Of a stretch of 64,000 nt of DNA, positions 1-64,000 are shown piece by piece. The notes under the pieces were generated by a model. It was not told the origin of the DNA, did no database searches, and was given only the letters and a program-made list of their open reading frames with translations. Every line of letters begins with the position of its first letter. Position 1 is the first letter of the stretch. The position numbers and the translations under genes were made by a program. The stretch spans positions 62,001 through 126,000 of the forward strand of contig JAHDCC010000009.1 of assembly GCA_020630065.1 (NCBI GenBank), in the 5' to 3' direction. The DNA comes from Acidimicrobiales bacterium. GTDB taxonomy: Bacteria; Actinomycetota; Acidimicrobiia; Acidimicrobiales; SZUA-35.

Positions 1-1264
1 CGGCGCTCACATCGAGCAGCAATCGTTGAAGTGTCGACCCGATCGTGCATTCAGCGACCGGCTCGGCTAACTCGCCGTCTCTAACCATGCGCCCTTCAAC
101 CCCGACCGAGAAATCTCCGGATACCGGGTTTACGCCGCTGTGCAAACCAGCCAGATTAAACACGTAGAGACCCAATTCGACGTCACCAATCAATTCGGCT
201 AGTGAACCCGATCCAGGTGCAACCGCTAAGGCTTGGACACCCGGAGATGGCAGACCGCGAACACCACGAACCGCAGACCCGGTCGAGCCTTCACCCGATC
301 GACGGCCGGTGTAGGAGTCATGCAAGTATCCGTTTAACACTCCGTCGGTGATCAGCGGGTTACGACGACAGGCCAAACCTTCACCATCATGGGAGTCCGC
401 AGCCAACGAGCGATGATCGGTTGGGTCATCGATAAGCGAAATATGTTCCGAAGCTACCTTTTGACCTACTCGTCCAACGAATGGCGAACGACCTTTCAGT
501 ATCCGGTCGCCGGATAATGTCGAGGCGATCAAACCGTAAACGGTCGCAACCATCCGGGGCTCGAGCACCAAATCGACCTTTGCACTGTCGGGCTTCTTCG
601 CTCCGAGGAGATCAACCGAGCGACTGATTGCGTCGGTGACCACGTCATCGAGCGACAAATCCGATAGTTTACGGGCACTATCGTAACCAAATCCGGTCTG
701 TGTGCTTTCCCCGTGTTGAGCTAACGCCTGAACCGATACGCCAGCAGAACTAGCCCTGGTAGAAGCCGCTATCCCTGACGTACTCGCCAACGCAAACGAC
801 GCCGTCGAATCGCCGTAGGAAGCCGTTCGAACCCCAACTATCTTGTCGTGACCGGTCCTAACCCGCTTCTCGATATCCAACGCCATCTGGACTTTCGTCT
901 CAGACGACGTGGCATCAACTTCATCAGACCAAAGATCAATATCAACCGCATCGACCCCATCGGGCTCAGCGATCCCCACATGTTCGTCGGGTTCTGAAAA
1001 CGCTGCGTTACTTCGAGCCTGGGCAAAGGTGTCAGCGACAACATCTGGATCTAACGACCCGGCGCTGGCAAAACCTTGCTTGCCGTCGATGAGGACGCGC
1101 ACCCCAAGACCCATACTTTCCGCAGACGTCATCGACTCGACTTCACCGTCGTACGCTTTCACACTGGTAGACCGACCGTGGGAACAGGCGACTTCAATTT
1201 GTTCATTCGAGGCTGCCGATTGAACGACGCCGTTGGCAATCTCAAGAAGTTTCTCAGGGGTCAT
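1..1264 (-). CDS. tldE: TldE/PmbA-type metalloprotease partner subunit (partial, 3' end cut off)
   Basis: The minus-strand frame starts with ATG at 1264 and stays open to the left edge, giving about 421 codons; the family is usually about 440-450 residues, so only the last few dozen are missing. The translation begins MTPEKLLEIANGVVQ and contains a Gly/Ser-rich segment with GYLHDSYTGRRSGEGSTGS and, near the edge, SGDFSVGVEGRMV, both typical of the PmbA/TldE side of the family. It lacks an HExxxH motif, as expected for TldE, which pairs with TldD in a protease that degrades unfolded peptides and matures some peptide antibiotics. The start overlaps the tldD stop as ATGA, so the two are translationally coupled. 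Family assignment is firm; the cellular substrate cannot be read from the sequence. Confidence 0.9.
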   Translation of the reverse strand, partial: MTPEKLLEIANGVVQSAASNEQIEVACSHGRSTSVKAYDGEVESMTSAESMGLGVRVLIDGKQGFASAGSLDPDVVADTFAQARSNAAFSEPDEHVGIAEPDGVDAVDIDLWSDEVDATSSETKVQMALDIEKRVRTGHDKIVGVRTASYGDSTASFALASTSGIAASTRASSAGVSVQALAQHGESTQTGFGYDSARKLSDLSLDDVVTDAISRSVDLLGAKKPDSAKVDLVLEPRMVATVYGLIASTLSGDRILKGRSPFVGRVGQKVASEHISLIDDPTDHRSLAADSHDGEGLACRRNPLITDGVLNGYLHDSYTGRRSGEGSTGSAVRGVRGLPSPGVQALAVAPGSGSLAELIGDVELGLYVFNLAGLHSGVNPVSGDFSVGVEGRMVRDGELAEPVAECTIGSTLQRLLLDVSA

Positions 1265-2664
1265 GACGCAGTTCCTCCAATTGTGAGTTCAGCCACTTTG
1301 AGTGTTGGCACACCATCGCCTACCGGCACCCCTTGACCATCTTTGCCACAGGTCCCTGGAGGCCCCATTTCGAAGTCGTTACCGACCGCCTCTATCTGCT
1401 GCAGAACCTTGGGCCCGTTTCCGACTAGCTGCCCATCTCGGAGAGGAGTCGAAATTTTGCCGTCTTCGATCATATAGGCCTCAACCATTCCGAATACAAA
1501 GTCGCCTGATGCGGTATTAACTTGACCGCCTCCTAGGCGGGCGACGTAGACACCGTGGTCGACGCTCGAAATAATGTCTGCTGGGCTTGAATCCCCGGCA
1601 GCCAGGTAGGTGTTAGTCATTCGCACCATTGGGAGATGTCGGTAACTTTGTCGGCGTCCGTTGCCAGAACTTGGTCGCCCCTCTTTGCGGGCCCTGATCG
1701 CATCCCACATGTAGTCGACCAGTATCCCGTTTTCGATCAGAACGTTACGGGCAGGCAGATTTCCTTCATCGTCGACCCCAAACTGACCCCACTCACCCGA
1801 CATGGTGCCATCATCGATCAAGGTGACTAACGGCGACGCCACCTGCTCACCTATCCGGCCTGCAAACGCTGACGCACCTTTTCGAACAAGATCAGCTTCC
1901 AAACCGTGACCACACGCTTCATGGAATAACACGCCACCCGAGCCGGGCCCAATGACGACCGGCAACGACCCTGAGGGGGCGGGCCGCGCCTCTAGTTTAG
2001 TTAACGCTCGATGGGCTGCTTGCTGCGCTAGTTCTTCAACGTTGACACGATCAAAAAGCTCAAACCCACCTGAAATGCCAACCGTTTCTCGACCTGTCTG
2101 AAGCCCCGTGTCGCCCGTCGCCACACATGAAATCGAAAACATCGTTTTGGTTTGATCGTCTCGGGCGTAAACACCGTCAGAGTTAGCGATAAGAACGTTA
2201 CGTCTGCGATCGTTGTATCCGGCGCTTACCTGGGTGATAGACGGATCGATGGAACGAGCCGCTTGTTCGGCTGCTTGAAGCAACTCGACTTTCTGCTGCT
2301 TTCCGATTTCCTCTGGACGAATTTCGACTGGAGCAACCTTCACATCGACCTCGGTAAGCGATAGGTCTTTCGAACTACGTTGCTTTTGGTTCGCTCCACT
2401 GGCCTTAGCGGCATCGGCTGCCGAGGTCGCGGTAGATACTAGTCCTGGGCCGCTGAGATCTGACGAGTGAGCAAAACCAATGGCGTCAGAATCAATGACC
2501 CGTATGCCTACTCCTCGGTCACGGCTGGAGCTGATGCTCTCTATTCGGCCATCGTCCAGACTGACACCGGTCCGTTGGACATCTTCGGCGAACACTTCGG
2601 CAAACTCAGCGCCCGCTCCAAGAGCAGAGTTCAACGTTGTCAGGACATCTTCGTGAGTCAACAT
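1261..2664 (-). CDS. tldD: TldD metalloprotease subunit
   Basis: 467 residues, full length for TldD. The metal-binding motif is visible as FHEACGHGLEADL near residue 250 (HExxxH). The conserved C-terminal Gly-rich end, with GPPGTCGKDGQGVPVGDG, is also present. TldD is the zinc-bearing subunit that forms a hetero-oligomeric protease with TldE; the companion gene follows immediately with a 4-base ATGA overlap. The start at 2664 is the first ATG of the frame and lies 108-130 bases from the divergent dxs start, so the two genes share a control region. Confidence 0.93.
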   Translation of the reverse strand: MLTHEDVLTTLNSALGAGAEFAEVFAEDVQRTGVSLDDGRIESISSSRDRGVGIRVIDSDAIGFAHSSDLSGPGLVSTATSAADAAKASGANQKQRSSKDLSLTEVDVKVAPVEIRPEEIGKQQKVELLQAAEQAARSIDPSITQVSAGYNDRRRNVLIANSDGVYARDDQTKTMFSISCVATGDTGLQTGRETVGISGGFELFDRVNVEELAQQAAHRALTKLEARPAPSGSLPVVIGPGSGGVLFHEACGHGLEADLVRKGASAFAGRIGEQVASPLVTLIDDGTMSGEWGQFGVDDEGNLPARNVLIENGILVDYMWDAIRARKEGRPSSGNGRRQSYRHLPMVRMTNTYLAAGDSSPADIISSVDHGVYVARLGGGQVNTASGDFVFGMVEAYMIEDGKISTPLRDGQLVGNGPKVLQQIEAVGNDFEMGPPGTCGKDGQGVPVGDGVPTLKVAELTIGGTAS

Positions 2665-2728
2665 AAGACGATCCTATCGACACATCGACCGCCATATATA
2701 ACCAAACAAAGTTACGCTCACTGACGAA

Positions 2729-2773
2729 CTTGTGCGGTACGGTAGAACCAGGCTCAACCTTGTGCGGTACGGT
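2729..2773. repeat. 15-bp direct repeat, 30-bp period, in tldD-dxs divergent control region
   Basis: The sequence CTTGTGCGGTACGGT occurs perfectly at 2729-2743 and again at 2759-2773. The period is 30 bp, about three helical turns, so two protein-binding sites would lie on the same DNA face. The copies lie between the divergent tldD and dxs starts. If dxs starts at 2793 they are untranslated; if it starts at TTG 2730 they would encode a repeated LCGTV peptide that other DXS proteins do not have, which argues for the later start. Confidence 0.6.
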
Positions 2774-2792
2774 GAAAACTATTAACGAATCA

Positions 2793-4637
2793 GTGATTTT
2801 AGATCAAATACACAATCCCGGTGATGTCAAAGCCCTCAACGAGCTCGAGACTACCCAGCTTTGTGGCGAAATTAGAGACCGAATCGTCTCGACTGTGACC
2901 CGGAATGGCGGCCATCTAGGGTCGAATTTGGGGATCGTTGAATTGACGGTCGCCCTTCACCGGGTGCTTACCTCGCCGGACGATGTCCTACTGTTCGACA
3001 CCGGCCATCAAACGTATGTCCATAAACTTCTCACCGGCCGAGTCGACCAATTTGATCAAATCCGCAAATCGGACGGTCTATCCGGTTACCCCAGCACAAC
3101 TGAGTCAGACCATGATTGGATCGAGAACAGTCATGCTTCGACGGTGTTGGCGTACGCCCATGGATTAGCCACCGCATTCTCCTTAGAATCTGAATCGAAC
3201 CAACGCAGAATCGTCGCCGTGATCGGAGATGGTTCGATGACCGGCGGGATGGCATTTGAGGGCCTAAACAACCTTGGCCATTCGCACGCCAACGTCACAA
3301 TTGTCCTAAACGACAACGGGCGGTCGTATGCTCCGACAGTTTCGCATCTCTCAGACAGCCTCGTAAAGATCCGATCCAACCCGATATACATGGATCGACA
3401 ACGCCGGTTTGAACGCTGGGCTGAAGAAATCCCGATCATAGGCAAGACCTCGATCACGGGTATAAAAGCGTGGAAGGCGGCCGTTCGAGAAGCGTTCGAG
3501 CCAACAACGTTTTTCGAACCCCTCGGCATTCGGTACATGGGACCATTCGACGGCCACAATGTCCAAGAAGTCGAGACCGCTTTAGTCAACGCTGGCAAGT
3601 TCGATGGGCCAGTTCTCGTTCACGTGCAAACCCAAAAAGGCAAAGGCTACGCTCCGGCTGAAAACGACGAGATTAAAAACATGCACGACACGTCTGGGAT
3701 TAAACCAGGCAGCTACACGGCCGGATTCAGCGATGCTCTAGTCCGACTGGGTGAAGCGCATTCCGATGTAGTCGCGATCACGGCCGCCATGCCGGATTCA
3801 ACTGGTTTGTTGCCATTCCGCGAGAAATTCCCAAATCGATGTTTTGATGTCGGAATTGCCGAACAACATGCAGTTACTGCCGCAGCCGGGATGGCAATGG
3901 GCGGCCTTCGCCCAGTTGTCGCCGTCTATTCGACATTCCTAACCAGGGCGTTCGATCAAGTCAATCTCGACGTTGGCCTACATGGGCAGCCAGTAATTTT
4001 CTGTCTGGACAGGGCTGGAATAACCGGAGATGATGGAGCATCCCATCACGGCATTCTGGACCTAGTTCTGATGTCGAAGGTCCCGGAGATGACCATCTTC
4101 TGCCCATCTTCGTTCGAAGAACTCGAACAAATGTTAAACGATGCATACGACCTCGTTTCTGGTCCAGCATGTATCCGTTGGCCTAAAACAGCAGCAAAGT
4201 CGGCGTCTGCTGACCGTGTCGGATCCGGTCTGACCGCACGACTAGAGCGTGCCGGTTCAGGTGTCTGCCTTATCGGGGTAGGAAAGATGCATGACGCCGC
4301 CTGTGACGCAGCCGATATCTTGACCGAATCTGGCATCGATGCCACCGTTTGGGACCCCCGTGTCGTCAAACCACTCGACTCAGCTATGTTGGCAAACGCC
4401 GCAGACCACAAACTTGTTGTCACTATCGAAGATGGACTAGCAGAAGGCGGCATAGGATCGTCGATAGCGTTGGCGCTAGGAACGAGCGACGCCGACGTAG
4501 CCGTTCTCGGCATACCGACCCGTTACATCGACTACAACAAACCCGACGTAATCCTGTCCGAGCTAGGTCTTGATGGAGTAGGCATTGCCGAAACCGTTTT
4601 GACTCGCCTTGGCACAAATCTGCCGAACTATTCCTAG
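2793..4637 (+). CDS. dxs: 1-deoxy-D-xylulose-5-phosphate synthase
   Basis: Condenses pyruvate with glyceraldehyde 3-phosphate in the first step of the MEP isoprenoid pathway, using thiamine diphosphate. Family landmarks are in order: FDTGHQTYVHKLLTGR, the ThDP-binding GDGSMTGGMAFEGLNN...VLNDNGRSY, and the transketolase central and C-terminal domains (GIAEQHAVTAAAGMA; DGLAEGGIGSS). The GTG at 2793 aligns VILDQIHNPGDV with the usual DXS N-terminus (for example MLQQIRGPADL in mycobacteria). GTG 2772 and TTG 2730 are in-frame alternatives that would add residues over the direct repeat. None has a convincing Shine-Dalgarno sequence, so the exact start is uncertain. Confidence 0.92.
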   Translation: MILDQIHNPGDVKALNELETTQLCGEIRDRIVSTVTRNGGHLGSNLGIVELTVALHRVLTSPDDVLLFDTGHQTYVHKLLTGRVDQFDQIRKSDGLSGYPSTTESDHDWIENSHASTVLAYAHGLATAFSLESESNQRRIVAVIGDGSMTGGMAFEGLNNLGHSHANVTIVLNDNGRSYAPTVSHLSDSLVKIRSNPIYMDRQRRFERWAEEIPIIGKTSITGIKAWKAAVREAFEPTTFFEPLGIRYMGPFDGHNVQEVETALVNAGKFDGPVLVHVQTQKGKGYAPAENDEIKNMHDTSGIKPGSYTAGFSDALVRLGEAHSDVVAITAAMPDSTGLLPFREKFPNRCFDVGIAEQHAVTAAAGMAMGGLRPVVAVYSTFLTRAFDQVNLDVGLHGQPVIFCLDRAGITGDDGASHHGILDLVLMSKVPEMTIFCPSSFEELEQMLNDAYDLVSGPACIRWPKTAAKSASADRVGSGLTARLERAGSGVCLIGVGKMHDAACDAADILTESGIDATVWDPRVVKPLDSAMLANAADHKLVVTIEDGLAEGGIGSSIALALGTSDADVAVLGIPTRYIDYNKPDVILSELGLDGVGIAETVLTRLGTNLPNYS

Positions 4638-4698
4638 CCGAAACGGTTGCCTAATTTGTGTCTCTGGTCCTAGTCTATGATCGGAGGATTTTGACACG

Positions 4699-5244
4699 GT
4701 GAACAAAGATCAAGATAACAACCTGGGTGGACGACCAAAGTTGACGGTCGTCCCTGACCTCGAACCTGAGTCTGAATCACCGGTAGCCAGCACCGCCGTC
4801 GACTCAGACACCGACGAATCAGCTGCAACTAACGGTCAGCGTCATCTTCCTGTCCGGCTCCATATTTCGGTGGACCGTGAATTCTTCTCCTACGCTACAA
4901 GCGGCGAAATCGACTTTCCCGAAGACTTCGAAGGCCCGATAGAGGTTGTGGTAACCGACAGTGACTGCCTTATCGGCAGGAGAAGCGACAAACGATCGGT
5001 AGAACCCGATATCGACTTAGCGGTTCTAACCGCCGACCCCGCGGTTTCGATAGAGCACGCCCGCATCCATGTCGGCCCTAACAACGAGATCACGATCACT
5101 GATTTAGGTTCCACTAACGGGACGGTCGTCGGTGTGCCGGCTGGTCCCGACATCGATTCGAATACCAAAGTTCCGCTTGCCGAAGGGTCTTCCGCCTACC
5201 TGGGTGCGTGGAGTAAAGTCACCGTCGATGGTGTTGGCTGGTAG
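4699..5244 (+). CDS. FHA-domain protein
   Basis: 181 residues starting with GTG, with a GGAGGA ribosome-binding site at 4683-4688. The first 50 residues are polar and probably disordered. A forkhead-associated domain occupies about residues 80-175, with LIGRRS, the core SIEHARIHV and LGSTNGTVV motifs that contact phosphothreonine. It is therefore expected to bind phosphothreonine peptides made by Ser/Thr kinases, none of which is adjacent. There are no membrane segments. The partner and pathway cannot be inferred from this context. It converges with the DUF2237 gene, whose stop is one base away. Confidence 0.85.
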   Translation: MNKDQDNNLGGRPKLTVVPDLEPESESPVASTAVDSDTDESAATNGQRHLPVRLHISVDREFFSYATSGEIDFPEDFEGPIEVVVTDSDCLIGRRSDKRSVEPDIDLAVLTADPAVSIEHARIHVGPNNEITITDLGSTNGTVVGVPAGPDIDSNTKVPLAEGSSAYLGAWSKVTVDGVGW

Positions 5245-5245
5245 A

Positions 5246-5611
5246 TCAGTCGGAATTGACGCTATGTGCTTCGAGGTCGGTTAGACGCACATATTCAAGC
5301 GCCGCCATGTGTGTGCTCTCCAACACAACCTGCGGAGCAACCCCGGCGTCAAACGCTTCCTTCCAACGAGATGCACAAAGGCACCACTGATCGCCTTCTG
5401 AAAGACCGGGAAACCCGTATTCAGGCTTTGGGGTCGATAAGTCGTTACCGCGGGAACGACTGTACTTTAAGAAGTCGTCGGTCAAAATCGCACAAACAAC
5501 GTGCACGCCAACATCACCGCCACCGGTGTTACAACAACCGTCGCGGTAAAACCCGGTTACTGGATCTTGTGAACAGCTTTGCAGTTCAGTCCCAAGTACA
5601 TTCTGCGCCAT
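5246..5611 (-). CDS. DUF2237 family protein
   Basis: 121 residues, full length for the DUF2237 family. The recognisable signature is TGFYRDGCCNTGGGDVGVH, then VVCAILTDDFLKYSRSRGNDL and GDQWCLCASRW, with several conserved cysteines and histidines that could bind a metal. The family has no established biochemical role, so none is assigned. It sits between the FHA gene (convergent) and the Nfu-like gene (same strand, about 150 bases downstream on the minus strand). Confidence 0.85.
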   Translation of the reverse strand: MAQNVLGTELQSCSQDPVTGFYRDGCCNTGGGDVGVHVVCAILTDDFLKYSRSRGNDLSTPKPEYGFPGLSEGDQWCLCASRWKEAFDAGVAPQVVLESTHMAALEYVRLTDLEAHSVNSD

Positions 5612-5759
5612 AGTAGCTTATTGTGCCGCCTGCGTAGACAAATGCCGCGTGATCTCGCCAAGTTGACACCAATCGATCTAGACATCCTCGCATTTGGTGA
5701 TCAATCCGGGATGCTTGTATGAGACCTTTGACCCACCCGTCTAGTGCGGGGTTGACGAG

Positions 5760-6428
5760 CTACGCTGGCGCCTCAGTGTAGAACGGGTTTTCACCAGCTG
5801 AATGATCGGTAGCGTCTACGACTTCAGTTATTTCAGGCAGCGCGTCAATCAACATGGTGCGGATTCCGTCACGTAACGTCATTGCGCTAGCCGCACACCC
5901 TTGACAGCCCCCACCCATAGTCACATAGACCGTTCCGCCATCTACGCCCACAAGCGAAGCAAACCCACCGTGTGACGCCAAAGCGGGGTTTACGGCCTGG
6001 TCGAGGACAGCTGTAACCTTTGACGGTAAATCGCCTTCGACGTCGAGTTCTATACCTGCGAGTGGATCTGACACATCTGGTTCGTTCGGATTCCGGATGA
6101 CAAGTCCACCTGCGGTAGCGTTAGAGGGTACGTCAAGTACCGCTCCAACCATGTTCTCGACCGACTCTTGAGGAATGATCACCGTCAATTCGTCATGAGA
6201 GCCCTGATGATACAGTAAGTCGTCGTCGGCCTTCTCAGCGATCTCGATGAGACCAAGCTCGTAGGTAAATTCAGCTTTGGCTAACGAAATCATCTTCGTG
6301 CCAGTGATTTCGATCCGCAAAGCGGTTTGGCCGGGGTCGTCTTCAGCCGCCCGGATTTCAAGCACTGTAGCTAGAGCTGTTTCAGTAACCGTCAGCGGCT
6401 TGTCAAGGGATGCGGTGTTTTCAGACAT
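5760..6428 (-). CDS. Nfu/NfuA-type iron-sulfur cluster carrier
   Basis: 222 residues from ATG 6428. That start is chosen over an upstream one at 6503 because a GGAG motif lies 11 bases before it and the extra 25 residues look like leader. The N-terminal half resembles a degenerate A-type scaffold domain; the C-terminal half (about residues 130-200) is a NifU-like domain with GGGCQGCAASAMTLRDGI, whose CxxC binds an Fe-S cluster across a dimer. The likely role is carrying 4Fe-4S clusters to apo-proteins in the cytoplasm. The gene is preceded by a palindrome that may control it. Confidence 0.85.
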   Translation of the reverse strand: MSENTASLDKPLTVTETALATVLEIRAAEDDPGQTALRIEITGTKMISLAKAEFTYELGLIEIAEKADDDLLYHQGSHDELTVIIPQESVENMVGAVLDVPSNATAGGLVIRNPNEPDVSDPLAGIELDVEGDLPSKVTAVLDQAVNPALASHGGFASLVGVDGGTVYVTMGGGCQGCAASAMTLRDGIRTMLIDALPEITEVVDATDHSAGENPFYTEAPA

Positions 6429-6449
6429 ATGCGAGATTACTCCGATAAA

Positions 6450-6469
6450 GTTCGAACTTCTTAAGAAGT
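6450..6469. promoter_or_regulatory. Nested palindromes upstream of the Nfu-like gene
   Basis: ACTTCTTAAGAAGT at 6456-6469 is a perfect 14-bp palindrome, and GTTCGAAC at 6450-6457 is a second, overlapping 8-bp palindrome. On the minus strand a TTGACT hexamer precedes it and an AT-rich TTTATC follows about 18 bases later, about 25 bases before the nfu start, so the palindrome sits where a repressor would cover the promoter. The regulator is unknown. Confidence 0.5.
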
Positions 6470-6591
6470 CAACTGTAGCTTGACGATGAAGGTTACCGAG
6501 CACCGGGACAAGCCACCGCTGTCACACATTAAAACACCCATCGCTTCAACCTGGTTTCAACATGACGATTTATTCATCTAACAAACGCCGG

Positions 6592-8997
6592 TTATAGCAG
6601 AGCTGCGTGGTCGCTAGATTGTTCGTCGATTGAAGACACTACTCTCTCGGTTAGTGGCGCGTCTGCCCATAATCTGGAGGTTCTTAACCAGAGTTCAAGC
6701 ATGTGCCCTAAGATCTGTAGTCGTTTACTGATGGATAGACGAGAACCTTTTCTACTCCGGCCCACGTCAACTCTCGCAACCTCGGACAGTTGGAGATGTG
6801 GATGAGTAACCAACAACTCGAGTAATAGTTTTGGCCCATCCGGGTGCAACTCTGTGGTGTTGACTCGATCGAGTCTAAAAGCGAAGAAGCCTGAAAGAGG
6901 GTCACTGGTTGCTCGGGTTCGACTCGGGAAAAGAAGACGGCACAACGTCAATCCCAGAAGCGACAATGGTTGCTGTTCTCGACCAGAACCCATCGATGAC
7001 AGTCGGCGGCTAGCGACTGCGACGTCATGACCATCGTCTAACTGCTCAAGCAGCGTAACCACGGTTTCCGCTTTGTCTTGGAGGTCTCCGTCCACCACAA
7101 TAACCAAGGCCCCATTTGCCACTACTAGTCCGTCCGAAATCGCGCCTCCAGAACCACCCCATCGGCTTCCGTCGTAACGACGTAACGTCTGAACGGTGAC
7201 AAGATCTGGGGTCGCGGCATCGAAGTCCTCGATTACAACTTGGCCGCCTGTATCGTCGACGACGATCAGCTCATGTGGTCGACCGCGTAGCGCGAAATGC
7301 ACTCGTCGGAGAAGAGCCAAGAGTTTGTCGGACTGCCTGTCGACGGGAACGATTACCGAAACTAAACCTTCATCCAGTTTGGCTCTAGAGGTCGGGCTCG
7401 AACCTTTGATCGGAGGTGAACTTCTCCAGATCTGTTCCCGATAGTTCGCCGCTCGAGGACTGAGCGTCAGCAGCAACACAACAAGACCACCGAACAATAT
7501 TGAAAATACTCCGGCCCGATCCATCAACAAATATCCGAGCTTTGGACCTGACGGGAGAACTGAGAATGCCGCCACGGTACATACCGCAGTCAATAATCTA
7601 TTTCTGCGCCCGCCGTACGCTGCTGCAAGCAGCCCGAGGCTCCACGTCAGATACCAGGGTTGGGTAGTTGGATGAAATAGTGCAGCGATAAACAAGCTCC
7701 ACCCAAGGGCTTCCGGCCACATCCTATGACGTGTCACTAGCAGGTAAAGCGTGGCGCTGATGGCGACTAAATATCCGACCGAACGAGTGACCACAAGAAC
7801 GGGGTCGATATCTGCACCCGTTAGCCACGAAATAGCAAATCCGGTCGCCGTAGTAACACTCAGGTATGCGTCAACCGCGTTGGCTTCGAATATCGCCCCC
7901 ACCCAGCTCCATCCGAATCCAGTCAGTTCACCAGCCAGGGCAAACACACCGAGAACGATCAAACTGGCCGACACTGCACGGCCAATCCTCACCCGCTGTC
8001 TCGTCGTATCTAAAACCCACGGAACCGCAAGAAAGCCTGCTCCTAGAAGAGCTGGCAGTTTGATCGCAGCAGCTACGGCACACAGAGCGATACCTACTGG
8101 CCGGAAACGTGGGTGCAGTCCGACAGCTACCCCAAGCAACATCAACGAAACCATGATCGACTCGTTGTGCGCTCCGGACACCAAATGAAGTAAAGTTAGC
8201 GGGTTCGCAATGGCAATAATCAACGCATCGAGTGGGTCTCGCCCAAGCAAACTAGCGATACGAAATATGGAAAACGCGCTGAGGGCCAGCCCGCCTAAGG
8301 CTAGGAGCCGAAAGAGGACGACCGATGTTATGACACCGTCGCCAGAGACCTTGGCTAGTATCTTCGATATTCCAACAAACGCTGGCCCATACACAACAGG
8401 GGCGTCGTAGTAGATCGGGTCGACGGGAACCAGAACCGGGTCCTGTTCACCAAGTACGGCGGGCCCGGCTTCATAGACATCAAACCCTTGTTCTGCCGCT
8501 CTCCCCTGCGCCGCATATGCATACACATCTCGGCTTCCCAACGGCGGTCCAACCAGAAAGGGAATAATCCAAAGCAAGATTAGAACAAGCACAGCCTTCG
8601 GTCTAAGCCCAGACCGAATATGTAGCCCTCGGAGCTGCAGCCACGACCGAGCTAGCAAAACCATGCCGCCGTAGAAACAGACCAAAGCTGGAAGTAACGG
8701 AAAACTTAGCCGCACGGGAACCGTCGGCACCGACCAGAACGAGATCGTTTCTCCCGCAGTCGCCGCTCCAGCTAGAGAACCACCCAAAACTACCGTGATC
8801 GACGCGATAGATCCCAGCAGGGCTATACGTAGTAGTTGGCGGCTATCGCCAGCGTAAACACGATCAAACAACGCTACAAACTCCCGCACGCGTAGAAGAT
8901 ACGTACATATAGCCTCGTTGGCTAAGTCTAGTGACCGGAGCCGATTAGCGGCATGTAAACGAACCAAAAATGGGCGACACTCGTCGCAGTCGACCAC
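6592..8997 (-). CDS. MptB-like GT-C mannosyltransferase fused to a GT2 glycosyltransferase domain
   Basis: 801 residues in two parts. Residues about 50-510 are a polytopic membrane region with DVYAYAAQGRAAEQGFDVYE, YGPAFVGISK and GAHNESIMVSLML, the signature of actinobacterial polyprenyl-phosphomannose-dependent alpha-1,6-mannosyltransferases. Residues about 545-760 are a GT-A, family-2 domain (VSVIVPVDR, ELIVVDDTGG, VVDGDLQDKAE) resembling polyprenol-phosphate mannose synthase. A protein that both makes the lipid-linked donor and uses it for cell-envelope glycan assembly is a reasonable inference. The GTG start leaves only 21 bases to the divergent DUF3097 start, so the true start may lie further inside. 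Confidence 0.8.
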   Translation of the reverse strand: MVDCDECRPFLVRLHAANRLRSLDLANEAICTYLLRVREFVALFDRVYAGDSRQLLRIALLGSIASITVVLGGSLAGAATAGETISFWSVPTVPVRLSFPLLPALVCFYGGMVLLARSWLQLRGLHIRSGLRPKAVLVLILLWIIPFLVGPPLGSRDVYAYAAQGRAAEQGFDVYEAGPAVLGEQDPVLVPVDPIYYDAPVVYGPAFVGISKILAKVSGDGVITSVVLFRLLALGGLALSAFSIFRIASLLGRDPLDALIIAIANPLTLLHLVSGAHNESIMVSLMLLGVAVGLHPRFRPVGIALCAVAAAIKLPALLGAGFLAVPWVLDTTRQRVRIGRAVSASLIVLGVFALAGELTGFGWSWVGAIFEANAVDAYLSVTTATGFAISWLTGADIDPVLVVTRSVGYLVAISATLYLLVTRHRMWPEALGWSLFIAALFHPTTQPWYLTWSLGLLAAAYGGRRNRLLTAVCTVAAFSVLPSGPKLGYLLMDRAGVFSILFGGLVVLLLTLSPRAANYREQIWRSSPPIKGSSPTSRAKLDEGLVSVIVPVDRQSDKLLALLRRVHFALRGRPHELIVVDDTGGQVVIEDFDAATPDLVTVQTLRRYDGSRWGGSGGAISDGLVVANGALVIVVDGDLQDKAETVVTLLEQLDDGHDVAVASRRLSSMGSGREQQPLSLLGLTLCRLLFPSRTRATSDPLSGFFAFRLDRVNTTELHPDGPKLLLELLVTHPHLQLSEVARVDVGRSRKGSRLSISKRLQILGHMLELWLRTSRLWADAPLTERVVSSIDEQSSDHAALL

Positions 8998-9018
8998 TTT
9001 GAAGGTACTCTGCGTAGA

Positions 9019-9864
9019 GTGTCAGGAATTCTAAGCGGACCGATCGGTGACGGTAAACGACGCAAACCTGGACGACCTGAATCAGGGGCTTGGCCAAAGG
9101 TGCAGGCCCGAAAGGGTGTAGTCGTTCGCCACCGCACAACAAACTACGTCGGGCCGATCCGGAAGTTTACTCCGCGACAGGTAACCCTGTTCGACAAAGT
9201 AAGCCAACGCGAAGTTACCGTTCCAGTCGCCGACGGAGCGTTCTCAGTCAAAGGCAAAACCGTATCGTTGATTGCCCCTAAGCCAGAGCCCACACAACAA
9301 ACCGGGCGGCAGACAACCGCGTCGGGCTCACGTTCGGTCGACACTTCTAAAGCCCGTGTAGCACGACCGAGTCGAATCCTCGTCGAAGGCCTACATGATG
9401 CCGAGCTCGTCGAAAAAGTTTGGGGAGACGATCTTCGAGTCGAAGGCGTTGTCGTAGAACCTTTGCATGGCGCCGACGATTTGAAGGCCATTATCGCCGA
9501 TTTTGAACCAACTGACGAACGCCGACTCGGGGTCTTACTCGATCATCTCGTCGCCGACACAAAAGAGTCACGCATCGCTGAGAGGATAACCAACCCTCAT
9601 GTTTTGATCACCGGTCACCCCTATGTCGACGTCTGGCAGGCAGTGAAACCTTCTACTTTGGGCATCAAGAAGTGGCCGGTCGTTCCCAAAGGTCAGGATT
9701 GGAAAACCGGAATCTGCGCCGCATGGAACTTCGATGGCCAACCTGGTGAACTCTGGAAGAAGATACTGGGACGCGTCAATTCCTATGCCGACCTTGAGCC
9801 TGGACTAGTCGGAGCTGTAGAGCAGCTAATCGACTTCGTCGCTCCTCCCCCAACCAACGACTAG
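9019..9864 (+). CDS. DUF3097 family protein, possibly TOPRIM-like
   Basis: 281 residues starting with GTG. It matches the actinobacterial DUF3097 family by SRILVEGLHDAELVEKVWG, VVVEPLHGADDLKAII and GVLLDHLVADTKESRIAE. The spacing of an EGxHD block, a second acidic block and LLDHL...SR resembles a TOPRIM fold as in RNase M5 and primases. That is my inference, not an established function. The N-terminal part (residues about 25-75) looks like a small beta domain. It is divergent from the glycosyltransferase gene. Confidence 0.82.
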   Translation: MSGILSGPIGDGKRRKPGRPESGAWPKVQARKGVVVRHRTTNYVGPIRKFTPRQVTLFDKVSQREVTVPVADGAFSVKGKTVSLIAPKPEPTQQTGRQTTASGSRSVDTSKARVARPSRILVEGLHDAELVEKVWGDDLRVEGVVVEPLHGADDLKAIIADFEPTDERRLGVLLDHLVADTKESRIAERITNPHVLITGHPYVDVWQAVKPSTLGIKKWPVVPKGQDWKTGICAAWNFDGQPGELWKKILGRVNSYADLEPGLVGAVEQLIDFVAPPPTND

Positions 9865-9882
9865 CCAGCAACGTTACAGACG

Positions 9883-11487
9883 TCAATCCACCGATCGGGA
9901 CCCGGCCAAGAAACGCTGGCTAACATCTAACGCACGCATGGCCGACTTCGACCCATTCCCTTGCGTAGTCGACGAGAACCAGGCCGCAGGATCTCGGTCC
10001 GGCGGTTTAATCGGGCTAGAAAATAGGTAGCCCTGCATAACGTCGACGCCCATTTCTTTGAGCAGTCTCATCTGGGACTCGGTCTCAACTCCCTCAACGA
10101 TGACTTTAAGGCCCAAAGCCTCAGACATCGAAACCACTGCCTCAACAATGGCGTAGTCGGCGTTCCCGTTTTCGAGCCCTTTGACAAAGGACTGGTCGAT
10201 CTTGAGTGATGAAACCATATCGAACTGCTTCAGATAGCTCAGCGAAGACTGTCCGGTTCCAAAGTCGTCGACGGCGAGCCAAACGCCGAGGTCTCGAAGC
10301 TCACGTAGCGGATCGAGACCATCGAGATGTTCAACAATGATGTTCTCGGTGATTTCGAGAACAAGCTGCTCTGCTTTTAGCCCGGCCCAACGAAGAATCT
10401 CGGCTACCCGTTCGGGAAGCTTCTGATCTAGTAGCTGCTGTTCGGCTAGGTTGACGCTCATCCGAATCTTAGTTGCATCTGGGGTGATGTGATTCCAGAC
10501 CGCAGCCTGGGCACACGCCTCGCGCAGTACAAACGTCCCGATTTCGCCGATTAGCCCGACCTCTTCAGCGACAGGGAGAAAAGCCCCCGGCATGATCTGG
10601 CCTTTGGTCGGATGTGTCCATCTGACCAGTGCCTCAAAAGCATACAGGCTGCCATCTTCAAGGTTAACTAGCGGCTGGTAGACAACATTGAATTGTTTTT
10701 CCTCTACCGCCTTGACCAGATCTTGTTCGATCTCTTGCCGTTCGAGAATTTCAAGCCGATGTTGTTCGTTAAAGAGGGCGTATCGAGACTTGCCTCTTTT
10801 GGCCGTAAACATCGCCAGATCGGCGTCTCGGAGAAGTTCCTGACTTGTTCGTTGGTCGGTTCCGTCCAGAGTCGTGACCCCGATACTCGCAGACATCCGT
10901 TGTGAGGTTCCCTGTACTTCGAAAAGTGGTTCAAACGATGCGAGGATTTGACGAGCTAAATCAACCACTGAACGTTCAGTTAAAAGATCCGGACAAAGAA
11001 CAACAAACTCATCACCGCCGAACCGAGTCACGACGTCAGAACTTCTTACCGAACCCGTTATCCTCTCAGCCATTTGAGCCAGAAGCTCATCGCCTGCCTT
11101 GTGCCCCATCGAATCGTTGATATTTTTGAAACGATCTACGTCTATAAACAGCACGCCAAGAGTCGATTTCGCTCTTCTAGTAGCGCCTATCATAGTTTCG
11201 AGCATCGACTCTAGTGTCTTCTGATTTGGCAGACCCGTTAAAGGATCGTGTTCTACTTCGTGGCGATACTCTTCAAGTGCGGTTTCGTCCGGGCGCAGGT
11301 TCCGTAACAGCCACGCGACGCCGATCATGGATGAGAAGAACGCCACCATTGCGGTACAAACAAGGAGAAGCGTGGTTCTGCTATCGGTTTTTAACAGAAC
11401 TGTTGATCCGACCACCCAAACTACTGAACCCGCCACCGTCGTCAAGGAGACTGCACTATAGCGAGCAATATTGCTAGGAGTATCCAC
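9883..11487 (-). CDS. Membrane GGDEF-EAL cyclic-di-GMP protein
   Basis: 534 residues. Two hydrophobic segments (residues about 8-60) anchor it. A GGDEF domain follows (about 85-250) with an intact GGDEF catalytic motif and an RxxD inhibitory site (RSSD) five residues before it, so diguanylate cyclase activity with product inhibition is expected. The EAL domain (about 260-510) retains EALVRW, NLAEQQL, EITENII and DDFGTGQSSL, and so has the residues for cyclic-di-GMP hydrolysis. Which activity dominates cannot be judged. There is no recognisable sensory domain apart from the short membrane anchor. It begins with GTG at 11487. Confidence 0.9.
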   Translation of the reverse strand: MDTPSNIARYSAVSLTTVAGSVVWVVGSTVLLKTDSRTTLLLVCTAMVAFFSSMIGVAWLLRNLRPDETALEEYRHEVEHDPLTGLPNQKTLESMLETMIGATRRAKSTLGVLFIDVDRFKNINDSMGHKAGDELLAQMAERITGSVRSSDVVTRFGGDEFVVLCPDLLTERSVVDLARQILASFEPLFEVQGTSQRMSASIGVTTLDGTDQRTSQELLRDADLAMFTAKRGKSRYALFNEQHRLEILERQEIEQDLVKAVEEKQFNVVYQPLVNLEDGSLYAFEALVRWTHPTKGQIMPGAFLPVAEEVGLIGEIGTFVLREACAQAAVWNHITPDATKIRMSVNLAEQQLLDQKLPERVAEILRWAGLKAEQLVLEITENIIVEHLDGLDPLRELRDLGVWLAVDDFGTGQSSLSYLKQFDMVSSLKIDQSFVKGLENGNADYAIVEAVVSMSEALGLKVIVEGVETESQMRLLKEMGVDVMQGYLFSSPIKPPDRDPAAWFSSTTQGNGSKSAMRALDVSQRFLAGSRSVD

Positions 11488-11613
11488 ACTGGACTAACGG
11501 GACGTTCCATAGCTGGCTTGAGGATTTAGGGAATTGTCACTAGTCGGAACCTTCAGAACACTTAGAGCCCAGTTTTTGATGGCTCGATCGTTGATTTCCT
11601 ATGGTTTAGGCCG

Positions 11614-12435
11614 ATGGACAAGCTATGGATGAGCCGGAACCGCTGGCCCAGTCACGGTATAGATGTGACTAGCCGACATCGCCATATCACCGAAGTCTTC
11701 GAGACCATGGCCCAAGATCTGGGCCCTTTTGTTGACGATCGGATGAGAACATACTTCTCTGACGAATCCTCGTGGCTTGATGCCGCAGCGAACCGTATGG
11801 GCCGCCCTACTGAGCATGGAACCACCGACCCACTGTTTCAGCTTCTGGTCCTTCAACGCTTCTGGGGACCTGTTTTTGCCGAACACTATGGCAAAGACCT
11901 TAGACCCTTGATCAAGAAACTTGTAATAGCACGTAATCAGTGGGCTCACTTTAGTTTGCCTGAGGATCTGGAGTCACTGGACGAATACGTCCTCGCAGCT
12001 GAACGGATCGTTGCCCCAGTCAGCCCCGAAGGTGCGGTGAAGTTGCGAGACCTACGAACTCAACTACGCACTGAAGTCATGTCGGTGCAATCAGCAGGAT
12101 CAGCTCCCGATCCACAGGCCATCACCGAAACTGATCAAGCCGACACAGAGGAAGCAAACGCGTTAGCTGAGCAGTTGGCTGACACCGAACGGGTCTTTGG
12201 AGAGCTTCAAGATAAATACTCCCTGATCGAGTCAGAGTTGGAAGAAAGTCAACAATCAGTTCATTTGAAACAGCTAAAGCTGCATTCGATAGAACGTGAA
12301 CTGGTTGAGATCAGCGGCAAATCTGACGCTCTTGAACTCCACCTCGCTCAGGAGCGCAGCTCGCGAGACAGAATCGAGTGGTTGTTCGTAGGGTTCATCG
12401 CCGTGTTGTTAGTTGTAATGGTATTTATGTCCTAG
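11614..12435 (+). CDS. HEPN (Swt1-like) protein with coiled coil and C-terminal membrane anchor
   Basis: 273 residues. The first about 145 residues are helical and end in LVIARNQWAHFSL, an Rx4H motif (R107, N108, H112) in the form typical of Swt1-like HEPN domains, which are often ribonucleases or RNA-binding. Residues about 175-250 form a charged coiled coil (LADTERVFGELQDKYSLIES and following). The last about 20 residues are one hydrophobic segment (WLFVGFIAVLLVVMVF), so the protein is probably tail-anchored in the membrane facing the cytoplasm. There is no signal peptide. The gene ends 11 bases inside the convergent hydrolase gene. No toxin-antitoxin partner is adjacent. The start is the first ATG; ATG 11629 is an alternative. 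Confidence 0.7.
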   Translation: MDKLWMSRNRWPSHGIDVTSRHRHITEVFETMAQDLGPFVDDRMRTYFSDESSWLDAAANRMGRPTEHGTTDPLFQLLVLQRFWGPVFAEHYGKDLRPLIKKLVIARNQWAHFSLPEDLESLDEYVLAAERIVAPVSPEGAVKLRDLRTQLRTEVMSVQSAGSAPDPQAITETDQADTEEANALAEQLADTERVFGELQDKYSLIESELEESQQSVHLKQLKLHSIERELVEISGKSDALELHLAQERSSRDRIEWLFVGFIAVLLVVMVFMS

Positions 12436-13321
12436 CGGCCATCCGCTGAATCGAAGCAGCAATAGCATCAGCGCCTAAAGCCCCCAATGGCAACGAAACA
12501 TGATCTGTTCCTGGGACTGTCAGACAAGATAGTTCTGCTTTAACGTCGACGAACGCTGCGACTGTGCCGTCGTCGATGAGAGAATCCGTTGCCCCTACCT
12601 GACGATGTTCGGATCTAACAAGTTCTGTTGGTTGACCAATTCGGGCCAACGCAGTAACGGCTGCTCCGTCTCCCAATATTTCGTACCCATCAGTGACAAT
12701 GCTGTCGATATTGGCACGGTAACGAACGTGAGGGGGTGCGCCGGCAACGCTATACGACAGGTATTGTTCGATGACGTTTGGAGCGACAGTCGAGAAACTC
12801 GGGTGTGAACGCCACGCCGAAAGACATGATTCGTAGTCGGGGAAGACGGCGTTCAGACGTTCCCAACTTGGCCCTAAAAACGTTTGTAACGCTTCTAATG
12901 GGGCGGCCGCTAGATCGCCGTTTAAGGTGAGTCCCCCATCGACTACTACCAACGACGACACGAGGGATGGATAGAGTTCGGCCAGTCTACAACCGACAAA
13001 CGCTCCAAATGAATAGCCAACAACGATCACGTTTTGGTATCCAAACCATTCGACGGCCTCAACCGTATCGGCGACGTGGCGATCTATTCCCCAGACCGAG
13101 TCGCTGCTGGAGCTTCCTCCACGGCCAGCAAAATCTATCGTTAACGCATCAAACTCGGACGGAAGCCGTGGAATGACTGATAACCATACTTTGTGGATAC
13201 CCAACAATCCGGGTAGAAACAGCACCGCAGAATCCGAGCGTGTTGAGGTTCGACGGATCGACACGGTAAGATCGCCCTGGCTCAGTGGCAAGTCGATTAT
13301 CTGAGAGGTCGATACCGGCAT
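12425..13321 (-). CDS. Alpha/beta hydrolase
   Basis: 298 residues from ATG 13321; a longer frame to 13453 exists, but the extra 44 residues do not look like part of the fold. The alpha/beta-hydrolase core is visible: FLPGLLGIHKVWLSV (oxyanion region), the nucleophile elbow GYSFG and the catalytic His in VPGTDHVSLPLG near the C-terminus. It is probably a cytoplasmic esterase or hydrolase of unknown substrate. It lies between the HEPN gene (convergent) and the divergent site-2-protease-like gene, which gives no functional hint. Confidence 0.8.
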   Translation of the reverse strand: MPVSTSQIIDLPLSQGDLTVSIRRTSTRSDSAVLFLPGLLGIHKVWLSVIPRLPSEFDALTIDFAGRGGSSSSDSVWGIDRHVADTVEAVEWFGYQNVIVVGYSFGAFVGCRLAELYPSLVSSLVVVDGGLTLNGDLAAAPLEALQTFLGPSWERLNAVFPDYESCLSAWRSHPSFSTVAPNVIEQYLSYSVAGAPPHVRYRANIDSIVTDGYEILGDGAAVTALARIGQPTELVRSEHRQVGATDSLIDDGTVAAFVDVKAELSCLTVPGTDHVSLPLGALGADAIAASIQRMAART

Positions 13322-13511
13322 GAGAGAACGTAGCCTACCGCCTTGAACCTCTGACGAGGTAACGACTTTGACAGCTGCGCAGGCTGTCGGGTCGATGACG
13401 CTGCTCTGACGGCACCGGCTCTTTGGAACCCGAACTGCAAGTGGCGTTAGCATCAGGTACGGTTGCTAAGAATAGCTAGAGTTCATTTATTTGGTATTGC
13501 AGGAGCATTAC

Positions 13512-14714
13512 ATGCCGGATCATGACCAACCGGTCAAAAGGCGACGAGGTGAACGCTCAATCGCTACCTTTGACTCAACGTCGATCTCAGTTCATTGGAG
13601 TTTGGTGGCAGCTCTGCTGGTAGTTGGTTTACTGGTCCGATTTTGGTTTCTACGCCGCTACAGCGAACTTGGCCAAGCGGCAGCCGCAGGCGCCACTGTC
13701 GCTGTTCTGGGTGTGATAGCAGCCTCACTGGTAGGACGTGAACTCGTTCAGACCCAAGTTGCTAAACATCACGGGCTGTCCATACCGACGCTGTCGCTTT
13801 CTGCCATCGGCGCCAGAATTAGAGCGAGTTCACCACCGCCATATCCGCGGGCTGAGTTTCAGATCTCCGGTAGTGGGTTTCTATTTACGGCGACCGCTGC
13901 GATCACGTTATTTCTCCTCGCTTCACTGTCGGACTATTACCGTCTAAACGCCGGGTTAGGTGAGACTCTCACCATGTTGGCGCTGATGAACCTGGTGCTA
14001 GCAGTGGTGAACCTCGTGCCGATGGCGCCACTAGATTCGGGCCGAATGCTCACAGCCATTTTGTGGCATCGCCGCGGCAGCCGGAGCGCGGGCCAGATCG
14101 TTTCCGGCAAAGTAGCCCTGTGGAGCGGTTGTTGCCTTGGATTGGTTGGGTTGGCTGTTTCCTACTTTGACTTTTTGAGCGGAATAGTCGTGTTGTGTGT
14201 TGCGACCTTGGTTGCCGTCGTCGGTCGAATTCAGACGCGTAAAGCCACCGTTCGACGGCGATTGGAAACCACGACGGTGGCCGATATAGCGATTCGTCGC
14301 CCGCTGGCGCTTCCTGATTCCCTAACGGTCGCTCGACTGGTTGCCTGGGCGCTAGGAGATCAAGCTGGCGTTGCGTATCCGGTCACCCGCTGGGACTCCG
14401 ATCCGATAGGTTACATCGTCCCGACCTTTGCGTATGCTTTGTCGGAGCCTGAACGAAGCTGGACAAAAGTAGATCAAGTAATGCGAAGCAAACGCGACGT
14501 CGACCGTTGCTGGTCCGGTGAGACTATCGACGAAGTTCTTCGTCGCATCCCGCTATCAAAATCGACGATAGTGGTCGTGCATGACCCTACTACGATGCAT
14601 GAGATCGGCACGGTTGCCTACACTCAGATACAAGGGCTGCTCGTTCCACCAGACTTTTGGGGCAGGTTTGGCCTTAGGTTCCGTTCACCCGTACCTCAAA
14701 CAAGTATGAGTTAG
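13512..14714 (+). CDS. Degenerate site-2-protease-like (M50) membrane protein with CBS-like tail
   Basis: 400 residues from ATG 13512, which has an AGGAG ribosome-binding site at 13501-13505; this is preferred over the frame start at 13491. The membrane part follows the layout of SpoIVFB-like M50 peptidases, ending in NLVPMAPLDSGRML where active members have NxxPxxPLDGGR. At the place of the zinc motif HExxH the protein has RELVQ (residues about 76-80), so both His ligands are missing although Glu and the distal Asp remain. The C-terminal about 130 residues resemble a CBS pair, which usually binds adenosine nucleotides. It is likely proteolytically dead and perhaps a scaffold or regulator. 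Confidence 0.75.
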   Translation: MPDHDQPVKRRRGERSIATFDSTSISVHWSLVAALLVVGLLVRFWFLRRYSELGQAAAAGATVAVLGVIAASLVGRELVQTQVAKHHGLSIPTLSLSAIGARIRASSPPPYPRAEFQISGSGFLFTATAAITLFLLASLSDYYRLNAGLGETLTMLALMNLVLAVVNLVPMAPLDSGRMLTAILWHRRGSRSAGQIVSGKVALWSGCCLGLVGLAVSYFDFLSGIVVLCVATLVAVVGRIQTRKATVRRRLETTTVADIAIRRPLALPDSLTVARLVAWALGDQAGVAYPVTRWDSDPIGYIVPTFAYALSEPERSWTKVDQVMRSKRDVDRCWSGETIDEVLRRIPLSKSTIVVVHDPTTMHEIGTVAYTQIQGLLVPPDFWGRFGLRFRSPVPQTSMS

Positions 14715-14731
14715 GTCGATAGGATTTCCCT

Positions 14732-15955
14732 ATGGCGGAACTAACCAATGAGAGAAAAGTGCCTCCATGGGTAGCCCGAGCCAGTTTGTGGTTTTGGTTA
14801 ACGGGAGCCGGACTATGGATCAGCTACCAGGTTTTTGAGGGGCTTCGTTCTCTCTTAGTTCAACTTGTTTTGGCTCTGTTCTTCTCGTTCGCTATGGAAC
14901 CGGCCGTAGATCGTCTTCATGAACGGGGCATGTCGCGAGGTGTCGCCACCGGAGTGACGATGCTTTGTGTGATGATCCTAATCATGGGATTTCTGGCAGC
15001 CATGGGTTCCTTGATTGCCAATCAGTTGAACCAGCTGGTGGCCGACCTGCCAGGTTATGTGGAGTCAGGTCAACTTTGGTTAGAGAAGAACCTCAACATC
15101 ACGGTGGAAGACGAGGTCTTACTCGACCAGATCCAAGCTGAAGGCCAAGCAAGCCAATACGCCTCGTCGGTAGCCAACAGCCTCCTCCAAGCCGGGTCAT
15201 CCATCCTTGGTATTCTGCTTCAAATCCTAACCATTGCGCTTTTCACGTTTTATTTCACCGCCGACGGTCCACGATTCCGCTCAGCGATTTGTTCGGTACT
15301 TCCACCTTCGAAACAGCATGAGGTTCTTCGAGGCTGGGAATTAGCGATCTCTAAAACAGGGGCGTTTCTTTCTTCTCGCCTAATATTGGCTATCGCATCT
15401 GCGGCCTTTCACTGGATCGTGTTTGCCGCTCTTGGGCTTCCATCCTCAGTTGCCATGGCCCTATGGGTCGGGCTAATTTCTCAGTTCGTTCCAGTTATCG
15501 GCACCTACATAGCTGGCGTCTTGCCTGCTCTGGTCGCCCTCGGCATCGAACCGGTTAAGGCCCTTTGGGTGATCGCAGCGGTTGCCATCTATCAGCAGAT
15601 CGAAAACTATCTCTTGCAGCCTCGAATTACCGCCCAAACATTAAACATGCATCCGGCAATCGCATTCGGCGCAGTCTTAGCTGGGGCCGCTCTTTTTGGT
15701 GCCACCGGCGCCGTTCTAGCACTACCGTTTGTGGCTACGTTGCAGGCATTTCTGACCGTTTACATCGAGCGTCACAACGTGGTTGAGAACTCGCTGGTCA
15801 AGATAGTACGAGATGGAGCGGAGCAGGGTTTGCAACATCTAGAAGATCTCACTGACCCCGAAGACCTCGACGAAACCGATCCGGACGACCTCGACGAAAC
15901 CGATCCGGACGACCGTGAGGTCGAAGAAGAAGATGATCAAGAACCAGCTACATAA
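14732..15955 (+). CDS. AI-2E family transporter
   Basis: 407 residues with the layout of the AI-2E exporter family (formerly UPF0118): paired N-terminal membrane helices (WISYQVFEGLRSLLVQLVL), a soluble middle segment at about 110-150, then helices with GLISQFVPVIGTYIAGVLPA and the conserved YQQIENYLLQPRI motif. The family includes autoinducer exporters and Na+/H+ antiporters, so the substrate is not assigned. The last 45 residues are very acidic because of a short tandem repeat. The gene starts 17 bases after the S2P-like gene and probably shares its transcript. Confidence 0.88.
   Translation: MAELTNERKVPPWVARASLWFWLTGAGLWISYQVFEGLRSLLVQLVLALFFSFAMEPAVDRLHERGMSRGVATGVTMLCVMILIMGFLAAMGSLIANQLNQLVADLPGYVESGQLWLEKNLNITVEDEVLLDQIQAEGQASQYASSVANSLLQAGSSILGILLQILTIALFTFYFTADGPRFRSAICSVLPPSKQHEVLRGWELAISKTGAFLSSRLILAIASAAFHWIVFAALGLPSSVAMALWVGLISQFVPVIGTYIAGVLPALVALGIEPVKALWVIAAVAIYQQIENYLLQPRITAQTLNMHPAIAFGAVLAGAALFGATGAVLALPFVATLQAFLTVYIERHNVVENSLVKIVRDGAEQGLQHLEDLTDPEDLDETDPDDLDETDPDDREVEEEDDQEPAT
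15863..15910 (+). repeat. Two perfect 24-bp tandem repeats encoding an acidic tail
   Basis: The 24-base unit starting GACCTCGACGAAACCGATCC is present at 15863-15886 and 15887-15910 without a mismatch. Each copy encodes DLDETDPD in the cytoplasmic tail of the AI-2E family transporter. Perfect identity suggests a recent duplication and a site prone to copy-number change. Confidence 0.85.
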
Positions 15956-16000
15956 CGTAATCTGGGAAGCTTTTCTAACAAACGAGGGTTATCTCTAACT

Positions 16001-16249
16001 ATGAGCGATGTTTCTACTGACAAGACAGTCGATTTCTATTGGCGCCCCGGCTGCCCATTCTGCATGAAGCTGGAATTTTCGTTGCGCCGCAACGGAATCG
16101 AATTTGTTAAACACAATATTTGGGAAAACCCTGAAGCAGCAGCAGTCGTTCGAGCTGCCGCCGACGGAAACGAAACTGTTCCAACCGTTGTCGTAGGCAA
16201 CACCGCTTTGGTGAATCCAAGCGTCAAACAAGTAAAGCGTCTCCTTTAG
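16001..16249 (+). CDS. Mycoredoxin-like glutaredoxin
   Basis: 82 residues with the thioredoxin fold of glutaredoxins: strand FYWRPGCPFCMKLEF containing the CPFC active site, the cis-Pro region ETVPTVVVGN, and the C-terminal LVNPSVKQVKRLL. Actinobacterial proteins of this size and sequence (mycoredoxin 1) reduce mycothiol mixed disulfides using mycothiol. Whether this organism makes mycothiol is not visible here, so a plain glutaredoxin role is also possible. The ATG follows GAGGG by 12 bases. Confidence 0.88.
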   Translation: MSDVSTDKTVDFYWRPGCPFCMKLEFSLRRNGIEFVKHNIWENPEAAAVVRAAADGNETVPTVVVGNTALVNPSVKQVKRLL

Positions 16250-16376
16250 GGCTAATTGCCCAGGTCAGGCTGCTCGGGGTAATTGAAACTACATCCAATC
16301 GCAATCGGCGTCATGCTGACTGGAGTATTTGGGCGGATGGACTTGAGTTCGTCGAAAGGGCGATGTAAGGTGCTCC

Positions 16377-16399
16377 TACGTTGACCTCAAGTCAACGTA
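16377..16399. promoter_or_regulatory. Palindromic operator candidate upstream of the ribbon-helix-helix-like gene
   Basis: TACGTTGAC at 16377-16385 and GTCAACGTA at 16391-16399 form a perfect 9-bp inverted repeat around the spacer CTCAA. It lies 38 bases before the start at 16437 and overlaps a possible -35 element (a TATAGA -10-like hexamer is at 16415-16420). The position suits autoregulation by the downstream DNA-binding protein. Confidence 0.6.
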
Positions 16400-16436
16400 A
16401 CCCGCCGCACTGAATATAGAAAAGAAGGGGACCTTA

Positions 16437-16673
16437 ATGTCTGACGACAACGGTCGCAAGGCGTTGCACGCCTATGTAAGCGATGACGCCCACGATCACT
16501 GGCACGGCTTTGCCGCCGAGCAAGGTGTAAGCGTGAGCGCCATTTTAGAAGCACTAGCTCCCGAGTTAGACCTCGAAGCAAACGTAAGCCGAGAGGAAAT
16601 CGGTACTCGTCTCAACACTGTTGTGAAGAGTGCCCGTCAAATCGACGCCCGGCGACGTCGTCGACGACGGTAG
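16437..16673 (+). CDS. Small ribbon-helix-helix-like DNA-binding protein with Arg-rich tail
   Basis: 78 residues with a strong AAGAAGGGGA ribosome-binding site. Residues about 9-42 (ALHAYVSDDAHDHWHGFAAE, then SVSAILEALAPEL) fit a strand-helix-helix unit of the MetJ/Arc/CopG type. The C-terminus ends in a run of arginines (DARRRRRRR), which would bind nucleic acid nonspecifically. No toxin gene is adjacent. The palindrome just upstream suggests it controls itself, and a related half-site near the conservon suggests it may also act there. The fold assignment is by eye, at moderate certainty. Confidence 0.65.
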   Translation: MSDDNGRKALHAYVSDDAHDHWHGFAAEQGVSVSAILEALAPELDLEANVSREEIGTRLNTVVKSARQIDARRRRRRR

Positions 16674-16694
16674 CTAACATTCAGTTCGTATAAG

Positions 16695-16757
16695 TTTGCC
16701 GCCTAGTGAGGGTTGCATGGTCGCCCTACTAACCCTCACCTACTAGCAGGCGGCAAA
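16695..16757 (+). other. Long stem-loop of unknown role
   Basis: TTTGCCGCCT (16695-16704) pairs with AGGCGGCAAA (16748-16757), and inside it TGAGGGTT (16707-16714) pairs with AACCCTCA (16731-16738), leaving an asymmetric bulge and a 16-nt loop. No U-tract follows. It lies 22 bases after the stop of the ribbon-helix-helix-like gene and before the terminator at 16787. It could be an mRNA 3' structure, a small RNA domain or a protein-binding element. The surrounding stretch 16674-16974 holds this hairpin, the terminator and an upstream palindrome of the conservon; I see no gene in it. Confidence 0.55.
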
Positions 16758-16786
16758 TTCTGAGGGTGTAAGAACGTATGCACGTA

Positions 16787-16832
16787 CTGAAGGCGGGACT
16801 TCCTTAACGGGAAGTCCCGCCTTCAGGTTTTT
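16787..16832 (+). terminator. Strong intrinsic terminator
   Basis: CTGAAGGCGGGACTTCC (16787-16803) and GGAAGTCCCGCCTTCAG (16810-16826) form a perfect 17-bp stem with a 6-nt loop (TTAACG), followed by GTTTTT. This ends transcription of the ribbon-helix-helix-like gene and insulates the conservon, which must have its own promoter. Confidence 0.9.
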
Positions 16833-16938
16833 CACGCCTAATATGGGCCCTACCCGACGCTGAACAAGCAATATCACCCAAGCAAACGGCATAACGTAGT
16901 ACCAAAACCTCAAGTGAGCAGCAGAAACGCCGAAGGCT

Positions 16939-16953
16939 ATAGTCAACGACTAT
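16939..16953. promoter_or_regulatory. Inverted repeat just upstream of the conservon kinase
   Basis: ATAGTC (16939-16944) and GACTAT (16948-16953) form an inverted repeat around AAC, 21 bases before the GTG start of the kinase. It contains AGTCAACG (16941-16948), the same 8-mer as in the operator candidate at 16377-16399. This suggests one regulator may bind both places. Confidence 0.45.
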
Positions 16954-16974
16954 TTCAAGTGAAGGCGCCATAAC

Positions 16975-19701
16975 GTGTTACGTTCAATATCGCTACGCAA
17001 CAAGCTCTTGCTAGCCGTAGGTCTCCCGATGATTCTGCTGGCGGTAGCGGCCGGAGCAACACTACGAACCTCTCAAACCGACGCTCAACAAGCAACTGAA
17101 CAGGCGGAGCGAGTAGAAGCTGACCTCAAGATCTTGGCCCTGGCCCAGAGTATTCGTACCGAACAGACCGCTGGTCTTGACGGTAACCAAGAGGAACTGA
17201 TCCAGGCTCGAGAGCGCACAGATTTAAGTTTCGAAGAAGCGATCGAAAGTACCCGCCAAAGCCGTTTCCTTATCGAACGTATGCGCACTGAAATCAACCG
17301 CATCCGCACCGGCCTCGGCGACGACGCTGTGTCCATTCTCCTTACAACAGTTAGGGAACAGGCAGCAGACTCAAACGTAGTGACCCCAACACTACAGCTC
17401 CAGGACGACTTCACCGAACTAGCGACCAGACCTCTTGCCCTTATCGAAGGTTCTACCGACACCTACAAAACCGGTCGAACCGCTACCCAGGTTTCCACCT
17501 TGACCGCCCTGGTGAAATGGGAGGACGCCATCTTGGCCGAACGCGGTTTGGTCAACGTCCTTTTAGGTCAGGGCGCACCCACCAACGAACAACAACGTCG
17601 TCTTCTTGAACTAGCGGTAGTAGCCGAAGAGGCCCAAGAAACAGCTCTTTCGACAGGTCTGGACGGCTTCGACATGTCTGAGGCAGTCGACCTCCCCGCC
17701 AACGAAGCTCTCTATGACTACCGCGAACGTATCCGCAAGGTAGACCCGGTCTTTATCGCAACGGTTATTCGTAGCCAGGTAACCGCTGACAGCGACCTAC
17801 TTCTCGAAGCAATCAAAACAGAGCAAGAAATCCTCATCGAACAAATCGATGAAGAAAACGCTCAAGCTCTGACCGCGGCAACCCAGCAGCAACGGAACAT
17901 TCTCCTAGCAGCCTTGCTCGTGATCGCTGGTACCGGCATCATCTTGTTCGCCCTATATCGAGCTATTACAACCCCGATCACGCAGTTGTCTAACCGAGGC
18001 CGTAAGGTCTCGAACGAAGACCTCCCAACACTGGTACGTAAGATCCGTTCCGGCGAAGCAAAAGCCGGTGAACAAGAGATCATTCCTCTCGAATCGCAAA
18101 CCGACGACGAAATTGGCGAGTTGGTAAACGTATTTAACGATTTGCACTCCACGGCGGTAAGCATGGCGGCCGAGCAGGCTCAGAGTCGCCAGTACGCAGC
18201 GGAAATGTTCGTAAACCTCGGTCGCCGTAACCAGAGGATCTTGGATACGGTTCTTCGAGATCTCGATGTGCTAGAGCACGATGAGGAAGACCCGAATCGA
18301 CTATCTCAGCTCTACGTGGTCGACCAAAAAGTCACTCGTATGCGCCGAAACGCGGAATCGCTTCTCGTATTAGCCGGCACCCAGACCCCACGACAGTGGG
18401 CGCAGCCCGCACAGTTGGGTGACGTTGTTCGAGCGGCCATGTCCGAAGTTGAAAACTTCGAACGGGTTGAATCAACTGTCGACAACGCGGTTGAAGTTCC
18501 TGGCAATGCGGTGGCTGACCTTACTCACCTTCTTGCCGAGCTTATAGAAAACGCTCTCCGGTTCTCTCCTCCAGAGGAGTCCGTATTAGTCCACTCAGAA
18601 GAGGTGGACGGCCAAACCCATGTATACGTCACCGATAGCGGCTTTGGCATGAAAGACGACAAACTCGAGGCTGCAAACCGCCAGATCGAACAGGCTGCGA
18701 GCAGTGAAGAAACCCCTTCTAAGCACTTAGGCCTTTACGTGGTTGGTCGTCTAGCGACACGTCACGGCATCTTGGTCACGTTGAACTCAAAAGAATCGGG
18801 CACAGGTCTGAACGCAGAAGTAAACCTTTCTGGTCTTACTAAGACTCTTTCCAGCACCGGTTCAGATGACGCGGACGAATCATCTGAAGAAGAGACCATC
18901 GAGACAACCGAGGAAACCTCTATTGACGATACGGTCGAAGAAAGCCCCGAATCGGTTCCGGCACCAACTCCCCCAGCGACTGTCCAGACAGCGTCGGGCA
19001 GAGACGACAAGATGCCCGAAATCGAGCCCGCTGTTCCCCTGAGCGAAGAAGTATCTTCACATGCAGATCGGGCAAGCCAGACTCCGACACCTTCGGTAGA
19101 AGACCGGCAAGCCCCGACTGGTGAAAACCACGTTGAGCCAAAGCCAACTTCGCGAGCGCAACCAAATTTCGAAGAGATGAGCAAACCTCGGCCTCCTAAA
19201 CGGCGGGTCCCTGGGGCTTCTCTACCCGAAAACCTCAAGAAGCCTGAATCTTCACCTCCGAAAACCGATGAGCCAGATTCAACTAGCTTCGATGCCGAGA
19301 AAGTGCGCGATGCATTCTCCGGCTTCCAAAAGAGCGCCAGTAGTACCAGTTCAACCGCTGCGACAGCGCCTGCCGCTCCGGCTACACCGGCCCCGGAGAC
19401 GGCTCCCGCTGAGCAGAAACCTGCTCTGAAAAAGAGAAAACCTTCTACAACACCGTCGGCGCCTCAAACCGAGCGGAGAGGTCAACCTGACTTCGCCGAG
19501 ATGACCAAACCACGTGCGCCGAAACGCAGGGTGCCCGGAGCTTCTTTACCCGAAAATCTTAAGAAGCCGATGGCAGAAGCCACCCAAGTGGCGGCAACTA
19601 CCTCCCGTCCCGAGGATGTACGAGATGCATTCTCAGGATTCCAAAAGAGCGCAAGCAAAACAAGTACAACTTCTGACGAAACCGAAAGTAACGAATCATG
19701 A
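16975..19701 (+). CDS. Conservon sensor histidine kinase (CvnA-like, nitrate/nitrite-sensing type)
   Basis: 908 residues starting with GTG, preceded by GAAGG. Layout: membrane helix (about 8-28), extracytoplasmic helical NIT-type sensor (about 40-300), membrane helix (about 308-328), HAMP-like linker, a dimerisation region, a HATPase domain (about 510-625; ELIENALRFSP, TDSGFGMKDD, HLGLYVVGRLATRHG), then about 280 disordered residues. Where relatives read DHLATRMRRNAENL this protein reads DQKVTRMRRNAESL, so the expected phosphoacceptor His is Gln (residue 451). The tail has a duplicated linear motif (see the repeat feature). It heads the four-gene conservon with roadblock, DUF742 and GTPase genes. 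Confidence 0.85.
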   Translation: MLRSISLRNKLLLAVGLPMILLAVAAGATLRTSQTDAQQATEQAERVEADLKILALAQSIRTEQTAGLDGNQEELIQARERTDLSFEEAIESTRQSRFLIERMRTEINRIRTGLGDDAVSILLTTVREQAADSNVVTPTLQLQDDFTELATRPLALIEGSTDTYKTGRTATQVSTLTALVKWEDAILAERGLVNVLLGQGAPTNEQQRRLLELAVVAEEAQETALSTGLDGFDMSEAVDLPANEALYDYRERIRKVDPVFIATVIRSQVTADSDLLLEAIKTEQEILIEQIDEENAQALTAATQQQRNILLAALLVIAGTGIILFALYRAITTPITQLSNRGRKVSNEDLPTLVRKIRSGEAKAGEQEIIPLESQTDDEIGELVNVFNDLHSTAVSMAAEQAQSRQYAAEMFVNLGRRNQRILDTVLRDLDVLEHDEEDPNRLSQLYVVDQKVTRMRRNAESLLVLAGTQTPRQWAQPAQLGDVVRAAMSEVENFERVESTVDNAVEVPGNAVADLTHLLAELIENALRFSPPEESVLVHSEEVDGQTHVYVTDSGFGMKDDKLEAANRQIEQAASSEETPSKHLGLYVVGRLATRHGILVTLNSKESGTGLNAEVNLSGLTKTLSSTGSDDADESSEEETIETTEETSIDDTVEESPESVPAPTPPATVQTASGRDDKMPEIEPAVPLSEEVSSHADRASQTPTPSVEDRQAPTGENHVEPKPTSRAQPNFEEMSKPRPPKRRVPGASLPENLKKPESSPPKTDEPDSTSFDAEKVRDAFSGFQKSASSTSSTAATAPAAPATPAPETAPAEQKPALKKRKPSTTPSAPQTERRGQPDFAEMTKPRAPKRRVPGASLPENLKKPMAEATQVAATTSRPEDVRDAFSGFQKSASKTSTTSDETESNES
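19165..19680 (+). repeat. Duplicated linear motif module in the conservon kinase tail
   Basis: The tail repeats the same module with a 108-residue (324-base) period. Copies of KPRxPKRRVPGASLPENLKK start at residues 737 and 845, and each is followed further on by VRDAFSGFQKSAS. The two copies are near-identical in protein but differ at many third codon positions, so the duplication is old and both copies have been kept by selection. Related kinases usually have one such RRVPGASL-like motif at the C-terminus. Confidence 0.75.
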
Positions 19702-20123
19702 CCACTGCAACGAGCAAAACCGGAACAGAGCTCAACTGGATTCTCAATCAGTTTGTTTCCGAGACACCTGGAGCAATCTCGGCACAGACCGTATCAGCGG
19801 ACGGTATCCATCTCGCGGCAAGCGACGGGCTAACCGACATCTCTTGTGACCAGATGGCCGCAATTTGTTCTGGTCTGGCAAGTCTGACCGACGGAGCGTC
19901 TGACCTCCATCAGATCGCACCCGTCGCACGTGTCTTGATAGAAGCAGAAACCGGCTGGATCGTTGTATCCCGTATTTCAAGCCGTGCCTCTCTTGCCGTG
20001 GTCGCACGTAAAGACTCTGACCTTGGAATGATCGGCTTTGAAATGGCTCAACTGGCAGAAGCGACCGGAAACATTCTTTCACCTGACGTGATCGCCGCCC
20101 TCAAGAACTCATTGGCAGGCTAA
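19698..20123 (+). CDS. Roadblock/LC7-domain protein of the conservon (CvnB-like)
   Basis: 141 residues. The roadblock/LC7 fold is suggested by LNWILNQFVSETPGAISAQT, then VSADGIHLAASDGL, and AVVARKDSDLGMIGFEMAQL. In conservons this small protein acts with the GTPase as a regulator of nucleotide state at the membrane-bound kinase. It starts in an ATGA overlap with the kinase gene, so the two are translated together. Confidence 0.88.
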   Translation: MTTATSKTGTELNWILNQFVSETPGAISAQTVSADGIHLAASDGLTDISCDQMAAICSGLASLTDGASDLHQIAPVARVLIEAETGWIVVSRISSRASLAVVARKDSDLGMIGFEMAQLAEATGNILSPDVIAALKNSLAG

Positions 20124-20129
20124 TCACTT

Positions 20130-20483
20130 ATGTCCTCTCCCCAACCTTCAGAAGGCGGCTCTTTAGTCCGCTCTTTCATGGCCACGAAAGGACGGACTGA
20201 GGCAACATCTCAAGAACTTGCAATTGAAACTGTGGTCGAGATAACGCCCCAGGCACGCACGAGTATTAGCTCTGCTCAATTCGAGCAACGCAAAATCCTC
20301 GAGCTTCTCGATTCGCCTGCTTCCATTGCCGAAGTCGCGGCCAAACTCAAATTACCTATTCGAACAGCAATCATTCTCGTGAGCGAACTAGCGTCCGACG
20401 GGCTAGTCGACTCCTCAGATCTCGTAGACACTATTGACACCGACTTCCTGATGACCATTAGAAATGCAATTGAGGCGCTATGA
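20130..20483 (+). CDS. DUF742 protein of the conservon (CvnC-like)
   Basis: 117 residues. The N-terminal GSLVRSFMATKGRTEA and the winged-helix-like C-terminal part (EQRKILELLDSPASIAEVAAKLKLPI, split here as EQRKILELLDSP and ASIAEVAAKLKLPI) mark the DUF742 family found as the third gene of actinobacterial conservons. Its precise role is unknown; a helix-turn-helix-like fold suggests protein or DNA contacts. It lies between the roadblock gene (6-base gap) and the GTPase gene (4-base overlap). Confidence 0.86.
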   Translation: MSSPQPSEGGSLVRSFMATKGRTEATSQELAIETVVEITPQARTSISSAQFEQRKILELLDSPASIAEVAAKLKLPIRTAIILVSELASDGLVDSSDLVDTIDTDFLMTIRNAIEAL

Positions 20484-21103
20484 CTAAAATCGAAGAATCT
20501 ACCGCTAGTGTCGCTCGACGAACTTCAGCCAAATTTGTAGTGGCTGGCGGTTTCGGCGTTGGCAAAACGACGTTCGTAGGGACGATCTCTGAGATTCCTC
20601 CTCTGCGCACCGAGGAACACCTGACTGAGGCGGCGTCGGAGATCGACGACGTTTCGGTAGTGAAGACTAAGACATCGACAACGGTGGCGATGGACTTCGG
20701 GCGGATCAACGTAGGCGACAGCTTAATGATCTACTTGTTTGGAACGCCTGGCCAGTTGCGGTTTTCGTTCATGTGGGACACCATCGTTGAAGGTGCTCTC
20801 GGAGCCGTAGTGCTGATCGATCCAAGACGTCTCGATGAGTCATACGGATCGCTCGACTATTTTGAGCAGCGGGAACTGCCATTTGTTGTGGTCCAAAACG
20901 AGTTCCCTGACGCCCCGGTCTTAACCCAAGCCGAGTTACGTGACTACCTTGCCATCGCTCCAGAGATTCCGGTGACAACTGTCGACGCGACTGACAAAGA
21001 GTCAGTCAAGAACGCGGTGACGTTTCTGATCGACCACCTAATGCAACAACTTGCTAAACAAGGTGGACGAAGAAAGCTACGTCGAAAAGACCTCGGCCGG
21101 TAA
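20480..21103 (+). CDS. Conservon small GTPase (CvnD-like)
   Basis: 207 residues. The P-loop GGFGVGKTTFV, the G3-region motif FGTPGQLRF and a NEFPD segment at the position of the usual NxFD guanine-specificity motif mark the ATP/GTP-binding proteins that close conservon operons. The C-terminal tail is basic (GGRRKLRRKDLGR). It is expected to switch between GTP and GDP states under control of the roadblock partner and to transmit the kinase signal. Translation is coupled to the DUF742 gene by ATGA. Confidence 0.9.
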   Translation: MTKIEESTASVARRTSAKFVVAGGFGVGKTTFVGTISEIPPLRTEEHLTEAASEIDDVSVVKTKTSTTVAMDFGRINVGDSLMIYLFGTPGQLRFSFMWDTIVEGALGAVVLIDPRRLDESYGSLDYFEQRELPFVVVQNEFPDAPVLTQAELRDYLAIAPEIPVTTVDATDKESVKNAVTFLIDHLMQQLAKQGGRRKLRRKDLGR

Positions 21104-21212
21104 GCTTACGCGACTAACCTTTCACAATCTAGGCGATTCTTAGCTCTACGGTCCCATCACGAACAGTTGTTCGGTAGGCTGAGCGATAATTCTTTAGTTG
21201 TGAAAGGTGTCC

Positions 21213-23624
21213 ATGGCATCACAAGGCGAACTTCTTCCGTTTGCGCGTGAAGTTCTAGATGTTCCGGTTGCGTCAGAACTTAGCGAGTCGTTCATGGCGT
21301 ACTCGCTGTCGGTCATTACGTCTCGAGCTATACCCGATGTCAAAGATGGCTTGAAACCCGTTCAGCGACGCATCCTCTACTCGATGCGGGAAATGAGGCT
21401 GTTTCCCGATCGGCCGCATAGAAAATGTGCCCACGTTGTAGGCAACGTGATGGCGAAGTTCCACCCTCACGGCGACAGCGCTATCTATGACACGCTCGTC
21501 CGCTTGGGGCAGGATTTCGCCAAACCGATCACGTTGATTGATCCGCAAGGTAACTTCGGTAGTCTCGACGACCCACCAGCTGCTCATCGATATACCGAAT
21601 GCCGATTGACGCCAGCGGCTTTGCATCTTCTAGCCGAAATTGATGAAGGAACTGTCGAGTGGCGAGCCACCTACGACGGTGAAACTCAAGAACCAGCGTA
21701 TCTACCTGGGCTGTTACCAAACCTTCTGGTGAACGGCACCTCGGGTATCGCGGTTGGTATGGCCACTAATATGGCCCCCCATAACTTGGCAGAAGTCTTC
21801 GAAGCCATCAAACTGGTGATGACACAACGTCGGCCGAAACCAACTACTGCAGAATTGTTGAAGTTGGTGCCAGGACCGGACTTCCCGTCGGGGGGAACCA
21901 TAATCGCCGACGATATGGAAACCGCGTATGAAACTGGTCGCGGCACAATCCGGGTTAGGGCCAAGGCCGAGATAGTCAAAATAACTCGAGCCCGCCAAGG
22001 CATCGAAGTGACCGAGCTTCCGTATCTGGTCGGGGTTGAGCGGGTGATCACCAAAATCAACGACCTCGTCGCTAAAGGAAAGATTGCGGGCATAAGCGAC
22101 CTAAAAAACCTTTCTGACCGTAAGGCAGGAATGAAGTTAGTGATCGAATGCAAAGCGGGTGTTAACCCTGAGCTGATGCTGGAAAAGCTCTACCGTCTTA
22201 CACCATTGGAAGAGAGCTTCGGCATCAACAACGTTGTTCTGGTCGACGGTGTTCCTACCACGGTTGGACTCTACGATCTCTGTCTGCATTACATCAATCA
22301 TCGTTTAGACGTAATTGTTAGACGCAGCGAACATCGGCTACGTAAAGCTCAAGAGCGTCTTCACCTGGTCGACGGCCTTCTAATAGCGATCGACAACATC
22401 GATCGGGTAATCGCCATCATTCGAGGTTCACAAAACTCTGGTGAAGCGCGTCAAGGCTTGATGGACGAGTTGGCGCTCACCGAGGTTCAAGCAGAGTATG
22501 TACTCGAGCTACGTTTACGCAGACTCACCGCGTTAGCCTACGACGAACTTATTGCCGAACGCGAAGAACTACTCACCAGCATCAAGGAACTCGAAAAGAT
22601 CCTCGGGTCGGAGAAACGACGACGCACCATGGTTATTAAAGAACTTGGGCAAATCGTCGAAGAATACAAGACTCCACGCAAAAGCCAGATAATTGGCTGC
22701 GATGAACTGCCCGACTTGGCCGAACTCGAAAGCCAAGTAGTTGAGGACATCGCTGATACTGCATGTGTGGTGAGCCTCACCACTTCTGGTGTCATCGGCC
22801 GTGAGCCACAAGGCGCTTCCAAAAGCTACTCCCCCGGACGTCATGACGTTGTCTCCTCTCTCGTTATGACTACCGAGCGGCAGAAGGTCTACGCTATAAC
22901 ATCTTCGGGTCGAGCGTTTTCAGTCATGGCCAACGACATTCCAGCCGTTGGTGGCCGAAGTCGCGGCAAACCCACCGGAGATGTGTTTGCCGTCGACAGA
23001 GGTGAGTCCGTAGTTGCGATATTCGGCGCAGAGGGCGAGTCTCTTCTAATCGCAACCAACCGTGGGATGGCGAAACGGTTGAATCGTCCCGATCTCGTAG
23101 GGCTCAAGCCGGGACGTACCGTGATGAAACTCGCCGACCGAGACAGCGTTGTCGCCGTGTTCGAAGTGAGCGACGCCGACGAAGTACTCTTTGTCACCTC
23201 AGATGCGCAGGCGCTAAAAACCCCCGTCGCCAAAATTTCGGCTCAGGGACCTGGAGCCAAAGGAGTCGCCGCTATCGGGTTGAAAGGCAAAGCTCAAGTC
23301 CTTACCGCCGCCGCTGAACAACCAAATTCGATTGTGGTCACGGTAACCGACCGAGGTACCGCGAAGGCGACGGCAACTGATGAGATTCCGTCCAAAGGAC
23401 GAGGCGGCGCAGGTTTGCGGCTAACTAAGTTCAAAGATGAACGTCGGGTAGATTTTGCCTGGGTTGGCGTGAACGACCGCGCTATGTGTGTTGTCGGAAC
23501 CGCCGAAAGCCCAACTAAAGCTGATCCAACCCCGCAGTCCCTCTCGTTACGACCGACTCGACGTGATGGGCCTAGCAAAGCGACAAAAAGTCGAATATTA
23601 CGTGTCGGATCGTTGAGGTGGTAG
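21213..23624 (+). CDS. parC: DNA topoisomerase IV subunit A
   Basis: Type IIA topoisomerase cutting subunit of about 803 residues. Landmarks: SRAIPDVKDGLKPVQRRIL, HPHGDSAIYDTLVRLGQ, QGNFGSLDDPPAAHRYTE with the catalytic Tyr near residue 126, and a beta-pinwheel C-terminal domain. The ATG at 21213 follows GAAAGG by five bases; GTG 21207 is possible. A canonical GyrA box is not seen, although SKGRGGAGL lies near its position, so gyrase-like wrapping cannot be excluded. It pairs with the B subunit four bases downstream. The A-then-B order, away from dnaA and recF, favours topoisomerase IV over gyrase. Confidence 0.85.
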   Translation: MASQGELLPFAREVLDVPVASELSESFMAYSLSVITSRAIPDVKDGLKPVQRRILYSMREMRLFPDRPHRKCAHVVGNVMAKFHPHGDSAIYDTLVRLGQDFAKPITLIDPQGNFGSLDDPPAAHRYTECRLTPAALHLLAEIDEGTVEWRATYDGETQEPAYLPGLLPNLLVNGTSGIAVGMATNMAPHNLAEVFEAIKLVMTQRRPKPTTAELLKLVPGPDFPSGGTIIADDMETAYETGRGTIRVRAKAEIVKITRARQGIEVTELPYLVGVERVITKINDLVAKGKIAGISDLKNLSDRKAGMKLVIECKAGVNPELMLEKLYRLTPLEESFGINNVVLVDGVPTTVGLYDLCLHYINHRLDVIVRRSEHRLRKAQERLHLVDGLLIAIDNIDRVIAIIRGSQNSGEARQGLMDELALTEVQAEYVLELRLRRLTALAYDELIAEREELLTSIKELEKILGSEKRRRTMVIKELGQIVEEYKTPRKSQIIGCDELPDLAELESQVVEDIADTACVVSLTTSGVIGREPQGASKSYSPGRHDVVSSLVMTTERQKVYAITSSGRAFSVMANDIPAVGGRSRGKPTGDVFAVDRGESVVAIFGAEGESLLIATNRGMAKRLNRPDLVGLKPGRTVMKLADRDSVVAVFEVSDADEVLFVTSDAQALKTPVAKISAQGPGAKGVAAIGLKGKAQVLTAAAEQPNSIVVTVTDRGTAKATATDEIPSKGRGGAGLRLTKFKDERRVDFAWVGVNDRAMCVVGTAESPTKADPTPQSLSLRPTRRDGPSKATKSRILRVGSLRW

Positions 23625-23628
23625 AAGC

Positions 23629-25692
23629 ATGGCTGTAAACAAAAAAACTCCCAAAAAACGTTCGACCAAAAAGAAGTCTTCAAGTACCTATGATGCGTCA
23701 CAAATTCAGCTGCTCGAAGGTCTCGAAGCTGTCCGAAAACGCCCTGGAATGTATATCGGGGGAACCGGAACCGAAGGTCTTCTTCATCTAGTCTGGGAAG
23801 TAATCGATAACTCGGTCGACGAGGCCGCGGCCGGCTACGCCTCACACATCGACGTTACGCTTCATAAAGACGGCTCGATTGAAGTCGCTGACGATGGCCG
23901 TGGCATACCAGTCGATAAGAAACCAGATGGTCGAAGCGCTTTAGAGATCGTCTTCACCGAACTCCATGCTGGCGGCAAGTTCGGGTCCGGTGCGTACTCT
24001 GCTTCCGGCGGCTTACACGGAGTGGGCGCATCGGTTGTAAACGCGCTGGCCACTAAATTAGTAGCTGAAGTCGACCGAGACGGCGCTACTTGGCGTCTTG
24101 TTTTCTTAAACCAGGTACCGGGGAACTATCTAAAGTCGGGTAAGTTCAAGCCGTCATCAAAATTGGTTAAGGCTAAGAAAGTCGCTGGTAAACGGACAGG
24201 TACCCGAGTCCGGTTCTGGCCAGACCTCGACATCTTCGACTCCGACGCCGCCATCGACTACGAACGGGTCCGCGAACACGTGGCTCAGGTCTGTTTTCTG
24301 GTGCCGGGGCTCCAGGTCAAACTTCATGACAAACGAGTCGCGGGCAAGAAGCCCGAGAACTTTGTCGCCGCCGGTGGGTTGGCTGACTACGTCGACTTTT
24401 TGACCATCGGAGAACCGGTTACCGACATCATCAAAATTCATGACGAATCTTCCTTCGAAGAACAAGTGCCCGTCGACGGCAAAATGACTACCGTGACGAG
24501 GCATTGCACGATCGATGTTGCGCTGCGTTGGGTTAAAGGATTTGAGTCATCGACTCGCAGTTTTGTCAACACGATTCCGACCCCAAATGGTGGAACCCAC
24601 GTGACCGGTTTTGAGCGGTCACTTACCCGGGTCTCGAACGAAGAGCTGCTCGCTGACACCAAAAAGCTCAAAAAGCTGGCCAAACAAGGCAACGATCGGG
24701 CGCTACCTTCCGATGTTCAAGAAGGGCTGGTAGCAGCGGTCAAAGTAACGTTCGCTGAGCCTCAGTTTCGCGGCCAAACCAAACAAGAACTCGGCACTCC
24801 GGCAATCCAAAAACTTGTCTACGAAAGCACTAAACAAGGCCTGGCTGATTGGATGTCAGGGGGCGGCAAGAAATCACAGATCACGGCACTTCGAGAGAAG
24901 ATGACCCAAGCGATCCTTAACCGGGTGGCAGCAAAACAACAGCTCGATGCTCGACGTAAAGCCGCCAATCTTTCTTCCACGGGCATGCCGGATAAACTCT
25001 GTGATTGCCGCACCCACGGTCTTGACTCCGAACTTCTTCTGGTGGAGGGTGACTCGGCTGCTGGTCCGGCCAAACAGGGCCGAGACTCTGATGTCATGGC
25101 TGTTCTTCCGCTACGGGGCAAGGTGGTCAACGCGGGCAAAGCAACACTCAAACAGGTTATCGAGAACAACGAAGCACAATCGTTAATCACTGCTGTCGGA
25201 GCTGGATCAGGGCCCGATTTCGACCTGGAATCTTGCCGTTACGGCCGAATCATTATTCTTTGTGACGCCGATGTCGACGGCAGCCACATCCGCTGCCTCC
25301 TGTTGACGTTGATTTATCATCAGATGCGTCCGCTGCTCGAAGCCGGTCGGGTGTTCGCTGCTCAGCCGCCGTTGTTCGCGGCCAAGCACAGAGGCGAACC
25401 GGTGTATGCGTACTCGGATGAGGAACGCGAAAGGCTCGCCGAAAAATATAACCTTGTCCCCGAAAAGTGGAAACGCTTCAAAGGTCTCGGTGAGATGAAC
25501 GTAGACGAGCTTGCTGATACCACACTCAACCCAACAACCCGCGTGCTCAAACGCATGACGATGGGTGACGGAGCAGAAGCCGCTAAGGCATCCGAGATGT
25601 TCTCGGTTCTGATGGGTGTAGACGTTGCTACCCGTAAAGACTACATCGTTAAGAACTCAAGCTTGGTCGACCAAGAGCTGTTAGATATCTAA
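23629..25692 (+). CDS. parE: DNA topoisomerase IV subunit B
   Basis: 687 residues, close to ParE length and without the insertion seen in some GyrB proteins. It has the GHKL ATPase (RKRPGMYIGG, EVIDNSVDEAAAG, DDGRGIPVD, GGLHGVGASVVNAL), the transducer domain and the TOPRIM domain (LVEGDSAAGPAKQGRD, DADVDGSHIR). It provides ATP-driven strand capture for the ParC subunit encoded just upstream. The lysine-rich first 20 residues (KKTPKKRSTKKKSS) are unusual and probably bind DNA. Confidence 0.88.
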   Translation: MAVNKKTPKKRSTKKKSSSTYDASQIQLLEGLEAVRKRPGMYIGGTGTEGLLHLVWEVIDNSVDEAAAGYASHIDVTLHKDGSIEVADDGRGIPVDKKPDGRSALEIVFTELHAGGKFGSGAYSASGGLHGVGASVVNALATKLVAEVDRDGATWRLVFLNQVPGNYLKSGKFKPSSKLVKAKKVAGKRTGTRVRFWPDLDIFDSDAAIDYERVREHVAQVCFLVPGLQVKLHDKRVAGKKPENFVAAGGLADYVDFLTIGEPVTDIIKIHDESSFEEQVPVDGKMTTVTRHCTIDVALRWVKGFESSTRSFVNTIPTPNGGTHVTGFERSLTRVSNEELLADTKKLKKLAKQGNDRALPSDVQEGLVAAVKVTFAEPQFRGQTKQELGTPAIQKLVYESTKQGLADWMSGGGKKSQITALREKMTQAILNRVAAKQQLDARRKAANLSSTGMPDKLCDCRTHGLDSELLLVEGDSAAGPAKQGRDSDVMAVLPLRGKVVNAGKATLKQVIENNEAQSLITAVGAGSGPDFDLESCRYGRIIILCDADVDGSHIRCLLLTLIYHQMRPLLEAGRVFAAQPPLFAAKHRGEPVYAYSDEERERLAEKYNLVPEKWKRFKGLGEMNVDELADTTLNPTTRVLKRMTMGDGAEAAKASEMFSVLMGVDVATRKDYIVKNSSLVDQELLDI

Positions 25693-25721
25693 AACGACCA
25701 CCAAACCGGTACAGCCAAAGA

Positions 25722-25753
25722 TCGTTCAATACTGAATTAATGTCGTTCAATAC
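25722..25753. repeat. 11-bp direct repeat, 21-bp period, upstream of the urea operon
   Basis: TCGTTCAATAC occurs at 25722-25732 and again at 25743-25753. The period is two helical turns, as for a regulator binding tandem half-sites. It lies about 150-175 bases before the urtA start, in the only sizeable gap before the urea genes, and just after parE. It is a candidate activator site for the urea operon. Confidence 0.5.
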
Positions 25754-25898
25754 CAAAGCACATTTCAAGTAGGACGTTGTGCATCGTTAGACGCATGCCG
25801 TACATACAACATCTATTCCTAGGAAACAAACAGTAGCTAACGTGGTTCGAAACCGCCACGAAGCCATCGCCGTCGTCGTGCACTACCTGGGAGAATCA

Positions 25899-27146
25899 AT
25901 GAATACGAGATATACATGGCTGCGGCTACTCGCAGTTCTCTGCACTATTGGCGTACTCGCAGCGGCATGTGGGTCAAGCGATTCTACATCGAGCGATGAA
26001 AGTGGTGATGGCGAAGCCGCCGGTCCAGACACGTCTGGAGACACGGTTAAGGTTGGCATTCTTCACTCGCTAAGTGGAACTATGGCCATCTCAGAGGTAA
26101 CTGTACGAGATGCAGAACTTCTGGCTATCAAAGAGATCAACGAATCTGGTGGAGTGCTTGGCAAACAAATTGAGCCGATTGTCGAAGACGGAGCATCCGA
26201 CTGGCCAACCTTTGCCGACAAGGCCAAAAAGCTGATCAAAGACGACGAAGTTGTCGCCACATTTGGCGGGTGGACTTCGGCTAGCCGCAAGGCAATGCTA
26301 CCGGTCTTCGAGGAAAACAAAGCTCTTCTCTATTATCCGGTCCAATACGAAGGGCTCGAAGCTTCGCCTTACATCTACTATTCAGGAGCAACCACCAACC
26401 AGCAGATCATTCCGGGGCTCGACTATCTGAAAGAAGAAGGCCACACCAAAATCTTCTTGGTCGGAAGTGACTACGTCTTTCCTCGGACAGCCAACAAGAT
26501 CATCAACGCCTATGCCGAAGCCAACGGCATGGAAATCGTTGGCGAGGAATACACACCGCTCGGCCACACCGAGTATGCATCTTTAACCAAGAAAGTTATC
26601 GACGCTGAACCAGACGCGGTATTCAACACGTTGAATGGCGACTCTAACGTTGCGTTCTTCAAAGAGTTGTCCGCAAATGGAATCTCTGCCGATGACATTC
26701 CTGTGCTGTCTGTGTCTGTTGCCGAAGAAGAGGTCACTGGGATCGGAGTAGACAACATTGCAGGGCATCCAGTTGCCTGGAACTACTATCAGACCACCGA
26801 TACTCCAAAGAACGAAGAGTTCGTGGCGGCCTTCAAGGCCGAATACGGTGAAGACCGTGTGACTGCGGACCCAATCGAAGCAGCGTATGTGAACGTTTAC
26901 ATCTGGGCGGCCGCTGTCGAGAAGGCTGAAACCTTCGAAGTCGAAGCGGTCAAAGAAGCCTCTGGCGGCATCGTGATTGACGCACCGGGCGGCGAGTACA
27001 CGGTCAACGGCGAAAATCACCACATTTCCAAGATTGGCCGAATCGGCATAATCAACAAAGACGGGCTAATCGATGAGGTTTGGAACTCGGGTGACCCAAT
27101 CGAGCCAGACCCATTCCTTGAAACCTATGACTGGTGGGAAGGCTAA
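25899..27146 (+). CDS. urtA: Urea ABC transporter substrate-binding lipoprotein
   Basis: 415 residues from ATG 25899, which has GGGAG six bases upstream; the frame extends to 25842, but the extra residues would precede the signal peptide. A lipoprotein signal with LAAAC ends the export sequence, so the protein is anchored outside the membrane. UrtA hallmarks are [32 protein letters not shown] and [20 protein letters not shown]. It captures urea and delivers it to the UrtBCDE transporter. Two hairpins follow the stop codon and may keep its transcript level above that of the downstream genes. Confidence 0.93.
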
Positions 27147-27158
27147 TCAAAGCTAGTC

Positions 27159-27250
27159 GTGGCTGTGGCCGATACTAGCTCGCCACAGCCACCGACCTCC
27201 AGCCTGCCAAGGTGAGGCGGACCCGTTACAGAACCTTGGGTCCGCCTCAC
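27159..27250 (+). other. Two consecutive stem-loops between urtA and urtB
   Basis: The first hairpin pairs GTGGCTGTGGC (27159-27169) with GCCACAGCCAC (27182-27192). The second pairs GTGAGGCGGACCC (27212-27224) with GGGTCCGCCTCAC (27238-27250). Both stems are perfect and neither is followed by a U-tract. Structures at this position in binding-protein operons commonly stabilise the upstream mRNA or reduce read-through. Confidence 0.8.
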
Positions 27251-27276
27251 GAATCCACTACGAAAGAGAACCGCTC

Positions 27277-28161
27277 TTGGATATCGAGACGATAGTAATT
27301 GGTCTTAGCATCGGATCAATATTGATGCTGGTAGCTTCGGGACTCACCTTCACATTCGGACAGATGAACGTCATCAATATGGCCCATGGCGAATTCATCA
27401 TGATCGGGGCATACTCGGCCTACGTCATCCAACAGGTGCTCGGTCAAGACGCTAGCAATCTGACATTCTTTGTTGCGCTGCCCATCTCTTTTGTGGTTGC
27501 CGCCATGTTCGGCGCCGTCTTGGAGCGGCTACTCATATCGAGGCTCTACGGCCGAGAGATCGACACGCTGTTAGTGACGTTTGGTGTGAGTTTGTTACTT
27601 CAGCAACTCGCTCGGGATTTATTCGGCGCCCCAAATGTTGAAGTAGTCGCACCAGGTTTTCTTACAGGGGCCGCAGAAGTTGGTGGAAGTTCGTTTTCAA
27701 AACCCCGAATCTTCGCGGTGTTCTTCTCGGCTCTAGTCTTAGCTGGAGCGTGGCTATTGACGACAAAAACACGATACGGTCGACGTTCACGAGCGGTTAC
27801 CCAAAACCGGGAACTGGCTTCCGCATCAGGAATCAGAACTAGCCGGGTGGACGCAATGACATTCGCTATTGGGTCTGGGCTTGCCGGCGTAGCCGGGGTT
27901 GTCACAACCCTGCTGGGATCCATCGGTCCTACTCTCGGAACCGCCTACATCGTTGATGCCTTTCTTGTCGTAATCGCAGGCGGGCTCGGACAAATCAGAG
28001 GCATGGTTATCGTTGCGTTCGCCGTTGGCATGCTCAATGCAACACTTGAATCATGGACTGATGCTTCTAACGCTAAGGTCCTTGTGTTTGTGGCGATTAT
28101 CGCCTTTCTCCAAGTCAGACCTCAGGGCCTGGTTCGGCTACAAACCAGGAGCGTCACATGA
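27277..28161 (+). CDS. urtB: Urea ABC transporter permease UrtB
   Basis: 294 residues with TTG start. The branched-chain-amino-acid-type permease fold shows GLSIGSILMLVASGLTFTFG, NMAHGEFIMIGAYSAYV and the DAFLVVIAGGLGQIRG coupling region near the C-terminus. Together with UrtC it forms the membrane channel of the urea importer. It ends in an ATGA overlap with urtC. Confidence 0.92.
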   Translation: MDIETIVIGLSIGSILMLVASGLTFTFGQMNVINMAHGEFIMIGAYSAYVIQQVLGQDASNLTFFVALPISFVVAAMFGAVLERLLISRLYGREIDTLLVTFGVSLLLQQLARDLFGAPNVEVVAPGFLTGAAEVGGSSFSKPRIFAVFFSALVLAGAWLLTTKTRYGRRSRAVTQNRELASASGIRTSRVDAMTFAIGSGLAGVAGVVTTLLGSIGPTLGTAYIVDAFLVVIAGGLGQIRGMVIVAFAVGMLNATLESWTDASNAKVLVFVAIIAFLQVRPQGLVRLQTRSVT

Positions 28162-29297
28162 CTTTCGCCCTGTTCGGAAACCGAAACTACACGACAGTAC
28201 TGCTCATCGCTGGATTGTCTTTACTCTTACTCGCTCCCCTAGGGCTTTCAGATTTTCGTGTCGGTGAACTGGCCAAGTTTCTTTGTTTCGCCATGGTCGC
28301 TATCGGCATCAACCTCGTTTGGGGTTACGGAGGGATGTTGACCCTCGGGCAAGGAGTCTTTTTTGGCCTCGGGGCCTACTCAATGGGCATGTACATGAAG
28401 CTCAGCGAAGTCGGCGATGGTGAATTGCCAGACTTCATGGTGTGGTCTGGGGAGACTCAACTACCGGTCGTCTGGCAGCCGTTCCAAAGCCCTTTTGTCG
28501 CCGTTGCCGCTTCTTTTCTGGTCCCAATGACCGTCGCATATCTAGTTGGCAGACTAGTTTTCCAACGACGGATTCGTGGCGCCTACTTCGCTCTCATTAC
28601 TCAGGCGTTGGCGGCCGCGTTGGTGATCTGGATGATAGGTCAGCAAGGCCTCACCGGAGGAACAAACGGACTTACCAACTTCACTACCTTCTTCGGGCTC
28701 AACCTTAGAGATGAAGCCGACCGTCGAGTCTTGTACTACATTTGCCTCGCTGCTCTGGTAGGGATCTATCTGCTATCTCGCCAATTGGTCAACAGCCGGT
28801 GGGGCCGCCTGCTGCTGGCCTGTCGAGACGCAGAAACACGAGTACGGTTTCTGGGTTACAACCCAGCCAGAGTTAAAACAACAGCGCTGGTCATTTCGGC
28901 GGGTATGGCCGGACTTGCTGGCGCGTTGTTCGTGCCCGTTGTGGGCATCGTCTCGCCCACAAATATCGGCGTCCTGCCCTCTATCGAAATGGTCGTCTGG
29001 GTTGCGATCGGTGGTCGAGCTACTCTTGCCGGACCAATTATTGGAGCACTCGTAGTTTCGTATGCAAAGAGTCTTCTTAGCGAAAGTTATCCCGACTTTT
29101 GGCTCTATTTCCAGGGTGCCATCTTTGCGTTGGTTGTTGGATTTGTACCTCGAGGTATCCCTGGAGTACCAGAATCGATAAAGCAGCTATGGCTGCAGGC
29201 TAGTCCTAAAAAAGCCGAGTCTCTCATAGATCTCACTCGGCCGACGGTCGGTTCGATCGACTTAGCTGAAGAATCATCCGAGGAGGCAATCGTATGA
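28158..29297 (+). CDS. urtC: Urea ABC transporter permease UrtC
   Basis: 379 residues, a LivM-type permease with GINLVWGYGGMLTLGQGVFF, RIRGAYFALITQALAAALV and EMVVWVAIGGRATLAGPIIGA. It has eight to ten membrane segments and a hydrophilic C-terminal tail of about 40 residues. It overlaps both neighbours by four bases, so the whole transporter is one translationally coupled unit. Confidence 0.92.
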   Translation: MTFALFGNRNYTTVLLIAGLSLLLLAPLGLSDFRVGELAKFLCFAMVAIGINLVWGYGGMLTLGQGVFFGLGAYSMGMYMKLSEVGDGELPDFMVWSGETQLPVVWQPFQSPFVAVAASFLVPMTVAYLVGRLVFQRRIRGAYFALITQALAAALVIWMIGQQGLTGGTNGLTNFTTFFGLNLRDEADRRVLYYICLAALVGIYLLSRQLVNSRWGRLLLACRDAETRVRFLGYNPARVKTTALVISAGMAGLAGALFVPVVGIVSPTNIGVLPSIEMVVWVAIGGRATLAGPIIGALVVSYAKSLLSESYPDFWLYFQGAIFALVVGFVPRGIPGVPESIKQLWLQASPKKAESLIDLTRPTVGSIDLAEESSEEAIV

Positions 29298-30055
29298 GCG
29301 CGTTGATTCAGATGGAAAACATCGTCGTCGACTTCGACGGATTCCACGCAATAGATGGACTAGATTTTTGGGTCGATAGAGGCGAGGTTCGGTTTCTTAT
29401 CGGGCCAAACGGTGCAGGCAAGACGACGCTGATCGATGTCATAACAGGTATGGCTAAACCAACAGCAGGCAAAATCGTTTTCGATGACCGAGACATAACT
29501 CGTGTTTCTGAAACAGACCGAGTCCGAGCCGGGATCGGACGGACGTTTCAGGCCCCATCGTCGTTCATGAACATGACGGTAGCTGAGAACGTTGACTTGG
29601 CTGAAAACTTCACCACCCACTATTGGAACCTATTCCGTAAACGTACCGCTCTTTCAGAACGGGCGCTAGATGCGTTAGAACGAGTCGGACTCGCCCAACT
29701 GGCCGATACCCCAGCCGGAGCGTTAAGTCACGGTCAGAAAAAGTGGTTAGAAATAGCGATGTTACTTGTCCAAGACCCAACACTAATTCTGCTAGACGAA
29801 CCCGTCGCCGGAATGACTACAGACGAACGCCGAAAAACCGGCGAGTTAATTCATTCTCTACTAGATCGATGCACCGTACTCATCGTCGAACATGACATGT
29901 CGTTCCTACGCGAATTTGCGAACCGTGTGAGTGTATTACACCAAGGAAAGCTCCTGGCTGAAGGATCGGTTAGCGACGTTCAGCAGAATTCCGAAGTCCA
30001 AGAAGTCTATCTGGGACGGTCCCAGCAGTCTGAGAACACTGAGGCTGTCGCATGA
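29294..30055 (+). CDS. urtD: Urea ABC transporter ATPase UrtD
   Basis: 253 residues. Walker A GPNGAGKTT, the signature region written here as ALSHGQKKWLEIAMLL (LSHGQ in place of LSGGQ), Walker B LILLDEPVAGM and the H-loop VEHDMSFL are all present. UrtD is one of the two nonidentical ATPases of the urea importer and resembles LivG. The SHGQ form of the signature is usual in UrtD proteins. Confidence 0.92.
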   Translation: MSALIQMENIVVDFDGFHAIDGLDFWVDRGEVRFLIGPNGAGKTTLIDVITGMAKPTAGKIVFDDRDITRVSETDRVRAGIGRTFQAPSSFMNMTVAENVDLAENFTTHYWNLFRKRTALSERALDALERVGLAQLADTPAGALSHGQKKWLEIAMLLVQDPTLILLDEPVAGMTTDERRKTGELIHSLLDRCTVLIVEHDMSFLREFANRVSVLHQGKLLAEGSVSDVQQNSEVQEVYLGRSQQSENTEAVA

Positions 30056-30750
30056 GCATTGAACTACGTTCTTTAACGGTCGGCTACGGCCAATCGGTTG
30101 TGTTGCGAGATTTCTCAGTATCGGTAGAAGAAGACAAATCACTTGCCGTACTCGGCTTGAACGGTGTTGGCAAAACCACTCTACTGAATACCTTAATGGG
30201 CCTGTTGAAACCTTCAGCAGGATCGATTGTCTTTGAGGGCGAAGATATCACCTCACTCTCCCCCGACCGACGGGTTCGAAGAGGTTTGGCGTATGTGCCT
30301 CAGGGGCGTGGAGGTTTTGCTGAGTTGACGGTTTTAGAAAACCTCAGGGTGATTCAAGAGTCAACACCTGGAGTCCCTAAATCAGCCATTGACGATGCGA
30401 TCGACATTTTTCCTCGTCTCAAACCTCTACTCAAACGAAGAGCTGGGGTTCTTTCAGGAGGCCAACAACAACAGTTATCTATAGCTCGAGCGCTCACTAC
30501 AAGACCGAAGCTGCTGCTTCTAGACGAGCCCACCGAAGGTATCCAACCTTCGATAATTGAAGAAATACAGTCCGTCTTAACAACCCTTCGAGGATCTGAA
30601 TCGTTGCAGGTAATCGTGGTCGAACAGTTCTTGGACTTCGCGTTGGCCCTCACAGACCAATACCTCGTACTCGAACATGGCAGTGTAACCCGCACTGGTG
30701 TTTCAGCAGACCTAGGAACCGACGAAGCCAAAGAACTGCTCGTAATTTGA
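30052..30750 (+). CDS. urtE: Urea ABC transporter ATPase UrtE
   Basis: 232 residues, a LivF-like ATPase with GLNGVGKTTLLNTLMG, LSGGQQQQLSIARAL, LLLLDEPTEGIQP and VVEQFLDFAL. It completes the UrtABCDE set and overlaps urtD by four bases. A 52-base gap with an AGGAG site then leads to ureA. Confidence 0.92.
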   Translation: MSIELRSLTVGYGQSVVLRDFSVSVEEDKSLAVLGLNGVGKTTLLNTLMGLLKPSAGSIVFEGEDITSLSPDRRVRRGLAYVPQGRGGFAELTVLENLRVIQESTPGVPKSAIDDAIDIFPRLKPLLKRRAGVLSGGQQQQLSIARALTTRPKLLLLDEPTEGIQPSIIEEIQSVLTTLRGSESLQVIVVEQFLDFALALTDQYLVLEHGSVTRTGVSADLGTDEAKELLVI

Positions 30751-30802
30751 TGACTAGCCCACTACCTGCAAATCCCACTAGTAAACAAATAGGAGAAATC
30801 TG

Positions 30803-31120
30803 GTGTTGATATCGCCTCATGAGCAAGAACGTCTGATGATTCATGTCGCAGCCGATGTAGCCCAAGCCAGACAAGATAGAGGTTTACTCCTCAACTACCC
30901 AGAAGCGGTTGCAATTTTATCTCGTTGGGTACTCGAACGAGCTCGCGACGGACGAAGTGTCGCTGACCTAATGGAACAGGGCCGCCATGTTCTATCGACA
31001 AACGATGTTATGGACGGAATCGCTTCAATGATCGACGAGGTTCAGATCGAAGCGACATTTCCGGACGGCACAAAATTGGTGACGCTTCACCATCCAATAT
31101 CAGAACCGCTGTCCGCATGA
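30803..31120 (+). CDS. ureA: Urease subunit gamma
   Basis: 105 residues, with GTG start and AGGAG seven bases upstream. [29 protein letters not shown] and [22 protein letters not shown] are the standard UreA blocks. It is the small structural subunit of nickel urease, which splits urea into ammonia and carbamate. Confidence 0.95.
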
Positions 31121-31458
31121 GTGGGATCGTGCCGGGCGAAATCGTCGGCCCAGACGACACTATCCACATCAATATTGATAAGCGGCAGGTGACAACCCTT
31201 GTTGTCAACTCGGGAGATCGACCTATTCAAGTCGGATCACATTACCATTTCGCTGAAACGAACCCAGCCTTGATGTTTGATCGATCGTTAGCTCGAGGTT
31301 TCCGGCTCGACATCGCGGCAGGAACATCGGTCAGATTCGAACCCGGCATCGAAGTGGAAGTCGCACTAGTTGCCTTGGGCGGCCATAGGGTCGTGCCTGG
31401 TCTACGAGGAGAAACGCGCGGACCCGTCGATTCTTCGCCCTCTAAACGAAACGAATAA
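31117..31458 (+). CDS. ureB: Urease subunit beta
   Basis: 113 residues with [36 protein letters not shown] and [15 protein letters not shown], all typical of UreB. It overlaps ureA by ATGA. With UreA and UreC it forms the (alpha-beta-gamma) trimer of bacterial urease. Confidence 0.95.
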
Positions 31459-31475
31459 CGGAGACTCAATTCGTC

Positions 31476-33185
31476 ATGGCAGAGATCAAACGAAGTCACT
31501 ATCGAGAGCTTCTTGGCCCTACGACACATGATCGCATCCGGTTAGCCGATACCGACCTTTGGATTGAAGTCACAGAAGATCGATGCAGCCGAGGTGACGA
31601 AGCGGTTTTCGGTGGAGGTAAAGTCCTGCGAGAATCGATGGGACAAGCTACCACAACCCGGGCTGACGGAGCCGCAGACCTCATCATCACTGGGGCGGTG
31701 ATACTCGACCATTGGGGTGTGGTGAAGGCTGATGTTGGTGTCCGGGATGGTCTGATTGTCGGCATTGGCAAAGCAGGTAACCCTGACACCATGGACGGTG
31801 TCGACCCGGCTCTAGTCGTTGGACCTTCAACAGAAGTCATGGCTGGGAACGGAAAGATCTTGACAGCAGGGGCAATAGACTGCCACGTACATCTAATCTG
31901 CCCACAGTTATTAGAGGAAGCACTCGCCTCTGGCATTACGACCATTGTTGGTGGAGGAACTGGGCCAGCTGAAGGTTCGAAGGCAACAACGGTTACCCCG
32001 GGGGCATGGAACACCGCCCGAATGCATCACGCATTAGATCATTGGCCGATCAATGTCGTGCTTATGGGGAAAGGAAACACGGTCAACCACGATGCCCTCT
32101 GGGAGCAAGTCAAGGGCGGCATCGGGGCGTTCAAACTGCACGAAGATTGGGGAACAACCCCAGCGGCGATCGATGCTGCATTGTCTGTCGCTGACCAAAG
32201 CGGAATCCAAGTCGCCATTCACACCGACACCTTAAACGAAGCTGGCTATGTCGAGTCAACTCTCGCAGCAATCGATGGTAGAACCATTCATACCTTCCAC
32301 ACTGAAGGGGCTGGCGGCGGGCACGCTCCCGACATCATTACCGTTGCCGGTCTTCCAAACGTTTTACCCTCTTCAACCAATCCAACAAGACCGCACACTG
32401 GCAACACCATTGACGAGCATCTCGACATGTTGATGGTTTGCCATCACCTCAACCCTGCCATTCCTGAAGATCTGGCTTTTGCCGAGAGCCGTATCCGCCC
32501 GTCGACTATCGCGGCAGAAGACATCTTGCACGACATGGGCGCAATCTCGATGATCGGTTCTGATTCCCAGGCTATGGGTCGTATCGGCGAGGTGATCATA
32601 CGGACATGGCAAACCGCCCATGTCATGAAAAAACGTCGAGGTTCGCTGCCCGGGGACGGCCAAGCTGACAACCTGCGAGCTCGACGATACGTTTCGAAGT
32701 ACACCATCTGCCCGGCGATTAGCCATGGACTGGGCAACGAAGTAGGTTCTATCGAAATCGGAAAACTCGCAGACCTTGTCCTCTGGGAACCAAAATTCTT
32801 TGGAGTCAGGCCACATGTAGTACTCAAAGGCGGATTTGCCGCTTGGGGAGCAATGGGTGACGCAAATGCGTCCATTCCGACACCTCAACCAGTGCTCCCC
32901 CGACCGATGTTTGGGGCTAGCCCTCGAGTTGGCGCAAGTTCGAGTATCACCTGGGTCGCTCAAGCTGCGATAGACGATGGGTTGATTGAAAAACTTGAAT
33001 TAGGCCGGATGGTCAAACCAATCTCCGATACAAGGTCGCTAAGGAAATCCGATCAACCTCTCAACGATGCGTTGCCAGATATTACAGTCGACGCTGATTC
33101 CTTTGCCGTCCATATCGACGGTGTACTTATAGACGAGGACCCAGCTACGGAGCTTCCAATGGCTCAACGGTACTTTTTGTTCTGA
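31476..33185 (+). CDS. ureC: Urease catalytic subunit alpha
   Basis: 569 residues, full length. The nickel-site residues can be located: the HVH pair in [12 protein letters not shown], the carbamylated Lys in [13 protein letters not shown], the His residues in [10 protein letters not shown] and [15 protein letters not shown], and the Asp in [14 protein letters not shown]. The mobile flap [20 protein letters not shown] is intact. It should be active if nickel is inserted by UreDFG. It begins 17 bases after ureB. Confidence 0.96.
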
Positions 33186-33889
33186 TGTCGACCTCAGCGC
33201 TACTTCTACTCGCCGATGGCAGGTTTCCGGCTGGAGGCCACGCCCATTCGTTGATCACTGAACCCGCGATTGAGCATGGCCTGATCACCGATGAGGCCAG
33301 CTTGCGTTCGTTCTTGAGTTGGCGGCTCGCCACCACCGGCCTGTTGGATGCTTCGTTCTGTGCCCACGCTACGTCGATGCACCACTGGAGCGACGCCGAA
33401 GTTCTAGATGTTGAATACGAAGCGAGAACGTTGTCGGCAAAAACTCGAAGCGTCTCTCGGCAGCTAGGTCGACAACTCATTGACACTGCTGCTGGGGTTT
33501 GGCCCGAATCCGTTCGACCAATCTCGCCCCAGACGCTTAGTGATTCACAGCGTGAAAACATTGCTTCGTCTTATGGCGAAAAGGGCTGGCATCACCCGAT
33601 TGCGTTCGGTTTAGTAGCCAGCTCGTTGGGAATCAGTCCGCAGGCTGCCACCTGCGCTGTGTTGTATCAATTCGCAACAACGATTACTTCCGCAGTGGTT
33701 CGATTGCTCGGACTTGACCCCGTGGTATCGCTACGAATTGTCGCCGAACAGCCTCTGGACGATTTGAACGCAAAGGCTATGTCGACATTGGATGACAAAC
33801 CTGCCGAACTGCCATCGTTGGCAAACCCCTTTGTCGATATTTTGGCCGAAGACCACAACCGTTGGGATATGAAACTCTTCGCATCTTGA
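33185..33889 (+). CDS. ureF: Urease accessory protein UreF
   Basis: 234 residues; starts on the last base of the ureC stop codon (TGATG). LLLADGRFPAGGHAHS and the helical body with ATTGLLDASFCAHATS fit UreF. UreF is a GTPase-activating partner of UreG and part of the UreDFG complex that activates apo-urease. Confidence 0.9.
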   Translation: MSTSALLLLADGRFPAGGHAHSLITEPAIEHGLITDEASLRSFLSWRLATTGLLDASFCAHATSMHHWSDAEVLDVEYEARTLSAKTRSVSRQLGRQLIDTAAGVWPESVRPISPQTLSDSQRENIASSYGEKGWHHPIAFGLVASSLGISPQAATCAVLYQFATTITSAVVRLLGLDPVVSLRIVAEQPLDDLNAKAMSTLDDKPAELPSLANPFVDILAEDHNRWDMKLFAS

Positions 33890-33934
33890 ACTGTTCGAAA
33901 CCAAAACGTACGCTACAACCTTAGGAGACCTCAC

Positions 33935-34642
33935 ATGGGTGGAAATCATGATCATTCAATTGATCGCTTCGATCGAGCGCCAGGCACAGGAGCCGACAGA
34001 CCTCTTCGAATCGGGGTCGGTGGACCCGTCGGTACCGGCAAAACGACATTAGTTGCTTCTCTTTGTGAGCTGCTCCGCGAGAAGCTAGAACTTGTTGTTG
34101 TCACCAACGACATCTTTACCAGTGAAGACGCCAAGGCGTTACGAGAACGAAATGTGTTAGAGGCTGACCGTATCGTTGCGGTTCAGACTGGTTGCTGTCC
34201 TCACACTGCGATACGGGACGACATCTCGGCCAACCTGACCGCCATTACCGAGTTGGAACAACGGGTTGGCGACGTCGATGTCACCTTGATCGAATCAGGC
34301 GGAGATAATTTGACGGCCATTTTCAGTCAAGGCCTGGTAGATCTACAAATTTTCGTCATTGACGCTTGTGGCGGTGACGACATTCCGAGGAAGGGCGGTC
34401 CAGGAATCGCAAAGGCGGACTTACTTATTGTCAACAAGATCGACCTGGCCCATCTGGTTGGGTCTGACCTCGATTTGATGGCCCGTGATGCCCAAGAACG
34501 TCGTGGCAGTAAGCCAACTCTGTTCTTGACTCTTCGCGAACCGGTTGGCGCGACCGAAGCCGCCGAATGGGTCGTCGACCAACATCATGATTGGGAACAT
34601 AGTCAACTTGTAGTCGATCACGCTGGAAGTGTGACCCGGTAG
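33935..34642 (+). CDS. ureG: Urease accessory GTPase UreG
   Basis: 235 residues. P-loop [14 protein letters not shown], the nickel-binding CPH motif in [26 protein letters not shown] and the NKIDLA guanine motif are all present. The N-terminal GGNHDHS has only a short His stretch, so nickel storage is limited. UreG delivers nickel in a GTP-dependent manner. No ureE follows, so UreG or another chaperone must supply nickel. Confidence 0.95.
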
Positions 34643-35344
34643 ATGCAAGCACATGCCCATGTTCGAGTTGGCTGCGACCAAACAGGTCGGACAGTTGTGT
34701 CTTCTCTGCGTAGCGACGGTCCGCTTCAGCTCCGTCAAAGCAGCGACAAAGTCTATCTGGTCGGGGCGGGAGCCGCACCGTTGGGCGGCGACGATTTAAA
34801 CCTGTCGATTGTCGTCGGATCTAGAGCCAAGCTTCATATGAGTAGCGTCGCCGCGATGTTGGCTCAACCGGGAGCTAGTGGAGAACCATCTTGTTTCACA
34901 ACAACGATCGTCGTCGAACCTGAAGCCGTGCTTGATTGGAGTCCGCTGCCGACTATCTCGGTTCACAGGAGTAACCACATCAACAACGTATCGGTTGAGT
35001 TGGGGCGTGGCGCTGAGTTATATCTCGTCGAAGATTGTCGGCTTGGACGTTGGAATGAAAAATCAGGTGTCCTTACTTCGACGTTGAGAATCGAAAGGGA
35101 AGGTCACGCACTTTTGCATCATGCGAACAGATTCGGCGACGATTCTATGGGGTGGTCTTGGCCTAACGCAGATCGGCCAGTCAGGCGGGTAACAACATCA
35201 GTTAAGACCCTTACCGGAAACGAAACCACCAACGGTGGCGACGTAGTCGAGTTCGGGGAGTTCAGCCAAGCTTCCATGACCGTTAATGGCCTGCAGGTAA
35301 CTGTTGGGGTGAGCAGACCACGCGACACCACGGAAGCCGTTTAG
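34643..35344 (+). CDS. ureD: Urease accessory protein UreD
   Basis: 233 residues starting immediately after the ureG stop. LNLSIVVGSRAKLHMSSVAA and WSPLPTISVHRSNHINN are recognisable UreD segments, and it is on the short side for the family. UreD scaffolds the UreF-UreG complex on apo-urease. As the last gene of the cassette it completes the order ureABCFGD seen in several actinobacteria. Confidence 0.88.
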   Translation: MQAHAHVRVGCDQTGRTVVSSLRSDGPLQLRQSSDKVYLVGAGAAPLGGDDLNLSIVVGSRAKLHMSSVAAMLAQPGASGEPSCFTTTIVVEPEAVLDWSPLPTISVHRSNHINNVSVELGRGAELYLVEDCRLGRWNEKSGVLTSTLRIEREGHALLHHANRFGDDSMGWSWPNADRPVRRVTTSVKTLTGNETTNGGDVVEFGEFSQASMTVNGLQVTVGVSRPRDTTEAV

Positions 35345-35480
35345 TTCCTTAGATCAACTCTCACTATGGGTCTGCTCTGACGCTACGAAGATAGCTTGAA
35401 CGTAGATTCTATTGAGATCGTCCAAGATGGTTCCTAACGGGATTGGTGTATTTACACCACGTATCGGCCACAATTGATGC

Positions 35481-35657
35481 ATGGGAATTCTTGACCGGTT
35501 ACTGTTTTGGCGTAAACCAGAACAGCCAGAGTATGAAATTACTGACTGTTTTGGGGAGCCGAACTCTACAGAACCTTCTGCTCTGCAAGCAGCGGTCACC
35601 GAAGATAACTCTGTTCATGAATCATGTGAACCGCCGACATCTAGAGAAGAAGAGTAG
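35481..35657 (+). CDS. Small hypothetical protein (58 residues)
   Basis: ATG 35481 to TAG 35657. The predicted protein starts MGILDRLLFWRKPEQPEYE and continues as a soluble, acidic, probably disordered chain ending PPTSREEE. An N-terminal amphipathic MGxLDRLL helix followed by a charged tail is common in small actinobacterial proteins. There is no clear ribosome-binding site. It fills most of the gap between ureD and the DUF2510 gene and is on the same strand as ureD. A longer frame in another phase over this stretch looks random. The gene call is tentative. Confidence 0.4.
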   Translation: MGILDRLLFWRKPEQPEYEITDCFGEPNSTEPSALQAAVTEDNSVHESCEPPTSREEE

Positions 35658-35684
35658 TCATCCCTCTGATGGAGCGGGGCGGCT

Positions 35685-36767
35685 TCAGTCTGACTCTTCT
35701 TCACGGAGTGGATAGTTCTCCACCGCAACGTCACCTTTGAGTTCGGCAAACATTAAGGCGTTGGCTCCGCTCCAGACCGATATCATCGCGCCCCAGAAAA
35801 TGGATGAGAAGACCGCTAGCAGCATCCATAAGTAAACGTTGTCGCCAAAGCTGCCACTAAAGCTGAAGACGAATCTGTCTCGGGTACCAGGGAGTGAAGG
35901 ATCTTCAGCTGCTCCACTCGTAAGTAGGCGGGTCAGGAACAAGAAGCCGATTGAGGACAATACGGTCCACGCTCCGAGAAAAAGGTTGCGGCCCAATACG
36001 TCAAAAAAGTGACCCGATACCGCAGATGAACTTTGCTTAAACGCCGACGGACTTTCGGGACCTAACGCAGATGCTGCGGCCACAAACGCATACCGAGTCC
36101 AGACGATGAGCGCTAGGAATAAACTCGGGATCATCAACAAAATGGCTGGCAACTGACCGGAGAACCAGACATACCCCATGAACGCACTGAACAGCACAAA
36201 CGCAGAAATGGCTAGTGTGACCGGTTTCGGTCGCCGTGCTAGCGGCGTCAACGATTGAAGCCACGTTGCCGGCCGGTTGGCGTTGGACTGTACGGCCTGA
36301 ATTGAGCTGGCCATCGCCAAGATTGAACCACCAATCCAGACCAAACCCAAGGCTAACAAAACTAGGATCGCTGCTTCGGATGCTTCAGCACCACCGCGCG
36401 TTTCTTCGAATGCTAATTCTCCGGTGTCTGGGTTTACCGAAACCACTACCGCTGCTTCCCGCAACGCATACCAGGCGGCGCCCGCTAATGCTAGAAAGGC
36501 AGGGACTAGCAGTATCGTGATGAGCGCAAAAAGTTCTGACGCGACGCGTCTGCACGCTCGCATGGACTCAGCCAATGCTACGCTTGCGGGTTTTATACTT
36601 CGGGCTTGTGCCGATGCTGTTTGTTGGTGAGCAGGTGACGACACCCGTTGGGCCCACTCAGAACCCGTCCACCAGCGAATCCCACCGTCGCCTGAAGGAT
36701 CGGCGTACCAACCCGCTGCGGGAAGATCCGGATTTGACTGTTGGCTGTCACCAGCTGGTCCTTCCAT
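35685..36767 (-). CDS. DUF2510 membrane protein
   Basis: 360 residues. A DUF2510 motif near the N-terminus (PAAGWYADPSGDGGIRWWTG, residues about 16-36) is followed by about six membrane segments (for example LFALITILLVPAFLALAGA and FVFSFSGSFGDNVYLWMLL). DUF2510 is a short actinobacterial WxxDP module of unknown function, commonly placed before membrane regions. The last residues are acidic (YPLREEESD). No partner genes are evident. Confidence 0.8.
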   Translation of the reverse strand: MEGPAGDSQQSNPDLPAAGWYADPSGDGGIRWWTGSEWAQRVSSPAHQQTASAQARSIKPASVALAESMRACRRVASELFALITILLVPAFLALAGAAWYALREAAVVVSVNPDTGELAFEETRGGAEASEAAILVLLALGLVWIGGSILAMASSIQAVQSNANRPATWLQSLTPLARRPKPVTLAISAFVLFSAFMGYVWFSGQLPAILLMIPSLFLALIVWTRYAFVAAASALGPESPSAFKQSSSAVSGHFFDVLGRNLFLGAWTVLSSIGFLFLTRLLTSGAAEDPSLPGTRDRFVFSFSGSFGDNVYLWMLLAVFSSIFWGAMISVWSGANALMFAELKGDVAVENYPLREEESD

Positions 36768-36932
36768 CCACTCAGCCTATCTGACCGGATACCGGATTTT
36801 CAGTCTGTAACGCATCGGGAATTTTTGTTCTCAAAGGCCGGGTTTCTACGTCTACGCAAACATCTATAACCCCGTTTACCTGGGCTTTTGTCACCAGTGA
36901 CATAAAAGTTTGACCGATCGCTCAGTTTCTGT

Positions 36933-36944
36933 GGTAAATTTACC
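36933..36944. promoter_or_regulatory. Perfect 12-bp palindrome in the whiB upstream region
   Basis: GGTAAATTTACC is a perfect palindrome 45 bases before the WhiB start. A TTGACC hexamer begins about 25 bases upstream, and TAAATT within the palindrome could serve as the -10 element with a long spacer. A bound repressor or WhiB-sigma complex here would control whiB transcription. Confidence 0.5.
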
Positions 36945-36989
36945 GATGTAGCACTATCAACCAGCTTCTGCGCTCCAAGGAGGACCAGA

Positions 36990-37328
36990 ATGGATACCGA
37001 TTTTATGCTCCACCCTGACACCGACATTTCTTGGTTTGATCAGGCTGCCTGCAAAGGCCTTACACATGTATTCTTCGGCCCAGCGGCTGAACGACCTGAG
37101 CGTCGAGTTGAACGCGAAGCAATCGCCAGCTCGTACTGTCTAGCTTGTCCGGCCATGATGAAATGCCGGGAAGCCGCTCGACTTAACCGAGAACACGGCT
37201 TTTGGGGATGTGAAAACGACGAGGAACGGGCATACGCCGGATTTGCTCCCCGTTCACCAAGCAGACGATCTGTTATTAAAGCCCGAGACGAAGCCCGCAA
37301 GCGGGATCTCGCCAATTCAGCTTCATAG
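36990..37328 (+). CDS. WhiB-family iron-sulfur transcription regulator
   Basis: 112 residues with an AAGGAGG ribosome-binding site. The four cysteines that hold a 4Fe-4S cluster are in ACKGL, SYCLACPAMMKC: C, then C-x2-C-x5-C. The turn usually written GVWGG is GFWGC here, followed by ENDEERA, and the basic C-terminus with RSPSRRSVIKARDEARKR should contact DNA. WhiB-like proteins act with the sigma factor region 4 as redox-responsive regulators and are confined to Actinobacteria and their phages. The exact subgroup is not assigned. The extra Cys in the GFWGC turn is unusual. Confidence 0.93.
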   Translation: MDTDFMLHPDTDISWFDQAACKGLTHVFFGPAAERPERRVEREAIASSYCLACPAMMKCREAARLNREHGFWGCENDEERAYAGFAPRSPSRRSVIKARDEARKRDLANSAS

Positions 37329-37385
37329 CACTATCCATTAGACCCGGTCGAGAAGTTAGATCTCTCGGCCGGTAGGGTCAGACAT

Positions 37386-38408
37386 ATGAACTTCGATTCC
37401 GTTGTGATCCTATCCTTCGGTGGCCCAGAGGGCCCTGAAGACGTAATGCCGTTCCTCCGGAACGTAACCCGAAAGCGGAATGTTCCTGACGAACGACTCG
37501 CTGAGGTAGCCGAACAGTACGAGGCGTTTGGCGGAGTGTCACCGATTAACCAGCACTGTCGTGATCTGGTTGACTCCCTTCAAGAAGAACTCACAGCTCA
37601 CGATATTGATCTTCCCGTTTACTGGGGAAACAGAAACTGGGATCCCTACTTGACGGACACGGTCGAACAGATGGTGGCCGATGGTCGCCAAAACGCGTTA
37701 GTCTTTGTTACCTCAGCGTTCAGTTCCTATTCGGGTTGTCGCCAATACCGCGAAGATATGGCCCGCTCGACAGATTCGACGTCGGGAATCACTCTGAGCA
37801 AACTGCGGCTGTTCTACAATCACCCTGGATTCATAGAAACCTTCACCAGTAACGTCGCTACCGCGTTCAAGGCTTTCAAATCATCCACGAACGTTCGAGT
37901 GGTATTCACCGCCCATTCAATTCCGTTAAGCATGGCGGCAACGTCGGAGTATGAGTCGCAGCTTACCGAGGCCGCCACTTTAGTTGCTGAACGACTCGAC
38001 TTAGCTGACAACCAGTGGGACCTTGCATTCCAGTCCCGCAGCGGACCGCCTTCGGTGCCGTGGCTAGAACCTGATGTCAACGATCATCTCCGGCAAATCG
38101 CGTCCGAAGGGGTCACCGGGGTTGTCATAGCTCCGCTGGGTTTCACCAGCGACCATATGGAAGTGTTGTTTGACCTCGACACCCAAGCTGCAGCGACAGC
38201 CGACGAGCTAAACCTCGAGTTCTCACGGGCTGCAACCGTTGGGACTGACCCAAGGTTCGTTTCGATGATTCGCCAGCTGATCGAAGAACGTATTTCAGAC
38301 GCTCCCCGCCTTGCGCTTGGCTCACAGGGAGCTTGGCCGGACGAGTGCCCAGAAAACCACTGCGCACTGCCAGAGCGGCCTCGTCGCCCAGGACCCCCGA
38401 CCGACTAA
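37386..38408 (+). CDS. Ferrochelatase (coproporphyrin-type, actinobacterial)
   Basis: 340 residues. MNFDSVVILSFGGPEGPEDV, YWGNRNWDPYLTDTVE, TSAFSSYSGCRQYRED, FTAHSIPLSMA and APLGFTSDHMEVLFD are diagnostic, including the catalytic His and Glu. In Actinobacteria this enzyme (CpfC) inserts iron into coproporphyrin III. Members usually bind a 2Fe-2S cluster through one Cys near the SSYSxCRQY motif and three at the C-terminus. Here the tail is ECPENHCALPERPRR, with only two cysteines, so cluster binding may be altered. It ends six bases from the convergent UbiB-like gene. Confidence 0.93.
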   Translation: MNFDSVVILSFGGPEGPEDVMPFLRNVTRKRNVPDERLAEVAEQYEAFGGVSPINQHCRDLVDSLQEELTAHDIDLPVYWGNRNWDPYLTDTVEQMVADGRQNALVFVTSAFSSYSGCRQYREDMARSTDSTSGITLSKLRLFYNHPGFIETFTSNVATAFKAFKSSTNVRVVFTAHSIPLSMAATSEYESQLTEAATLVAERLDLADNQWDLAFQSRSGPPSVPWLEPDVNDHLRQIASEGVTGVVIAPLGFTSDHMEVLFDLDTQAAATADELNLEFSRAATVGTDPRFVSMIRQLIEERISDAPRLALGSQGAWPDECPENHCALPERPRRPGPPTD

Positions 38409-38413
38409 CACAA

Positions 38414-39955
38414 TCAGATGTTGTGACCCCAGGTTTCTCGTTTACCGTGGGTCAGTTCCCATTCTCGGATCGTCTCGCCCATAGCCGTCGATGGGTCATC
38501 AGCGGTGAATGGCCATAACTCACGAGCGATCATGTGCCAGTTTGCGGTTGCCTCTAATTGTGCGAACAGCCCCATCAACCCAAGCGTGATGCGTTGCAAC
38601 ACAACAAATGATGCTGGCACGTTGAGGTGTTGACGAAGTTCTTTGTATGGCCCGCCAGTGTCGAAAATGTGTTTGACCCCACCAGCGGCGTATTCCTCAT
38701 CAATCGTCAGTTCTTCGTCATTCATAACATAGAGGTAGTAGTACTTGAAGTAGTCGTTAATGAACTCGTCGTCGAAAGCTAGGTCTTTGGGCAGTATCCC
38801 CGTTTTTTCGACTACTCGACGAAAACCGGCCGGGTCCTTATTGATAACCATCTCCAGGATTAGGTCTTCGAATAGTGAGGTTTCGTCGGCTTTGAATCGC
38901 TTCACTAAACCAAAGTCCAGAAATGTTACTTGGCCGCCAGGGTTAAACAGATAATTTCCCGGATGGGGGTCGCCGTTAAACGCATGCAGCCGATAAATCG
39001 CACCGAAGGAGAACCGAAACAAGGTCTCGGCAGCCATGTTTTGCTCGTCGTCGCTCCAGCTTTGCACCTCTGAGAAACGGCTGCCGGTAGCGAGTTCGGT
39101 GGTCAAAATTTTGCCGGTTGAGTAGGCGTCGATTACGGCTGGCACCGTTATGTAAGGGTGCTTGTCAAAGTAGGAGTTAAAGTGCCGTTGGTTTCGAGCT
39201 TCGGCGGTGTAGTCCAGCTCTTCGATCAGACGCTCTTTAAGTTCGGCTACAACCGGTTCGGGGTCGACCCCCGGGAATAGAACCGACATAGATCGGAAAA
39301 CCCAATCAGCGTTTTTTAGATCCGAGTCCATCGCTTCGGCCACACCCGGGTATTGGACCTTAACGGCGACAGCTTTGCCTTCTCTTGTGATCGCCCGATG
39401 GACCTGACCTATTGAAGCCGATGCGATTGGTTGATCATCCCATTCGGCGAAGAGGTCTTCCGGCTTCGCCCCCAGTTCTGTTTCTATCTGTTCTGACACC
39501 AGTTCAGGTGCCATCGGTGGTGCATCGTGTTGCAAACTAGCGAGTGTCTGTCGAACATGGTCGGGCAAACCGGTGTCGAGGTAGCTCGCCATCTGGCCGA
39601 TCTTCATCATCGCGCCCTTCATGTTGCCCAGCGAGTTAGTTACATCGGCGGCGGTTTGAAGTTGAAACTCGTCGCTTAGCTCTTCTTTGCGATCGGCCGA
39701 CGCGAACGTTTGGCGCGCTTTGTAAAGGGCGTACCGACCTCCACCCCGCGACCCGAGTCGCGCTAGCTCCACATTACGGGTTATCGAACCTCGGGAGGCT
39801 ATGAAATTAGGTTTGGACCAAAGATGCTGCAGTCGGCGCATCAGGCGCTGCGCGCCTACCGCTCCAGCAATGAGAAGACCAATTTTGATTACTCGTCGTT
39901 TACCCACGAAACGTAAGTGTAGAAGACACAGCGTCACTATGTCGTATGGCGACAC
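38414..39955 (-). CDS. ABC1/UbiB (AarF) family atypical kinase
   Basis: 513 residues. Family motifs: KIGQMASYLDTGLPDH (KxGQ), PIASASIGQVHRA (Ala-rich nucleotide loop), VAVKVQYPGV, FNGDPHPGNYLF and FLDFGLVKRF. These proteins are unusual ATPase/kinases often tied to quinone or lipid metabolism. The N-terminal part has a hydrophobic segment (VIKIGLLIAGAVGAQ). The frame starts with GTG at 39955, and a later start near the hydrophobic segment is possible. Confidence 0.88.
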   Translation of the reverse strand: MSPYDIVTLCLLHLRFVGKRRVIKIGLLIAGAVGAQRLMRRLQHLWSKPNFIASRGSITRNVELARLGSRGGGRYALYKARQTFASADRKEELSDEFQLQTAADVTNSLGNMKGAMMKIGQMASYLDTGLPDHVRQTLASLQHDAPPMAPELVSEQIETELGAKPEDLFAEWDDQPIASASIGQVHRAITREGKAVAVKVQYPGVAEAMDSDLKNADWVFRSMSVLFPGVDPEPVVAELKERLIEELDYTAEARNQRHFNSYFDKHPYITVPAVIDAYSTGKILTTELATGSRFSEVQSWSDDEQNMAAETLFRFSFGAIYRLHAFNGDPHPGNYLFNPGGQVTFLDFGLVKRFKADETSLFEDLILEMVINKDPAGFRRVVEKTGILPKDLAFDDEFINDYFKYYYLYVMNDEELTIDEEYAAGGVKHIFDTGGPYKELRQHLNVPASFVVLQRITLGLMGLFAQLEATANWHMIARELWPFTADDPSTAMGETIREWELTHGKRETWGHNI

Positions 39956-39972
39956 CGACTCCTCTGCCGTTC

Positions 39973-39991
39973 TTCAAGCAGTCGCTGCTTG
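39973..39991. other. Small perfect hairpin after the FG-GAP gene
   Basis: TCAAGCAG (39973-39980) and CTGCTTGA (39984-39991) pair around TCG in the 104-base gap between the FG-GAP gene stop (40060) and the UbiB-like start (39955), both on the minus strand. There is no U-tract, so it is at best a weak terminator for the sugar-transporter operon or a 3' stabiliser. Confidence 0.45.
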
Positions 39992-40059
39992 AGGGCTAGG
40001 CTCGCCGAACGAGCACGAGAACTTTCGGGTTCCTTAGCCGCGTCGACAACGAGATATCT

Positions 40060-41784
40060 TTATCGCTCCACTCGAAGAATCTGATTTCGTTTCGGCTCGT
40101 CTACCTGAATCCGATCACCGCTTAGATCGATGATCTCTATTTTTTCTATCTCAGCGTCGCCCAGCCCAACATGTACACGAGGGTCTTCACTTGACAGCCA
40201 GCTACTTCCAACAACGGTCCGTCTGGTATGTGTATCCCCGGCACTGGTAGTTACCACTATGCGCTGCCCCGGAGAGGGTGTACCCAGATCGATCGAAATC
40301 CAGTTCCCGCTCCCGGAACGGTTTTCGAGCAACAACATCGGCTGCCCAATTCCCGACAATGCTGCGTCTAGATCCCCGTCGTTGTCGTAATCGGCGACCG
40401 CCACTGCTCTGCCATTACGTTCGGCAACATCGTTCAACCCAACAAGACCGCTCATGTCGACAAATTCTGTCGGCCCGTTCGTGGTCGTGTTGGAGAAATA
40501 GCGGACCGCCTCGCTCGACCCAGATACGTCTTCGATCGGGATCGCGCCACTAGCGACGAGTAGGTCTTCGGTTCCGTCCAGGTCGAAATCTCCGAACGCC
40601 GAACCCCATCCGGTAGTGGTGTCTCCAAGAGCCGAAACGGCATCCATGCCGGGAACGAACCGGGTGTCGCTATAAATCGAAGAAAACGGGTCGGTGAGGA
40701 CACTGGCATGGCCTTGACCGGCGAGATTTGTGACGACAAAATCTGGGAGCTGGTCATCGTTTACGTCGGCGGATGCGATACCCATTCCACTGTTCGGGTC
40801 GTCGAGCCCAGAAGGTCCGCTTATTTCAACAAATTCACCAGTTTTGGTTAGGTCGTTTCGATACAGCCGGTTTGGCTGAGTGTCGTTAGCGATATGGATA
40901 TCCAGATCGCCGTCATTATCAACATCGGTTACCATGACCCCAAGACCGTACTCGTATCCATAGGGTTCCATACCGGAGATGGCAGCGACATCGTCGAATT
41001 GAGGCACGCCATTTATGTCGGCACCCCTGTTCAGGAGAACAGAATTTGCTACCGGCTCGAAGGTATTCGGAAACCCGGTTTGGGCTTGTGGCCGACGATT
41101 GTTCAGATCGGCATAACCAGCCACCACGAGATCTAAAAGCCCGTCGCCGTCGATATCTCCAACGGCAGCTCCAGTGTGCCAACCATAGAGATCCAGACCA
41201 GATTCCAGTGAGCGATCCGAGAAGGATTGACCGTCCTGATTGAGCAAAAGAACGTTCTCGCGTTGGGTCGTTACGTATAAATCGGTGTAGCCGTCACCGT
41301 TAAAGTCGGCGGCAACACAACCGTTGGCGCGTACCGCCAGATCGGCATCCCAAGCCTTAGACACATCGGTAAATGTTCCTGCGGTGTTTAGAAATAGCTT
41401 CGATGTTGGAGGGCCGCCCGATTCTTGCCAAAGACCCCATTCACCATCTGACCACGAGTTGGTGACAAACAGGTCCAACCACCCGTCCCGATCGATATCG
41501 ATCCAACAGAGGCCGCCACCCATCATGGCTCCTGGATCGGCGGAAACAGCGTCACGGAACGCTCCGTGAGTCATGTCGAGGCCAACGTCTGAAGCTACAT
41601 CAACAAACTTTAACTGACTGTGCCCATCGCGCGCTGGCCCTGCAGGCGCCGTGTAGCTAGCAGAGCTAGCCAACAAGCTTGCCAGAACAGACAAACCCGG
41701 GATGACTGAGACCACAACAACGACATGAACTAAGCGCCGAAGCTTCGCTCGTTTGTTCTGACTCAACCATCCCGGATATGTCAT
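40060..41784 (-). CDS. Exported FG-GAP/VCBS repeat protein
   Basis: 574 residues from ATG 41784, just past the permease stop; the frame extends to 41901 but would then overlap the permease by about 100 bases. A hydrophobic segment at residues about 18-40 (LVHVVVVVSVIPGLSVLASL) acts as signal or anchor. It is followed by at least six calcium-binding FG-GAP loops (DIDRDGWLDL, DFNGDGYTDL, DIDGDGLLDL, DVDNDGDLDI, DFDLDGTEDL, DYDNDGDLDA), a beta-propeller-like array, and an ASPIC/UnbV-like C-terminus. Such proteins bind surfaces or glycans. Its position directly after the sugar permease suggests it captures or presents the same substrate. Confidence 0.85.
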   Translation of the reverse strand: MTYPGWLSQNKRAKLRRLVHVVVVVSVIPGLSVLASLLASSASYTAPAGPARDGHSQLKFVDVASDVGLDMTHGAFRDAVSADPGAMMGGGLCWIDIDRDGWLDLFVTNSWSDGEWGLWQESGGPPTSKLFLNTAGTFTDVSKAWDADLAVRANGCVAADFNGDGYTDLYVTTQRENVLLLNQDGQSFSDRSLESGLDLYGWHTGAAVGDIDGDGLLDLVVAGYADLNNRRPQAQTGFPNTFEPVANSVLLNRGADINGVPQFDDVAAISGMEPYGYEYGLGVMVTDVDNDGDLDIHIANDTQPNRLYRNDLTKTGEFVEISGPSGLDDPNSGMGIASADVNDDQLPDFVVTNLAGQGHASVLTDPFSSIYSDTRFVPGMDAVSALGDTTTGWGSAFGDFDLDGTEDLLVASGAIPIEDVSGSSEAVRYFSNTTTNGPTEFVDMSGLVGLNDVAERNGRAVAVADYDNDGDLDAALSGIGQPMLLLENRSGSGNWISIDLGTPSPGQRIVVTTSAGDTHTRRTVVGSSWLSSEDPRVHVGLGDAEIEKIEIIDLSGDRIQVDEPKRNQILRVER

Positions 41785-41795
41785 CAGGGGGGAAA

Positions 41796-43040
41796 CTACG
41801 CTCGACCTGAACTCTGTCGAGTACGGCGACTGACAGTGTCCACGGTTACCGCTATTAGCAGGATTGCTCCCGTGACCATAAATTTCCGGTCGGACGGCCA
41901 ACCGAGCAAACCCATACCACTTTCAACCGATGCGATTACAAGAGCACCTTGAATCGCACTACTAATTTTGCCTCGACCTCCGAAGAGGCTCGTGCCTCCG
42001 ATGACGGCTCCTGCGATGGAGTTAAGAAGAAGGTTTCCTTCTCCCGCAGAGTTATCGACCGACCGGAGTCGGGAAGCAAGAACTAGTCCTCCAAGAACGG
42101 CCATAAACGAACCGATCATGAAACAAGCAATTTTGATGCGATCCACGTTGATACCTGCACGTCGGGACGCTTCTGCATTTCCTCCGACTGCGTAGATATA
42201 ACGACCAAAGTGAGTTCGTTCAGCAAATACGGTCAGAATGACAACAGCGGCACCTAGCAGGACGGTAATAAGTGGAAGTCCACGGTCATTGCCGGTTACT
42301 GCCACCACACCTAACACCATCACTGCGGCAAGAGAGGTGCGTGCGACATACATTGACCAGCTCTGTGCCGATAGGCCTTGTGACATTGCGTTGCGGTCTG
42401 AGAGGTAGTTCGTTACCGCATATATTGATATCGCACCAATCGCGATTGTCCAGGCAACACTTGGTTGCAGAAACGTGTTGGCAATACCGATTACCGAATC
42501 GTCCTGAACTCGGATTAGGCCTTGTTTGCCTGTTCCCGCTAGCACGACACCTCTACCTATGAAGAGGGTGGCCAAGGTTACGATCAGCGAGGGAACCCCG
42601 ATCTTGGCGACAAACCAGCCGTGAATACCACCGACCACGATGCCTACCAACAGAGCTAGACCTAGAGCGACGTACCAGGGCACTTCAGCCGTTCCGTCTG
42701 GGACGATAAGTCGAGCAATGATCACACCGCCCACACCTGCCATTGCGCCGACAGATAAATCGATCTCGCCGATCAACAGGACAAAGACGATCCCGGTTGA
42801 GATGGTAGCGATTGCCGCCATCTGAACCAGAAGGTTCGTGAGGTTCTGAGCCGATAGATACCGGTCGTTCTGGGCCTGGAAGAAGACTGCTATTAACACA
42901 AGACCAAGGACCACCGGAAGCGAGCCGATCTCACCTGATTTCAGGTTCTGAATCCAGCCCCGAGCGTTCTCGGCAAACGAAAGCCTTTTCCCGACAGGTG
43001 TGACGTTATTGTCGCCGTCAACTAGTTCAGTTATTGCCAT
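41796..43040 (-). CDS. Sugar ABC transporter permease (XylH/FrcC-like)
   Basis: 414 residues from ATG 43040, preferred over 43067 because an AGAGAG-like site precedes it. It is a monosaccharide permease of the RbsC/XylH type with LLIGEIDLSVGAMAGVGGV, VPSLIVTLATLFIGRGVVL, YAVGGNAEASRRAGINVDR (the ATPase-coupling loop) and NSIAGAVIGGTSLFGGRG. About ten membrane helices are evident. It overlaps the ATPase gene by 14 bases. The sugar is not determined by sequence; xylose, fructose, ribose and inositol are all possible in this family. Confidence 0.9.
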   Translation of the reverse strand: MAITELVDGDNNVTPVGKRLSFAENARGWIQNLKSGEIGSLPVVLGLVLIAVFFQAQNDRYLSAQNLTNLLVQMAAIATISTGIVFVLLIGEIDLSVGAMAGVGGVIIARLIVPDGTAEVPWYVALGLALLVGIVVGGIHGWFVAKIGVPSLIVTLATLFIGRGVVLAGTGKQGLIRVQDDSVIGIANTFLQPSVAWTIAIGAISIYAVTNYLSDRNAMSQGLSAQSWSMYVARTSLAAVMVLGVVAVTGNDRGLPLITVLLGAAVVILTVFAERTHFGRYIYAVGGNAEASRRAGINVDRIKIACFMIGSFMAVLGGLVLASRLRSVDNSAGEGNLLLNSIAGAVIGGTSLFGGRGKISSAIQGALVIASVESGMGLLGWPSDRKFMVTGAILLIAVTVDTVSRRTRQSSGRA

Positions 43041-43839
43041 TGTCTTCTCTCTCACCATCTCTGTCATCGGTCACTTGACCGGGAACATACTTCAACTGCC
43101 CAGCTGTTATCGCCTCGACGACCTGTTGTTGCGTAGTTTCGGTTTTGACGAGGTCTGCGACTTTTTGACCTAGTCGCAAGACCATAAATCGATCGGCTAT
43201 TTCGAATAGGTCGTGAAGGTTATGCGATATTACCAATACCCCGAGACCCTCGGCTGACAATCGGCGAACCAGTTCAAGAACCTGCCTGGTTTGAGCGACA
43301 CCTAACGCCGCTGTTGGTTCGTCGAGTATTACTGCTTTAGAGTTCCACATGACCGCTTTGGCCACGGCCACCGACTGACGCTGACCGCCAGATAGCTGAG
43401 CAATGTTCAAGTTGACAGAACCCAGTGTCGTCACCGATAGCCGTTTGAGGGTTTCCGCCGCCCGTCGCTGCATCGTGGCTTCATCTAGCAATCCGACGCC
43501 GTTTTTTTCTTCTCGTCCCAGGAACATATTTTGGGTCACGTTTAGATTGTCGCAAAGCGCCAGGTCTTGATAGACAACTTCGATACCCAGATCAGAGCTA
43601 TCTTTCGGATCATTGATCTGAACCGGTTGGCCTTGAAACTTAAATGTGCCAGTATCGACTTTGTAGTTACCTGAAATCGCTTTGATCAGTGTCGACTTTC
43701 CCGCTCCGTTGTCTCCCACTAAACCCAGCACTTCGCCTGGGTACAGCTCGAGATCCACGTCATAGAGGGCTTGCACCGAACCGAAACGCTTTGATACACC
43801 GCTGACTTCTAACAATGGCGTTTGGTCATGACCAGCCAT
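43027..43839 (-). CDS. Sugar ABC transporter ATPase, single domain (FrcA-like)
   Basis: 270 residues with one nucleotide-binding domain, unlike the usual two-domain XylG/RbsA. Walker A VGDNGAGKST (residues about 41-50), Q-loop VVYQDLALCDNLNVTQN, signature LSGGQRQ (149-155), Walker B VILDEPTAALG and H-loop VISHNLHDL are all intact. An AAGGAGG site precedes the start. It is strikingly similar to the ATPase domain at the head of the kinase encoded at 45924-48320, down to the unusual QDLALCxNLxVT block. It drives the permease encoded next. Confidence 0.92.
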   Translation of the reverse strand: MAGHDQTPLLEVSGVSKRFGSVQALYDVDLELYPGEVLGLVGDNGAGKSTLIKAISGNYKVDTGTFKFQGQPVQINDPKDSSDLGIEVVYQDLALCDNLNVTQNMFLGREEKNGVGLLDEATMQRRAAETLKRLSVTTLGSVNLNIAQLSGGQRQSVAVAKAVMWNSKAVILDEPTAALGVAQTRQVLELVRRLSAEGLGVLVISHNLHDLFEIADRFMVLRLGQKVADLVKTETTQQQVVEAITAGQLKYVPGQVTDDRDGEREDNGNN

Positions 43840-43888
43840 GTGGCCTCCTTATCTAGACTTCTATGCGGCTGACCGCATCATCTTTGAA

Positions 43889-43925
43889 GGGGGCGGTCCG
43901 AGGCCAAACGCCTCGAACCGCTCCC
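43889..43925 (-). other. Strong stem-loop between substrate-binding protein and ATPase genes
   Basis: GGGGGCGGTCCGAGG (43889-43903) pairs with CCTCGAACCGCTCCC (43911-43925) with one mismatch and one G-U pair. It lies downstream of the substrate-binding protein stop and no U-tract follows on the minus strand. It probably protects the binding-protein mRNA or attenuates transcription, parallel to the urtA-urtB hairpins in this window. Confidence 0.75.
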
Positions 43926-43956
43926 CTGTCTGTGTTAACTAGTTACGTTGGTTGAG

Positions 43957-45105
43957 CTACTTGCAGAAGTCCAGCTCGACTACGTCTCCTGTGCAGATCT
44001 CTTCCTTGGTTCGGAAGCCATCAGCGATCACGGTTTCTTCTACGTTGTCAGCGGTTACTCGAACCGAATCAACGAGTATCGATGGGATATCGTTTGTGCC
44101 GTTGTTGGTGACATCGCCACTGTCAACTAGATCTTCCGCACCGGTACTTATAAGGGCCAAAGCCAATTCAGCAGCTGCGTTAGCTTCCAAGTTGATCGGC
44201 TTATATACCGTCATGTATTGGTCGCCGAGCAGGATGTTCTGAATGCCGCCTTCGGTTGCATCTTGACCGGTTACCGGTACTTGAAGACCTTGAGCCTTCA
44301 ATGCAGCGATAACGCCACCGGCCATACCGTCGTTGGCTACAATCGCAGCGTCAACTTCGTTATTGGCTTCGGTCAGAATCTGTTCTGCAATGGTCTGGGC
44401 CTGAGCGTTGTCCCAGTCTGGGACTGCTTGTTTACTGACCAGATTCCAAGTGCCGTCATCAAATTTCGGTTGAGCAACCGACATGTAGCCCTCGGCGAAC
44501 AACGTTGCGTTGTTGTCTGTTGGGCCACCGTCGAGAATCATAACGTTTGGAACACCATCAAAGTCAGCTAAGGCATCTTCCATAGCTCGACCCATGTTGA
44601 TTCCAACTGCGACGTTGTCGAAACTTACGTAGTAGTCGGCTCCTGGGCCTTCGGCGGTCAGGCGATCATAGTCGATGACCTTAGCGCCAGCTTCACGTGC
44701 CATATCGATGATGGCGGCACCAGAACCGGAGTCAAGGTTAACCATCATCAGAACGGTCGCACCATCGGTGATGGCAGACTCAGCCTGTGACTGCATCGTC
44801 GAAGCGTCACCTTCAGCGTTCGAGATTGTGAAGTCTTCACCTTCGGTGAGTCCAGCTTCCTCGAAAGCCGCTTTTAGTAATCGTCGATCGTCGTTTTCCC
44901 ACCGAGCCGACGAAGCAGAATCGGGAAGCAAGACCGCGATCTTGCCGTCGTACTCGCCAGACGATGAATCATCCGATGTGTCGTCGGTAGTTGGATCGTC
45001 TCCGCTAGTCGTATCCGAGCCAGTTTCCCCACTGTCGGAACTACAAGCAGCAGCAACCATGCTCAGTGCGAATAACATCGCCATGAGCTTGAAAATATGC
45101 TTCAT
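43957..45105 (-). CDS. Sugar ABC transporter substrate-binding lipoprotein (XylF-like)
   Basis: 382 residues from ATG 45105, which has an AGGAGGGG ribosome-binding site. A lipoprotein signal ends at MVAAAC, followed by a Ser/Asp/Thr-rich linker of about 35 residues. The type-I periplasmic-binding fold follows: KIAVLLPDSASSARWENDD, DGATVLMMVNLDSGSG, KVIDYDRLTAEGPGADYYVS and IVANDGMAGGVIAAL, closest in feel to XylF. It captures the sugar and passes it to the permease. The tail ICTGDVVELDFCK has two cysteines that may form a disulfide. Confidence 0.92.
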   Translation of the reverse strand: MKHIFKLMAMLFALSMVAAACSSDSGETGSDTTSGDDPTTDDTSDDSSSGEYDGKIAVLLPDSASSARWENDDRRLLKAAFEEAGLTEGEDFTISNAEGDASTMQSQAESAITDGATVLMMVNLDSGSGAAIIDMAREAGAKVIDYDRLTAEGPGADYYVSFDNVAVGINMGRAMEDALADFDGVPNVMILDGGPTDNNATLFAEGYMSVAQPKFDDGTWNLVSKQAVPDWDNAQAQTIAEQILTEANNEVDAAIVANDGMAGGVIAALKAQGLQVPVTGQDATEGGIQNILLGDQYMTVYKPINLEANAAAELALALISTGAEDLVDSGDVTNNGTNDIPSILVDSVRVTADNVEETVIADGFRTKEEICTGDVVELDFCK

Positions 45106-45231
45106 TTCCCCTCCTAAAGTTAATTTCCACCAACACGCATGTGTCGGTAGTCTCACAGTAACCCCAGAGCTAATAACGACTTAGAAAGAAAGTGACGCCT
45201 GCCATAAACAACCTATAAATGTTCAGAAACC
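45106..45231 (-). promoter_or_regulatory. Gap between response regulator and sugar transporter genes, likely promoter region
   Basis: This 126-base AT-rich gap is the only break between the kinase/regulator pair and the transporter genes, so it probably carries the promoter that the response regulator controls. TGTTCAG occurs at 45220-45226 and 45236-45242 (period 16), the second copy lying in the regulator's last codons. I see no longer repeat, and no promoter element I would assign confidently. Confidence 0.35.
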
Positions 45232-45927
45232 CTACTGTTCAGGCGGAATTAGGCGGTAGCCGGCTCGAGGTTCTGTTACGATCAGGGTTTCTTCGCCGTC
45301 ATATTCGAGCTTCGCTCGGAGACGGCCGACGTAAACCCGGACGTATTCGCGTGAATTTTCGTAGCCTCGACCCCAAACCTCTCGGAGTAATCGCTCGTAG
45401 GTCAACAGTACACCAGGGTTGAGCGCCAGATAACGAAGCAACGCATATTCGGTTGGCGTTAGCTGAATTCGCTCGCCGTTGCGTTGAACCAACTTGGCTT
45501 CAAGGTCGATTTCGAGGTCACCGAATTTAAGAATGGTGTCCTGGCTGACCGGTTCGACGATACGAGATCGCCGAAGTGTTGCCACCATTCGAGCCAGCAG
45601 CTCATCGATGCCGAATGGTTTAGTGATGTAGTCGTCTGCGCCGAGATTAAGGGCCCGAACCTTATCGATCTCGCCTGTTCTCGCCGAGACCACGATAAGC
45701 CCAACATCTGATCGCTCACGAATGCTTCGACACAAGTCAAATCCGCTGGTGTCGGGAAGACCCAAGTCGAGCAACACAATGGCGGGATCGAATTGTTCCA
45801 GCATCTGTTCTACATCGGATCCGGTGGTTGATACTTCGACCCGGTAACCCCTCGCCATCAAATTTGATCGAACAAGGTCAACAATATTTGGGTCATCTTC
45901 GACGAGAAGGACACATGTTTCGGTCAC
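45232..45927 (-). CDS. OmpR-family response regulator (KdpE-like)
   Basis: 231 residues. Receiver domain with acidic pocket LLVEDDPNIV, phosphoacceptor Asp in AIVLLDLGLPD, conserved Ser in VVSARTG and Lys in YITKPFG. The C-terminal winged helix has LTPTEYALLRYLALNPG and YVRVYVGRLRAKLE. KdpE-like proteins have the same SREYVRVYVG recognition-helix form. It overlaps the kinase gene by ATGA and is its evident partner, with the sugar transporter as the likely regulon. Confidence 0.94.
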   Translation of the reverse strand: MTETCVLLVEDDPNIVDLVRSNLMARGYRVEVSTTGSDVEQMLEQFDPAIVLLDLGLPDTSGFDLCRSIRERSDVGLIVVSARTGEIDKVRALNLGADDYITKPFGIDELLARMVATLRRSRIVEPVSQDTILKFGDLEIDLEAKLVQRNGERIQLTPTEYALLRYLALNPGVLLTYERLLREVWGRGYENSREYVRVYVGRLRAKLEYDGEETLIVTEPRAGYRLIPPEQ

Positions 45928-48320
45928 TGCGACTCCGGTTCGGTAGGCAACGAGATTCTGACGGTACTACCTTCCCTCGTTGATTCGGCTTCGATTGTTC
46001 CGCCGTGAGCTCGAATAAAACCTCGAACAATTCGGATACCAAACCCTGACGCCGAATCGAGTTCTTCGATAACCCCGTTGAGGTACTTGATGACGTCGGA
46101 CGGCATGCCGGGACCGTCGTCGACGATTTGGGCGGTAACCACCGAGCTTGAAGGTTGTCGACCGGTGACTCGAATGTTTGTGTCTACTCCCCCGTGTTTG
46201 ACCGAGTTGCCGATCAGGTTAATAAATACTTGCTCTAGCCGGTCGCTGTCACCCCAAACGGCTAGCGACGGTGGGAAATCAAGCTCGATATTTTGTGGCC
46301 CTACCACCTGCACGGCTCGATCTATCGCCGCGCTCACGTTGTTGTAATCTTGGTGAAGAGCGAACGTTCCCGACTCCATCGCCGAGGTGTCAAACAGGTT
46401 GTCGACTAGTCGACTGAGCCTTCCCGACTCTGCTTCGATCGTCGCCAAAAACCTTTTCCGATCAGATTCAGTCCAGTCGATATCGTCGCGCAGCAAGGTC
46501 GAAGAGAACCCTTTGATTGCCGTCAGCGGCGTGCGTAATTCGTGGCCGAGTCGCCGAGTTAGGTTTCGTTGGAGTTCCTGCCCTTGACGTAACGAATCAG
46601 CTTCACGTTCTGACGCGATCACTAAGCCTCGTTCCAACGCTAGTCGAAACGAGTTAGCGGCACCATCAAGGGTCGCTTTCGCTCCGGGGGTAGGCGTCGA
46701 TCTATCACTCCACCAAACCAACAACACGGCGTCGCCGCGAGACCAACCAAATACAGATTCCAATGTCACCAGCCCGGTCCGATCCGACGGCTGAGTAACC
46801 GGCAGCCCTGTAGTTCCAGGTCGGGGTGAACCACGGTGTTCCTCTAGAGCTGACTTAGCGTTGTTCATCAACAAATCATGGGGAACTGCGCCAGAAAGCC
46901 CAGACAAGTTTGATGTAGCCCAACGGGTCATCATCGAACCGTCGCTTTCGTACAGCACTGCGAGATCACAAGCAATGCCCGAACACACCGCGTCTAAGGC
47001 TGCTTCGAGGCCTTCGCCCGGCAGGTCCGGGCCAGCGAACACCTCCAGGACGCCTTGCAAACTTCGCAACGATCTCACGTTTACGCTCAGCGACTCGACC
47101 AGTTCTCCTCGCTCGATGGCGGCACCCGCCATGGTCGAGAATAGTTCTAGTAGTTGGATCTGTTCTGTTTGTAGTCGTGCTATGCCGTCGGTGAATCCTA
47201 CGATGACGGCTAGTGTTCCTTCCTGCCCGATGATGGGGGCCGCCCACGCTCCTATCGAACCTAAACCAACTGAGATCTCGGCTAATGTGTCGTCGATTTC
47301 TATTGCCAAATTGGGGACTACGACTATTTCTTCCTCAGCTACCGCTCGCCCTAAGAAACCTTGGCCCGGTTCAATCGCCAGTCGAGTTGCACGGTCTTCG
47401 AAATTCTCGGGCAGGTTTAATGTCGCAGTACAGCGAAGAACCTGATGTCCCCCCGACGCTTCCGGCATAAAGATCGCGACCTGGTTCGAGTGAAGCGATT
47501 CGGACAAAGACGCAACCGTCAGCGGCAATACAGACCCTGCATCAGCGGATGCTAATTGTTCAGACAAGCTATGTAGGCGACGCAGCTGCTGGCCTGCCGT
47601 CGAGTCGGCCTCTGTGCCGGTCATCAAACTTATGACATCGTCGGGGTGGGTTTCGACCCGATACAGGTCAGCGACTGAACGGCCTTGCCGCAACACGACA
47701 ATCCGGTCCGAAACTTCAAACACCTCGTCGAGTCGATGCGAAACAAGCAGGATCGAAACGCCTCGTCGTTGAAGGTTGCGGATTACTTCGAGCACGGTTC
47801 GACTTTCCAGTACTCCTAGCGCTGAGGTTGGTTCGTCGAGAACCAGCACTTCTGGCAGCTCTAAGGTCGCTCGAGCTATCGCCACCAACTGGCGTTGCCC
47901 ACCGCTGAGGCGGTGGATTGGAAAGTCAAGTGGAGGAATTTCGACGCCGAGGTTACGAAAGATGGTCCCGGCGACCGCCCTCATTTTTGGTTCTAAAAGA
48001 GCGCTGCCCTTTCTCAGTTCACGACCGAGGAAAAGGTTTGATGTGACATCAAGGTTCTCACACAGTGCTAGGTCTTGCCATACGATTGAGACGCCTTGAG
48101 CGATAACATCTTTGGGGGTTTTGCCGAGCGGTTTGCCTCCTACCAGCATCTGACCCGCGTCGGCGTTGAGGCTCTGGGCGAGACACCGCACCAGCGTCGA
48201 TTTACCTGCACCGTTTTCACCGACAAGAGATACTACTTCGCCTGGGCCGACAGAGAACGACACATCGTCTAATGCTCGCACCAGTCCAAACTTCTTCGAA
48301 ACACCAGTGAATTCAAGCAT
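45924..48320 (-). CDS. Hybrid sugar-ABC ATPase / GAF / histidine kinase
   Basis: 798 residues in one frame with a GAGGGG ribosome-binding site. Residues 1-235 are a complete sugar-importer ATPase: Walker A VGENGAGKST (33-42), Q-loop VWQDLALCENLDVT (80-93), signature LSGGQRQ (138-144), Walker B VLVLDEPTSALG (158-169) and H-loop SHRLDEV (H195). Two GAF-like domains follow (about 262-405 and 425-565), then HisKA (H593 in LGHELRTPLTA) and HATPase (N705 in GNSVKHG, DDGPGMP, GFGIRIV). All catalytic residues for both ATPase and kinase are present. There is no membrane segment, so membrane contact would come through the permease. It is paired with the response regulator by ATGA overlap and lies upstream of the matching transporter. 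The role as a transporter-coupled sensor is inference. Confidence 0.92.
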   Translation of the reverse strand: MLEFTGVSKKFGLVRALDDVSFSVGPGEVVSLVGENGAGKSTLVRCLAQSLNADAGQMLVGGKPLGKTPKDVIAQGVSIVWQDLALCENLDVTSNLFLGRELRKGSALLEPKMRAVAGTIFRNLGVEIPPLDFPIHRLSGGQRQLVAIARATLELPEVLVLDEPTSALGVLESRTVLEVIRNLQRRGVSILLVSHRLDEVFEVSDRIVVLRQGRSVADLYRVETHPDDVISLMTGTEADSTAGQQLRRLHSLSEQLASADAGSVLPLTVASLSESLHSNQVAIFMPEASGGHQVLRCTATLNLPENFEDRATRLAIEPGQGFLGRAVAEEEIVVVPNLAIEIDDTLAEISVGLGSIGAWAAPIIGQEGTLAVIVGFTDGIARLQTEQIQLLELFSTMAGAAIERGELVESLSVNVRSLRSLQGVLEVFAGPDLPGEGLEAALDAVCSGIACDLAVLYESDGSMMTRWATSNLSGLSGAVPHDLLMNNAKSALEEHRGSPRPGTTGLPVTQPSDRTGLVTLESVFGWSRGDAVLLVWWSDRSTPTPGAKATLDGAANSFRLALERGLVIASEREADSLRQGQELQRNLTRRLGHELRTPLTAIKGFSSTLLRDDIDWTESDRKRFLATIEAESGRLSRLVDNLFDTSAMESGTFALHQDYNNVSAAIDRAVQVVGPQNIELDFPPSLAVWGDSDRLEQVFINLIGNSVKHGGVDTNIRVTGRQPSSSVVTAQIVDDGPGMPSDVIKYLNGVIEELDSASGFGIRIVRGFIRAHGGTIEAESTREGSTVRISLPTEPESQ

Positions 48321-48338
48321 CCAGGCTTCCCCTCAAGA

Positions 48339-48746
48339 TCAGTTTCCGAATCGTTCGTTCTCCAGATAGCACTGCTCATACCACCGGTCGTTCCATCCCC
48401 GAGCATCACCTCGAGCCTCAACTTCTGCGCTGATATCTCGATATGCCGGCATCCAGCTCCGATGGTTTTTTAGCCCCGCCCAGAAGTCAGGAATGTAATG
48501 CATAAGGTAGCCGACGACGCCAAGTTCTGCCCATTGTCGGACGTGAACTAGTTCGTGGGCCAACAATGTCGACGTACCCCGTGGGCATGTCGACTTTCCA
48601 AGAAAAACGAATCGACCCAACGTGATTCCGTGGAAAGGTCCTCCTACCGGCGGTAGCCGGATCACGCGAACGCGGCGGGCTAACTCGACCGGAAGAACGT
48701 CGTATGATTCGATCTCGACTTCAGACAGTTTTCTGATAATTGGCAC
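48339..48746 (-). CDS. Small putative zinc metallopeptidase (DUF4157-like HExxH)
   Basis: 135 residues. LLAHELVHVRQWAELG contains HELVH followed by RQW, the pattern of DUF4157-like or related minigluzincin proteins; a glutamate further on (ISAEVEARGDARGW) may be the third ligand. There is no signal peptide. It is the first gene on the minus strand before the hybrid kinase (18-base gap) and is probably cotranscribed with it. No substrate is evident. Confidence 0.72.
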   Translation of the reverse strand: MPIIRKLSEVEIESYDVLPVELARRVRVIRLPPVGGPFHGITLGRFVFLGKSTCPRGTSTLLAHELVHVRQWAELGVVGYLMHYIPDFWAGLKNHRSWMPAYRDISAEVEARGDARGWNDRWYEQCYLENERFGN

Positions 48747-48843
48747 GAAACAAGGCTACGCCAACCGCGCTGTTATCTCCACTATAGTTTTCCCCTCGAT
48801 GATAGAACACGAGGTCGTCCCGGTCCGCCGTTAGTATAAGGCT

Positions 48844-50184
48844 GTGAGAAAATTACTGTTTCTTCTGACCATCGTTGTCGCCGTGATCTCTGCAACTTCT
48901 ATAGCTCAGGCTCAGGAAAGCGTTTCTACAAGTGCGATTTCGCAGGCATTACTGGATGAGGGGCGTTATGTCGAAGGTGTTTTATCCTCAGATGACTCAG
49001 CGGCGATCGATGAAGCTAACGGCAATGGGATCGCTTTCGTTTGGCTCAATCAGCCAAACCGGTCGGATAACGCTGCACCGGATTTAGCTTCCGAACTTCG
49101 AGTTGATTTACGGAATCAGAGCTCACAATACTCAGATGTTTTTGTTCTTATCGATGACGGCACCGGCTCCACTATCGGACTGGGAGCTGCTTCGGCTACC
49201 GCATCGAACACTCAGGTTGATGCCGCCGTTACCGCCTCGTCTCAACAGTTCTTGTTGGGCGATATCGGGGCGGGGATTCGTGAATATTCCAATTCGTTGA
49301 GTGGACAATCGGCATCGGCTAGCGACTCGACGTCTTCTTCTGACAGCGCTGCATCTCAGAGTTCGGGCGGCGGAATCGGATTCTTCGGGCTTCTATTACT
49401 CTTACTTTTTGTTGGAGGCGGCCTATTTCTCCTGTTTAGGGTCCTCAGTGGTCGCAAGAAGGCCAAAAAAGTCGCGGCGAGTGATATGGCCGCCGACCGG
49501 GCTGAGATTCAAGAACAGTTAAAGAACAATGCCGATCGCGTAATTACTCTCGGCGATGAAGTAATAGCGAAAAAGGATGACGAACTGATCCGGATCTATG
49601 AGGAGGCAAGCGCCAGCTATCAAGAAGTCTCCACGTCACTTGCCGGGGCTTCCACGCCAGAACAGGTCGATGAGCTCGACAACAAAATCGATAAAGCTGA
49701 ATGGCAGTTCGATGTGATCGAAGCAAAACTCAACGGAAAACCGGCTCCCCTTTCCCCCAGTGAGCGGGAAGCCAAACGTGAGGTCGAACATAAGACGAGC
49801 CAAGGGCGAGGCCCGCAGGATAAGGCAACGTCTGATCGGCCCGCGTTAGGGCGAGACGAATCGCTATTTCCAGGTGGAGCTTCCCAACAGCGCCGTCAGT
49901 CGCGCCCACGATCTGGCGGGTTTGGTGGAGGCGGCCTCGGCGGAGGCCTTGGCAGTGTTCTTGGCTCAATTCTTATGGGCGGATCTTTAGGTGGCGCACG
50001 TCCCTCTCGACGGACTCAGCGACGACGCATAGGCGGTTCACAACAACGGACGACCGGACGAACTTCCGGCGGGTTCAGCGACCCGTTCGGAGGCGCCGGT
50101 CAGGGGCAGAGAAGATCGTCCGGGGGTCGAGGTGGCGGCGGTTTCAGCCGTGGAGGTCGCGGCGGTGGCGGCTTCAAGCGCTGA
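48844..50184 (+). CDS. Exported TPM-like protein with transmembrane helix and RGG-rich tail
   Basis: 446 residues with GTG start. A signal peptide (RKLLFLLTIVVAVISATSIAQA) is followed by an extracytoplasmic domain of about 110 residues (LDEGRYVEGVLSSDDSAAID) resembling the TPM/Psb32 fold. A Ser-rich linker and a membrane helix (GFFGLLLLLLFVGGGLFLLF) come next, then a helical cytoplasmic part and about 100 residues rich in Gly and Arg ending in repeated RGGGGF units. RGG-type tails bind RNA in eukaryotes; their role here is not known. Family assignment of the N-terminal part is tentative. Confidence 0.68.
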   Translation: MRKLLFLLTIVVAVISATSIAQAQESVSTSAISQALLDEGRYVEGVLSSDDSAAIDEANGNGIAFVWLNQPNRSDNAAPDLASELRVDLRNQSSQYSDVFVLIDDGTGSTIGLGAASATASNTQVDAAVTASSQQFLLGDIGAGIREYSNSLSGQSASASDSTSSSDSAASQSSGGGIGFFGLLLLLLFVGGGLFLLFRVLSGRKKAKKVAASDMAADRAEIQEQLKNNADRVITLGDEVIAKKDDELIRIYEEASASYQEVSTSLAGASTPEQVDELDNKIDKAEWQFDVIEAKLNGKPAPLSPSEREAKREVEHKTSQGRGPQDKATSDRPALGRDESLFPGGASQQRRQSRPRSGGFGGGGLGGGLGSVLGSILMGGSLGGARPSRRTQRRRIGGSQQRTTGRTSGGFSDPFGGAGQGQRRSSGGRGGGGFSRGGRGGGGFKR

Positions 50185-50249
50185 TATGGTTCCTCAACCA
50201 GGCATGACTACTCTCCGTCATTGTCACAGCAACCACGCAGGATAGTCTT

Positions 50250-51086
50250 ATGGCCGAATTGCCGAATTATTTATCACCTTCATCTGCAGCTTCTTTTGAA
50301 GGGTGCCCCCGACGCTGGGAATACAAATATGTTCAGCGACTCCCTGAGCCATCTCATCAGGCCGCACTTGTCGGTTCCTTTGCGCACGCTGTTCTTGAAG
50401 ATCTCTGTGAACTCGCCCCCGAGCAAAGAACGCAGGACGAGGCTAAGAAAGTCGCCAAAAAACTATGGCCCGAATTTACCGAAGATGAGGACTATATAAG
50501 TCTCGAATTGGACGAAGACAGCGCCCGCGGGTTCCGGTGGCAAGCTTGGCTCGCCATCGCAGGACTATGGGATCTTGAAGATCCAGCGTTAGTAAACGTC
50601 GTCTCTACCGAGCAGAAAATTACAACATCGTTAGATGAGGTACCGTTTGTCGGCATAATCGATCGTGTCGACCGAACCGAAGGCAAACTTGTTGTCAGCG
50701 ACTACAAATCTGGGACCTTGCCCGGAAGTCGTTGGCGCGACGACAAAATCCAACAAATAATGCTCTACGCTGCGGCTCTAGAGTCTTCGGTCGGTGAACA
50801 GCCCGAACGAGCACGACTTCTCTATCTTGGCCAGCAAATTCTCGATGTAAACGTCACCCCGGACCGACTCGCTGACGCCACAGGACAGTTAGCGGCCACT
50901 TGGGACTCAGTCAAAGACGCGTGCGAAACAGAAGAGTTCGAAGCGAAACCTAGCGTTTTGTGTGGATGGTGCCCGTTTGTGACTTTGTGTGAACCGGGCC
51001 GAGATGAGATTCTCTCACGGCACGAAAAAGGAAATTTCCCAAGCCACGCGCCGTCTCTTGCGCTGGTTACGGCAAGTTCTAGCTAG
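50250..51086 (+). CDS. RecB-like PD-(D/E)XK nuclease with predicted 4Fe-4S site
   Basis: 278 residues. LSPSSAASFEGCPRRWEYKYV at the N-terminus (first Cys), the nuclease motif GIIDRVDRTEGKLVVSDYKSG in the middle, and CGWCPFVTLC at the end (C-x2-C-x5-C) form the pattern of Cas4/AddB-type nucleases with an iron-sulfur clamp. No CRISPR genes are nearby. It lies between the RGG protein and the DUF2510 ORF, about 0.5 kb from the AddAB-like pair. It probably acts in DNA repair or end processing. Confidence 0.85.
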   Translation: MAELPNYLSPSSAASFEGCPRRWEYKYVQRLPEPSHQAALVGSFAHAVLEDLCELAPEQRTQDEAKKVAKKLWPEFTEDEDYISLELDEDSARGFRWQAWLAIAGLWDLEDPALVNVVSTEQKITTSLDEVPFVGIIDRVDRTEGKLVVSDYKSGTLPGSRWRDDKIQQIMLYAAALESSVGEQPERARLLYLGQQILDVNVTPDRLADATGQLAATWDSVKDACETEEFEAKPSVLCGWCPFVTLCEPGRDEILSRHEKGNFPSHAPSLALVTASSS

Positions 51087-51306
51087 CCCGTTTAGCCTGG
51101 TAATGAGTCGATTTCTGGGTTCCGCGCTAACCGCTTCTCCATAAGCTAATGTGACTTCTACGACAGGACTTTGGTGTTACGTTCCGACCATCTCGCCTGA
51201 TACAAGTGACCTGGGTATTCGTACCCGTTCAGAAAAGTAACCATTCTGCCGATGCTTGTGTCTATCGAGACAGGAATATATTCCCCTCATCAATGGAGAT
51301 GCGGTT

Positions 51307-51474
51307 ATGACCGTTATAGAGCAAAAAACACAGACCCAAGCGAAGCCAATCACTTCTGGATGGTTCGACGACCCATCGGGAGATCATAAACTCCGATACT
51401 TTGACGGAGACCAATGGACGTCTCACGTCACACACTTCGGTCCCACGCCATGCGCTAAGTGCCGCAATTCCTGA
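51307..51474 (+). CDS. Small DUF2510 protein
   Basis: 55 residues from ATG 51307, which has a GGAG sequence about nine bases upstream; an in-frame start at 51256 would add a leader lacking any feature. The single DUF2510 module is SGWFDDPSGDHKLRYFDGDQ followed by WTSHVT. The tail CAKCRNS has a CxxC. No membrane segment is present, which is unusual because this module is normally attached to a membrane domain. Function unknown. Confidence 0.6.
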   Translation: MTVIEQKTQTQAKPITSGWFDDPSGDHKLRYFDGDQWTSHVTHFGPTPCAKCRNS

Positions 51475-51485
51475 GCTACAACTTC

Positions 51486-54400
51486 TTACGTAGTAGGACG
51501 TATTAGCGCTTCGACATCTTGTTTCAACTGTTCTAAGTCGTCGATGCGTCGTTCAATCGCGCCGTCCTCTTGAAGGAAAAGTAGATACACGTCAGTGACG
51601 GTTTGTCCACTGACGTGTTCAAGCGCGAGCGCATACGTGGCCAACTGGTGGCTGTATCGGCTCACCAACACACTCGGCTCTGACACCGCAAGATTGTCGG
51701 TCTTATAGTCGACGATCACCAAACCAGAATCAGTTGAGTAACACAAATCGATATAGCCTTCGAGCGATCCGCCTTCGGTCGGCATGCTCACGTAAAGCTC
51801 TCGCCAATGGCGAGACTTTCCGGCCTCAACAAACAGGTCCGAATCGGTAGCTGCCCCGACCAACGCCGCCACCCGTTGAGCATGAGATTCGACCCCGAAG
51901 CGTTGGGATGCCGCTTCAACTAGTCGTTGTGTTTTGTCGGCGTCACCGGTATCTATTTTGGATAACACGTCGTGCACGGCTGAACCAAGTAACGCGCCGT
52001 GATCGGAGGCGTCTATGGCAGAGTCCTCGTAGTCGGTTGTGCTGGCGGCAGAGACGACGGTTGGATTCGTATCTCCAGCGGCGACACCTAGCTGTGATGC
52101 AACGTCACTGGCCGTCCACCGTTGCGGCCCGACACCCAATTCTTGAATAGCGTGTTGTTCGCTCACCCACTCTGACCGCACCTGTTCAAACGAGCCTGAC
52201 GCTAACCGTAGTTGTGCCGGAGGGTCGGCCGACAACTGCTCGTTTCCAACTCGAACAAACTGACGCCACAGCGATGGCGCCTCTCCCATACAGTTCCAAG
52301 TGCGCTGCCCACTACTCGTCCGACCTTTGCTTTTATGGTGCGCACTGATGACCAACAAATCGCGTGCTCTTGTTGCGGCCACATAGTCCAACCTGATTCG
52401 CTCGGATGCGTCCAACGTGTCTTCAACCGAGGAAAACATCGAGTATTCTTTGGTCGATTTCCCGCTTCCCAACTTGACTTGAGGAGCAGCACCCGGCGGG
52501 AACAGCGCCTGAACTTGACGCCGGCCTGAGTTTTCTTGGGTAGCGGCCCCGGCCACGATCACCATTGGGAACTCAAGCCCTTTTGAACCGTGGATCGTCA
52601 GGACTCGCACCGAATCGTCGTCGGGCTCAGGAGGGATAGGTTCAACAACCCGGGCCGTATCACTTGATTGGACATCAACCCATTCAACAAAACTGTACAG
52701 ATCTCCCCCGAATGTCGAGGTAAAATGTCGTGCTTGTTCGGCCAAAAATCGATACCGGCGCCACCGATCCCGGGGGCGAGAAGATGCAAGAGCCTGTTCG
52801 CGTAGGCGACGGTCTCGGACGATTTTATTGATGAGGTCGGCGGGCTGTCGCCACCAACGAAGCTGGTGCCACGAGTGTAGGACACCAAACGCCTCTCTGA
52901 TTGGGTGGCCTTCGAAAGTAGGCGACTCGTAGTCTGCCCGATAGTCCCATGCCCCACCCAGTGCGTGCCACGACGCTAGTTCATCATCTCCTATTCCGAA
53001 CAATGACGACCGCAATGCGGCAACGACAGTGACGGCGTTTGTGGGTTCGATGATTGCTGAAACTCCGGAAAGCACGTCCCGAATTTCTTGTGTCGAATAC
53101 ACCAGCGATGATGTCTCAGGCCGGTACGCAATCCGGGCCTGTTCAAAAGCTGTTTCCAATGCTGGCAATGAAAGCCGCGATGGAACGAGGACGGCGATAT
53201 CGGAAAGCCGAATCGGCTGCCACTGCCCGTTGCGTTCGACTCGCCATTGTTCGGTCATCGCGGTACAGATCACGGCTGCCACATCGGACGCTTCTTCATG
53301 GCGTATGGTTCGGAGATAGTCGTCGCTTGGGCCACCGATGGTTCGCACCGCACGCGGCGTCGCATGGTCTGCGTTCCGGTAGGGCTGCAACGAAGTGTAT
53401 GCTGGCTGAATTCCGGGATTTCCGTCCCCCATTAGCGACCCGAACATGTGGTTGACCCACTCGACGATGTCAGGGACTGAACGGAAATTTGTCGTCAACT
53501 TCGTTGGTGACTCGACGAGAACTTCCTCCGCTTGAGAGTAGACGCCAATATCGGCACGCCGAAATCGATAGATCGACTGTTTAGGGTCACCGACAACGAC
53601 CAGACGACCGGGTTGAAGGTTCGACGCGAGATCAGGCCAGGTTTGGTTGTCTATGGGTTCATGATCCGTTGCTAAAAGAACCGCCAGCTCGATTTGGATC
53701 GGATCGGTGTCTTGAAATTCGTCGAGCAGAATTTTCGAATAACGTTGATGTAGCCGTTGACGGACTTGGCTGTCGTGTCGTAGCAGCTTCCGCGCGACCA
53801 CTAGCAGGTCGTGAAATGACAATTGTCCACTTGACCGGCGGGTTTCTACTTGTTGTTCGACGAAACCAACGACGAGTGAAACCATATGGTCGATCACTTC
53901 TTGCTGATAGGTTTCGACTAGTTGACCGACTTGTGATTTGACGAAGTCAATCTGTGTTCGTATCTCAGAAACCGGGGTTGTTGGCCAATTGTCTTTACGC
54001 CCCACGTTTTTCGGGGGGTACGCCAAATTGGTCAACATCGACAATTGGTCTTCTGGTTCTAACGAACGGTACTGTTCTATCGCTGAGGAAAATTCTTGTA
54101 TCTTGATCGCTAGTTTGTCGTCGGGGTCGCTGCATTCTTCTACGTAGGAGGTAAGCCGATTGAACCCAGCATCAAGTTTAGAGAAATCTAGGTTACTCAG
54201 TGGTTTCGGCGTCTCGACCTGGCTAAGCAGGTCCCAGTTGTCGTCAAACTTGCGGGCTATGTCGGGAAACTTACGTAAACCAATTTTTAGTATTGCTGCT
54301 CGTTCAAACAGTTCAAGGTTTGCCATGTCATCGGACATCCGGCTGGCAAAGTCTTTCCACGCCAACTCGAATTGAAGAGCCGAACCGATCTCGTCAGCCA

Positions 54401-54776
54401 CACTGAATCCTGGCGGTAGTCCCGCTTCGATCGGGTGATCGGTCAGTATTCGCAGTGCGAAGCCGTGAAGCGTGGTAAAGGCTGCAGATTCGACCTCGCC
54501 TGCAGCTTCCAACAAGGCTCGATCATTCGCTGCTTCGCCTTTGGAGATTAGAGCGTTCCGCACCCTGACCCGCAGTTCGCTGGCGGCGGCTTCTGTGAAC
54601 GTGATCGCCGCTATACGCCCGATTGGGGTTCCGGTTCGAACCATTTGAACGATCCGGGCGATCAACGAAGTCGTTTTTCCGGTGCCTGCTCCCGCTTCGA
54701 CGAACAGAGTCCGGTCAACCTCGTTGGCGACGATTCCTCGGGCTTCGGCATCTGGCAGTTCTCGTTGACTAACCAT
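51486..54776 (-). CDS. AddA/UvrD-like helicase-nuclease
   Basis: About 1096 residues from ATG 54776 (GTG 54800 is an alternative), with AAGG upstream. It is a superfamily-1 helicase: FVEAGAGTGKTTSLIARIV (Walker A), LLDEFQDTDPIQIEL (Walker B), VGDPKQSIYRFRRADI, LTTNFRS, SVRVLTIHGSKGLEFPMVIV and RLDYVAATRARDLLVISA. The C-terminal nuclease motif is EGYIDLCYST...LVIVDYKTD. It resembles AddA/RecB/AdnB, which unwinds and trims double-strand ends for recombination. It overlaps the companion nuclease gene by eight bases. Confidence 0.9.
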   Translation of the reverse strand: MVSQRELPDAEARGIVANEVDRTLFVEAGAGTGKTTSLIARIVQMVRTGTPIGRIAAITFTEAAASELRVRVRNALISKGEAANDRALLEAAGEVESAAFTTLHGFALRILTDHPIEAGLPPGFSVADEIGSALQFELAWKDFASRMSDDMANLELFERAAILKIGLRKFPDIARKFDDNWDLLSQVETPKPLSNLDFSKLDAGFNRLTSYVEECSDPDDKLAIKIQEFSSAIEQYRSLEPEDQLSMLTNLAYPPKNVGRKDNWPTTPVSEIRTQIDFVKSQVGQLVETYQQEVIDHMVSLVVGFVEQQVETRRSSGQLSFHDLLVVARKLLRHDSQVRQRLHQRYSKILLDEFQDTDPIQIELAVLLATDHEPIDNQTWPDLASNLQPGRLVVVGDPKQSIYRFRRADIGVYSQAEEVLVESPTKLTTNFRSVPDIVEWVNHMFGSLMGDGNPGIQPAYTSLQPYRNADHATPRAVRTIGGPSDDYLRTIRHEEASDVAAVICTAMTEQWRVERNGQWQPIRLSDIAVLVPSRLSLPALETAFEQARIAYRPETSSLVYSTQEIRDVLSGVSAIIEPTNAVTVVAALRSSLFGIGDDELASWHALGGAWDYRADYESPTFEGHPIREAFGVLHSWHQLRWWRQPADLINKIVRDRRLREQALASSRPRDRWRRYRFLAEQARHFTSTFGGDLYSFVEWVDVQSSDTARVVEPIPPEPDDDSVRVLTIHGSKGLEFPMVIVAGAATQENSGRRQVQALFPPGAAPQVKLGSGKSTKEYSMFSSVEDTLDASERIRLDYVAATRARDLLVISAHHKSKGRTSSGQRTWNCMGEAPSLWRQFVRVGNEQLSADPPAQLRLASGSFEQVRSEWVSEQHAIQELGVGPQRWTASDVASQLGVAAGDTNPTVVSAASTTDYEDSAIDASDHGALLGSAVHDVLSKIDTGDADKTQRLVEAASQRFGVESHAQRVAALVGAATDSDLFVEAGKSRHWRELYVSMPTEGGSLEGYIDLCYSTDSGLVIVDYKTDNLAVSEPSVLVSRYSHQLATYALALEHVSGQTVTDVYLLFLQEDGAIERRIDDLEQLKQDVEALIRPTT

Positions 54777-57756
54777 TGGTTCGGACCTTGACAAGTTCAC
54801 GCAGACTTAGTTGATCTGTATTGAGTGTTGACCATTCTCGTTGCCGGTCTCGTGGGCAGATACGATCGAACTCACAGAACGTACAGTTCTCGAATGTGAC
54901 TCGTGGATAGCCGACGACGTCGCCTGGTATTGCCGGGAAGTATCCCGATGAGATACCGCCGAGAAGGTTACTGATGGTTGATTCCAGTTCGACCTCGACC
55001 TCAGGGGTCAAACTAAGTTTGATCTGTTTCGCTTCACGCGTCATCCAGTACATGGCTAGTTTGTCGCCGTGAGTTTCGAAACGGTCAGCCATGACTGACC
55101 CGTAGATTGGCAGCTGCAACCGGCGCCCTTCATCCAGCGGGTTAGCGTCTATTTTGGTGTAACCCCTGCTACTCCCGGTCTTGTAGTCGATGACGATAAT
55201 GTCACCGTCTGCGGTGGTGTCTACCCGGTCGACAGAGCCCCTCAGACGAATTTCTTTGCCGTCTTCTAAGGTGAAAACCGTGTCGTTGCCGTCAAACCCG
55301 AATTCGAATTCCACTGCGATCGGCGTCGACTGATATTGCGAACGCAGCTCGTTGTCATTCATCACGAAATTGTGGAGTTCATGACGAAGGCTGCGCCACG
55401 ATATTCGGGTTTGTACTTCGCCTCCAGACAAACCGAGCTGTTGAACTCGAGCGACTTCTTCAGCGGCGATCTCAAACAGTCGAGCTTGTTGTTCTTCTGA
55501 CCATTCCTCGTCTGGGGCCGGAACTGTCTTATGTTCGATCGCTTCGCCGATGAACCGTTCAACGATCCGGTGTAACAACGAGCCTCTGTCCCGAGCAGAA
55601 AGCTCCTCTATTTGTTCTGGTCGTTCTTGTTCTGAGATGCGGAGAACTCGACCGAGGAGATATCGACGGGGGCAACCGGCGTACGTTTCCAGCGCTGTGG
55701 GAGAAAAGAGCCGGTTATCGATATCAAGATTGTGCGGTGACACTTGCCCAACGTGGGTGGTCATGGTTTGAGAGCGCCTGTTTCTCACTCGTCGCAACCC
55801 GGACGCTAACGCTGCATCAGTATCGATCAGCGGGTGACTTTCGATTGGTTCCCCAAGTTCTGTGTGTAGGGAAAGTTCTCGAATATTGAAGTCTTCGACA
55901 CTGACCGGTCTGCCTTGTTTGACGACTCCTTGATAGTGGGAATCGATTGTGAAACGTTGCCCGACCAGCGGGTCGATGGCTTTAGGCCAAATCCGTGCCC
56001 GGGTCGACCGCAGCTCGCTACGGCTAAAAGTGACGATTCCGGGACGACGTGAACCGCTCAAGACGCTCGCTATTAGCCAGCTGTCATTTGCCGTCGACTG
56101 GCTTGTCGGAGGTAGGTGCCTACCAGCGACTGCTCGAAGCTGATCGGTCAGGAGTGGGTCTTCTGACTTTGTCCGCGGGAACGTTCCTTCAGATAACCCG
56201 ACAACAACTACCTGTTCGAATCCAAGACCGGCGCCCTGTTCGATTGAGGTCACTAACAGGCCAGTTCCATACGGTGTTGCCTGAAGCCGCTGGCGCTCAA
56301 TCTCTGACTCGAGTAACGACCGAAATTGTTCGAGAGTAGGGTGAGGTACATAGTGTTCTAGATTTTCGAGACCTTCCAACACACGGTCAAACATCTGACA
56401 GGCTTTTCGTTCAGATTCTGGCCAGTCCAGGTTCGAAGGTAGATATGTGGCCAGTGTTGTCTGCGACCACGACACTAGCGTCGACCAGGAATGTGCGTTT
56501 TGTAGTTCTCGAAGGCGTTCGTCGAGGTCGGCTACAAACCGCTTCAACGATTCGATTTCGCTCTCCAGATCTGCCCGCTCAGGACCGTCCAGTCGTGCCC
56601 CGTTTAGACGGAGATAATCATCGAGCCTCGTCGTCCACGAATCAGCGCCAACAACCCCAGCTGATCTAGTAATTTGATCCCACTCCTCTGCGGGAACCCG
56701 CTTACCATCAGCATTACAGATGGGTGCTGAACGCACAACATTTAGCACCGCCGACCGGTCAAGCCCAACCAGAACCAGGTCGAATAGGCGAAGCAATGTT
56801 CGAGCCACCATAGAATCGGCCAAGGTTCGGGTATCGGGGCCGCAATGTGGGATACCGGCGGCTTCTAAACGCTGCCGACAGATACTGGCATACGGGTCAG
56901 CGTGCGGATAAAGAATAGCCATCGAATGAAGCGGCACACCGGCGGTCGCTAACCCCATCAGCTCACGTAGGGCGACATCGATTTCGTCTTCAGGGTCAGA
57001 CACGTCAAAACAAACACCCGGGTTGGATTCGACTAGGACGTCTGAGATATGTACCCCCCACCCATTAAGCAGCTGCTTATAGTTAGCGTCTATCAGATTG
57101 TTACCGGAAAGACCTGCGATGATGTGGCTATCTGACCGGCCAGCTAGCGCCGCCAGCAGTCTGCCCTCCAGAGGGTTTTGAGGGCGGGGGTTGAACAATA
57201 TGATCGGTCCCATAAATCCGGGAGGTAACACGTCAAGGGTTTCGAGCGCGATCTCAAAAATCTCGTTCGACGAGATGACGTTTTCCATTCGCTGATCAGC
57301 GTCGCGTAAAATCTCTAGACTTTCGGCACTTAGCCCAGTTGCAGATTTTCGGAGACGTTCGGTAACTTCTTTTGGAAGCCCTTCGAGCGCCGCGGCAAGA
57401 TCGACGAGTCGCTGCAAGGTTGAGCGGTGGTTGGCCACAATTTTTAGTCGACCTGTTGTATCGGCCAGCGCCGCCTGAATGGCGGCTTGAAGCTCGATTC
57501 CTTGTGCCGGTCGGCGACGAACAGATAGCAAGGGGCCATCTGCAAGCTGTCGAACAAACTGCGCTGAAGGCAAAATCTGAACGCCGGCAACACCACCTAT
57601 CCGGGCCAAAGCCGTCCGAATATAGCTGGCTTGGGCCGAACTGTGTACTACAACGGTGGCCGGGGCGAGAACGTCGCCATCGCGCGCAACTTTAACTAGG
57701 TCCCACAGAGCTTGGATGGCTCCTGTTCCGTGTCTCACCGTTGTGATTGAACTCAT
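54769..57756 (-). CDS. AddB-like nuclease with degenerate helicase domain
   Basis: About 995 residues from ATG 57756 (57762 is the first start in frame). The N-terminal half has the AddB/inactivated-helicase fold, but where a Walker A would be it reads VVVHSSAQASYIRTALARI, so ATP binding is probably lost. The C-terminal nuclease has GSVDRVDTTADGDIIVIDYK. An iron-sulfur site is predicted from YAGCPRRYLL and ENCTFCEFDRICPRD (C-x2-C-x5-C), as in AddB. It partners with the AddA-like protein and probably gives the second nuclease and Chi-like recognition. Confidence 0.87.
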   Translation of the reverse strand: MSSITTVRHGTGAIQALWDLVKVARDGDVLAPATVVVHSSAQASYIRTALARIGGVAGVQILPSAQFVRQLADGPLLSVRRRPAQGIELQAAIQAALADTTGRLKIVANHRSTLQRLVDLAAALEGLPKEVTERLRKSATGLSAESLEILRDADQRMENVISSNEIFEIALETLDVLPPGFMGPIILFNPRPQNPLEGRLLAALAGRSDSHIIAGLSGNNLIDANYKQLLNGWGVHISDVLVESNPGVCFDVSDPEDEIDVALRELMGLATAGVPLHSMAILYPHADPYASICRQRLEAAGIPHCGPDTRTLADSMVARTLLRLFDLVLVGLDRSAVLNVVRSAPICNADGKRVPAEEWDQITRSAGVVGADSWTTRLDDYLRLNGARLDGPERADLESEIESLKRFVADLDERLRELQNAHSWSTLVSWSQTTLATYLPSNLDWPESERKACQMFDRVLEGLENLEHYVPHPTLEQFRSLLESEIERQRLQATPYGTGLLVTSIEQGAGLGFEQVVVVGLSEGTFPRTKSEDPLLTDQLRAVAGRHLPPTSQSTANDSWLIASVLSGSRRPGIVTFSRSELRSTRARIWPKAIDPLVGQRFTIDSHYQGVVKQGRPVSVEDFNIRELSLHTELGEPIESHPLIDTDAALASGLRRVRNRRSQTMTTHVGQVSPHNLDIDNRLFSPTALETYAGCPRRYLLGRVLRISEQERPEQIEELSARDRGSLLHRIVERFIGEAIEHKTVPAPDEEWSEEQQARLFEIAAEEVARVQQLGLSGGEVQTRISWRSLRHELHNFVMNDNELRSQYQSTPIAVEFEFGFDGNDTVFTLEDGKEIRLRGSVDRVDTTADGDIIVIDYKTGSSRGYTKIDANPLDEGRRLQLPIYGSVMADRFETHGDKLAMYWMTREAKQIKLSLTPEVEVELESTISNLLGGISSGYFPAIPGDVVGYPRVTFENCTFCEFDRICPRDRQREWSTLNTDQLSLRELVKVRTNG

Positions 57757-57915
57757 TGGCACTCAGACTAACTTCTAGTATTCTCGATGTAGCGGATGTG
57801 ACCGGGGAGACACAACAAATTCTGTCCGTCAATTGGTTAAACTTGCAAACGCCGCCTGCAGGACGTTTCCTGCCGACCGTCGCAAACTAGCTGTTGTTGA
57901 GAAGTTTTCTAATCG

Positions 57916-59145
57916 GTGGAGTCCAGAACGTTGTCAACGAACCATACATTGGGAATAGATTTAGGACGGCACCGTGTCTATGTGGTGCGTTCCAGTCCTT
58001 CCTCAACTGTGGTTTTCCCGATGCAGGCCGACCATAACGGACTGATTTTTCGCTGGCTGGGACCTAACGGGGTCGAGCGGGTGATTGACCATTTGCGTCA
58101 GCTGCCCACAGATAAAGCCCGCCAAGTAAGTAAGGCCACTTGTGCGATGGTAGTAGACCGGGTGAAGGCAATCGATGAGACTGCGTTGGCGGACCGAACC
58201 CTTCTCAGCATCCCGGTGCTACCTGAAGTGAAAGTATCTGAGCAGCTAATTTCTGGGTTCAACGATGCAGGTTTGTATCCGTCTCAGAATGATCTGGTCC
58301 AACGTCCGATCTCGTCGTTAGCCAACTGGTTGACCGAACGCCGGGCAAATGGCAGTGAAGGTGACCAGCTCGTTTTAACTGTTGATAACGATGCGGGACA
58401 GATCTCGGCGGCCGTGTCCGATCCGGCCAAGAAACGACTTCTCGCGATGGCTCAACTGTCCGCTGACCCGAGTGAAGTTGATAAAACCGCCGAGGTTGCG
58501 CTCAGAGCTTTGTTGGCTAGGGCGAGTCACGTGTTTCGTAGGTTCCCGACAGACCTCGACGCGGTTGAAGTTTTAAATACCCCAAGCGACGACATCGTTA
58601 TAGGGCACGTTGTACTTTCGGGTATGAATACCGATCATCCTGGTCTGACCAAATTAATCGAGAAAGTGGCACCGGAGGCCAAGGTCTGGGGACGCGGTCG
58701 GAGCGATAACGAGCTGATGGTCGCTTCAGGCCTTCTACGGATGCATGAATTGGACGGCTGGACGTGCCCGTGGCCAACCGGCTACCTACTCCTCGACAAT
58801 AAGATTGCGGCCAGCCCTGGGGCCTTGCCTCTACTGACTGACAAGTTCCCATCGTTGACCGCAGAGGTACGAATCCGTTCGACTGATAAAGCAATCATCC
58901 GTCTATCAGACGGCGCCGGTCGAGCTCGACCGACTCGTCTACGAGGTGAAGACGGTGTTGGTCTGCGGTTGCCTGCCCGGCTGGGCAACAACATAACTAT
59001 ACGGTTCGGTACCGACGGAAAAATTAGCTTCTATGGCGAACCGAGCGCCCGGCCGTTAGTGATACAACCGTATTGGCCGGTTGTTGGTACAACTTCTACA
59101 GCCACCGAAGTGAAAATCGTTCGTCGAAATCAGAGCTCAAACTAG
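57916..59145 (+). CDS. Actin/Hsp70-fold (ASKHA) protein of unknown role
   Basis: 409 residues with GTG start. The N-terminus TLGIDLGRHRVYVVR is a phosphate-1 motif, VLTVDNDAGQISAAVSD near residue 160 fits phosphate 2, and VVLSGMNTDHPGLTKLIEKV near 235 fits the adenosine motif. This is the ASKHA layout of Hsp70, FtsA and MreB. The C-terminal about 110 residues (RIRSTDKAIIRLSDGAG and following) look like a small beta domain. It is not DnaK. It is divergent from the AddAB-like pair. Function is unknown. Confidence 0.6.
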   Translation: MESRTLSTNHTLGIDLGRHRVYVVRSSPSSTVVFPMQADHNGLIFRWLGPNGVERVIDHLRQLPTDKARQVSKATCAMVVDRVKAIDETALADRTLLSIPVLPEVKVSEQLISGFNDAGLYPSQNDLVQRPISSLANWLTERRANGSEGDQLVLTVDNDAGQISAAVSDPAKKRLLAMAQLSADPSEVDKTAEVALRALLARASHVFRRFPTDLDAVEVLNTPSDDIVIGHVVLSGMNTDHPGLTKLIEKVAPEAKVWGRGRSDNELMVASGLLRMHELDGWTCPWPTGYLLLDNKIAASPGALPLLTDKFPSLTAEVRIRSTDKAIIRLSDGAGRARPTRLRGEDGVGLRLPARLGNNITIRFGTDGKISFYGEPSARPLVIQPYWPVVGTTSTATEVKIVRRNQSSN

Positions 59146-59147
59146 CG

Positions 59148-60488
59148 TTATTCGATTTCCCAAAGTCGATCTATTACATCTAGCCAAAGTTGTGTGGTGA
59201 GTCGAAGCGATTCGATGTCTATTCGCTCGTTGTGCCCATGGAACCGCTGTAGAAAGTCTTCGGCGGTTACTTGTTCGCTGAGCAGACCAGCCCCGTAGGC
59301 GACTACTCCTTTGCGTCGGAAGAAGCGAGCATCGGTACCACCGGTGACGATACTTGGCACAACAGAGGCCCCGGGGTACGCGTTCTGCACCGATGATGTC
59401 AGCGCTCGCCACAACGAGTTGTCCGTTTTGGATGAGGTCGATTCCTCGTTTTGGAGAACTTCGACCGTCACAGAATTGAAGAGATCACCGAGGGCGTTTC
59501 TGAGGTGTTGGTTGACTTCTACCTCGGTTTCACCTGGCAACGTCCGAACGTCCACTTCGATAACGACCCGGTCCGGGATCGTGTTGGTTTTCGTTCCGCC
59601 TGAGATCACATTTGGGCTAAACGTTGTGTGGCTACAGGCGTGAGCGTTAGCGGCTGAAGCTGTGGGTAGACGCAACAAGGCGTCTTGGATGTAGCCAGGA
59701 TCCAGAAGTTGAGAGGTGAGCGGTTGGCCGATATCTAGTGCTTTCACCCTGGCCCGCCACATTTCGTCAAGTTGGGGTGCTGGACGATAGCGAGTCAATC
59801 TTCGCACCACCTCGGCTGCGGCGACTAAGGCGTTGTCTGCTTGAAACGGCATCGAACCGTGGCCGGGCTTGCCGTGCACGATTATTTTGCGCCAAGCGAC
59901 CCCTTTTTCGGCTGTAGATATAAGAACCGAACGGTTGTCGGCTGTACCTACTGGTGTTCCGCCATATTCGGTGAGGACATAGTCGCAGGCTAAATGGTCC
60001 CATTGTTCGTCGACCAAAATTTTTGCGCCGTGGGTTCCGCCTGCTTCTTCATCGGCGACCCCGAAGTATATTATGTCGCCGGGATATCGTTTGTTTGATT
60101 GCGCCAGATGACGAAACACGACCATCATTGATGCGGTGAGGTTAAGCATGTCGACCGCCCCGCGACCCCAAATTTCGCCGTCTATGAGTTCACCACCAAA
60201 CGGGTCATGCCGCCAGCCTTCTTCCGATACAGGAACCACGTCGGTGTGGCCCATCAAACATAGCTTTTTTGCGGTGGGGTCGGTGCCGGGAAGTCGGGCG
60301 ATAACGGATGCCCGGTCGGTGACGGGTTCGAACATTTCTATATCGGCTGGCGTTTGTTCCAACTCACGTTGCAGCAGTCCCGCATTCCGACTTTCGTTGC
60401 CTGAGTTGATCGTTCCGTCGTTGACACATTTATTTCGAATCATCTCTTGGAGCAATTCGATAACTTCGTTGGTGAGACGGTCGATCAT
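59148..60488 (-). CDS. M20-family metallopeptidase
   Basis: 446 residues. LMGHTDVVPVSEEGWRHDP, WGRGAVDMLNLTASM and FGVADEEAGGTHGAKILVDE are the two-metal-site motifs of ArgE/DapE/CPG2 peptidases, and HGKPGHGSMPFQADN is the dimerisation-domain His region. It probably cleaves an amino-acyl or N-acyl amino acid in the cytoplasm; the substrate cannot be named. It converges with the ASKHA gene two bases from its stop. Confidence 0.9.
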   Translation of the reverse strand: MIDRLTNEVIELLQEMIRNKCVNDGTINSGNESRNAGLLQRELEQTPADIEMFEPVTDRASVIARLPGTDPTAKKLCLMGHTDVVPVSEEGWRHDPFGGELIDGEIWGRGAVDMLNLTASMMVVFRHLAQSNKRYPGDIIYFGVADEEAGGTHGAKILVDEQWDHLACDYVLTEYGGTPVGTADNRSVLISTAEKGVAWRKIIVHGKPGHGSMPFQADNALVAAAEVVRRLTRYRPAPQLDEMWRARVKALDIGQPLTSQLLDPGYIQDALLRLPTASAANAHACSHTTFSPNVISGGTKTNTIPDRVVIEVDVRTLPGETEVEVNQHLRNALGDLFNSVTVEVLQNEESTSSKTDNSLWRALTSSVQNAYPGASVVPSIVTGGTDARFFRRKGVVAYGAGLLSEQVTAEDFLQRFHGHNERIDIESLRLTTQLWLDVIDRLWEIE

Positions 60489-60647
60489 TGCGCCAGCCTA
60501 GTTGGTAGGTGATCCAACCATGTGATTTATAACTACGGCCGTGAACGCAGGCGACGGCAAAATCCGGGTGCCGTTTGCCCGCTGCACGATGTTGGTTACC
60601 CTGGTCTAGGGTTGAGTTCGATTGCCCAGGCGGAAACCACCAGAGAA

Positions 60648-60669
60648 GCGTACCTTTAGACCGGTACGC
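60648..60669. other. Hairpin in the 242-base gap before the CgeB-like gene
   Basis: GCGTACC (60648-60654) and GGTACGC (60663-60669) pair with an eight-nt loop, about 60 bases before the start at 60731. The rest of the gap 60489-60730 shows no other feature I can name. It lies between divergent genes and could be part of a 5' UTR. Confidence 0.35.
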
Positions 60670-60730
60670 CTCGGCACTTTACACGTTACGGCAGCAACGT
60701 TTTTTGTGCCACTCTAGGTCCTATAGTTGA

Positions 60731-61894
60731 TTGAGACGTAAGTTAGTGCACTTATTATCGTATCGAGATCTGGCCTTACAGCCAGCAAGAACCATGATCT
60801 ATCAGCTCGAAGATCTGATAGTTGAGTTGTGTGATGCTGACCTTATTCTTCCGCACGCCCGCAGCTATTCAAGGTTCACATCTGACCACCAAAATCTTCT
60901 CAGCCGTGGCTACAAAAAAGTAGTTCGTCGATCCATAGGCAGTTTCAAACGGGAAGAGCCAGAACTGTCGAGCGACGGACCCAACATATTGATGCTGGTC
61001 GCCCTGAACGGCAAAGATCTGCACATGTTGAACACGATCAAGGACTGGCGATCCAAATTCGACTACGTCTTTGCGTACCTCTTCGATGCGTGGGTCCTTG
61101 AAGCGATTCCCTCAATCGCTAATCAACTCGACCATATCATCGTCCCCTACGCTGAAGCTGTCCCTTCCGTTAGTCAACGCTGCCAGGTAAAGGTAAGTGC
61201 GTTACCGGCTGGCCACGACATTCTCGGCCAGGGCGGCTACGGAGGACAACGCGACATCGACGTGATCAGTTACGGTCGATCCTGTGATCTATACCTCCAA
61301 GCGTTAGCTGAGACCGCCACCGGCAACCAGCCGATTAGTTTGTACGATCATCCGGGGTTTGCCGTAGAAAAACTCCCTAAGAAAACCTTTACTCCGGGCC
61401 GAACAGACTGGGACAATAAGTCGACATTGATTTCAAAGCTCCAGCGATCAAAATTGGCGTTGGCGTTCGAGAACTTCCATACCAGCAATGTTAAACCCGG
61501 AGCACATATAGCCGACCGACTCCAGCATTCGATTCTCACTCAGCGCTGGTTTGAATGCCTTGGTAGCGGGTGTGTGGTGGTTGGCAAACGACCACGCTCA
61601 ACACTGACCAAGCCGTATCTCGACTGGCCGAACTCGACCATTGAGCTACCCGATGACCCCGGAGCAGGCGTTGAGATGATCCGCGAGATGCTTTCTGATA
61701 CTACGTTCTTGAATGAGCAGGGACGGCGAAACTATTTTGAGTCGATGAAGCGAAATGATTGGCGGGTCAGGCTCAGAGAAATTTTCCGGCTTTCGTCGAT
61801 CGAGGAACCGGCCGGGCTAACTACGTCGATCGACCAAATCGAGGCACTGTACGATAGATATGGGCGTTCAGCTCGTGGCGCCGATAGCTACTAG
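60731..61894 (+). CDS. CgeB-like glycosyltransferase
   Basis: 387 residues, TTG start (GTG 60746 is an alternative). The fold and the C-terminal LISKLQRSKLALAFENFHTS...TQRWFECLGSGCVVVGKRP...TKPYLDWPNSTIELPDD pattern match the CgeB/GT4-like glycosyltransferases that act with surface glycans or spore-coat-like layers. There is no membrane segment. The donor and acceptor are unknown. The diacylglycerol-kinase-like gene follows after 110 bases on the same strand. Confidence 0.7.
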   Translation: MRRKLVHLLSYRDLALQPARTMIYQLEDLIVELCDADLILPHARSYSRFTSDHQNLLSRGYKKVVRRSIGSFKREEPELSSDGPNILMLVALNGKDLHMLNTIKDWRSKFDYVFAYLFDAWVLEAIPSIANQLDHIIVPYAEAVPSVSQRCQVKVSALPAGHDILGQGGYGGQRDIDVISYGRSCDLYLQALAETATGNQPISLYDHPGFAVEKLPKKTFTPGRTDWDNKSTLISKLQRSKLALAFENFHTSNVKPGAHIADRLQHSILTQRWFECLGSGCVVVGKRPRSTLTKPYLDWPNSTIELPDDPGAGVEMIREMLSDTTFLNEQGRRNYFESMKRNDWRVRLREIFRLSSIEEPAGLTTSIDQIEALYDRYGRSARGADSY

Positions 61895-62004
61895 AATGTA
61901 GTGACGGCAGCAGGTCACTGCTCGAACGAACATCGGAACAAACGTCGGTCCGGCGGGTGTTTAGGCCAGATGTGTTTCAACTTTGGTGGGATGAGTGAAT
62001 CTGT

Positions 62005-62931
62005 ATGCGAATAACCCTCATAATCAATCCGGTAGCTTCGTCGGTCACCCGACGAGCGAGAGTCGTCATCCAAAAAGCTCTCGCCGCTGACCATCACCTG
62101 ACTGTTATTGAAACCGCACGTAAAGGCCACGCTAGCCGCCTCGCCCGCGGCTCTGCGAAGAGCGGGGCTGAAGTGGTCGTTAGCCTCGGAGGCGATGGGA
62201 CAGTCAACGAAGTCGCCAACGGCCTCCTCGACCAGGACTGTGCCCTTGTCCCACTCCCCGGCGGGTCAACCAATGTCTTCGCTCGAGCCATCGGGTACCC
62301 TAATGATGCTATTGAGGCAACTGGCGTACTGCTCGAAGCGTTGGCTCATCAAAATATTCGCCGCTGCGGAGTCGGTCTTGCCAATGATCGGGCGTTCTTA
62401 TTCCACGTCGGCGCTGGATTTGATGCCGCCGTCGTGCAGAAAGTCGAGGAACGTGGTCCCCTCAAACGCTACATTGGTCACCCGCTCTTTGTCGCCAGCA
62501 CCGTAGCGACTTGGCTGAAAGGGGTAGATCGTAAAAACCCTTGGTTTTCGATCGAATCCGACGACGGACAGAAAGTTGATAACGCACAGCTGGCGGTTGC
62601 CCTTAACTGCAATCCTTACACGTTTCTAGGAAACCGTCCGCTTGATTTAGCACCAGAATCAACGCTGGACAATCCACTCTCCATTATTGGGCTGTCGTCG
62701 TTGGCGTTACATCGACTTCTTCCAGCTGCGGCCAAGGCAATCCGATCTGACGAAGGAATTGGAGACGGGCGGTCCACCAGTCATTGGAAGAATGTGACTG
62801 GGGCTACGATCACGGGTCACCGTCCATTTCCGTACCAACTCGACGGCGAGTTTCTTGACCCGGTAGACGAATTACGGCTCGATCATCGTCCCGATGGCAT
62901 ACAACTTGTACTCCCCGTCTCTACCGAGTAA
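62005..62931 (+). CDS. Diacylglycerol kinase-like lipid kinase
   Basis: 308 residues. IINPVASSVTRRARVV, LGGDGTVNEVANGL (nucleotide-binding GGDGT) and PLPGGSTNVFARAIGYP are typical of the DagK/YegS family, which phosphorylates diacylglycerol or similar lipids. The C-terminal beta sandwich with FHVGAGFDAAVVQKVE and YQLDGEFL is present. Lipid substrate is inferred from the family only. An independent role from the CgeB-like gene is likely, although they may be cotranscribed. Confidence 0.9.
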   Translation: MRITLIINPVASSVTRRARVVIQKALAADHHLTVIETARKGHASRLARGSAKSGAEVVVSLGGDGTVNEVANGLLDQDCALVPLPGGSTNVFARAIGYPNDAIEATGVLLEALAHQNIRRCGVGLANDRAFLFHVGAGFDAAVVQKVEERGPLKRYIGHPLFVASTVATWLKGVDRKNPWFSIESDDGQKVDNAQLAVALNCNPYTFLGNRPLDLAPESTLDNPLSIIGLSSLALHRLLPAAAKAIRSDEGIGDGRSTSHWKNVTGATITGHRPFPYQLDGEFLDPVDELRLDHRPDGIQLVLPVSTE

Positions 62932-62943
62932 ACCAGACGACGG

Positions 62944-63651
62944 TCAGAGTACAGCCGAACCTACCGCCGAGCCGATCACCCACGTCACGCCACAGGTAAC
63001 GGCAGCAAGAAGAACCTGACGCAGCGTCGTGCGAATCTTTGAACGTTCGGTGAAGTAGGCGATTGTTAAACCAACACCAGCGGCGACCGACAGCCCAACG
63101 AGTAACGACAGCAGGATTGCCGCTGTACTTTCGATGAAAAGCCAGGGAAGCAGCGGAAGGATCGCACCAACCCCAAACGCAACAAAAGAGCTTGCAGCCG
63201 CCTCTACAGGGTTCCCAACCGAGTCCGGGTCGACCCCTAGCTCTTCTCGAGCGTGGACTTCAAGAGCAACCTGAGGGTCAACCATTATCGACTGTGCAAG
63301 TTCTTTTGCCGTGTCGGCTGGGACGCCTCGACTGCGGTAAATACTTGCGAGTTCATTCACCTCAGCCTCGGGAGACTCTCGAATAGATATCCGTTCGATC
63401 GCCAACTCACGCTCTACTAGTTCGGCCTGAGCTTTAACCGAAACATATTCGCCTGCGGCCATTGAAAACGCGCCTGCGAGTAGTCCCGCTGCTCCTGCGA
63501 CCAACACGGTTTGCGACTCTGGAGAAGCCGCAGCAACCCCAAGGATGAGACCGACGTTTGACACCAGCCCATCGCTTATCCCAAAAACGGCCGCTCGAGC
63601 TGCCCCACCTTGAACGTTTCTATGTCGGTGGACTAGCTGAACTTCAACCAT
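62944..63651 (-). CDS. VIT1/CCC1 family iron/manganese transporter
   Basis: 235 residues from ATG 63651; a TTG start at 63690 adds 13 residues and neither has a clear ribosome-binding site. RAAVFGISDGLVSNVGLILGVA, AGLLAGAFSMAAGEYVSVKAQAELVERE and the helical insert with conserved Glu residues fit the VIT1/CCC1 family of Fe2+/Mn2+ exporters or storage transporters. Five membrane segments are evident. It is on the minus strand, converging with the lipid kinase. Confidence 0.9.
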   Translation of the reverse strand: MVEVQLVHRHRNVQGGAARAAVFGISDGLVSNVGLILGVAAASPESQTVLVAGAAGLLAGAFSMAAGEYVSVKAQAELVERELAIERISIRESPEAEVNELASIYRSRGVPADTAKELAQSIMVDPQVALEVHAREELGVDPDSVGNPVEAAASSFVAFGVGAILPLLPWLFIESTAAILLSLLVGLSVAAGVGLTIAYFTERSKIRTTLRQVLLAAVTCGVTWVIGSAVGSAVL

Positions 63652-63727
63652 ACTGTTCAAGGTACTTAGTTTTTGGGGTGTGGGCACCAACCAGCATTGA
63701 TTCGCCCCACAGAAACTTGTATTCGAC

Positions 63728-64000
63728 CTAAAAGATACTGATTCCGGTCTCGGTTGTGAGCAGCTCCAAAGCTTTTAGCCCTAGAAGCGAGTTTCCGTTG
63801 CTGTCCAAGCCTGGAGCCCAGACGCACAAGGAGAACTCTCCCGGCATCGACGCCACAATTCCGCCACCTACCCCGCTCTTACACGGAAGACCGACACGAT
63901 AGGCAAACTCTCCGGCTGCGTCATAGGTGCCGCATGTCAGCATCAGAGCGTTTACTTTCTTGGTTTGAGACGCACTAAGCACCCTGTTGCCTTCGGTGTC
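63728..64000 (-). CDS. glsA: Glutaminase, C-terminal part (cut by the right edge)
   Basis: The minus-strand frame is open from the right edge to its stop at 63728, giving 90 codons. The fragment has [39 protein letters not shown] and [15 protein letters not shown], then [14 protein letters not shown], a precise match to the C-terminus of the glutaminase A family (beta-lactamase-like fold). It converts glutamine to glutamate and ammonia, the same product as the urease encoded earlier in the window. The first about 220 residues lie outside the window. Confidence 0.9.

What the first reader, a model, noticed from the sequence alone, without database searches (positions are those of the whole stretch)
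45924..48320. Sugar-importer ABC ATPase fused to a GAF-GAF histidine kinase
Seen: one 798-residue frame carries a full ABC ATPase (Walker A, Q-loop, LSGGQ, Walker B Glu, H-loop) and then two GAF-like domains and an intact HisKA-HATPase. Established: in known transporter-linked two-component systems, for example the Bce type, the kinase senses transporter activity through separate proteins. Inference: here the kinase itself is an ATPase subunit, able to dock on the permease and report transport state through GAF domains to the His. I know of no well-characterised example of this architecture.
Basis: partly seen in the sequence, partly recalled or inferred. Interest (0 to 1): 0.93.

Follow-up and report, generated by a model that had tools for sequence, protein, structure and literature searches.

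The report
Sensor kinase built on sugar-importer ATPase
A conserved family of bacterial sensor kinases carries, as its input domain, a copy of the motor (ATPase) subunit of the sugar importer encoded next to it, so the cell probably reads the importer directly by plugging a signalling kinase into the motor's socket.

Summary
One 798-aa minus-strand ORF joins a CUT2/FrcA-type ABC ATPase to a GAF pair, HisKA and HATPase. It is not an assembly accident: 29 distinct single-frame fusions (window included) were found in Actinomycetota, one in Conexibacter sp. S30A1, all with an OmpR-type regulator next door. Where the contig is long enough there is also an XylF/ChvE-type binding protein, usually a separate stand-alone ATPase (25 of 27), and a permease.

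(1) The operon already has its own ATPase, so the fused copy is not the obvious motor. (2) The GAF domains are dispensable: one lineage keeps only a mini-GAF, and L095 joins the ABC domain to the phospho-histidine across 29 residues. (3) Fused copies lose catalytic motifs (signature 10/29, H-loop 6/29; partners 0/25) while keeping Walker A and, nearly always, the Q-loop/coupling-helix face.

Conserved 11-bp direct repeats before the binding-protein gene (8.8 versus 0.05 per kb) suggest the regulator controls the importer.

Best explanation: the kinase dimer docks its ABC pair on the permease dimer in place of the ATPase, reads its conformation, and drives importer expression. Docking, signal sign and substrate are inferred. 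No description of this architecture was found in the papers searched.

The parts
45924..48320 (-). Fusion protein, 798 aa: ABC ATPase domain (1-234), bridging helix (241-258), GAF1 (263-402), GAF-like unit 2 (about 435-537), HisKA (584-651, phospho-acceptor H593), HATPase (690-794)
   Evidence: ORF and translation; Pfam; AlphaFold2 model; 28 homologues
47619..48320 (-). ABC ATPase domain of the fusion (residues 1-234), CUT2/FrcA type, all catalytic motifs intact in the window copy
   Evidence: Pfam, NCBIfam best hits AraG/XylG/YtfR, motif alignment
48018..48086 (-). Q-loop and coupling-helix groove (residues 79-101, IVWQDLALCENLDVTSNLFLGRE), the face expected to meet the permease
   Evidence: Alignment with partner ATPases; that this segment faces the permease is established for ABC importers generally
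46710..47534 (-). GAF1 and GAF-like unit 2 (residues 263-537), present in most members but reduced in L034-L036 and absent in L095
   Evidence: Pfam, model, reduced forms
45927..46571 (-). Histidine kinase core (residues 584-798)
   Evidence: Pfam; invariant His, Asn and Gly boxes
45232..45927 (-). OmpR-type response regulator, 231 aa, overlapping the fusion gene by 4 nt
   Evidence: Response_reg and Trans_reg_C; next to the fusion in all 29 members
45204..45220 (-). Probable regulator box ATTTATAGGTTGTTTAT, an 11-bp direct repeat (weak copy of GTTNAYN5GTTNAY)
   Evidence: 24 of 27 loci, 8.8 per kb in this gap against 0.05 per kb elsewhere; window copy alone matched by 13 of 200 shuffles
43957..45156 (-). 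Sugar-binding protein (Peripla_BP_4; nearest XylF and ChvE), lipoprotein-like
   Evidence: Pfam; NCBIfam XylF 224 bits, below its cut-off of 390
43027..43839 (-). Separate stand-alone ABC ATPase of the importer, 270 aa, all motifs canonical
   Evidence: Pfam; partner ATPases 25/25 canonical at signature and H-loop
41796..43067 (-). Permease (BPD_transp_2; nearest GguB), 423 aa
   Evidence: Pfam; NCBIfam GguB 231 bits, below its cut-off of 450

Best explanation
This is a transporter-reading sensor kinase that uses a copy of the importer's ATPase as its input domain. The kinase dimer presents two ABC domains, which dock on the permease dimer at the site otherwise used by the operon's own stand-alone ATPase. 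Sugar-loaded binding protein acting on the permease changes the state of the ABC pair (open or closed, ATP-bound or not). That motion passes through the bridging helix to the HisKA helices, with the GAF pair as an optional modulator in between, and switches phosphorylation of the OmpR-type regulator. The regulator binds 11-bp direct repeats ahead of the binding-protein, ATPase and permease genes and adjusts importer production. As stand-alone ATPase accumulates it could displace the kinase from the permease and close the loop. Shown here: domains, conservation, operon, motif loss and retention, dispensable GAFs, the repeats. Inferred: docking, kinase-kinase occupancy of the permease, direction of the signal, identity of the sugar, displacement feedback.
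For: Single-frame fusion conserved in 29 members, always beside a regulator and, where visible, the same importer. Fused ABC domains and partner ATPases form two non-mixing groups with correlated distances, i.e. long co-inheritance. Q-loop/coupling segment shared with partners at 0.63 identity against 0.30 outside the motifs. Motor residues lost in fused copies (signature 10/29, H-loop 6/29) but in 0/25 partners, while Walker A Lys is kept 29/29 and Q-loop Gln 28/29. GAFs reduced (L034-L036) or absent (L095) with the ABC domain kept. No transmembrane segment or periplasmic sensor, unlike a two-TM kinase of the same genome. L065 and L101 have no stand-alone ATPase near, leaving the fused domain as the only one in the operon. 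Conserved regulator-type repeats before the binding-protein gene.
Against: No docking or interaction was measured or modelled; only single-chain prediction was available. In the window copy and most members the ATPase motifs are intact, so it may still hydrolyse ATP. The coupling segment has drifted relative to partners slightly more than the domain average (ratio 1.9 against 1.4), and no same-operon matching was seen (0.632 against 0.625). L101 has lost the Q-loop Gln. Most members keep both GAFs.
Confidence: 0.55

Rival explanations
1. Mixed-dimer flux sensor: the fused ABC domain pairs with the stand-alone ATPase on the permease, takes part in ATP hydrolysis, and reports actual transport turnover.
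For: Window and most members keep all catalytic motifs; 25 of 27 operons encode both ATPases.
Against: HisKA kinases dimerise, which brings two fused ABC domains together; L095 has only 29 residues between ABC and phospho-His; L065 and L101 lack a partner ATPase in the operon; signature and H-loop loss in several lineages would spoil both sites of a mixed dimer.
Confidence: 0.2
2. GAF ligand sensor with a tether: the GAF pair binds a cytoplasmic sugar metabolite or nucleotide, and the ABC domain merely holds the kinase at the membrane or is a relic.
For: Most members, the window included, keep a GAF found by Pfam.
Against: GAFs are reduced to a small sheet in L034-L036 and absent in L095, with the operon and regulator boxes intact; the ABC domain is the constant part.
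Confidence: 0.13
3. Soluble nucleotide sensor: the ABC pair never meets the permease and instead reads ATP or ADP, tuning the kinase to energy state.
For: Walker A Lys and Walker B Asp are retained in 29/29; no transmembrane segment.
Against: Retention of the FrcA-type coupling segment without a permease partner would need another reason; strict linkage to one importer operon.
Confidence: 0.1

Closest known systems
BceAB-BceRS and PstSCAB-PhoU-PhoR transporter-linked two-component systems (PMC6978683)
   Same: An ABC transporter's state controls a histidine kinase whose regulator controls the transporter's own genes.
   Different: There the kinase is a separate membrane protein, linked by contact (BceS) or by PhoU; here the kinase itself carries an ATPase-type domain and has no transmembrane segment.
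SLC5/STAC histidine kinases CbrA and CrbS (PMC7096432, PMC9100948, PMC13022988)
   Same: Transporter and kinase parts in one polypeptide; proposed to integrate transport and signalling.
   Different: The fused part is a whole secondary transporter in the membrane; here it is only the motor-type domain of a multi-subunit ABC importer, beside a separate true motor.
MalK-MalT regulation by the maltose importer (general knowledge, not read here)
   Same: The ATPase subunit is the signalling surface of a sugar importer.
   Different: MalK is the working motor and binds a separate regulator; here a second copy of the ATPase is fused to a kinase.
CUT2 monosaccharide importers (FrcA, XylG, MglA, AraG, GguAB)
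   Same: Binding protein, permease and both ABC domains belong to this class by profile scores.
   Different: No CUT2 importer known to me has a second ATPase fused to a kinase; scores are far below the equivalog cut-offs, so the substrate is not assigned.

Membership tests
CUT2/FrcA-type sugar ABC ATPase (the ABC domain) | Best profile matches are CUT2 sugar ATPases | tested here: met
   AraG, xylose PRK13549, YtfR, XylG, MglA, RbsA, GguA are the top seven NCBIfam matches; all below cut-offs set for tandem 500-aa proteins
CUT2/FrcA-type sugar ABC ATPase (the ABC domain) | All catalytic motifs intact | tested here: met
   Met in the window copy; lost in part in 10 (signature) and 6 (H-loop) of 29 members
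CUT2/FrcA-type sugar ABC ATPase (the ABC domain) | Binds the permease and powers transport | not testable with these tools
   No complex prediction or experiment available
HisKA-type histidine kinase of an OmpR-type two-component system | HisKA with phospho-His, HATPase with N, G1 and G2 boxes, cognate OmpR-type regulator | tested here: met
   regulator gene overlaps by 4 nt
Bce-type transporter-linked two-component system | Separate intramembrane-sensing kinase with two TM helices and a BceAB exporter | tested here: not met
   No TM segment; importer with BPD_transp_2 permease and binding protein
SLC5/STAC transporter-kinase (CbrA type) | SLC5 membrane domain and STAC domain in the kinase | tested here: not met
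   Pfam finds neither in the window protein or in the 22 other members scanned
GAF-domain sensor kinase | GAF domain required as input | tested here: not met
   GAF present in the window copy and in most members, but reduced in L034-L036 and absent in L095

The most novel reading that the evidence does not exclude
A hitherto undescribed receptor class: a histidine-kinase dimer that takes the place of the ATPase dimer on an ABC importer's permease, turning a share of the importers into sugar receptors while the stand-alone ATPase runs the rest, with competition between the two setting expression. In operons without a second ATPase (L065, L101) the whole importer would have become a receptor.
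Probability: 0.4. Interest if true: 0.93.

Novelty: new variant of a known kind. Interest (0 to 1): 0.82.

Why it matters
How transporter activity is passed to sensor kinases is a long-standing question, studied mostly in systems where transporter and kinase are separate membrane proteins. Here a motor-type docking domain has been joined to the kinase and, in sister lineages, nearly everything between them has been removed. L095 (ABC domain, 29 residues, phospho-histidine) is a minimal soluble module in which coupling between an ABC domain and a kinase can be tested biochemically. It would also be a ready-made part for sugar-responsive circuits.

Tried and rejected
Assembly or frame artefact: rejected by 28 homologous single-frame fusions. 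Substrate assignment: not possible, as all binding-protein, permease and ATPase profile scores are below cut-off. Relatives outside Actinomycetota: the genome-contig scan (patterns from the window protein alone, so close relatives only) returned ATPases without a kinase from other phyla, e.g. Myxococcaceae L033; absence of the fusion elsewhere is not shown. Operon-specific matching of fused and partner ATPase in the groove: same-operon identity 0.632 against 0.625 for other operons, no signal, so the surface is generic FrcA type. Groove specially protected against drift: not supported, divergence ratio 1.9 against 1.4 overall. Sigma-70 promoter and terminator scans: at or below chance. Whole-model PDB search with VIA-align was filled by the ABC domain, so it says nothing about the GAF region. 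Literature searches aimed at an ABC-ATPase/kinase fusion or unusual kinase architecture turned up no description in the hits listed, nor did one on transceptors; most hits were judged from title and abstract only, and only open-licence papers are held.

Full report
Observation. The ORF at 45924-48320 is on the minus strand, starts with ATG and codes for 798 aa. Pfam places ABC_tran at 17-166, GAF at 263-402, HisKA at 584-651 and HATPase_c at 690-794, all above the curated cut-offs. The ABC domain has every catalytic motif, and the kinase has its phospho-His (H593) and N, G1 and G2 boxes. AlphaFold2 (mean pLDDT 79.5; pTM 0.38, so domain arrangement is not reliable) gives ABC 1-234, a helix 241-258, GAF1, a long helix 385-428, a second GAF-like unit 435-537, and a helix 547-610 running into HisKA. 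The second GAF rests on the model and on bacteriophytochrome kinases as best whole-chain Foldseek matches; Pfam does not call it. No clear transmembrane segment is seen by hydropathy.

Operon. On the minus strand the order is: fusion 48320-45924, OmpR-type regulator 45927-45232 (4-nt overlap), lipoprotein-like binding protein 45156-43957, separate 270-aa ABC ATPase 43839-43027, permease 43067-41796. Profiles place the importer among monosaccharide (CUT2) systems, nearest XylF/ChvE, GguB and AraG/RbsA, but all below equivalog cut-offs, so no sugar is assigned. The host genome has this fusion once.

Conservation. A scan of 84,980 species genomes with patterns from the window protein and searches of Acidimicrobiia-class relatives (10 of 395 genomes), an Actinomycetota sample, the class of Conexibacter and a third class (4 of 66) gave 29 distinct full-length fusions including the window, each in one open frame, plus one cut by a contig end (L061). 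One is Conexibacter sp. S30A1, a complete chromosome (L035; Thermoleophilia). The regulator gene is next to all of them; binding protein and permease follow where the contig allows; a stand-alone ATPase is present in 25 of the 27 operons that can be judged. L065 and L101 have none nearby, although G630 (the genome of L065) carries a 66%-identical ATPase elsewhere, and the contig and genome of L101 are incomplete. Fused ABC domains and partner ATPases separate completely on the tree (100/99) and their distance matrices correlate (r 0.69), so they have travelled together since an early event.

What evolution kept and lost. In fused copies Walker A Lys and Walker B Asp are kept in 29/29 and Q-loop Gln and catalytic Glu in 28/29, but the signature is non-canonical in 10/29 and the H-loop His is lost in 6/29; all 25 partners are canonical at both (Fisher p 0.001 for the signature, relatedness not corrected). 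The Q-loop and coupling segment (79-101) is about 63% identical between fused and partner domains against about 30% outside the motifs, and the six His-less copies still match 16-21 of 23 consensus positions. A fair caveat: relative to partners this segment has drifted somewhat more than the domain average (ratio 1.9 against 1.4), so it is retained, not specially protected, and there is no same-operon matching signal.

Natural deletions. Between ABC and phospho-His most members have about 300-400 residues (two GAFs); L034-L036 have 145, modelled for L035 as a mini-GAF sheet; L095, on a 3.6-Mb contig with an intact operon and exact regulator boxes, has 29. L095 has signature LNLGE and H-loop TRD yet keeps VVWQDLALCDSLDVAANLLLGRE. 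The GAFs are therefore not the essential input; the ABC domain is the constant one.

Output. In the gap between regulator and binding-protein genes, GTTNAYN5GTTNAY repeats (11-bp period, usual for the OmpR/PhoB family from general knowledge; often two pairs 31-32 bp apart) occur in 24 of 27 loci, 8.8 per kb against 0.05 per kb in the rest of the same loci, and 45 against 4.8 expected in shuffles, the 11-bp period being the best of eight tested. The pattern was found in these same data; the window copy alone is weak (13 of 200 shuffles as good). The simplest reading is that the regulator controls binding protein, ATPase and permease.

Mechanism. HisKA kinases work as dimers and the single permease gene implies a permease homodimer with two ATPase sites (established knowledge of both families). 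A kinase dimer offering two ABC domains fits those two sites. A soluble kinase that keeps an ATPase docking face and a nucleotide site, while losing hydrolysis motifs in several lineages, is best explained as a docking and conformation sensor. Rivals are a mixed kinase/ATPase pair, a GAF-ligand sensor tethered by the ABC domain, and a soluble nucleotide sensor. Docking has not been shown.

Known relatives. BceAB-BceRS and PstSCAB-PhoU-PhoR link ABC transporters to kinases through separate proteins (PMC6978683). CbrA and CrbS fuse a secondary transporter to a kinase (PMC7096432, PMC9100948, PMC13022988). MalK-MalT uses the ATPase as the signalling surface (general knowledge). None of these has an ATPase copy fused to the kinase beside the real motor. 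The literature searches found no description of the architecture, within an open-licence library only, so earlier annotation in protein databases or subscription papers cannot be excluded.

Noticed in passing
window 40060-41901 (-): FG-GAP/ASPIC-UnbV repeat protein follows the permease; its likely start is the ATG near 41784 rather than the TTG at 41901. A homologue follows the permease in L025, L066 and L100 too, so a surface protein may belong to the operon in this branch.
   Followed up: partly
window 48339-48746 (-): 135-aa gene with a HELVHVRQW metallopeptidase-like motif and a weak eCIS_core match, 18 nt upstream of the fusion; no homologue was found beside the other fusions.
   Followed up: partly
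L067 (G000:C75:166000-184000): Same genome: a second sugar importer of the same ATPase type with an isomerase-like and an FGGY kinase gene but no fused kinase; further along, a conventional two-TM GAF-PAS kinase, OmpR-type regulator and Peripla_BP_6 binding protein.
   Followed up: partly
L065:4702-10276 and L101:3129-8584: Fusion, regulator, binding protein and permease with no stand-alone ATPase between or near them; L101 has also lost Q-loop Gln, signature and H-loop residues. Possibly importers turned into pure receptors.
   Followed up: partly
L057:10611-15305: Unusual arrangement: two permease-like genes flank an ATPase and a binding protein, and the ATPase falls outside the usual partner group on the tree.
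   Followed up: no
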